A DNA stretch of 33,019 nucleotides. Source: Acidovorax sp. GW101-3H11. Its GTDB lineage: Bacteria > Pseudomonadota > Gammaproteobacteria > Burkholderiales > Burkholderiaceae_C. The notes below the pieces were generated by a model. The model saw only the letters and a list, made by a program, of their open reading frames with translations. It did not search any database and was not told where the DNA came from. Position numbers and translations under genes: made by a program. Where the stretch lies: positions 334,681 through 367,699 of the forward strand of contig NZ_LUKZ01000009.1 in the NCBI RefSeq assembly GCF_001633105.1. Direction: 5' to 3'. Shown here in pieces: positions 1 through 33,019 of the stretch (positions are counted from its first letter, which is position 1; the number at the start of each line of letters is the position of its first letter).

Positions 1-53
1 CGCAGGCATTGGATTTGGTAACGTTCGCTTTGGCTCAGATGGGTGTAGTTCAT
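1..53 (-). CDS. IS30-family transposase, N-terminal fragment (runs off window)
   Basis: Reading the minus strand from an ATG at 53 gives MNYTHLSQSERYQIQCL before the window ends. The pattern M-x-Y-T-x-L-x-x-x-E/Q-R-Y-Q-I is the typical start of IS30-family transposases, which begin with a helix-turn-helix DNA-binding region. Only 17 codons are visible, so the DDE catalytic domain cannot be checked. The gene points away from the adhesin gene. The call rests on family resemblance recalled from memory; another small helix-turn-helix protein is possible but less likely. Confidence 0.6.
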   Translation of the reverse strand, partial: MNYTHLSQSERYQIQCL

Positions 54-160
54 GGTGCACTTGGGTTGACTGGCAGGTCACACAAGTCATCTTCACTTAC
101 TTGTCTGGGCCTACCTTTGGGCTGCGTGCACTTCGTTGTTTAAACCGCCACTGAAAACCC
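1..160 (-). mobile_element. Probable end of an IS30-like insertion sequence (partial)
   Basis: The transposase start at 53 implies that the upstream terminal inverted repeat of the element lies between 54 and about 160, just before the adhesin terminator at 163-198. The exact edge cannot be fixed because the other end of the element is outside the window. The stretch 54-160 contains no other gene that I can support. Confidence 0.4.
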
Positions 161-162
161 AA

Positions 163-198
163 TAGAAAAGGCCCTCACGCAGCGAAGCGCAAGGGCCT
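163..198 (-). terminator. Rho-independent terminator of the adhesin gene
   Basis: On the minus strand the arms AGGCCCT (198-192) and AGGGCCT (175-169) pair, with a short inner GCGC/GCGT stem and a TTCGCT loop. A TTTT run follows at 169-166. It lies about 60 nt after the adhesin stop codon, so it most likely ends that transcript. Confidence 0.8.
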
Positions 199-258
199 GA
201 AGGCAAGGGCCACAGCGGCCGGAGGCGCCTGGAACACCGTCCCAGGCACGTGGCGTGG

Positions 259-3200
259 TCAGTCGTCGTTCGGCTTGACCTCGATGGTCGCCACGCTGGG
301 CGCCCCCAAGGCCAGGTCCACGGCCAGGGCTGCTGGCGTGGTGTCTTCCACCACCACCGTCTGCGATGCGCCGCCGCCCGCAGGCCCGTTGCTGTCGAGC
401 GTGACGGTGGTGTCGCCTGCGACGGCCGCGGGGGGCAGGCTGGCCAGCAGGTCGCCACCATCGTCCGCCAGCAGGTCGGCCACCTCGATCTTGTCGCCCT
501 CGGCCAGGTCCTTGACGACATCCTTGTCGGTGCCGCCGGGGGTGCTGTCCGCCAGGTTGATCTTGATCGTGTCGTCGCCATCCCCGCCAGTGAGTGTGTC
601 GCTGCCTTTCCCGCCCACCAGGGTATCGTTCCCCTTGCCGCCGTCCAGCGTGTCGTTGCCTGCCTGGCCGTCGAGCTTGTCATCGCCATCGCCGCCCTTG
701 ACCACGTCATCGCCCTTGCCAGCCTGCACAGTGTCGTGGCCAGCACTGCCCACAATGGTCTCGGAAGCATCGCCACCCTTGATGGCCAGGCCGCCCTTGG
801 CGGGATCGGACAGGTCCACCTTGTCACCATCGAGCGTAGTGTTGGTATCAATCACCACCTTCACGTCGATGGGTTCGGCCAGCTTGTCACCATCGCCATC
901 CACCACCACCGCCTGGAAGTTGATCCACACCTGGTCGGCGTAGACCGGCGTAATGACCGGGGGCTTGGTCACGGTTTCGGTGTAGGTCAAGGTCATGGCG
1001 TCCGTCACGCGGTACTCCGTCCCGTCCTTGGCCGCGAACTGCACCGTGTTGAAGGTCGTCGTGCCGCTGGGGTCCACGCCGACGGGTGTTTCCACGCTGG
1101 CGTTCCCGCTGTTCGTGTTGTTGCCCGAGGTCGTCCCCTGGATGTCCATCGGCGACCCCACAGGCGTGGTCGTGTTGGCTGCAGTGACGACGGCGGTTTC
1201 CTTCTTGCCCAGGTGGTCCAGCTCGAAGCCCGCAGAGGTCACAGCCAGCCGGGTTCCATCGGCCTTGAAGAACTCGATGACCAGCCGCTCCCCGGCGCCA
1301 TCCCCTTCCTTGATGGCATCGGACTGGGAGTCTTCCTCTTCGCCCACGGAACTCTTGTTGCCGATGTAGTTGTCTCCCACACCAAAGCCCCCACCACCGT
1401 TGCCGCCGCCCGTGGACGACCAGTTGACGTCCTCGCCGCTGGTCGAAGGGCCAAAGGTGGTGTCGTCTTTCTTCACCTCCCAATCACCATCCCGCTGCCG
1501 CTCGACCTCGTTGACGATGGTCTTATCCTTCTCGGCGGAAATCTGCATGTAAACGCCCGTGGCGGAATCCACATACCGCGCCGCGTCCTCCTTGCCCCCA
1601 GAAGACGACTGGGTGTAGTTGTCGGGCTTGTACACCTTGTCCTGCGTGCTGTTGCCAAAGGTCACCGTCTTGGACACCGTTGTTGTGCCACCAGGAACTT
1701 CCGTGACTCCCACCTGCACCTTGTCAGCCACGGCCACCATGTTGGTGACATAGCTCGTGGTGCCATCGGCGTTCACCACGCCTTCCACCGTGAAGGCCGT
1801 CTTGATCTCCCCGCAGTCTTCGTACACCGCCTTGATGGTGCCGTCGGAGGTGGCCTGGTAATACACCTTGTTGCCATCCACCGTCATCACCGTGGACTGC
1901 ACCGAGCCCCCTTGCATGTAAGACAGGGACACATAGCGCAGCGACGAGCCGCCCACGGACTCCGTCGTGGTGGCGGCCATGTTCACGTCCGCCCCCACCA
2001 CATCGGCACCGACGCGGGCACCCAGGTCGGCGACGACCTCGCCCACACCGCTGTTGGCGACCAGCGTGTCCTGCGTGCCTCCTACGTAGACCGGCGCATC
2101 GTCCTGGATCTTGATGTTGAAGCCCTGCACTTCGGTCTCGCCGCCCTCGGTCTTGTTGGCCACCAGTTGCAGGTACAGGTTTTCTTCGCCGCTTTCGGTG
2201 TAGGCGTGGTCCACCTGGCCCTTCAGCTCCAGCTTGTACTGGCCGCTGTCGTCAATGGTGGCCACGGCCACCGTGCGCACATCTGCGCCCGCCCCCGCCA
2301 CACCCGTCAGCGTCTTGCCATCGCCCGACACCGTCCAGCGCACCTCGTCGCCGGCAGAGGTGATCTTCTGCACCGGCACCCCCAGCGTGTAGGTGGCGCC
2401 GCCCATGCCCAGCGTGCCTGTGGTGTCGGTGGTGTGCGGGCTGCTGTCCACATTGCCTGTGGCCAGGCCGTCTTCGTAGACCATACCCAGGCCCTGGGTA
2501 CTCAGCTCATGGCCCGTGTCGATGGTCAGCGTGGCACTGTCGGTGTCGCCATCGCCGTCCTTCATCTGGTAGCTGAACTGGTCCTTGGAGCCGGTCTCCA
2601 CATACTCTTCAAAGCTGACGGCCTTCACAAAATAATCTGAGCTGTCGCTGCCTTTGTCGCCCGCCAGGTAGTCCACGCCAGAGAACACCACGTTCTGGAA
2701 GGCAATCGGGTGGCCATCGGCACCCAGCACCTCGATCTCGACCTGGCCCTGGTGCACAGGGTCGCTGCCGTTCGCGCCGTTCTGGAACAGCGAACCGCCG
2801 ATCATCCCCTCGCCCACCTTGTTGCCTGCGGCGTCGAAAGCCTCCCAGCGGCCGGTTTCGCCGTTGTTGCCCGTCTGGCCCGATTCGTTCTGGAACAGGT
2901 TGGAGATGTCCACCACCGCCCGCACCGCCATCTTGCCCAGGTCCACCGACAGGGCTTCCGTACCCTGGGAGGGCGAATACCCCACCTGCTCGGGCGTGCT
3001 CGCCCCCACGTCGCCCGGCACGGGCTCGGTCGGGTCGTCCACCCCCGCGCCGTTGCCCTGGCTGGTGACCACGGCACCGCCGGTCTGCGCCGGGCTGGGG
3101 TTGGTGATGAGCTGCTCGCCCAGGTTCGTGGTGTAGGGCTTGCCGTAGTCGAAGGCATCGGTCCCGGCAGGCACTGCCACCCCACCACCCAGCTGGATGG

Positions 3201-6200
3201 TCGTCTGGTGGCCGGTGTAGGTGTAGTCCCCGTCGGATTCCATGGTGAGCGTGCCGTACTGGCCCGCCACTGTGGCGCTGCCGCCGCTGGCGACAGCCGT
3301 GCCGGGGGGCCACACCGCACCTTCGGCACCGGCGCGCACCTGGACCACCTCTGCCTTGGCGCCGTCCTGCATGCCTTCGTGCTGGTCTTTTCCGGCCAGG
3401 CCCGAGGTGGTGCCCACACCGGTCAGCACGTTGCCTGTGGCCTCCAAACGGTCCACAACCCACTGCGTGCCATCGGTATCGTCCAAAGCCACCGGGCCAT
3501 CATCGGCAATGAACAGCATCCGGCCCACGTCGATGCTGGCATCGACCTTATCGCCATCGCCGTCAACGGCGGTGAGCTGCAGGCCAATCTTGCCCGCCAT
3601 GCCCGCTTGCACTTCGTTCGAGTCGCCCGGTGTGGAATGCACCACCGTGCGCTGCTGGTCGAAGGTCACCTCGCCCGTGGCAGCATCGATGGACAGCGTG
3701 AAGACGGTTTTCTGCACACCATCCACCACCACAAAGCCAATCACCGAGCCGCCGGGGCCGCTCTTGAGCAGCACATCCGAGGGCTGGCCGTTGGAGTAGA
3801 GCGCGGTATCGCGGAAGCCCGAAGAGCTGCCTTCACCGCCATTGAGCACCAGGCCGTACACCTTGCTGTTCAGCGTGGCGGCACCGTCTGCCCCATAGCT
3901 CACTGTGAAGCGTGTGGACCCGAGATCGGACTCCGCATCGACATCCAGGAAGCTGTCGTCCACCAGCAGCGGCATGGAGACATTGAGCATGACGTCGTTG
4001 TAGTCACCGTCACCGCCACCGTAGATATCTTCCCAGTTCTGATTGCCCGTGACGGAGCCCACGGCCACCGTGTTCACATGCGACAGGCCGTCGAGATTCA
4101 AATTGCTGTTGTCGAACAACGCGGGTGCCCCCTGGCCCGAGAGCGGAGAGCCTCCCACGTTCGCCACCCATTGGCCGTTACCATCCTTGGTGAAGCTCAC
4201 CGGGGTGTTGTTGCCCAGCGCGCCATTGAGGCTGTCGCCATTGGGAATCATGAAGAAGCCGACCTGGCCAGGCAACACGCCGGGCGGCAGGGTGACGCTG
4301 GTCACCGGCTGGTTCTTCACGTTGTCCCAGACCACCATGCCGGCAGTGGGCTCGCCACTGCCATTCTTGATGTAGTAGCCCCAGGTGTTGTTGTACCCGG
4401 CGTCACTGCCCACCAGTTGCACCGTGATGCCTGGAACGGGGTCGGGATCCACCGTGGTGATGACGGGGATGTCGTCCTTGACGCTAACACCCAGCTCCAC
4501 ACCGATGGAGTCGCCATCGCGGTCTTCGCCCACGATCTGCACGCGGCCCAGGTTCAGCGTGTCCTCGCCCTGCGCCGAGTGGGTCAGTGCACCGGTCACC
4601 GTGAGCGTGTATTCACCGTTAGCCTTGACCTCCAGCACGGCAGCCGCTCCCGTCGCGCCGGTTTGCGCCTGGCCCGCTGCATTGAAATACACCTTGCCGC
4701 CGGAAACACCATCCACGGCCACGGTGACGCCACCAAACTGCACACCCGTGACCTTGCCGAAGCCATCCGCACCCCAGCTGACAGCCCCGGTCATGACGCG
4801 CACGCCGGTGGATGCCTCCAGCTGGGCTCCGTTGACGAGATCGCTGGCATCGCGTTCGTCGTTGCCGATCTTCGCGCCATCGCGCATGGCAGATTCTTCC
4901 TCCAGCATCGCCGTCAGCACCACGGCCTGAGAGGTTCCCTCCACCAGCTTCGCAACGGGTGCATCGTCCTCCAGCGAGACCTTGAGGGCCATGGAGTCGG
5001 TAAGGCCGGTGGCCGGGTTGGCGGGCCGGTCGTTGGCGATGACGGTGAAGTTCAGCTCCTTCACGTCGCCGTCGGTGCTCGTCCCAGCGGCCGGGCGGGC
5101 GTGATCGACCGGGCCCAGCAGAACAACATTGCTGGTGTAGCCACTGTCGTAGCTGCCGCCAATGGTCACCTTGATGATGGCGGTGTCGCCCACCTTGCCC
5201 ACGAGTTCGGTGCCAGCGGCATTGGGCACCCACTGGATGGCCACACCGCCGGAGGTCAGCACAGGCAAGGGGCCCGTGGTGTCAAAGCGCACCGACACGG
5301 TGTCGCCGATGTCCGGGTCCGCCACGCCAAAACTGGCGGAGTCCGTGGTGCTCTGGCCGGGGTTCTCGCGGTTGCCCTGCGCCAGGGCGTCTTCCTGCAC
5401 GCTCACGGCAATCTGGTCAGCGTTCGCCCCGGAGTAGCGCGACACTTCGCCTTCGTCCTTGTTGCCATCGCCGTCCTTGTCGATCCATATCTGGGTCGTC
5501 TGGTCGTTGCCGGTCACGAACTCGGGCGCATCGTTGACGCCTTGTACCGTCACGCGCACGTTGGCCACATCGGTGTCGCCGTCTGCGTCCTTCATCTGGT
5601 AGTTGAACTGGTCGGTCAGCGTGGCCCCGGCGCCCAGGGCCATGGCCTTGAGGTTGTCGAGGGTGTAGGACACGGTACCGTCGGTCGTGATCTTGAGCGC
5701 ACCCATGGTGCCCGTGGCATCCAGCGACGGGCCGGTGAGATCGGTGGTGTCGTACGACCGGTCGCCTCCAGAGCGTGTGAACACCACACTGGCAGTGCCG
5801 CCGTCGGCCTTGGCCTCATAGGCATCGTTGCTGAGCACGCTGCCCAGCGCATGGCTTGTGGTGCCCGTGGCACCGGCTGTGGCCACCAGGTTGCGGGCAT
5901 CGTCCGCAGCCACGGGCCCGGTGTCCTGGAAGTTGATCTGCCGACCAATGTCGTAAGTGGCCACGTTGGACTTGTCGCCATCGCCGTCCTTGGCCTGCGC
6001 CGTCAGCTGGATCACGCCACCGCCGATGTTGACGATCTCGTGCGGATCGTTGGTGGGGTGCACCACCGCACGGAACTGCTCCACCGTCACCTGGCCGTTG
6101 TTGGCCGCATCGCCGGCCACCGTGACCTTGAACACATTGGTCTGGACACCACCGATGAGGATGTAGCCCACGGCTGCGCCGCCCTCCATCTTCACCAGCA

Positions 6201-9200
6201 CGGTAGAACCCGTTGCGGTGTCCTTCAGGGCAGATGCCTGCCCCTGGGCACCCACGCTCAGGCCAAACGTCTTGCTGCCCGTGGCAGCAGCGCCGTCCGC
6301 CCCGAAGCTGAACTGGAAGCTGCCCGAAAGCGCCTTGCCGTCCGTGTCAGAGCTGGTGCCTGCATCGGCCTCGGCATCCTTCACCAGCAGCGGCACGTTC
6401 CAGTTCAGGTTCAGGTTGACGTCGTCATAGTCCTTGTCCGAACTGGTGGAAGTGATCTTGAGGTCTTCCCAGTTGAAGTTGCCCTTGCTGCCCTGGCCGG
6501 CCGAGGTTCCGGAGGGAGTCTGCTGCACATGCGACTGGCCGTCGCTGTTGAGCCGCTGGTCCGAGAAATAGACCGGCGCGCCGTCGCCCGACAGGGCAAC
6601 GCCTCCTACAAAGGCCGTCCACTTTCCGTTGACCTGCTGGAAGGACACGGCCTGCGTATCTCCCAGTGTGCCGTTGCGGCCGTCCCCGTTGGGAATGATG
6701 AAGAAACCGATCTGGTCCGCCGTGACCCCTGTGGGCAGCGACACCGCCGCATTGCCCTCGGTCTTGACGTTGTCCCAGAGCACCATGCCGCCTTTGGAGG
6801 TGTCGATCGTACCGTCGGGATTCTTGAAGTAGTAGCCGAAGCTGTTGTTGTAGCCCGCCTCGCCGCCTTTGTACTCGACCGTGAAACCATGTGCCGCCAC
6901 AGGCACGGCTTCGGACACCGTCACGATGGGTACATCGTCCTTGATCGATGCATTGAGTTCCACGCCGATGGTGTCGCCATCGCCGTCCTGGCCCATGAAC
7001 ATGATTCTGGGCAGGTTCAGCAGATCCTCGCCCTGCGAGGAGTGCTTGAGTGCCGACAGCACCTGGAACTGGTAGGCCCCGGTTTCTGCATTCACCGTCA
7101 GCACAGCGGCGCCGCTGGTGGCCCCTGCCGCCAGCGCCTTGCCGTTCTGGTCGAAGTACACCGTCACCACGCCGCTCACCGGGCTGTAACTGTTTTCGGT
7201 CAAGAACCCGGTCTGCACCTTGATGCCCGTGAGGCCGCCGAACTGGTCAGCCCCCCACTTCACCGCGCCCTGGAAGCCCGTGGCGTCGGACTTCACGTAG
7301 CTCAGGTCAGGGTTCTCGGTTTCGTTGTTGCCCAGCGTGCCGCCGCCCGACACGGGCACCGACTCTTCTTCCACCAGGACACTGAGCTTGACAACCTTGC
7401 CGTCCACCTTGGCGTGCTCGGGCACGTCATCCTGGATCTTGGCGTACAGGTCCACCCCGATGCGGTCACCGTCGCCGTCCACCCCCACGAAAGTCACCGT
7501 GGGCAGCAGCAGCAGGTTTTCGCCCCAGCCCGCCTCGTGGTTCAGAGGTCCGATCACCGTCAGGCTGTAACCGCCGGAAGCTCCGTCGATCTCCAGCGCC
7601 ACGGAGCGAGGCGTTGTGGTGTCGCCATCGGCAATGGGCTGGCCGTCGCGGTCCAGGTACACCGTGGCGCCTGCATTGCCCACGGCATATTCCTGGCCCG
7701 CAATCCGCACCGCCACCACACCACCAAACTGGTCAGCCCCCCAGCGCACGACACCGGTCATGGACTGGTTGCCGGTGGAGGCGCTCAGCGGGTCAAAGAA
7801 CCCGGTTTCATTGTTGCCAATCACGCCGCCATCGCCGTTCGATGCGGACTCTTCTTCCAGCAGCGCAAGCAGTGGCACAGGAACGCCCAGCACCTTCACG
7901 TGCACCGGGACATCGTCCTGCACCCGGGTCTCCAGGGCCACGGTGATGGGGTCGCCGTCGCCGTCTTCGCCCATCAGGCGCACGGTTTCAAGGTTGAGCC
8001 AATCTTCGCCCTGCACCACGGTCCCACCGGCCGCATGGTTCATGGTGGCCAGCACGGTCAGGGTGTAGCTGCCCGAGGCTTCCACCAGCAAGCTGGCTGC
8101 AGCACCCTCGGGCCGGGCACCACCGGGGCCCGAAGGAATCACGGAGCCATCGGCGCCAAACCAGACGGTCTGGCCGACCGGTACCACGCTGGCACCTTCG
8201 CCGCTGCCCACACGCACGCCGGTGAGCTGGCCGAAACCATCGGCACCCCAGTTGATGGCGCCATTGATCTGGGTGAGCCCACCATTGGCCGTGGAGGTGA
8301 GCGGCAGGTCGTTCTCGTCGTTGCCGATCTTGCTGCCATCGACGCGCACGGACTCTTCCTCGGCGTCCAGCGACAGGCTGGGCTCCAGCCCTGCTTGCAG
8401 GTACTGGTTTTCACCGCCCTCTTCGGGCCATTCTTCCCCGTCGTTGCCGTAGCGATAGACCGGCACGTCGTCGCCAAACAGCAGCCGCCCACCCAGGTCC
8501 AGCGCGGCCATCACGGTGTCGTCGTCGTTGTCCGTGGCGGCCAGCACCACGGAAAGCACGCCCTTGCCAATGGCCTGCAGCTCGTCCTGCCCGCCTTCCA
8601 CGCCGTCGGGCGTGGCATGGCGAATGGCGCCCGTCTGGGTCATGACCACAGCACCCGTCTGCGGATCCATCTGCAGCGTGAGGATCACATTGCCACTGCC
8701 GTCGCGCCCCACCACTTCGCCGGGGTTGCCGGTGGCGCTGAGCATGATCTCGGTGTTGGTGCCGGTGGCATACAGTCCCGTCGCGCCGCCGTTGCCGATC
8801 TGGAAGGCAAAAGCGTAGCCATCGGGCGTCTTCTCTCCCTCACCCTCACTGCCTCCGCCAGGACGCAGCTTGGGACCATCGGCGCCAAAGGACACCACAA
8901 ACGCCGTGCCGTTGAAGGTGTTGCTGTCGGTGTCCGCGTCGGGCCCTTGTGGGTTGTTTTCGGTTCCTTCGGCGCCGGTGTTGGTGGCCTGGTTCACGCC
9001 ACGGTCCGAGGTCATGAGCGTGGGGATGCCTTCGGTGCTGGAATCGATCACGGGGATGTCGTCCTGCACGGACATGCCCACCTCGGCCGTGAACGCCCCA
9101 CCTTCGCCCGTGAAACCATTGATGGTCACCGTGGGCAGGAACAGCATGTTCTCTGCAGGCAGGTCTGGGCCGCTTGCATGCTGCAGCGGACCGACCACCG

Positions 9201-10161
9201 TCAGCGTATAGCTACCGCTGGAGGTGATGACCAGCAGGACCGCCGGGGGCGTCGGATCGCCCTGCGGTACGGGTTGGCCCAAGGCATTGAAGTAGATGGT
9301 CACGCCTTCTGTCGTGACAGGCACAGGCGCAAAGCCCGGCACGCTGATGGAAAAAATGCTGCCACCGCCCAAGTCGAACGTCCCTTGCTGGTAGCTGTAG
9401 AGGCCTTCGTCCTCATCATTGCCAATCACACCGTTCACACTGCGGCTACCGCGACCAGAGGGAACAGACTCTTCTTCGAGTGTGATGTTCAGGTTCACCC
9501 GCACCGGCTCGGGCGATGGGGGAGGGGGAGGAGGCGACACAGGTGGAGGGCCGGGTGGGGGAGGTGCAGGTGGTGGGGGGGGTGCAGGCACCGGAGGATT
9601 TGGGGCTGGTGGCGGAGCGGGAGGCACGGGCGTGGGGGCCGGTGCGGGCGCAGGCGCCGGTGCGGGCGTATCGAGCGCCAGTACCGCCAGCGGATTCACA
9701 TCGATGTCCGGCGACGACTGGGGCGTGAAGCTGTACAGATAGGCCAGAGGGTCCACCCCCTCGAAGATGCGCAGCAGCTGCACAAAGCTGCTGCCCTCGC
9801 CTTCACCACCACCGCCGCCACCCAGGCCGGCCGCCGTGGCTTCCAGCTGGTCGCTCAGGTCGCCGCCACGCTCCAGCGCCTGGATCACGGTGTCGATGGT
9901 CCCCTGGGCCACGCTGGCATCCTGCGCCGTGGGGCGCTCGGCGGTCTGCGTAACACTTTCGTCGAGCTTGATGTTCTGCTCGGGCGCCACGGCCAGCACC
10001 TTGCCGTCGTCCATCAGCAGCTCCACCCTGGAGCCCGCCGGGGTCTGGACCACCTCCCCTTTTTGCAGAATGTCCCCCGCTTTGAGGGCGCGGCGATTGC
10101 CATTGGCATCGACCGCAAAGGCTGTGCCGGTCACGGCAACGACGGTGGCGATTTGAGACAT
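259..10161 (-). CDS. Giant RTX adhesin with LapA-type retention module
   Basis: This 3300-residue protein looks like a type I secreted biofilm adhesin held in the outer membrane. Residues 1-145 resemble the LapA retention module, with a TAAG motif at 109-112, the dialanine site cut by the periplasmic protease LapG in that family. A Pro/Ala-rich linker follows at about 164-221. At least five modules contain an EEES motif (near 227, 600, 769, 932 and 1754), each ending in a DDVP or DDIP motif, as in T1SS-143/DUF5801 repeats. Two DUF4114-like modules (about 1097-1254 and 1917-2064) contain YNN and DYNDV/DYDDV motifs. A VCBS-like stretch lies near 1414-1560. RTX nonapeptides (GGxGxD type) occupy about 3127-3199, before an acidic/hydrophobic C-terminal secretion signal. 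The ATG has a GGAG ribosome binding site 7 nt upstream. Exporter genes lie upstream on the same strand. The ligand is unknown. Confidence 0.93.
9633..9670 (-). repeat. (Ala-Pro)n coding repeat in adhesin linker
   Basis: A six-base-period, GC-only repeat encodes alternating Ala-Pro residues at the start of the proline-rich linker. Changes in repeat number would stay in frame and alter linker length only. Confidence 0.6.
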
Positions 10162-10306
10162 GAGAATGCTCCGGTGAACCAGAAACCTCTGCGCTTTTTT
10201 GCCCAGAAGAACGGCATGTGACTGATAGCTGTGAAGGCTACCGACAGGGCCTCTGGCTCACCATTGGACTTAGGTCCACTTTTGTGGGTCTGGCACCCCA
10301 AAGGTC
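10162..10306 (-). other. Adhesin leader / intergenic region
   Basis: These 145 nt separate the small upstream gene from the adhesin start. On the minus strand they hold a small hairpin (TGGAC-CTAA-GTCCA) and the GGAG ribosome binding site. I see no convincing sigma-70 promoter, terminator or c-di-GMP riboswitch. A weak similarity to the TAGCTATCA repeat family is present around 10217-10250. The adhesin could be co-transcribed with the upstream genes or have its own promoter here. Confidence 0.5.
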
Positions 10307-10552
10307 TCAAATTGTTTCGTTGCCCGAATCGTCTCCCAATAGATCCAGGCTATTGCTGAGCCGCGCCCGGGTCTCCTTGCGCTCCAGCAATTTGTTCTGC
10401 GCCGCCAACGGCAGGTCTGTAAAGCGGATGACGCCCCGGGCGATCAGCAGCTCGATCAGGTCTTCCGTGACCCGGGCCAGCCCCGCGTCCGAAGAACTCA
10501 AAAGATGGGTGTCTTTGGGGTGGGTGTCTTTGTCAGGCATGGCCATTGGCAC
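10307..10552 (-). CDS. Small conserved protein of unknown function in adhesin operon
   Basis: This is an 81-codon gene with a GTG at 10552; in-frame ATGs at 10546 and 10540 are alternative starts. It overlaps the end of the regulator gene by about 20 nt or less, suggesting translational coupling. The core reads RVTEDLIELLIARGVIRFTD followed by LPLAAQNKLLERK, predicted to be helical and without a membrane segment or signal peptide. From memory it resembles short proteins often labelled 'tryptophan synthase subunit beta-like' in Pseudomonas, a label with no known functional basis. Its place between the regulator and the adhesin suggests a role in that locus, which is inference. Confidence 0.75.
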   Translation of the reverse strand: MPMAMPDKDTHPKDTHLLSSSDAGLARVTEDLIELLIARGVIRFTDLPLAAQNKLLERKETRARLSNSLDLLGDDSGNETI

Positions 10553-11177
10553 CGTGGTTGAGACGCAGCACCAGCTGCACGCGGTCCCGCACCTGGAGTT
10601 TTTCGAAGGTGGCGCCCAGGTGGGCCTTCACCGTCCGCTCCGAAATGAAAAGTTTCTCGGCAATCTCCTTGTTGGAGAGCCCCCGGGCCACAGCCTGGGC
10701 CACCTCCAGCTCGCGCGAAGACAACAGTTGCTGCAGATCCTCCTGCCCTTGCGCCGGGGTCTGAGACGCCGTCAGACTCCAGGTGGCCGCTGCCAGCCGG
10801 GCCACCAGCGCAGGCCCGACCCACAGTCCCCCATGCTGCACGACCACTGCCACCTCCTGCAGCATTTCAGGGACTGCGAAGAGATGGCAGTAGGCGCGCG
10901 CGCCTTCGTTGATGGCGCGCAGCCCCTCGCGGTCCTCCGGCACTCCGGACACCACCACCACCCGGGCCGCAGGCGCCTGCGCCAGCACCGTGCGCAGCAA
11001 CTCCGGCCAATCGGAATACTCCGTGCTCAGCCACACGGCCGCAGGTGCGGCGTCTGCCTTCTGCAAGGCATCTACCAGGGCGGGCCGGTCGGCTTTGCCA
11101 AAACGGGCTCCCTGCGGGAAAGCCATCCACCAGCGGTCGGATGGCTGCACAGCGTCGCTGGCCAGAAAGTGGCGCAT
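10533..11177 (-). CDS. LuxR-type response regulator with degenerate receiver
   Basis: Residues about 151-207 form a GerE/LuxR helix-turn-helix (SSRELEVAQAVARGLSNKEI, then ERTVKAHL), so the protein should bind DNA. The N-terminal half has the length and hydrophobic strands of a receiver domain. However, the strand where the phospho-accepting Asp should sit reads AAVWLSTE, and the usual Lys region reads GARAYCHLF, so canonical phosphorylation appears lost. I prefer the ATG at 11177 because GGAGAGG lies 8 nt upstream; a GTG at 11186 that overlaps the exporter stop codon (GTGA) is the alternative. It lies between the exporter genes and the adhesin on the same strand, and so probably controls them (inference). 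Confidence 0.87.
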   Translation of the reverse strand: MRHFLASDAVQPSDRWWMAFPQGARFGKADRPALVDALQKADAAPAAVWLSTEYSDWPELLRTVLAQAPAARVVVVSGVPEDREGLRAINEGARAYCHLFAVPEMLQEVAVVVQHGGLWVGPALVARLAAATWSLTASQTPAQGQEDLQQLLSSRELEVAQAVARGLSNKEIAEKLFISERTVKAHLGATFEKLQVRDRVQLVLRLNHGANGHA

Positions 11178-11182
11178 GGGTT

Positions 11183-12598
11183 TCACCTCTCCGACAAGGC
11201 ATTGGCCTTGGCTCGCAACACAGGCTTGAGGAGGTAGGCCAGCACGGTCTTCTTGCCTGTGAGGATGTCCACCTGCGCCACCATGCCAGGGATGATGGGC
11301 AGGTTGGGCCCCAGGCTGGCCTTGCGCGTGCGCACACGCACCAGGTAGTTGGCGTTGCCCTTTTCATCGACCACGGAGTCGGCGCTGATGTTCACCACCT
11401 CGGCCACCAGCCCGCCATAGATGGAGAAGTCGTAGGCCGTGAACTTGACCATCGCCTCCTGGCCGGGATGCAAAAAGGCGATGTCGCGCGGGCTCACCTG
11501 TGCCTCCAGGATCAGTGCATCGTCCGAGGGAACGATCTCCACCACCTCCTTGCCCGGCTGCACCACCCCGCCCACGGTGTTGACCAGAAGGCGTTTAACC
11601 GTGCCACGCACGGGCGAGCGGATGTCGGCATGCTTGACCTTGTCGGCCAGCGCGCGCCCGCCCTCCGACATGCTGGAGAGCTTGCTCATGGTCTCCGACA
11701 GCTCGGAACTCATCTGGTTGCGCGCCGTGAGCTGCACCTCCTCGATGCGCCGGGTGGCCTCCTGGATGGCCGCCTGGACCCTGGAAATCTGCGCATCCGC
11801 CTGCTCGCGGTCCCCGCGCAGCCGCGCCACCTCGCGGTCCAGCCTCAGCACCTCCACCTCGGAGACAGCGCCCGTGGCCACCATGGGTTTGGTGGCATTG
11901 AGTTCCTTCAGCATCAGCTCCAGCCCGCGCTCGGCCTGCTCCTTGCGCGCGCGCACCTCGTTGAGTTCCTGCTGCCGCTGCATCAGCTGGTTCTGCGAAA
12001 TGGACACCTGGGCACTGATCTCCTCGCGCCGCGATCGGTACAGGCGCATCTCCTGCGCCACGATGTCCGGCGCGTCCCGCAGCAGCTCGGGCGGCGGGAG
12101 GAAGCTGCCCCCCTGCGTCAGCGCCTGCAGACGCAAGGCCTTGGCCTGCAGGGCCAGCAGGCTGGCCCTGCTTTCAAGCATGGTGGACAGGAACCGGGTG
12201 GAGTCCACACGCAGCAGCAGCTGGCCGGCCTCCACAAGCTGCCCCTCGCGCACGGGCAGCTCTTCCACAATGCCACCGTCCACGCTCTGGATCACCTGCA
12301 CCTGGCTGGTGGGCACCACCTTGCCATCGCCGCGCGTCACCTCGTCCAGCTCGGCATACGCGGCCCAGAGCACCAGCAGCAACAAGAAGAGAACCGCCAG
12401 CCGCAGCAGTGCGCGGGCGCGCAGGGGCTCCTGCTGCAGGCGCGCCCAGTCGGCATCATCCGCCCAGTCCAGCGACTCGGCAGTCCCTGCGGGCGTGAGC
12501 CGCTTGACCATGTGGCCGAAGACCGAGTCGCTGGCCGCCCCGCCCGTCTTGACGGCGCGCCCGATCTGCTCGAAGGCTTTCTCGTTGAGTTCGGCCAT
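11183..12598 (-). CDS. Type I secretion membrane-fusion protein (HlyD/LapC-like)
   Basis: This 471-residue periplasmic adaptor would link the inner-membrane ABC exporter to a TolC-like pore. A cytoplasmic N-terminal tail is followed by one membrane helix at about 62-82, a first lipoyl-like half at about 103-132 (IQSVDGGIVEELPV), a long coiled-coil-rich hairpin through about residue 340, and the second lipoyl half (VRGTVKRLLV, GGVVQPGKEVVEIVP). Length and order match HlyD-family adaptors of RTX adhesin systems. Its ATG at 12598 starts one base after the stop codon of the exporter gene, so the two are probably co-translated. The outer-membrane partner is not encoded in this window. Confidence 0.93.
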   Translation of the reverse strand: MAELNEKAFEQIGRAVKTGGAASDSVFGHMVKRLTPAGTAESLDWADDADWARLQQEPLRARALLRLAVLFLLLLVLWAAYAELDEVTRGDGKVVPTSQVQVIQSVDGGIVEELPVREGQLVEAGQLLLRVDSTRFLSTMLESRASLLALQAKALRLQALTQGGSFLPPPELLRDAPDIVAQEMRLYRSRREEISAQVSISQNQLMQRQQELNEVRARKEQAERGLELMLKELNATKPMVATGAVSEVEVLRLDREVARLRGDREQADAQISRVQAAIQEATRRIEEVQLTARNQMSSELSETMSKLSSMSEGGRALADKVKHADIRSPVRGTVKRLLVNTVGGVVQPGKEVVEIVPSDDALILEAQVSPRDIAFLHPGQEAMVKFTAYDFSIYGGLVAEVVNISADSVVDEKGNANYLVRVRTRKASLGPNLPIIPGMVAQVDILTGKKTVLAYLLKPVLRAKANALSER

Positions 12599-12599
12599 G

Positions 12600-14762
12600 T
12601 CACACCGCCTTTCCGATGCGACCTTGCCGCAGGGCCTGCACCACCTGCTCCTTGGGGCCGTCGGCCACCACGCGGCCCGCGTCCATCACGATGATGCGGT
12701 CCACCAGCGCCAGCAGCGATGTGCGGTGGCTGATGAGCACCAGGGTGCGGCCCTGGGAGAAATCGGCCAGGCGGCGCTTGATGTCTTCTTCGCTCGAATG
12801 GTCCATGGACGAGGTGGGCTCGTCCAGCAGCAGCACGGCCGGGTCGTTGATCACGGCGCGCGCAATCGAGACCCCCTGGCGCTGCCCCCCGGACAGCGAC
12901 TCCCCGCGCTCCCCCACCAACATGTCGAAGCCCTGCGGGTGGGCATTGATCAGGGGCAGGATGCCCCCGATCTCGGCGGCGCGCACCACCGAGGCGTCAT
13001 CCGCCAGCGGTGCGCCCAGCGTGATGTTGTCGCGCAGCGAGCCATAGAACAGCATCACGTCCTGCTGCACGTAGCCCATCTGCCGCCGCAGCTCGGCAGG
13101 GTCCAGCTGGCGCAGGTCGATCCCGTCGATGAGCACCGCCCCCGATGTGGGCCGGTACAGCCCCAGGATCAGCTTCTGCAGCGTGGTCTTGCCCGAGCCG
13201 ATGCGCCCCAGGATGGCCACACGCTCCCCAGGCTTGATGTTCAGCGTGACATTGCGCAGCGACGCCGACTGCTGGCCCGGGTAGGTGAAGCTCACGTCGC
13301 GGAATTCGATGCCGCCCTGCAGCCGCCCCCGGCTGATGAAATTCGCGCCCTCGGGCCTGTCCACCTCGCGCTTCATCATTTCATTCAGCGAGGTCAGCGC
13401 GGTGGAGGCCGTGTGGTACTGCACCAGCAGCCCCGCCACCTGCCCCACCGGCGCCATGGCGCGCGAGGCCAGCATGGTGCAGGCGATCAGGCCGCCCATG
13501 GTCAGCTGCCGCTCGCCAATCATGTACACACCCAGGATCACGATCACCAGGTTGATGAGCTGCTGCAGAAAGGCCGAGCTGTTGCTGGCCGTGGCCGAGA
13601 GCAGGCGCAGCTGCACGCCCACGCGCGCCAGCAGCGCCGTGCTGCGCTCCCACTTGCGCTGCAGCGGCGCCTCGGCGCCCAGCGCCTTCACGGTCTCGAA
13701 GCCCACCAGCGCCTCGACCAGCGTGGCATTGCGCTGTGCCCCGGCGCGGTAGGTGGTTTCAGACAACTCGTGCATGCGCCCCTGCACCGCCAGGGCATAC
13801 AGCAGCATCACCAGGGCCCCGACGAGCAGCGGAATCAGCATGGGCCAGGAGATCCAGCCAATCACCACGACAAAAATCAGCGCAAAGGGCAGGTCGATGA
13901 ACGCCACCACCGAGGCCGAGCTGATGAAATCCCGCACCGACTCGAAAGACCGCAGGTTCGACGCGAACGAGCCCGCCGACGCAGGCCGCTGCTCCATGCG
14001 CGTGCCCAGCACCTTTTCCATGATGTGGGCTGACAGCTTCACGTCCGCACGGCTGCTGGCCAGGTCCACAAAACGCCCCCGCAGGGTGCGCAGCACCAGG
14101 TCACCCACCAGCATGATGGACAGCCCCAGCGCCAGCACCCACAGGGTGTCCACCGCGTTGTTGGGCACCACGCGGTCGTACACATTCATGGTGAAGATGG
14201 GCATGCCCAGCGCGAACAGGTTGGCCAGCAGCGCGGCCAGCAGCACGTCGCGGTACAGGCCATGGTTTTCTGCCAGCACCGACCAGAACCAGTGCCCATG
14301 CCGCCCGGCTTTCACCTGCGGCGCCCGCGCGTCAAACCGCTGGGATGGGCGCACGTACACCGTGGTACCCAGGTAGTCCGCCTCCAGCGCGGCGCACGAC
14401 ACCTGGATGGGGGCATCGCCCAGCTCGGGCAACACCACCAGCGCCTCGCTGCGGTCCTCGCTCCAGCCCAGCAGCACGCAGGCACGGTCGCCCTGCAGCA
14501 GCAACACCGCAGGCAACAAAACATCCTTGACCCGCGCCAGGGGCTCGCGCACCAGGCGGCTGCTCATGTGCGCCCGGCGCGCAGCGCGCGCAAACAGGCT
14601 GGGCGTGAGCCGGTGGTTGTCAGCGGGCAGGCCTGCCATCACCGCCTCGGCGGTGGACGGCAGGCCGTGGGCCTTGGCCACGATGAGCAGGCACGACAAC
14701 AACTCGTCGGGACTGCCCCCTGCAAGCTCTGCAGGCGGTGCCACACCTGCATTTGAAACCAT
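12600..14762 (-). CDS. Type I secretion ABC exporter (LapB-like)
   Basis: This inner-membrane exporter, about 720 residues long, would drive secretion of the adhesin. The first ~130 residues resemble a C39-peptidase-like domain. They lack the catalytic DCG cysteine and the HxVV histidine, so this is a non-proteolytic docking domain. About six membrane helices follow (about 150-440). The ATPase domain has Walker A GRIGSGKTT near 518, signature LSGGQRQ near 621 and Walker B VLLLDEPTSSMD near 641. I chose the ATG at 14762 because AAGGA lies 6 nt upstream; an in-frame GTG at 14795 has weaker support. It is the first gene of the adhesin operon and diverges from the AraC-type gene. Confidence 0.94.
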   Translation of the reverse strand: MVSNAGVAPPAELAGGSPDELLSCLLIVAKAHGLPSTAEAVMAGLPADNHRLTPSLFARAARRAHMSSRLVREPLARVKDVLLPAVLLLQGDRACVLLGWSEDRSEALVVLPELGDAPIQVSCAALEADYLGTTVYVRPSQRFDARAPQVKAGRHGHWFWSVLAENHGLYRDVLLAALLANLFALGMPIFTMNVYDRVVPNNAVDTLWVLALGLSIMLVGDLVLRTLRGRFVDLASSRADVKLSAHIMEKVLGTRMEQRPASAGSFASNLRSFESVRDFISSASVVAFIDLPFALIFVVVIGWISWPMLIPLLVGALVMLLYALAVQGRMHELSETTYRAGAQRNATLVEALVGFETVKALGAEAPLQRKWERSTALLARVGVQLRLLSATASNSSAFLQQLINLVIVILGVYMIGERQLTMGGLIACTMLASRAMAPVGQVAGLLVQYHTASTALTSLNEMMKREVDRPEGANFISRGRLQGGIEFRDVSFTYPGQQSASLRNVTLNIKPGERVAILGRIGSGKTTLQKLILGLYRPTSGAVLIDGIDLRQLDPAELRRQMGYVQQDVMLFYGSLRDNITLGAPLADDASVVRAAEIGGILPLINAHPQGFDMLVGERGESLSGGQRQGVSIARAVINDPAVLLLDEPTSSMDHSSEEDIKRRLADFSQGRTLVLISHRTSLLALVDRIIVMDAGRVVADGPKEQVVQALRQGRIGKAV

Positions 14763-14916
14763 ATGAATTCCTTGTTGCTTAATGTTCGAATTCACTCTAG
14801 CAACATAAATTCAAACCGCGAAGCACTAAATGGCAGCCTCGGGAACACCCGCCCCGGCCGCGCCCCTCTGGAGCCTGGCCGCCGGTTGCAGCAAAATCCG
14901 GGATCGGACCGCCCCC
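14763..14916. promoter_or_regulatory. Divergent intergenic region, exporter operon / AraC gene
   Basis: The AT-rich part (about 14763-14830) upstream of the exporter operon stands out against the GC-rich surroundings and is the likely promoter region for the minus-strand adhesin operon. I could not identify a convincing -35/-10 pair on either strand. The rest, before the AraC-type start, is GC-rich with no visible feature. Confidence 0.4.
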
Positions 14917-15639
14917 ATGGACACCCCAGACCAGCTCTCCCTGCGCCGCTACGGCGCCTCCCCCGGCAGCCACAGCCACGACCACTTCCAGATCCTGCTG
15001 GGGCTGTCGGGTGCGCTGGAGCTGGAGGTGGAAGGGCGCGGCGTGCGGGTGGCCACCGGCGGGGGCTGTGTCATCGCCCCGGGGGACCGGCACGATTTCG
15101 AGTCTGCAGGGGGCAGCCTGTGCCTGGTGCTCGACAGCGCCCACCCGGCCTGGTCGGCACTCGTGCGCCCGCCAGCGGCGATGGCCCCGCCCGCCCAGGC
15201 GCTGCCCCTGGCGCACTACCTGGCCAGCGCGCTGCAGCAGGGCCGCCCGCTGGCGCTGGCCCATGGCCCTGCCTTGCTGCGCGAGGCCTGGCTGGCCGCT
15301 GGGCACGGGCCTGCCACACAGGCGTACGCAGCCCCGGGCCCCACGCGCCGCCGCCCCATCGACTGGCCTGCGCTGCAGCAATGGGCCGCACGGCAGTGGC
15401 ACACCGAGCTGACCGTGGCCGACCTGGCCGCGCAGGTGCACCTGAGCCCCAGCCAGTTTGCCGCCCGCTGCCAGGACGACCTGGGCATGGGTGCCATGGC
15501 CTGGCTGCGCAGCCAGCGCCTGGCGCACGCGCGGCTGCTGCGTGGCACCGGCATGACGGTGGCCGAAGTGGCGCGGCGCACCGGCTACCGCTCGCCCTCG
15601 GCCCTGACGGCCGCCCTGCGCCGCACCCAGCATCCTTGA
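14917..15639 (+). CDS. AraC-family transcriptional regulator
   Basis: The protein is about 240 residues. The N-terminal part (residues 1-90) looks like an AraC-type cupin, with SHSHDHFQILLG and a GG-CVIAPGDRHDFES turn. The C-terminal 100 residues hold two helix-turn-helix motifs (LTVADLAAQVHLSPSQFAAR and MTVAEVARRTGYRSPSALT), as in AraC/XylS activators. I chose the ATG at 14917 because upstream in-frame residues look like non-coding GC-rich sequence. The effector is unknown. The DMT exporter gene follows 79 nt downstream on the same strand, so it is a plausible target (inference). Confidence 0.88.
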   Translation: MDTPDQLSLRRYGASPGSHSHDHFQILLGLSGALELEVEGRGVRVATGGGCVIAPGDRHDFESAGGSLCLVLDSAHPAWSALVRPPAAMAPPAQALPLAHYLASALQQGRPLALAHGPALLREAWLAAGHGPATQAYAAPGPTRRRPIDWPALQQWAARQWHTELTVADLAAQVHLSPSQFAARCQDDLGMGAMAWLRSQRLAHARLLRGTGMTVAEVARRTGYRSPSALTAALRRTQHP

Positions 15640-15718
15640 CGCCGGACGCAGGGCAACCCCCAGCACGCGACGACAAACCGCCGTTGCGCGACGATGGGTG
15701 CGCGTAAGCTCGTCCCCC

Positions 15719-16552
15719 ATGCAAGCCAACCTCTACGCCCTGGGCGCCATTGCGCTGTGGGCCTCGCTCGCCTCGCTGGGCGTGTCGCTCACCCATGTTC
15801 CGCCGTTCCTGCTCACGGGCATTGCGCTCATCATCGGCAGCGTGCCCGCCTGGCCTTTTGTGCTGCGCGATCCGTCGCAGTGGCGCATTCCGCTGCGCAC
15901 GCTGGCGCTGGGGGTCTATGGGCTGTTCGCTTACCACTTCCTGCTGTTCATCGCGCTGCGCCACGCGCCGCCGGTCGAGGCCAACCTGGTCAACTACCTC
16001 TGGCCGCTGTTCATCGTGGTGCTTTCGCCCGTGGTGTTGCCGGGCGTGGCGCTGCGCCTGCCGCATCTGCTGGCGGCGCTGCTGGGCTTTGGGGGCGCGG
16101 CCATTGCGATTGCGGGTGGGCGCGAGCTGAGCGGCACCCTGGCCTGGGGCTACCTGCCCGCGCTGGCTGCCGCCTTCATCTGGGCCACCTACTCGCTGCT
16201 GACCAAGCGCGTGGCCGCCTTCCCGACCACGGCCATCGGGCTGTTCGGGCTGGTGTCGGGGGTGCTGTCGCTGCTCTGCCATGTGGCGCTGGAGCCCGCC
16301 GTCAGCCTGCAGCCGCGCGACTGGGCGCTGCTGGCCGTGCTGGGCCTGGGGCCGCTGGGGGCGTCGTTTTTCATGTGGGACAAGGCGCTCAAGCTGGGCG
16401 ACGCGCGGCACATCGGCATCCTGAGCTACATCACACCCCTGGCCTCCACCGCGTTGCTGATCGTGGCGAGCGGGCGCCAGTTCAGCGCCAGCATTGCGCT
16501 GGCGACGGTGATGATCATTGGCGCGGCCGTCATGGGCATGCGGGCCCGCTGA
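15719..16552 (+). CDS. EamA/DMT-family transporter
   Basis: This 277-residue protein has ten predicted membrane helices in two EamA-type halves. The first half carries a motif around VEANLVNYLWPLFIVVLSP, similar to motifs in YddG-like aromatic amino acid exporters of the drug/metabolite transporter superfamily. The substrate cannot be told from sequence; small-molecule or amino-acid export is likely. The ATG at 15719 gives a standard N-terminus, and an in-frame GTG at 15698 is possible. There is no strong ribosome binding site. The stop codon is followed at once by a dispersed repeat that fills the gap to the convergent MFS gene. Confidence 0.88.
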   Translation: MQANLYALGAIALWASLASLGVSLTHVPPFLLTGIALIIGSVPAWPFVLRDPSQWRIPLRTLALGVYGLFAYHFLLFIALRHAPPVEANLVNYLWPLFIVVLSPVVLPGVALRLPHLLAALLGFGGAAIAIAGGRELSGTLAWGYLPALAAAFIWATYSLLTKRVAAFPTTAIGLFGLVSGVLSLLCHVALEPAVSLQPRDWALLAVLGLGPLGASFFMWDKALKLGDARHIGILSYITPLASTALLIVASGRQFSASIALATVMIIGAAVMGMRAR

Positions 16553-16617
16553 AATTCAAGCAAAAATGGCCGCTACCGCGCGTCCATCATTGCTTGATAG
16601 CTATCAATTTTGAGTAT
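16553..16617 (+). repeat. Dispersed intergenic repeat, copy A
   Basis: This AT-rich block contains the 14-bp palindrome TTGATAGCTATCAA (16594-16607), preceded by TGGCC, GCGCG and TCCAT. Its parts align with copies B, C and D in this window, all in the same orientation. It occupies the whole gap between the convergent EamA and MFS genes and supplies the last codons and the TGA stop of the MFS gene. Confidence 0.75.
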
Positions 16618-17842
16618 TTCTGCGCACCCGCAGAAACAGCCAGCCGGTGATGGACAGGTTCAGCAAATTCCAGCCAATGCCGTTCACAAACGCGGCGTGG
16701 TAGCTGCCGGTGATGTCGAAGATCCAGCCCGACAGCCAGCCGCCCAGCGCCATGCCCACCAGCGTGGCCATGATCACGGCGCCCACCCGCACGCTGGCCT
16801 GGGCGGGCTCAAAGTGCTCGCGCACGATGATGGCGTAGGTCGGCACGATGCCGCCCTGGAACAGGCCGAACAGCGCCGAGATGATGTACAGCGGCACCAG
16901 TCCGTCGTACGGCAGAAACAGCAGCAGCGCCACACCCTGCAGCGCCGAGCCCAGCAGCAGCGTGCGGATGCCGCCGATGCGGTCGCAGATCAGCCCGAAG
17001 ACCAGGCGGCTCACGATGCCGCAGGCCAGCATGAGCGACAGCATCTGCGCGCCCTGGGCCGCGCCAAACCCCAGGTCGGTGCAGTAGGCAACGATGTGCA
17101 CCTGCGGCATGGCCATGGCCACGCAGCAGGCCACGCCCGCCACACACAGCAGCGCCATCGCGGTGCCCGGCGCCAGGCCAAAGGGGCGGGCGCGGTCCAC
17201 GGGCATGGTGCTGGCGCCAACCGCTGCAGCCTGGATGGCGGGCGGGCGCTGGCGCATGCGCAGGGACAGGGCCAGCATGCCCAGGCCGCAGACCACGCCC
17301 AGCGCCATGTAGGTGGGCCGCCAGCCGATGGTGTCGATGCCGTACTGCACGATGGGCGGCCAGAGCGCGCCCGCCACGTAGTTGCCGCTGGCACACACCG
17401 CCACCGCAATGCCGCGCCGCCGGTTCCACCACAGCGCGGTGTCGGCCAGCAGCGGCGCAAAGGTGGCCGAGCTGCCGATGAACCCCATCACCGCATGCGC
17501 GATGCCAAACGCCCAGATGCTGCCGGAGAGCGCCGCGCCCACAAAACCGCCCAGCACGGCCAGCGCGCCGAGCCACAGCACGGGCGTGAGGCCGTGGCGG
17601 TCGGCGAGTCGGCCGGTGACCAGGCCGCCCAGCCCCAGGCAGACCATCATCAGCGTGTAGGGCAGCGAGGCGCTGGCGCGACCGACGCCGAACTCGGCCT
17701 GCACCGCCGGGAGCACCACCGACACCACGTACATGCTGCTGTTGCCCAGCACCACCAGGCCCAGCGTGGCCAGCAGGCGCTGCAGGGCCTGGCGCGAGTC
17801 GATGAGGGAGGCGTCTGCAGCGGGCGCAGAAATAGGAGTCAA
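16604..17842 (-). CDS. MFS transporter (OFA/monocarboxylate-like)
   Basis: This 412-residue carrier has twelve predicted membrane helices. The first-half loop GRLADRHGLTPVLWLGAL matches the MFS loop 2-3 signature, and LICDRIGGIRTLLLGS is its second-half counterpart. Overall it resembles oxalate/formate or monocarboxylate-type MFS carriers; the substrate is unknown. The start is a TTG at 17842 with AAAGG upstream, since no ATG occurs in the first 35 codons. Both the ribosome binding site and the last codons lie in copies of the dispersed repeat. It is downstream of ptsI on the same strand, separated by 55 nt filled by a repeat copy, so it may be partly co-transcribed. Confidence 0.88.
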   Translation of the reverse strand: MTPISAPAADASLIDSRQALQRLLATLGLVVLGNSSMYVVSVVLPAVQAEFGVGRASASLPYTLMMVCLGLGGLVTGRLADRHGLTPVLWLGALAVLGGFVGAALSGSIWAFGIAHAVMGFIGSSATFAPLLADTALWWNRRRGIAVAVCASGNYVAGALWPPIVQYGIDTIGWRPTYMALGVVCGLGMLALSLRMRQRPPAIQAAAVGASTMPVDRARPFGLAPGTAMALLCVAGVACCVAMAMPQVHIVAYCTDLGFGAAQGAQMLSLMLACGIVSRLVFGLICDRIGGIRTLLLGSALQGVALLLFLPYDGLVPLYIISALFGLFQGGIVPTYAIIVREHFEPAQASVRVGAVIMATLVGMALGGWLSGWIFDITGSYHAAFVNGIGWNLLNLSITGWLFLRVRRNTQN

Positions 17843-17891
17843 ATCGGCCCTTTGCGCCTGATCAGCATGCCTTGGATGCTATCAATTTTGA
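17835..17891 (+). repeat. Dispersed intergenic repeat, copy B
   Basis: AAATCGGCCCTTTGCGCC, then CCTTGGATGCTATCAATTTT and GATAA, align with copies A and D, though the central palindrome is imperfect (GATGCTATCA). It fills the gap between ptsI and the MFS gene and contributes the AAAGG-like ribosome binding site in front of the MFS TTG start. Confidence 0.75.
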
Positions 17892-17897
17892 TAAACC

Positions 17898-19655
17898 TTA
17901 AGAAGCCAGCAGCGTGGCAGGCTCCTCGCCGCCAATCACCTGCTGCGCCCAGGGCGCGAGCTTGCGGGTGTCGGCGCGCAGCACCTCCTGCTTGATCGCC
18001 AGGATCTGCGCGGGGTGCATGGAGAAGCTGCGCAGGCCCAGGCCCAGCAGCAGGCGCGTCATGGTCACGTCGCCCGCCGTTTCGCCACACACGCACACAC
18101 TTTTGCCCTGGCGTTCACCCTCGGCGATCACATCGCCCACCAGGCGCAGCACGGCGGGGTGCAGCGGGTCGTACAGGTGGGCCACGGCCTCGTCGGCACG
18201 GTCGATGGCCAGCGTGTACTGGATCAGGTCGTTGGTGCCGATCGAGAGGAAGTCGAAATACTTGAGGAAGGTGCGCACCATGAGCGCGGCGGCGGGCACC
18301 TCGATCATCGCGCCCAGCTGCACGGGGCCGTAGGGCTCGCCACGCGCGTCCAGCTCGGCGCGGGCCAGATCGACCTGGGCCAGCGTCTGCTGGATCTCGT
18401 GCGTGTGCGCGAGCATGGGGAACAGCAGGTTCACCTTGCCATGCGCGGCCGCACGCAGCACGGCGCGCAGCTGGGTGCGGAACATGGCCGGGTCGGCCAG
18501 GCTCCAACGGATGGCGCGCAGGCCCAGCGCGGGGTTCAGGTAGTTGTCCTTGTGGGCCTTGTTATCGAGCGGCTTGTCGGCCCCCACGTCGATGGTGCGG
18601 ATGGTGACCGGCAGGCCCTGCATGCCGTCGATGGCCTCGCAGTAGGCGCGGTACTGCTCGTCTTCGCCGGGCAGGTTACCGCTTTTGCCCATGAACAAAA
18701 ATTCGCTGCGGAACAGGCCCACGCCCACGGCGCCTGCGCGCACGGCGGCGGCGGCGTCGCCGGGCTGCTCGATGTTGGCCAGCAGCTCGATCTTGTGGCC
18801 GTCGATGGTGATGGCGGGCGTGTGCCGCAGGCGCGCCAGGCGTTCGCGCTCCAGCTCGACCTGGCGCTGGCGAAAGCCGTATTCGGCCAGGATGATGGGC
18901 GAAGGATCGACGATGACCACGCCCGCATCGCCGTCGATGATGACCCAGTCGTCCTGCCGCACCAGCTGGCTGGCGGCGCGCGCGCCCACTACGGCGGGGA
19001 TGTCCATGCTGCGCGCCACGATGGCGGTGTGCGATGTCTTGCCGCCCACGTCAGTCACAAACCCGGCGAACACGCTTTGCTTGAACTGCAGCATGTCGGC
19101 GGGCGAGAGGTCGTGCGCCACCAGCACCAGGGGCACGTCCACCGTGTCGTCCAGCAGCAAATCCTGCTGCGTCTTGCGGCGCGGGCTGCTGGCGGGTGGC
19201 GCCACGGGGCTGGCCACGCCCTTCATGTGGCGCAGGATGCGCTCCACCACCTGCTCCAGGTCGGCCTTGCGCTCGCGCAGGTACTCGTCCTCCATCTCGT
19301 CGAACTGGCGCGCAATCACTTCGAGCTGCGTGGTCAAAGCCCACTCGGCGTTGTACAGCCGCTCGGTGATCCAGTGCTTGACGCCGCCGGTCAAGGCCTC
19401 GTCCTGCAGCAGCATCAGGTGCACATCGAGCAGCGCGGTCAGCTCGTGCGGCGCGTCGGTGGGCATGTCGGTCTGCAGGCGCTGCAGTTCCTCGACCACG
19501 GCGTTGCGGCCCTGGCGCACGCGCTCGATTTCGCCCTCGACCTGGGAGGGCTCGACAAAATAGTGCGCCACATCCACGCGGCTCGATGCCACCAGCACGG
19601 CACGGCCGATGGCGATGCCGCGTGCGACGGCGAGACCGTGGACGGAAAAGGTCAT
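17898..19655 (-). CDS. ptsI: PTS enzyme I, phosphoenolpyruvate-protein phosphotransferase
   Basis: Enzyme I takes phosphate from phosphoenolpyruvate and passes it to HPr. The 585-residue length is normal for the family. The phospho-accepting His is His209 in GGKTSHTAIVARS. The PEP-binding barrel shows RSEFLFM, the IEVPAA metal-site region, and LSIGTNDLIQYTLAIDR, with the catalytic cysteine in VCVCGETAGD near residue 520. A Pro/Ser-rich insert (PVAPPASSPRRK, about 150-163) sits before the His domain strand. The gene follows HPr by 45 nt in an EIIA-HPr-EI order. No EIIB or EIIC is nearby, so the phosphorelay probably has a regulatory rather than a transport role. Confidence 0.96.
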   Translation of the reverse strand: MTFSVHGLAVARGIAIGRAVLVASSRVDVAHYFVEPSQVEGEIERVRQGRNAVVEELQRLQTDMPTDAPHELTALLDVHLMLLQDEALTGGVKHWITERLYNAEWALTTQLEVIARQFDEMEDEYLRERKADLEQVVERILRHMKGVASPVAPPASSPRRKTQQDLLLDDTVDVPLVLVAHDLSPADMLQFKQSVFAGFVTDVGGKTSHTAIVARSMDIPAVVGARAASQLVRQDDWVIIDGDAGVVIVDPSPIILAEYGFRQRQVELERERLARLRHTPAITIDGHKIELLANIEQPGDAAAAVRAGAVGVGLFRSEFLFMGKSGNLPGEDEQYRAYCEAIDGMQGLPVTIRTIDVGADKPLDNKAHKDNYLNPALGLRAIRWSLADPAMFRTQLRAVLRAAAHGKVNLLFPMLAHTHEIQQTLAQVDLARAELDARGEPYGPVQLGAMIEVPAAALMVRTFLKYFDFLSIGTNDLIQYTLAIDRADEAVAHLYDPLHPAVLRLVGDVIAEGERQGKSVCVCGETAGDVTMTRLLLGLGLRSFSMHPAQILAIKQEVLRADTRKLAPWAQQVIGGEEPATLLAS

Positions 19656-19700
19656 GGTGGTGTCACGGGGTCAAAAGGGCCAAGAAAACGGTCGAGGGGA

Positions 19701-19970
19701 TCACTCCCCTTCGCCAAATTTGTCGTTGATCAGCGCCAGCAGGGCATCCATGGCCTCTTGCTCGCGGTCGCCGCTGGTTTCCAGCTCCACCTCGGAGCCC
19801 AGCCCGGCGGCCAGCATCATCACGCCCATGATGCTCTTGGCGTTGATGCGGCGGTCGCCCTTGCTCATGAAAACGTCGCAGGGAAAGCTGCCGGCCAGCT
19901 TGGTGAGCTTGGCCGATGCGCGGGCGTGCAGGCCCAGTTTATTGCTGATGGTCGTACGGGTCTTGATCAT
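19701..19970 (-). CDS. ptsH: Phosphocarrier protein HPr
   Basis: This 89-residue HPr has the active His15 in GLHARAS and the regulatory Ser46 in NAKSIMGVM, so it could be phosphorylated by both enzyme I and an HPr kinase. HprK is not in the window. Its start codon lies 32 nt inside the upstream EIIA gene. There is no clear ribosome binding site, which suggests translational coupling. A start further downstream would remove the conserved N-terminal strand. Confidence 0.95.
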   Translation of the reverse strand: MIKTRTTISNKLGLHARASAKLTKLAGSFPCDVFMSKGDRRINAKSIMGVMMLAAGLGSEVELETSGDREQEAMDALLALINDKFGEGE

Positions 19971-20391
19971 GTCGGTGACGGCGGTTCTGGTTCTGTGGCG
20001 CGGAAATGGCCACCTGCATCACCCCCTGCGTGCCCCCCACCACCGCGCGGCTGACCACGGAGTCGAGGGGTTCGGCCCGGTAGCTCACGGCGCGCAGCAG
20101 CATGGGCACGTTGACACCTGTCACCAGGCGCGAGCGCACGCCATCGACCAGGCGCTGCGCCACGTTGCACGGCGTGGCGCCAAACACGTCGGTCAGCACC
20201 AGGGTGGAATCGGTGCCCAGCTGCTCCAGCAGGATGCGCGCCTGGGCCAGCGATTCTTCGGGCGGCTGGTTGGGCTGCACATCCAGCGCGGCCACGCTGC
20301 TGCCGCAGTCGGCAAACACGTGCAGCGCACATTCGCGCAGCGCATGGGCCAGTGGGGCGTGGGCAATGATGAGGATGCTGGTGGGGCTCAT
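19939..20391 (-). CDS. PTS EIIA component, mannose-type (EIIA-Man)
   Basis: This 150-residue protein is a stand-alone mannose-family EIIA domain. The phospho-accepting His is His11 in SILIIAHAPLA, and the DVFGATPCNVA and VTGVNVPMLLRA motifs are typical of EIIA-Man. It would accept phosphate from HPr. No EIIB, EIIC or EIID is present here, so it likely acts as a regulatory sink or signal, as proposed for incomplete PTSs in betaproteobacteria. Its last residues (NQNRRHRHDQDPYDHQQ) are hydrophilic and come from the 32-nt overlap with HPr. It is the first gene of the EIIA-HPr-EI cluster. Confidence 0.92.
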   Translation of the reverse strand: MSPTSILIIAHAPLAHALRECALHVFADCGSSVAALDVQPNQPPEESLAQARILLEQLGTDSTLVLTDVFGATPCNVAQRLVDGVRSRLVTGVNVPMLLRAVSYRAEPLDSVVSRAVVGGTQGVMQVAISAPQNQNRRHRHDQDPYDHQQ

Positions 20392-20477
20392 GGTCAGGAC
20401 TTACGCAATACAGGGCATCAACACATCGCGTGTCACAGGGACGCGGCCCGTTGTTGCATCGGCATGTGCGCAGGTCT

Positions 20478-21734
20478 TCATGGTGTGGGGGTTGGCAGCA
20501 CATTATGGCGCCGCCCCCGCAGCAGGAACCACGCATAGGCGCCCGCGTTGCACACCAGGTACACCGCCATGGCCGCCTGGAACGCAGGCACCGTGGCCAG
20601 CCCGGCCCCCGCAAACGCATCCACGGCCAGGCCAATGCCCCACTGCACCACAAACACGCCCACAAAAATCACCAGGTTGTAGGCCGACAGCGCCCGCCCC
20701 GCCAGCGCCTGCGGGAACGCCATGGCCACGGCGGGCTGCGACAGCGACACAAAGGTGCACGACACACAGAACAGCGCCCAGGCCCCGCCCCCGGCCTGCG
20801 GACCGGCCAGGATGATGCCCAGCAGCACCACCGAACACAGCGGCAGGCCCCAGGCCATGAGCCGGTCGGCCCCAAAGCCCTTGCGCAGCAGCCAGGGGTT
20901 GAGCATGCCCCAGGACCAGAAGGTACAGAGCATGGACACGTTGATCCAGAACAGGCCGGTGGCGGCCTCCAGCGCGGTGTAGCCCGCCACGCGCTGCATC
21001 CACGGCCCGGCCCACAGGGTCTGCATGGCCACCATGCCGCCGTAGCAGAAGAACCCCAGCGGCGCGAGGCGCTGGAAGTAAGGGTGGCGCCAGACCACCC
21101 CATAGCCCTGGGGCACGGCCTCTGCGGCGCCGGAGTCTGCCTTCACCTGCCCCGCCGGGCCCCAGCCCGGCACCCAGACGGCGATCACCACCATCGACAG
21201 CGCAATCAGCACCGCCAGCCCCCAGAACAGCGGGCGCCAGCCCACCAGTGGCAAGGCCCATTGCACCGGCAGCGTGGACGCCACCATGCCCAACGAGCCG
21301 GTCATCAGCATCCACGAGTTGGCCCGCATCTGGGCCACGGGGTCCAACCAGCGGCGGTAGCCCGTGAGCGGCGCCATCAGGCAGGCGCTGACACCCGCGC
21401 CGCACAGCACGCGCCCGGCCAGCAAGCCCGAAAACCCCGTGGCCGCCGAAAACACCAGGCTGCCCACCACGGCCACGCCCAGAAACCCCAGCGCGACCTT
21501 TTTGGGCCCGTGGCGGTCCAGCCAAGTGCCCAAAGGCAGCTGGGTGGCCGAAAAGCCCAGAAAGTACCCGCCCGCCAGCAGCCCCAGGTCCCGCGCCTGC
21601 AACGAGAACTCCTGGGCCAGCGTCGGCGCCAGCGTGGCCGTGACGGCGCGCACCAGCGCCGACAGAAAGTAGGCAAAGGCAAACGCCAGAAAGACGATGA
21701 CGGCCGCCCGCCGCGGCAACACGCTGCTGCTCAT
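20478..21734 (-). CDS. MFS transporter
   Basis: This 418-residue protein has about twelve membrane helices. The loop 2-3 signature is GTWLDRHGPKKVALGFL; helix 5 has a CLMAPLTGYRRW region. The C-terminal half contains long hydrophobic helices. The family is nitrate/aromatic-acid-like MFS by general appearance, but the substrate cannot be assigned. The ATG at 21734 overlaps the stop of the lipoprotein gene by 4 nt (ATGA), which fixes the start and shows an operon. Upstream in-frame codons are lipoprotein sequence in another frame. Confidence 0.86.
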   Translation of the reverse strand: MSSSVLPRRAAVIVFLAFAFAYFLSALVRAVTATLAPTLAQEFSLQARDLGLLAGGYFLGFSATQLPLGTWLDRHGPKKVALGFLGVAVVGSLVFSAATGFSGLLAGRVLCGAGVSACLMAPLTGYRRWLDPVAQMRANSWMLMTGSLGMVASTLPVQWALPLVGWRPLFWGLAVLIALSMVVIAVWVPGWGPAGQVKADSGAAEAVPQGYGVVWRHPYFQRLAPLGFFCYGGMVAMQTLWAGPWMQRVAGYTALEAATGLFWINVSMLCTFWSWGMLNPWLLRKGFGADRLMAWGLPLCSVVLLGIILAGPQAGGGAWALFCVSCTFVSLSQPAVAMAFPQALAGRALSAYNLVIFVGVFVVQWGIGLAVDAFAGAGLATVPAFQAAMAVYLVCNAGAYAWFLLRGRRHNVLPTPTP

Positions 21735-22264
21735 GGCAGCGCCAGTCCGGCGAAGAACTGGTCGGCCACCTCGGGCCGGGGCTTCTGGCTGTAGACCACC
21801 GCGTGGAACAGCCGCACCTCGGGGCCTGCCGCGCGCGCAAACCACACGGCCTGCGCCGTGACCGCAGCGCCATCCGCGCGCTGGCCCTGGGCCACCGTGC
21901 GCAGCGACTGCGGCAGCGGCAAGGCGCCGCGCGGTGTGTAGGGGGTGTCGGCCGCCGAGGTGGCCGCCTGCGGCCCCAGGCGCGCCAGCACCGCCGCGCG
22001 CCAGTGGGTGAGCGCCGTGCCCACCTGGGCCGGGTCCGCCAGCGCCGCGTGCGACACGGCAAAGGTCGCGCCATCGGCATCGCAGCCCACCATGGCCAGC
22101 GCCACCGGCGCCCCGGCCAGCTCCACGGTGCGGGTGGCCTGGTCAGGCTTGCAGGGCAGCGTGATGGTGAGGCCCGCCTCGGGCAGCGGCACGGTGCGCC
22201 AGTTCAGCGCGGGGCTGCAGCCCGCCAGCAGCAGGGCCAGCGCCCCGGTCAATGTCCTATGCAT
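21731..22264 (-). CDS. Small lipoprotein of unknown function
   Basis: This 177-residue protein has a short signal peptide ending in the lipobox LLAGC (Cys16), so it is probably anchored in a membrane as a lipoprotein. After cleavage there is a small globular domain of roughly 160 residues with no motif that I recognise; two more cysteines (in LPCKPD and MVGCDADG) could form a disulfide. It is translationally coupled to the MFS gene downstream. Its start lies 137 nt from the divergent thioredoxin gene. Confidence 0.8.
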   Translation of the reverse strand: MHRTLTGALALLLAGCSPALNWRTVPLPEAGLTITLPCKPDQATRTVELAGAPVALAMVGCDADGATFAVSHAALADPAQVGTALTHWRAAVLARLGPQAATSAADTPYTPRGALPLPQSLRTVAQGQRADGAAVTAQAVWFARAAGPEVRLFHAVVYSQKPRPEVADQFFAGLALP

Positions 22265-22401
22265 CGGCCCATTATCGACAGAGCGTCGGCACAGCGGCCC
22301 GAACTTTTGCGGCTGGGCCGACTCGACCCCCTGGGCCAGCCCTCCGGCACAATGCCGGATGGGCCTCAGAGCCTCGTTCTTTCTGGATGGATGGTGAAGT
22401 C

Positions 22402-22905
22402 ATGGCGATCAAGCATTGGGCAGCAGGTGTGGCGGTGGCGGCGTTTGCGGCCGTGGGTGCATACGTGTACCTGGACACGGGCCGCGCCGAAGCGCCCGCA
22501 TCGACCTTTGTGTTGCTGGATGGCACCAGCAAATCCACTGCTGACCTGAAGGGCAAGGTCACCCTGGTGAACTTCTGGGCCACCAGCTGCACCACCTGCG
22601 TGGCCGAGATGCCCGAGATCGTCGCCACCTACAACAAGTACAACACCAAGGGGTTCGAGACCCTGGCCGTGGCCATGAGCTACGACCCGCCCAGCTACGT
22701 GGTCAACTTTGCCGAAACCCGCAAGCTGCCCTTCAAGGTGGCGATCGACAACACCGGCAACGTGGCCAAGGCCTGGGGCGATGTGCGCCTCACGCCCTCG
22801 ACCTTCATCGTCAACAAGCGCGGCGAGATCGTGAAAACCTATGTGGGTGCGCCCAATTTCCCCGAGTTGCACCAGCTCATCGAGAAGCTGCTGGCCGAGA
22901 CCTGA
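22402..22905 (+). CDS. TlpA-like thiol-disulfide reductase, membrane-anchored
   Basis: This 167-residue protein has an N-terminal signal anchor (about residues 6-24) and a thioredoxin fold with WATSCTTCVAEMPE, so the redox pair is Cys63 and Cys66. The cis-proline strand (LTPSTFIVNKRG) is present. It belongs to the AhpC/TSA-Redoxin/TlpA group that reduces periplasmic disulfides, often in cytochrome c maturation. I chose the ATG at 22402 since it places the hydrophobic segment at the N-terminus; an ATG at 22387 in the same frame is possible. It is convergent with a cytochrome c' gene. Confidence 0.88.
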   Translation: MAIKHWAAGVAVAAFAAVGAYVYLDTGRAEAPASTFVLLDGTSKSTADLKGKVTLVNFWATSCTTCVAEMPEIVATYNKYNTKGFETLAVAMSYDPPSYVVNFAETRKLPFKVAIDNTGNVAKAWGDVRLTPSTFIVNKRGEIVKTYVGAPNFPELHQLIEKLLAET

Positions 22906-22942
22906 CCCGGTGTGAGCCGGACGGCGAGGCTGCTCTGACGAA

Positions 22943-22976
22943 CAAGGGGCTGATTTCCAAAGAAATCAGCCCCTTG
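22943..22976. terminator. Perfect 15-bp hairpin between convergent genes
   Basis: CAAGGGGCTGATTTC and its exact reverse complement are separated by CAAA. It lies between the TlpA gene (+) and the cytochrome c' gene (-) and could stop transcription from either side. There is no long T-run on either strand, so its strength as an intrinsic terminator is uncertain. It abuts repeat copy C. Confidence 0.6.
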
Positions 22977-23020
22977 CGCGCTATGGGATTGCCCTATCAG
23001 CTATTCATTCAATAGCAATC
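22966..23020 (+). repeat. Dispersed intergenic repeat, copy C (divergent)
   Basis: CAGCCCCTTGCGCGC, then GATTGCCCTATCAGCTATTC and AATAG, follow the same layout as copies A, B and D (GGCC-like block, TTGCGCGC, then a degenerate TATCAGCTAT centre). It is the least conserved copy. Its left part forms the right arm of the hairpin at 22943-22976. Confidence 0.55.
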
Positions 23021-23021
23021 A

Positions 23022-23477
23022 TCACTTCGCACGGTAGTTGTCGTGGCAGGCCTTGCAGGTGCCTGCGGCAGCGCCGAATGCGGTCTTGAGGTTGTCGAGG
23101 TTGCCCGTCTTGGCAGCGGCGGCCAGCTTGACCGACTCGGCTTGCAGCTTGTCGGAATGTTCCTTGAACTTGGCCTGCTCCGTCCAGATCTCCGGCAGCG
23201 CCTTGGTGGGTGCGCCCTTGTCCGTGCCCGCGCCAAAACCGGCCCAGGGCAGCTTGGCCATTTCGGCCACCACGTCGGCGTTCTCCTGCGCAGCCTTGGC
23301 ATCAAACGGCACACGGCCATTGGCCATGGCGCCCAGGCGGCCAAAATGCTGGCCCATCACGAAGAGTGCGCTCTGGCGGTATTTGATGGCGTCCTCGGCC
23401 TTGGCAAACTGGGCCGAGGCGGGGGCCGACACGGTCAGCGTGGCGGCGGCAAGGGCAAATGCGGCAAGTGCTTTCAT
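23022..23477 (-). CDS. Cytochrome c', periplasmic
   Basis: This 151-residue protein has a signal peptide (residues 1-22, cleavage after ASA). A single C-terminal heme site C-K-A-C-H (Cys141, Cys144, His145) in a predicted four-helix bundle is the layout of cytochrome c', a class II cytochrome that binds nitric oxide or other gases. The ATG at 23477 has AAGGA 8 nt upstream. The divergent neighbour encodes a cytochrome b561; a cytochrome c'/b561 pair is a known arrangement. Confidence 0.93.
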   Translation of the reverse strand: MKALAAFALAAATLTVSAPASAQFAKAEDAIKYRQSALFVMGQHFGRLGAMANGRVPFDAKAAQENADVVAEMAKLPWAGFGAGTDKGAPTKALPEIWTEQAKFKEHSDKLQAESVKLAAAAKTGNLDNLKTAFGAAAGTCKACHDNYRAK

Positions 23478-23644
23478 GGGAGATTTCCTTTGTCGTGGGG
23501 TGGGCTCCCACCTTGGGGCCCGGTGGCAGTATGCCGCGTCAGACCTGTTTTCGCATGGCCGGGGCCCTTCCGGCCGCGCGTGGCCTCCTTCACAATGCGC
23601 CCATCCCCTCCCCGTTCCCTCCCCTTTACCTCGCCTTCCCCACC

Positions 23645-24325
23645 ATGACGCCACACACCGTACGCATCTGGGACCTCCCCACCCGCCTCTTCCACTGGGC
23701 CCTGGCCGCCTGTGTCGTCGGCCTGGTCATCACCGCCAAGGTGGGCGGCAACGCCATGGAATGGCACTTTCGCCTGGGCTACGCGGTGCTGGCGCTGCTG
23801 GTGTTCCGGGTGGTCTGGGGGTTGATCGGCGGGCGCTGGTCGCGCTTCTCGGCCTTTTTGTATTCACCCGCCCGGCTCGTGCGCTACCTGCGCGGCAACG
23901 CCCACCCCGAGGACAACGCCGGGCACAGCCCGCTGGGGGCGCTGTCGGTGCTTGCGCTGCTGGCCGTGCTGGGCGCACAGGTGGGCACGGGCCTGCTGAG
24001 CGACGACGAAATCGCTTTTGCCGGGCCGCTCACCCGTTTTGTCTCCAACGCCGTGGTGGGCCAGGCCACGGGTTACCACAAAGAGATCGGCCAGTACCTC
24101 GTGCTCGGCCTGGTCGCGCTGCATGTGCTGGCCGTGCTGTTCTACGTGGTGGTGCGCAAGCACACCCTGGTGCGCCCCATGCTGGGCGGCGACAAGGCCC
24201 TGCCCACGCCCGCCGCGCCCTCGCGCGACGACGCGCTGAGCCGTGCCCTGGCGCTGGTGGTGCTGGCTGGCAGCGCTAGCCTGGCCTGGTGGGTCTCGTC
24301 GCTGGCCATGGCGGCGGGGTTCTGA
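23645..24325 (+). CDS. Cytochrome b561-family membrane protein
   Basis: This 226-residue di-heme b-type cytochrome has about four to five membrane helices. The N-terminal VRIWDLPTRLFHW has a heme-ligand His17; further candidate ligands are the His in MEWHFRLGY, GYHKEIGQY and ALHVLAVLFY. These are typical of the Ni-Fe hydrogenase cytochrome b / b561 family. It probably passes electrons from quinol to the periplasmic cytochrome c' encoded divergently. The ATG at 23645 directly precedes the conserved start; there is no strong ribosome binding site. Confidence 0.9.
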   Translation: MTPHTVRIWDLPTRLFHWALAACVVGLVITAKVGGNAMEWHFRLGYAVLALLVFRVVWGLIGGRWSRFSAFLYSPARLVRYLRGNAHPEDNAGHSPLGALSVLALLAVLGAQVGTGLLSDDEIAFAGPLTRFVSNAVVGQATGYHKEIGQYLVLGLVALHVLAVLFYVVVRKHTLVRPMLGGDKALPTPAAPSRDDALSRALALVVLAGSASLAWWVSSLAMAAGF

Positions 24326-24386
24326 CGGGCTGCTCAAGGAACGACCTCGCTACACTGCGGCTTCCATCGTTTTGCCCCCTCGCGTT

Positions 24387-24878
24387 TTGGACAAGCCTTC
24401 CATCACCCTGCGAACCCCCAGCACCCCCACCGAGCTGGACGCCGTGCGCGACATCTTTCGGGAATACGCCAGCACCCTGGGCGTGGACCTGTGTTTCCAG
24501 GGGTTTGACGCCGAACTCGCCCAGCTACCGGGCGACTACGCCGAGCCGCGCGGCGCCCTGCTGATCGCCGAGGTCGAAGGCGCTGTGGCAGGCTGCTGCG
24601 CCCTGCGCCCCCTGGACACCGCCGACTACCCCAACGCCAGCGAAATGAAGCGCCTGTTTGTGCGCAAGGCGTTTCGGGGTTTTGGCCTGGGGCGCGAGCT
24701 GGCCGAAGCCATGCTGGACCGCGCGCGCCAAGCGGGCTATGCCTGCGTGTTGCTCGACACCCTGGACGACATGGAATCTGCCCGCGCGCTGTACACCGAT
24801 CTGGGGTTTGAGGAGATTCCGCCCTATTACCACAACCCGATTGCCGGGGCGCATTACCTCAAGGTCGATATTTCTTGA
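24387..24878 (+). CDS. GNAT-family N-acetyltransferase
   Basis: This protein of about 163 residues has the GNAT acetyl-CoA motif A (MKRLFVRKAFRGFGLGRELA, with R-G-F-G-L-G) and motif B (LYTDLGFEEIPPYY). The substrate is unknown. No ATG lies before residue 80, so I chose a TTG at 24387 (LDKPSITLRTP); an upstream TTG in frame is possible, hence the start is uncertain. Its stop codon lies in the first bases of repeat copy D, and the putative retron RNA begins 74 nt downstream on the same strand. Whether it belongs to the retron is unclear. Confidence 0.82.
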   Translation: MDKPSITLRTPSTPTELDAVRDIFREYASTLGVDLCFQGFDAELAQLPGDYAEPRGALLIAEVEGAVAGCCALRPLDTADYPNASEMKRLFVRKAFRGFGLGRELAEAMLDRARQAGYACVLLDTLDDMESARALYTDLGFEEIPPYYHNPIAGAHYLKVDIS

Positions 24879-24937
24879 GCTTTTTCGGGCCTTTGCGCGC
24901 ATCCCATAAGCCCTGATAGCTATCATTTTGATAGTTC
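24871..24937 (+). repeat. Dispersed intergenic repeat, copy D
   Basis: TTTCTTGAGCTTTTTCGGGC, then TTTGCGCGCATCC, and CCTGATAGCTATCATTTTG followed by ATAG align with copy A. The 12-bp palindrome TGATAGCTATCA is perfect at 24914-24925. The repeat overlaps the stop codon of the GNAT gene and ends just before the retron a1 arm. No other feature is seen up to 24952. Confidence 0.75.
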
Positions 24938-24952
24938 ACATAGAATCACAGC

Positions 24953-25101
24953 GGCCTGGTGCCAAGCATGTCGAGCCTGCACAGGTTCGGGCCATGGGGC
25001 AGCCCCACGGTGTTCTCCTCATACGCCCACATTGGGGCGCGCGAACCAGCCGCCACCGGTGGCAAACAGTTCGCGCCCAACCCGCTGGTTGGTACCAGGC
25101 C
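24953..25101 (+). ncRNA. Putative retron msr-msd RNA
   Basis: GGCCTGGTGCCAA (24953-24965, a1) pairs with TTGGTACCAGGCC (25089-25101, a2) over 13 bp with one G-U pair. The base after a1 is G24966, in an AGC context, as required for the branching guanosine of retron RNAs. The 123 nt inside hold two msr-like hairpins: CGAGCCT-GCAC-AGGTTCG (24972-24989), and one centred on TGGGG-CAG-CCCCA (24995-25007). They also hold one long msd-like hairpin (25032-25080) with arms TTGGG..CGCGAAC and GTTCGCG-CCCAA, capped by GCCA-CCGG-TGGC. The RT start codon follows 24 nt after a2. The layout matches known retrons; production of msDNA is a prediction. Confidence 0.8.
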
Positions 25102-25124
25102 AACCTCTTTCTGAACGCCGTGCC

Positions 25125-26687
25125 GTGACGCTGTCGGCCCCCATCCGCGCCCTGGCCAGGGCCTTGGCACTGGCCCTGCTGGCCGATGCGGACAGCCCCG
25201 AGCGCCGCAGCCTGCGCGCACTGGCGGCCCGGGCCGGGCACTGCCTGGGCCATGCCGCCCCGGAGCCCGGAAACCCACCTTTGCCCGAGGTGCTCTTCGA
25301 GCAGCTGCGCCGCCTGTCCACGGTGTCCACCGCCGAATGGGTCCGGCTGGAACCCGAAGACCTCGCCACCTGGCTGTGCCGGGGTTTCTGGTGGCGCAAG
25401 GCCGGGGTGCGCAACGGCACCGCGCCCTGGCCGTTGCAAGATGACGGGGAACTGATCACCGAAGACGATGACGGCGACGGCGACGACCCCTCCGCCACGC
25501 CGTGGCACCTGCGGACCGACGCCCAGCTTGCCCAGAGCTTCCGCACCTGGGCGGCCAGCCCCCGCACGCGCGGGCCCTTGCACTGGCTGCTGCGCCCGGG
25601 CACGGCAGGCCCGGCACCCGCCTGGATGGGGCGTGCCCCGCAGTGCTCCGCCCCCGTGCTGGCCACGGCACAGGACCTGGTCCAGCTGCTGGGCGTTCCC
25701 CTGGAGGATCTGCTGTGGCTGGCGCCCGACCATGCCCACTGGCGCGAACCCCAGGGCGGTTGCGCCCTGCCCGCATCGCACTACCGCTATCGCCTGCTGC
25801 CCAAACCCAGCGGCGGCCTGCGCCTGCTGGAGGCCCCGCGCCCGCGCCTGGCAACCGCCCAGCGCCGCATTCTGGACCGCCTGCTGGCAGACATCCCCGT
25901 CCACGAGGCCGCGCACGGCTTTGTGCGGGGCCGCAGTGTGGGGAGCCATGCGCAGGCGCACACCCGGCAGGCGGTGGTGGTCCGTTTTGATCTGGCCGAC
26001 TTTTTCACCCACATCAACGCCACGCGGGTGCGGACGCTGTGGCGCGCGCTGGGGCATGGCCGCCCAGCGGCCGAGCTGCTCACGCGCCTGACCACCACGC
26101 GCACCCCTGCGCCTGTCCGCGAACGCCTGTGGGAAGGCAGCGCACCGACCTCGGCGCAGACGATTGTGCAGCGCCGCACCACCCACGCCCGCCTGGCGCA
26201 GCTCCATCTGCCCCAGGGGGCACCCACTTCACCCGCTCTGGCGAATCTGTGCGCGTTCGGGCTGGACTTGCGGCTGCATGCGCTGGCGCAGCGCTTTGGC
26301 GCACGCTACACGCGGTATGCGGATGACTTGGTGTTTTCAGGCCCGCAGAACCTGCAGGGCCAGTTTGGCGCGCTGCGCGCCTGGGTCGGCGCCATCGCGC
26401 AGGACGAGGGTTTTGCACTGCGCGGTGACAAAACCCGGCTGATGCCCGCGCACCGGCGCCAGTCCGTCACGGGGCTGGTGGTCAACCAGCGCCCCAACTA
26501 CAGCCGTGAGCAGTTCGACATCCTGAAGGCCCGGCTGCACCGGCTGGCGCGCCTGCCCGGGGTGGATGTGGCCGAACGCGCGCGCCTGGAGGGAGAAATC
26601 CACTGGGCTGGCCAGTGGCTGGCACCGACGCGCAAGGAGAAGCTCCAGCGGCTGTTCGGTGCCATCCGATTCACGGACGCGCCTTAG
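25125..26687 (+). CDS. Retron-type reverse transcriptase with long N-terminal extension
   Basis: This 520-residue RT uses a GTG start at 25125; no clear ribosome binding site is seen, and longer in-frame starts would run into the RNA element. Catalytic aspartates are D289 in FDLADFF and D400-D401 in YADD (398-401). Other RT motifs are SGGLRLLEAPRPRL, HGFVRGRS (264 on), and LPQGAPTSPALANL (362 on). The HAQAH after GRSVGS matches the retron NAxxH region with Asn changed to His, and VTGLVVN (448 on) matches the retron VTG motif. The first ~190 residues are an extension beyond ordinary retron RTs (about 300-350 residues), with an acidic patch TEDDDGDGDD near 113-122. No partner effector gene follows; the next gene is convergent. 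Confidence 0.9.
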   Translation: MTLSAPIRALARALALALLADADSPERRSLRALAARAGHCLGHAAPEPGNPPLPEVLFEQLRRLSTVSTAEWVRLEPEDLATWLCRGFWWRKAGVRNGTAPWPLQDDGELITEDDDGDGDDPSATPWHLRTDAQLAQSFRTWAASPRTRGPLHWLLRPGTAGPAPAWMGRAPQCSAPVLATAQDLVQLLGVPLEDLLWLAPDHAHWREPQGGCALPASHYRYRLLPKPSGGLRLLEAPRPRLATAQRRILDRLLADIPVHEAAHGFVRGRSVGSHAQAHTRQAVVVRFDLADFFTHINATRVRTLWRALGHGRPAAELLTRLTTTRTPAPVRERLWEGSAPTSAQTIVQRRTTHARLAQLHLPQGAPTSPALANLCAFGLDLRLHALAQRFGARYTRYADDLVFSGPQNLQGQFGALRAWVGAIAQDEGFALRGDKTRLMPAHRRQSVTGLVVNQRPNYSREQFDILKARLHRLARLPGVDVAERARLEGEIHWAGQWLAPTRKEKLQRLFGAIRFTDAP

Positions 26688-26698
26688 GACAAGAGGAC

Positions 26699-27208
26699 TC
26701 AGGCCTTCTGGGCTTGCTGCAGCAGCGTGTCCGCGTCGCTGACTTCGAACTTGCCAGGGCCTTCCACGTTGAGTGTGAGCACCTTGCCGTCGCGCACCAG
26801 CATCGAGTAGCGGTTGCTGCGCAGGCCCAGGCCCTTGCCCGTCAGGTCCAGGGTGAGGCCGGTGGCCTTGGCGAAGGTCGCATCGCCGTCGCCCAGCATG
26901 CGCACTTTGCCGTCGGTCTTCTGGTCACGCGCCCAGGCGCCCATCACGAAGGCGTCGTTCACGCTCACACACCAGATTTCGTCCACGCCAGCGGCCTTGA
27001 ACTCGGCGGCCTTCTCGATGTAGCCAGGCACATGCTTGGCCGAGCAGGTGGGCGTAAAGGCGCCAGGCAGCGCAAACAGGGCAATCGTCTTGCCCGCCGT
27101 GGCCTTGTCCACGGGCACGGGGTTCGGGCCAATGCTGCAGCCTTCACCTTCGACTTCGGAATATTCCATCAGCGTGCTGGCAGGCAGGGTGTCACCGACT
27201 TTGATCAT
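26699..27208 (-). CDS. Peroxiredoxin (Prx5 / redoxin family)
   Basis: This 169-residue cytosolic thiol peroxidase has the peroxidatic Cys55 in PGAFTPTCSAKHVPGY. Trp- and Arg-containing motifs of the Prx5 subfamily are present (DEIWCVSVNDAFVMGAW, GLGLRSNRYSML). It reduces hydrogen peroxide or alkyl hydroperoxides. The ATG at 27208 has GGAG 7 nt upstream. No extra glutaredoxin domain follows. It lies between the convergent retron RT gene and the S10 cluster on the same strand as the latter, but a strong terminator at 27311-27337 separates them. Confidence 0.92.
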   Translation of the reverse strand: MIKVGDTLPASTLMEYSEVEGEGCSIGPNPVPVDKATAGKTIALFALPGAFTPTCSAKHVPGYIEKAAEFKAAGVDEIWCVSVNDAFVMGAWARDQKTDGKVRMLGDGDATFAKATGLTLDLTGKGLGLRSNRYSMLVRDGKVLTLNVEGPGKFEVSDADTLLQQAQKA

Positions 27209-27310
27209 TGTTATCTCCTTGGAGGTTGGTAGATGGGGGAAGGGGTCCACGGACCCCGGGTGGGCCTGGGAATTTGCCGGGGCCATCCAAAAAAAGGCGG
27301 CCCACAAAGC
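27209..27310 (-). other. Intergenic leader of the peroxiredoxin gene
   Basis: This region lies between the S10-cluster terminator and the peroxiredoxin start and must hold its promoter. I see the GGAG ribosome binding site but no confident -35/-10 pair. Confidence 0.4.
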
Positions 27311-27337
27311 AAAACGACCCACATTGTGGGTCGTTTT
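27311..27337 (-). terminator. Rho-independent terminator of the ribosomal-protein cluster
   Basis: AAAACGACCCAC and its exact reverse complement are separated by a 3-nt loop. Read on the minus strand the hairpin ends in TTTT. It lies 53 nt after the rpsQ stop codon and is the natural end of the cluster. Confidence 0.85.
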
Positions 27338-27390
27338 GAAGGGCCTTGCAGGCCGGGGGGTTGCCCCGGGCTTCAATGCAGCACTGCTTA

Positions 27391-27660
27391 TTACAGCAGA
27401 CCGGCCTTTTGCACCAAGCGGGTAGCCACCCAGTTCTTGGTCTTGGAGAGCGGACGGCTCTCGGTGATTTCGATCGTGTCGCCCAGCTTGTACTCGTTGT
27501 TTTCGTCGTGCGCGTGGTACTTGCTCGACTTGCCAACGATCTTGCCGTAGAGCTCGTGCTTCACACGGCGCTCGATCAGCACGGTCACGGTCTTGTTACG
27601 CTTGTCGCTGACCACCTTGCCAACCAAGGTGCGCTTGAGGGATTTTTTAGCTTCCGTCAT
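27391..27660 (-). CDS. rpsQ: 30S ribosomal protein S17
   Basis: The product is an 89-residue primary rRNA-binding protein of the small subunit. [20 protein letters not shown] and the [17 protein letters not shown] strand are family hallmarks. It is the last gene before the cluster terminator, 9 nt after rpmC. In many bacteria rpsQ is followed by rplN in a further operon, which is not so here. Confidence 0.97.
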
Positions 27661-27669
27661 AGGGGCTCC

Positions 27670-27867
27670 TTACTTGGCGGCTTGCTTTTCAGCAAGGATG
27701 GTCTTGGCACGTGCGATATCGCGGCGGGTGGTGCGCAGCGTGTTGGTGTTACCCAGTTGCTGCGTAGCCTTTTGCATGCGCAGGCCGAAGTGGGCCTTTT
27801 GCAACGCCTTGATTTCGGCTTCGATGCCGGTAACGTCTTTTTGGCGCAGTTCAGTAGCTTTGGTCAT
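27670..27867 (-). CDS. rpmC: 50S ribosomal protein L29
   Basis: The product is a 65-residue two-helix protein near the peptide exit tunnel. [20 protein letters not shown] and the [14 protein letters not shown] end are typical. I chose the ATG at 27867 (MTKATEL) since GGAG is 9 nt upstream; an ATG at 27873 adds two residues with too-short spacing. Confidence 0.95.
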
Positions 27868-27884
27868 TTTCATGGTCTCCTGAA

Positions 27885-28301
27885 TTACGCGCCAAGGTGA
27901 CGGCTGACGAACGTGGTGCGCAGCGGGAGCTTGGCAGCAGCCAGGCGGAACGCTTCACGGGCCAGTTCTTCAGGCACACCGACGATTTCGAACACGATCT
28001 TGCCGGGCTGGATTTCGGCCACGTAGTACTCGGGGTTGCCCTTACCGTTACCCATACGCACTTCTGCGGGCTTGGTAGAGATTGGCTTGTCCGGGAACAC
28101 GCGGATCCAGATACGGCCGCCACGCTTGACGTGACGCGAAATCGCACGGCGTGCAGCTTCGATCTGGCGAGCCGTCAGACGGCCACGATCGGTGCACTTC
28201 AGACCGAAATCACCGAAAGCAACGGAGGCACCCCGCGTTGCAACACCAGTGTTACGGCCCTTTTGCTCTTTGCGGTACTTACGGCGAGCAGGTTGCAGCA
28301 T
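27885..28301 (-). CDS. rplP: 50S ribosomal protein L16
   Basis: The product is 138 residues, normal length, with the family motifs [26 protein letters not shown] and [19 protein letters not shown]. It binds the 23S rRNA near the peptidyl-transferase and tRNA sites. It starts 2 nt after rpsC and is clearly co-transcribed. Confidence 0.97.
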
Positions 28302-28303
28302 AG

Positions 28304-29185
28304 TTATTCTCCTTTACCGTCCGCTGCTGTAGCGGGCGCGGCGACTTTGCGTACGCGCTTAACGGCGGTGTTATCAGCGCCACCAGCTTCCGCTGGCTTG
28401 TCGCTGCCGTCGGCCGGAGCGGTGTTGCCACCGACAGGACGACGTGGGCCACGGCCTGCGCCTGGACGGTCGCCACCTGGGCGGCCATCACGGCGTGGAC
28501 CGCGTGGGCGGCGCTCTTCGTCTGGACGAGGCGTTTCCACGGCTGGCAGGTCGTTACGACCCAGCGTGTCACCCTTGTAGACCCAGACCTTGACGCCGAT
28601 CACACCGTAGGTGGTCTTGGCTTCAGAGGTGCCGTAGTCGATGTCCGCACGCAGCGTGTGAAGTGGCACGCGGCCTTCGCGGTACCACTCGCAACGAGCG
28701 ATTTCGATACCGTTCAGACGGCCGGACGACATGATCTTGATGCCCTGGGCACCCAGACGCATGGCGTTTTGCATGGCGCGCTTCATGGCACGGCGGAACA
28801 TGATCCGCTTTTCGAGCTGTTGCGTGATGCTGTCGGCGATCAGCTTGGCATCGATTTCAGGCTTGCGCACTTCTTCGATGTTCACTGCGACAGGCACGCC
28901 CAGGCGCGACGCGAGTTCCTTCTTCAGGTTCTCGATGTCTTCACCCTTCTTGCCGATCACCACACCAGGACGTGCCGAGTAAATGGTGATGCGGGCGTTC
29001 TTGGCGGGGCGCTCGATCAGGATGCGCGACACAGCCGCGTTCTTGAGCTTGGCCTTCAGGTACTCGCGCACCTTGATGTCTTCGGCCAGCATGCCGGCGA
29101 AGTCACGGTTGCTGGCGTACCAACGGCTGGACCAGTTGCGGCTGACCGCAAGGCGGAAGCCGGTAGGATGGATTTTCTGTCCCAT
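28304..29185 (-). CDS. rpsC: 30S ribosomal protein S3
   Basis: The product is 293 residues: about 210 residues of normal S3 with a KH domain ([19 protein letters not shown]) and the C-terminal S3 domain, then an Arg/Gly/Pro-rich tail of about 75 residues ([17 protein letters not shown] type) and an Ala-rich end. The long disordered tail is seen in Comamonadaceae relatives as far as I recall. It forms part of the mRNA entry channel. Confidence 0.96.
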
Positions 29186-29200
29186 AGTCTTCCCGAGCCT

Positions 29201-29533
29201 TTAGTTGCCAACCGTCACGTACACATGGCACGTGGGCTTGCTGATGCGGTTGCCGCGGCCTTTGGCGCGCGCGGTGAAGCGCTTGAGCGTGGTGCCTTGT
29301 TCGACGTAGATGGTCTTGACCTTCAATTCGTCGATGTCAGCGCCATCGTTGTGTTCGGCGTTGGCAATGGCCGACTCCAGAACCTTCTTGACGATGCCAG
29401 CAGCTTTTTTCTGCGTGAACGTCAGGATGTTCAGAGCTTGGTCCACCTTCTTGCCGCGGATCAGATCGGCGACCAGACGGCCCTTATCGACCGACAGACG
29501 GACGCCCCGGAGGACTGCACGTGTTTCAGACAT
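29201..29533 (-). CDS. rplV: 50S ribosomal protein L22
   Basis: The 110-residue product reaches into the exit tunnel through its long beta-hairpin ([20 protein letters not shown], the region where macrolide-resistance changes occur in other species). The N-terminal region [19 protein letters not shown] sequence (here [20 protein letters not shown]) is typical. It lies between rpsS and rpsC. Confidence 0.97.
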
Positions 29534-29542
29534 GGTCGTTCC

Positions 29543-29818
29543 TTACTTCTTCGCTTTTTTGTCAGCGGGGTGACCCTTGAAGGTGCGCGTCAGGGCGAAT
29601 TCGCCCAGCTTGTGGCCCACCATCTGGTCGGTGACATAGACCGGCACGTGCTGCTTGCCGTTGTGCACGGCAATGGTCAGACCGATGAACTCGGGCAGAA
29701 CCATGGAGCGACGCGACCAGGTCTTGACTGGTTTCTTGTCCTTGGTGGCAACGGCCTTTTCGACCTTGGCCAGCAAGTGATGGTCAACAAATGGACCCTT
29801 TTTGAGAGAGCGAGTCAT
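29543..29818 (-). CDS. rpsS: 30S ribosomal protein S19
   Basis: The product is 91 residues, with [15 protein letters not shown] at the start and [20 protein letters not shown], then [16 protein letters not shown]. These are hallmark motifs of S19, which sits at the head of the small subunit. It is 10 nt downstream of rplB. Confidence 0.97.
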
Positions 29819-29828
29819 CTGTTACCCC

Positions 29829-30653
29829 TTACTTCTTGCGACGCGACACGATCATGATCTGTGTGCGCTTGTTGTTACGGGTGCGATAACCCTTGGTCAG
29901 ATTGCCCCAAGGATCGACTGCATGGCGGCCTTCGCCGGTGCGGCCTTCGCCACCACCGTGAGGGTGATCCACCGGGTTCATGGCCACGCCGCGAACCGTT
30001 GGGCGAATACCCATCCAGCGCTTCACACCGGCCTTGCCCAGTTGGCGCAGGCTGTGTTCTTCGTTGGCCACTTCGCCAATGGTGGCGCGGCATTCGATGT
30101 GGATCTTGCGCACTTCACCCGAGCGCATGCGCACTTGAGCGTAGGTGCCTTCGCGGGCCAGCAGGGTTGCCGAAGCACCAGCCGAGCGGGCGATCTGTGC
30201 ACCGGCACCGGGCTTGAGCTCGATGCAGTGGATGGTCGAACCCACGGGGATGTTGCGGATAGGCAGCGTGTTGCCAGCGCGGATCGGGGCTTCCGAACCG
30301 GACAGCAGGGTTGCGCCCACTTCCAGGTTACGGGGAGCGATGATGTAGCGGCGCTCGCCGTCGGCATAGCACACCAGAGCGATGTGGGCCGTACGGTTCG
30401 GGTCGTACTCGATGCGCTCAACCTTGGCCGGAATACCGTCCTTGTTGCGCTTGAAGTCCACAACACGGTAGTGGTGCTTGTGGCCACCGCCCTTGTGACG
30501 GGTGGTGATGTGACCGTTGTTGTTGCGGCCGGCCTTCTGGAACTGGGGTTCCAGCAGGGGAGCAAACGCTTCACCCTTGTACAGGTGGTCACGCGTGACC
30601 TTCACCACGGCACGTTGGCCGGGCGAAGTGGGTTTCATCTTAATGACAGCCAT
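29829..30653 (-). CDS. rplB: 50S ribosomal protein L2
   Basis: The product is 274 residues, normal length. [19 protein letters not shown] at the start and the peptidyl-transferase-centre loop [20 protein letters not shown], with the functionally important His in [10 protein letters not shown], identify it. It lies 2 nt after rplW. Confidence 0.98.
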
Positions 30654-30655
30654 GA

Positions 30656-30970
30656 TTACGCGGCCTCCCCGGAGAGGTTCAGCTCTTGACCTGGCTGCAG
30701 CGTGACGTATGCCTTGCGAACATTGTCGCGGCGGCCGACGGTCTTGCCGAAGCGCTTGGTCTTGCCTTTGGTGTTCACCACGGAAACGCCCTTGACCTCG
30801 ACCTTGAACATCAATTCCACAGCGGCTTTGATTTCTGGCTTGGTAGCGTTCTGCAGCACCTTGAACGTCACAGCATTGGACTTTTCAGCAACCATGGTGG
30901 CCTTTTCGGACACGATGGGAGCGACCAGCACTTGCATCAGACGACCTTCGTCAAACTTGAGCGTGCTCAT
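30656..30970 (-). CDS. rplW: 50S ribosomal protein L23
   Basis: The product is 104 residues; [20 protein letters not shown] and the [20 protein letters not shown] loop are typical. L23 docks trigger factor and SRP at the exit tunnel. The start overlaps the rplD stop codon by 4 nt (ATGA), so translation is coupled. Confidence 0.97.
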
Positions 30971-31587
30971 GCGAACATCTCCTTGAGTTTGTCGATTGCG
31001 CCCTTGGTGACGAGCACTTTCTTGAATCGGACCAGCGACACGGGATCGGCGTAACGGGGCTCAACGACGAGCACGTTCACCAGATTGCGGGAGGCCAGGT
31101 ACAGGTTTTCGTCCACTTCGTCGGCAATCACCATCACCGATTGCAGGTTCATCGCCTTGAACTTGTCGGCCAGGACCTTGGTCTTGGGGGAGTCAAGCTT
31201 CAGCGAATCGACAACAGCCAGACGGCCTTCGCGGGCCAGCTGCGACAAGATGGCAGACATACCGGCGCGGTACATCTTCTTGTTGATCTTCTGCGTGAAA
31301 TTTTCGTCAGGCATGTTCGGGAAAATCCGACCACCCCCACGCCACAGTGGCGAGGAAGTCATACCTGCACGTGCGTTACCCGTACCCTTTTGCTTGAAAG
31401 GCTTCTTGGTCGAGTGACGGACTTGTTCGCGGTCTTTTTGAGCGCGAGTGCCTTGGCGTGCGTTGGCCTGGTAGGCCACCACGATCTGGTGCACCAGATC
31501 TTCGTTGTATTCACGACCGAACACGGTTTCAGGAACATCCAGCTTGGATGCGCCTTGGCCTTGGTCATTCAGGAGTTCGAGCTGCAT
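30967..31587 (-). CDS. rplD: 50S ribosomal protein L4
   Basis: The product is 206 residues. The extended loop with [40 protein letters not shown] lines the exit tunnel. The start shares one base with the rplC stop (TAATG), with AAAGGAG upstream. In E. coli L4 autoregulates the S10 operon through its leader RNA; whether that holds here is unknown. Confidence 0.97.
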
Positions 31588-32261
31588 TAGTTCGCTCCTT
31601 TGGAGGCTTTGGCCTTGATGGCGGGACGCACCGTCACGAACCCACCCTTGGAGCCCGGAATAGCGCCCTTGATCAAGAGCAGTTGACGCGCTTCGTCGAT
31701 GCGGATGACATCGAGGTTTTGCGTGGTCTTGGTGACGTCGCCGAGGTGGCCCGTCATGCGCTTGCCGGGGAACACGCGACCGGGGTCTTGTGCCATACCG
31801 ATAGAGCCAGGCACGTTGTGCGAACGGCTGTTACCGTGCGACGCGCGCTGCGAGGCCATGTTGTGGCGCTTGATGGTACCGGCGTAGCCCTTACCGATGG
31901 AGGTGCCTTGCACGTCCACCTTCTGGCCGACAGCAAAAACATCAGCCACAGGCACTGCAGCACCCGCGGCATACTTGCCGGCGGTTTCTGCGGTCACGCG
32001 GAATTCCTGGATGATTTCACCGGCTTCCACACCTGCCTTGGCAAGGTGGCCGGCTTCTGGCTTGGTCACGCGCGATGCTTTGCGCGAACCGAACGTGACC
32101 TGCAGGGCCACGTAGCCATCGTTCTCTTGGGTTTTGATCTGGGTAACGCGGTTGTTGGACACATCCACCACCGTGACAGGCACTGCGTCCCCATCATCGG
32201 TGAACAGACGCATCATGCCCACTTTGCGACCCAGCAACCCGAGGGAGTTGCTCAGACTCAT
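31587..32261 (-). CDS. rplC: 50S ribosomal protein L3
   Basis: The product is 224 residues when started at the ATG at 32261 ([20 protein letters not shown]), which has GGAG 7 nt upstream; longer in-frame starts are not supported. The [20 protein letters not shown] motif, whose Gln is methylated in other bacteria, is present. It is the first gene after a 225-nt gap that carries a candidate promoter, so it likely begins its own transcript. Confidence 0.96.
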
Positions 32262-32486
32262 TGGTTTTCTCCAAAACTTCCACCGCTGCGACTTCAATTG
32301 GCCTCAGCGTTTTTGCTCAGCACTTGCGCGCCAGCGTGCGAAAGAAGGTTAATAAAACTCCACCCCAACCCCGCAGCTTTGCAGGCGCGAGAAAGGCGAA
32401 GCCCTAAAGTATAACGCGGACTGCTCTTTCGAGCAAGTCCGCGTTACAAACCATCGGGCTGACCCTTGCGGACCAGCCTTCCGGGA
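32262..32486 (-). promoter_or_regulatory. Leader and promoter region of rplC
   Basis: The gap between rpsJ and rplC holds, on the minus strand, a TTGCTC (32436-32431), 17 nt, then TATACT (32413-32408), followed by a 140-nt leader. The leader includes a GCAC..GTGC hairpin and the GGAG site of rplC. The -10 is a good match and the -35 a partial one. Confidence 0.6.
32412..32446. other. Hairpin overlapping the rplC promoter
   Basis: TAACGCGGACT (32412-32422) pairs with AGTCCGCGTTA (32436-32446), and GCTC with GAGC inside, with one bulged A and a TTTC loop. The stem covers the -35 hexamer and the spacer of the promoter. It has no T-run after it on either strand, so it is either a weak terminator of tuf-rpsJ or an operator-like element. 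Confidence 0.6.
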
Positions 32487-32798
32487 TTATTGCAGCTTGA
32501 TTTCGACGTCCACGCCAGCAGGCAGGTCGAGCTTCATCAGGGCATCAACGGTCTTGTCCGTTGGGTCCACGATGTCCATCAGACGCTGGTGCGTGCGGAT
32601 TTCCAGCTGGTCGCGCGACGTCTTGTTGACGTGGGGCGAACGCAGGATGTCGAAACGCTTCATGCGCGTTGGCAGGGGCACGGGGCCCTTGACGATGGCG
32701 CCGGTGCGCTTGGCGGTGTCAACGATCTCGGCAGCGGACTGGTCGATCAACTTGTAATCGAAAGCCTTCAGGCGGATGCGGATTTTTTGCTTGGACAT
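32487..32798 (-). CDS. rpsJ: 30S ribosomal protein S10
   Basis: The product is 103 residues, the standard length. [20 protein letters not shown] and the [20 protein letters not shown] loop, then [16 protein letters not shown], identify it. S10 also binds NusB in antitermination. The ATG has AAGGA upstream. It follows tuf by 26 nt and is therefore probably in the str operon (tuf-rpsJ) rather than in one transcript with rplC. Confidence 0.97.
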
Positions 32799-32824
32799 GG
32801 CAAGTTCCTTGTTCTGCTTATGAA

Positions 32825-33019
32825 TTAAGCAATGACCTTGGCCACGACGCCAGCGCCCACCGTGCGACCGCCTTCGCGGATAGCGAAGCGCAGACCTTCT
32901 TCCATGGCGATGGGGTTGATCAGCTTCACAGTGATCGACACGTTGTCACCAGGCATGACCATTTCCTTGTCGGCTGGCAGCTCGATGGCGCCAGTCACGT
33001 CGGTCGTGCGGAAGTAGAA
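32825..33019 (-). CDS. tuf: Elongation factor Tu, C-terminal part (runs off window)
   Basis: The minus strand encodes the last 64 residues of EF-Tu: [20 protein letters not shown], then [20 protein letters not shown], then [20 protein letters not shown] and KVIA-stop (TAA at 32827-32825). This is domain 3, which contacts tRNA and EF-Ts. Only the 3' end is in the window, so copy number (tufA or tufB) cannot be stated. Confidence 0.97.

What the first reader, a model, noticed from the sequence alone, without database searches (positions are those of the whole stretch)
24953..26687. A probable undescribed retron: structured RNA plus long RT
Seen in sequence: a 13-bp inverted repeat with one G-U pair encloses 123 nt. 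G24966 follows the left arm in an AGC context. Two short hairpins and one long hairpin lie inside, and an RT gene with YADD, LPQGAPTSP, VTG and a NAxxH-like motif begins 24 nt later. Established knowledge: retrons have exactly this order (a1, msr with branching G, msd, a2, RT) and act in phage defence. Inference: this locus makes msDNA of roughly 60-75 nt. I do not recognise it as any named retron.
Basis: partly seen in the sequence, partly recalled or inferred. Interest (0 to 1): 0.92.

Follow-up and report, generated by a model that had tools for sequence, protein, structure and literature searches.

The report
Stand-alone retron with conserved RNA
This stretch of a probable Acidovorax chromosome carries a retron, a structured RNA followed by a reverse transcriptase gene, that is predicted to make a small RNA-linked DNA; relatives of the enzyme occur in at least four bacterial phyla and the neighbourhoods examined show no constant partner gene, so its likely role, perhaps phage defence, is still untested.

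Summary
A 13-bp inverted repeat (24953-24965 / 25089-25101) encloses 123 nt, 23 nt before a 520-aa RT (GTG 25125). The repeat alone is not rare (3 alike in the window); conservation convinces. In 30 aligned loci the RNA precedes homologous RTs, with 171 cells changed on both sides against 54.6 in shuffles. The RNA model alone found 5 new loci in 399 genomes, all followed by this RT. The RT groups with retrons and its model fits solved retron RTs best. Corrections: the G follows C(A/G)A, not a conserved AGC; region X reads HAQAH; no effector gene keeps a fixed place beside it, so phage defence is unproven. The RT fits PADLOC's untyped RT_other/RT_outgroup models. By RT the clade includes Pseudomonadota, Actinomycetota, Myxococcota and Planctomycetota; its RNA was seen in Pseudomonadota and, weakly, Actinomycetota. 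In the genus it sits at one site: present in 10, relic in 1, absent from 19 of 30 loci fetched.

The parts
24941..24946 (+). predicted -10 box TAGAAT; the transcript would begin at the left arm
   Evidence: a -10-like hexamer ends 19-26 nt before the branch G in 30 of 30 loci; 230 of 6000 random windows of the same size have one
24953..24965 (+). a1, left arm of the inverted repeat
   Evidence: helix 1 (10 of 12 pairs with changes on both sides)
24966..24966 (+). predicted priming (branching) guanosine
   Evidence: directly after a1; invariant in A2 (rows anchored on it)
24972..24989 (+). msr stem-loop 1
   Evidence: fold; not resolved in the consensus structure
24991..25011 (+). msr stem-loop 2, conserved GGGG-loop-CCCC hairpin
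   Evidence: helix 2 (98.1% of cells paired over 30 loci); the window's own best fold pairs 25002-25038 instead
25039..25076 (+). msd long hairpin
   Evidence: I2; helix 3 (7 of 8 pairs with changes on both sides)
25080..25088 (+). conserved end of the msd template, ACCCGCTGG
   Evidence: invariant A132 C133 C134 G136 next to a2 in A2
25013..25088 (-). predicted msDNA, about 59-76 nt, starting opposite 25088 (3' end uncertain)
   Evidence: inferred from the anatomy; its hairpin folds as DNA at -16.8 kcal/mol, z only -1.25
25089..25101 (+). a2, right arm of the inverted repeat
25125..26687 (+). retron reverse transcriptase, 520 aa, GTG start
25125..25574 (+). N-terminal helical extension of the RT (residues 1-150) with an acidic low-confidence linker
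   Evidence: AlphaFold2 models; no Foldseek match at E <= 0.001

Best explanation
Window 24953-26687 is a chromosomal retron: a structured RNA (a1-msr-msd-a2) followed by its own reverse transcriptase gene, whose enzyme would likely prime on the 2'-OH of G24966 and copy the msd hairpin into a predicted RNA-linked DNA of about 60-75 nt. Shown: the conserved RNA with compensatory changes, a -10-like box at a constant place upstream of it, a retron-type RT under purifying selection, and no gene but the RT at a fixed place in unrelated loci. Inferred: transcription from a1, the 2'-5' branch, the msDNA and its ends. Most likely function (inferred, about even odds): the RT-msDNA particle works as a stand-alone phage sensor, with the RT's N-terminal helical domain, or a host protein encoded elsewhere, in place of the usual neighbouring effector.
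Against: No msDNA or transcript was seen; nothing here can show the branch. No Rfam family matches. The repeat by itself is within chance for this window. The window's own best fold does not form the conserved middle hairpin, and the DNA hairpin of the predicted msDNA is not stronger than shuffles (z -1.25). Rows of A2 were chosen by RT homology and their a1/a2 ends anchored by eye, which favours the innermost pairs. A relic, a copy split by a frame break and many empty sites in the genus show that the element is dispensable. No effector gene and no phage phenotype, so the functional half is inference.
Confidence: 0.9

Rival explanations
1. A DRT-like system: the RT uses the upstream RNA as template or scaffold but primes on protein or on nothing, without a branched msDNA.
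For: RT plus ncRNA with no effector gene, as in DRT2 and DRT9 (papers seen as search listings with abstract starts); DRT2 and DRT9 chains appear among fold matches (ranks 24 and 25).
Against: NCBIfam Drt2 scores 39.8 bits against a cut-off of 390; retron RTs fill the first 18 Foldseek ranks; the RNA has the retron order with a covarying a1/a2 helix and a G directly after a1.
Confidence: 0.04
2. A decaying retron that no longer makes msDNA in this strain.
For: In the genus one relic (L097) and one RT that appears split by a frame break (G1156); in another genus one RT without a match to codons 275-438 (L021/L055). Only one copy in the genome.
Against: The window's copy is open over 520 codons with YADD and VTG; dN/dS is 0.14-0.18 in the RT domain; its RNA keeps all pairs of helix 1 and all but one (A-C) of helix 2 of the consensus.
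Confidence: 0.05
3. A cis-acting leader or attenuator of the RT gene rather than an msr-msd template.
For: A structured 5' RNA directly before the start codon.
Against: Conserved order and covariation of the retron parts, with the arms changing together from genus to genus.
Confidence: 0.02
4. Same molecule, other function: the msDNA serves a role other than phage defence (for example regulation, or titrating a DNA-binding protein).
For: No constant neighbouring effector; fixed chromosomal site beside the S10 ribosomal operon in this genus. A paper listed (PMC4569332, title and abstract start only) reports that msDNA directs intestinal colonization of enteric pathogens.
Against: Patchy presence in the genus (10 of 30 fetched loci) looks like a defence or mobile trait; PMC12548924 (abstract) describes retrons as anti-phage systems.
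Confidence: 0.3

Closest known systems
PADLOC RT_other (PDLC02949) and RT_outgroup (PDLC03740) retron RTs
   Different: no type or effector is attached to these names in the table; the window's alignment to them covers residues 151-518 and 171-515, so its longer N-terminal part is not covered
Retron-Mxa2 (Mx65) and the myxobacterial retrons Mx162, Sa163, Ne144
   Same: extended RT N terminus, vertical inheritance in myxobacteria and, for Mx65, a substituted N in NAXXH (PMC6868368, passages)
   Different: branch context GAGC or CAGC there, CAAGC here; Mx65 RT is 427 aa by its coordinates (PMC8934634, passage) against 520; its sequence was not at hand, so kinship with Mx65 itself is untested
Type XIII retrons (PADLOC RT_XIII)
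   Same: third-best model, 280 bits; RT with an N-terminal extension
   Different: L071 and L073 score 600 and 592 bits on RT_XIII, group apart, and L071-L073 give no match with the RNA model
Retron-Eco1 (Ec86) and Retron-Eco2 (Ec67)
   Different: Ec86 is solved with a separate effector (title) and Ec67-type RTs carry a fused Toprim domain (PADLOC I-C model name); neither was found here

Membership tests
retron | retron-type RT with YADD, region X (NAxxH) and VTG region Y | tested here: met
   YADD in 115 of 115, VTG in 82 and ITG in 28 of 115; window region X is HAQAH, N replaced by H, as PMC6868368 reports for Mx65
retron | msr-msd RNA flanked by a1/a2 upstream of the RT | tested here: met
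retron | guanosine directly after a1 | tested here: met
   G24966; G in 30 of 30 aligned loci, rows anchored on it
retron | RT placed among retrons | tested here: met
   (outgroup of two rows only)
retron | 2'-5' branched msDNA is made | not testable with these tools
   needs an experiment
typed tripartite retron (types I-XIII) | effector gene or fused effector domain | tested here: not met
   28 loci compared: no gene but the RT at a fixed place in unrelated loci (the middle of its output was cut); Pfam finds only RVT_1 in the RT
type XIII retron | RT_XIII is the best model | tested here: not met
   280 bits against 373 for RT_other
Mx65-like retron | direct homology to the Mx65 RT and RNA | not tested
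   Mx65 sequence not at hand; a different M. xanthus RT (P0238, LAG in place of VTG) is in the clade
group II intron RT | score over the maturase cut-off | tested here: not met
   44.5 bits, cut-off 300
DRT | score over a DRT model cut-off | tested here: not met
   Drt2 39.8 bits, cut-off 390; Drt3a 16.6 bits, cut-off 200
DGR | template and variable repeats with A-biased changes | not tested
   no search for TR/VR pairs was made

The most novel reading that the evidence does not exclude
This is one member of a phylum-spanning class of stand-alone, two-part retrons: one RNA plan (promoter set at a1, a purine-rich -A-G branch site, a GGGG-loop-CCCC msr hairpin, an msd ending in ACCnGCnGG or its like) and one RT whose own helical N-terminal domain replaces the separate effector, so that RNA and RT alone form a complete phage-response particle.
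Probability: 0.35. Interest if true: 0.75.

Novelty: new member of a known kind. Interest (0 to 1): 0.5.

Why it matters
Retrons are described as RT, RNA and a toxic effector (PMC12548924, abstract), while myxobacterial retrons have RTs with an N-terminal extension of unknown function (PMC6868368, passage). A large lineage with a conserved RNA, a long RT and no constant neighbour turns that puzzle into a simple test: two parts, about 1.75 kb, and a native genus in which some species carry the element while relatives have an empty site. The RNA model (R1) also gives a way to find such retrons where typing by effector fails.

Tried and rejected
Rfam at gathering and at E <= 10: nothing relevant. 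Viral contigs: 46 stretches matched a pattern, none encodes a relative. Phages: 13 records, plasmids: 79 records, none with 80% of the query in one place. The GTDB contig scan with the single protein found only 3 close loci. The RNA-model search of the order is underpowered: 7 candidates per genome were scored. N-terminal domain: no PDB or viral fold match at E <= 0.001; the whole-model VIA list does not test that part. Shared neighbours: one cluster of 6 loci and several of 3 lie at scattered places and strands and were not pursued. Of 50 places in the family search the best 30 became loci; of the other 20, G219 (L073, type XIII) and the second piece of G283 (inside L021/L055) were looked at, the rest not. 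Methylobacterium L088 gave no RNA match worth the name (best 6.3 bits); the type III-A-like locus L079 gave 16.4 bits, E 0.061, taken as chance. 'AGC is the conserved context' was rejected. The C(A/G)A rule itself has exceptions outside A2: Tsukamurella and Dietzia have TGA before the G, and L032, L033, L069 and L070 end a1 otherwise. P0238 of M. xanthus as the Mx65 RT was rejected: 442 aa and LAG, while Mx65 is 427 aa and keeps VTG by PMC6868368. Literature: the listings, judged by titles and abstract starts, show no paper on this locus or on an Acidovorax retron (one search found nothing); Mestre 2020 and the FEMS 2021 review are not held, so an earlier description of this clade there cannot be excluded.

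Full report
What is there. The repeat lies at the coordinates given: 24953-24965 pairs with 25089-25101 over 13 bp with one G-U, enclosing 123 nt. As RNA the stretch folds much better than its shuffles (z -4.49, 0 of 200). Repeats of this strength (13 bp, at most one G-U, 90-220 nt enclosed) are not rare in this GC-rich window, 3 in all, so the repeat alone would not carry the claim. The RT gene most likely starts at GTG 25125, 23 nt after the right arm; the mechanical TTG start at 25032 lies inside the RNA and relatives begin near the GTG.

Host and site. The window lies in a 5.44-Mb genome with one copy of the RT. Its genus is that of genome G325, whose contig has the length and match place of the Acidovorax kalamii contig that carries the 91-92% relative, so the host is most likely an Acidovorax. 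Upstream is a GNAT acetyltransferase, downstream a convergent Redoxin-family gene (called prx here) and then ribosomal protein genes of the S10 operon. The same order holds in L002-L006. In 40 genomes of the genus prx was found in 38 and an RT beside prx in 10, one of them apparently split by a frame break; three further genomes hold only distant RTs elsewhere. Of the 30 prx loci fetched, 10 hold the RT, 1 holds a relic (L097: shortened RNA, 22 bits, then RT codons 483-520) and 19 hold none. In 17 of these 19 the gap between the two matched genes was read; it is 75-96 nt in 14 and 59, 142 and 229 nt in the others. The RNA model found nothing at E <= 1 in the 18 empty loci given to it. A further genus has the same site with an intact RNA and an RT without a match to codons 275-438 (L021/L055). 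So the element is old at this site and was lost repeatedly, or was gained once and lost often; the data here do not separate these.

The RNA is a real, conserved retron RNA. From the family search (43 of 399 genomes with an RT match, 50 places, best 30 turned into loci) and I took the window and 29 loci for alignment A2; L005 repeats L002 and was dropped, L032 and L033 were left out and later matched by the model at 36 and 35 bits. The ends of a1 and a2 were anchored by eye on C(A/G)A-G and on the start of a2, so the innermost pairs are partly imposed. The rest is not: 93.2% of cells pair against 75.2% in shuffles; 22 of 31 pairs change on both sides; 171 double-change cells against 54.6 +- 5.9, and 39-61 when the partner columns are slid. 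Model R1, run over 399 genomes of the order with 7 candidates scored in each, found 6 genomes including the own one; all 5 others, from other families, have the RT downstream. This test did not use the RT.

Anatomy. The conserved order is: a -10-like hexamer (30 of 30 loci, ending 19-26 nt before the branch G; 230 of 6000 random windows), a1 ending in C(A/G)A, G, a variable stem-loop, a GGGG-loop-CCCC hairpin, a variable stretch, the hairpin of the msd, ACCnGCnGG or the like, and a2. In the window TAGAAT ends 7 nt before the first base of a1, so the transcript would begin with a1 itself. The window's own lowest-energy fold pairs 25002-25038 in the middle instead of forming the GGGG hairpin; that hairpin rests on the 30-locus comparison (98.1% of cells). 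The base after the G is C in 16 of 30 loci, so AGC is not the rule. By position the cDNA would start opposite 25088 and run past the hairpin 25039-25076, giving about 59 nt if it stops just after it and 76 nt if it stops at 25013; the end is not fixed by any evidence here.

Relatives and tree. The outgroup is small, one group II intron RT and one unclassified RT, so the tree shows the clade better than the root. The RNA follows in part: Burkholderia plasmid loci 50-56 bits, L069 and L070 28 bits, Dietzia 24.5 bits; Tsukamurella has no model match but a 16-bp repeat ending 13 nt before the RT. In the two actinobacterial loci the G follows TGA, and L032, L033, L069 and L070 also depart from C(A/G)A. 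For Myxococcota and Planctomycetota only proteins were at hand, so their RNAs are untested.

No partner gene. In 28 loci (27 fetched as 13-kb stretches, and the window) open frames of 80 aa or more were compared. Only the RT and frames overlapping it are shared at a fixed place; other shared genes belong to close pairs, to the window's own site, or to groups of 3 to 6 loci at scattered places; the middle of the list was cut in the output. Ten downstream genes on the RT's strand, chosen from the 28 loci for closeness, gave Pfam names in 6 (short-chain dehydrogenase, GST, AdoHcy hydrolase, porin, aminotransferase, GTP cyclohydrolase II) and none in 4. A partner peculiar to one lineage is not excluded, for example the HAD-like gene behind the Tsukamurella RT.

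How it most likely works. RT and RNA would make an msDNA-RNA-protein particle. Known retrons pair such a particle with a toxin that phage attack sets free (PMC12548924, abstract and passages). Here no toxin gene travels along. The two readings that I hold most likely are that the N-terminal domain of the RT does the effector's work, or that a host protein does; both are inference. A role outside phage defence stays open (about 0.3). That a retron without an apparent effector can make RT-DNA is reported for Retron-Bth1 (PMC12548924, passages).

Comparison with what is known. By function and build this is a retron. By RT it belongs to PADLOC's untyped RT_other/RT_outgroup group. By build it resembles the myxobacterial retrons: long N terminus, and for Mx65 the same lost N in NAXXH (PMC6868368, passages). 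Kinship with Mx65 itself was not testable. I therefore rate it a new member of a known kind, in a lineage whose RNA I could not find described (listings; key papers not held).

Noticed in passing
window 259-14795 (-): A 3300-aa frame with DUF5801, DUF4114 and RTX calcium-binding repeats, next to HlyD and ABC-transporter genes: looks like a large type I secreted adhesin with its exporter.
   Followed up: no
L071:1102-2931, L073:1066-3117: Type XIII retron RTs (600 and 592 bits on RT_XIII) of 610 and 684 aa that end in hydrophobic, membrane-like stretches, preceded by an inverted repeat of 12-16 bp with a longer RNA than the window's.
   Followed up: partly
L097:1198-1429: Relic of the same retron at the same site: shortened RNA (22 bits) directly followed by RT codons 483-520.
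   Followed up: yes
L021 / L055: Same chromosomal site in another genus, RNA intact but no match to RT codons 275-438.
   Followed up: partly
L087:4995-5603: In Tsukamurella a HAD hydrolase-like gene starts 28 nt after the RT on the same strand; a possible lineage-specific partner.
   Followed up: no
gap between the GNAT and prx genes in L099-L121; window about 24914-24935: Many empty sites share a palindrome of the kind GCTATnnATTnAATAGC, and a similar one lies just left of the retron; possibly a terminator (by eye).
   Followed up: no
genomes G1151, G1163, G1164, G1169 (C57): Other members of the genus carry different, distant RTs (31-42% identity) elsewhere in the genome.
   Followed up: no
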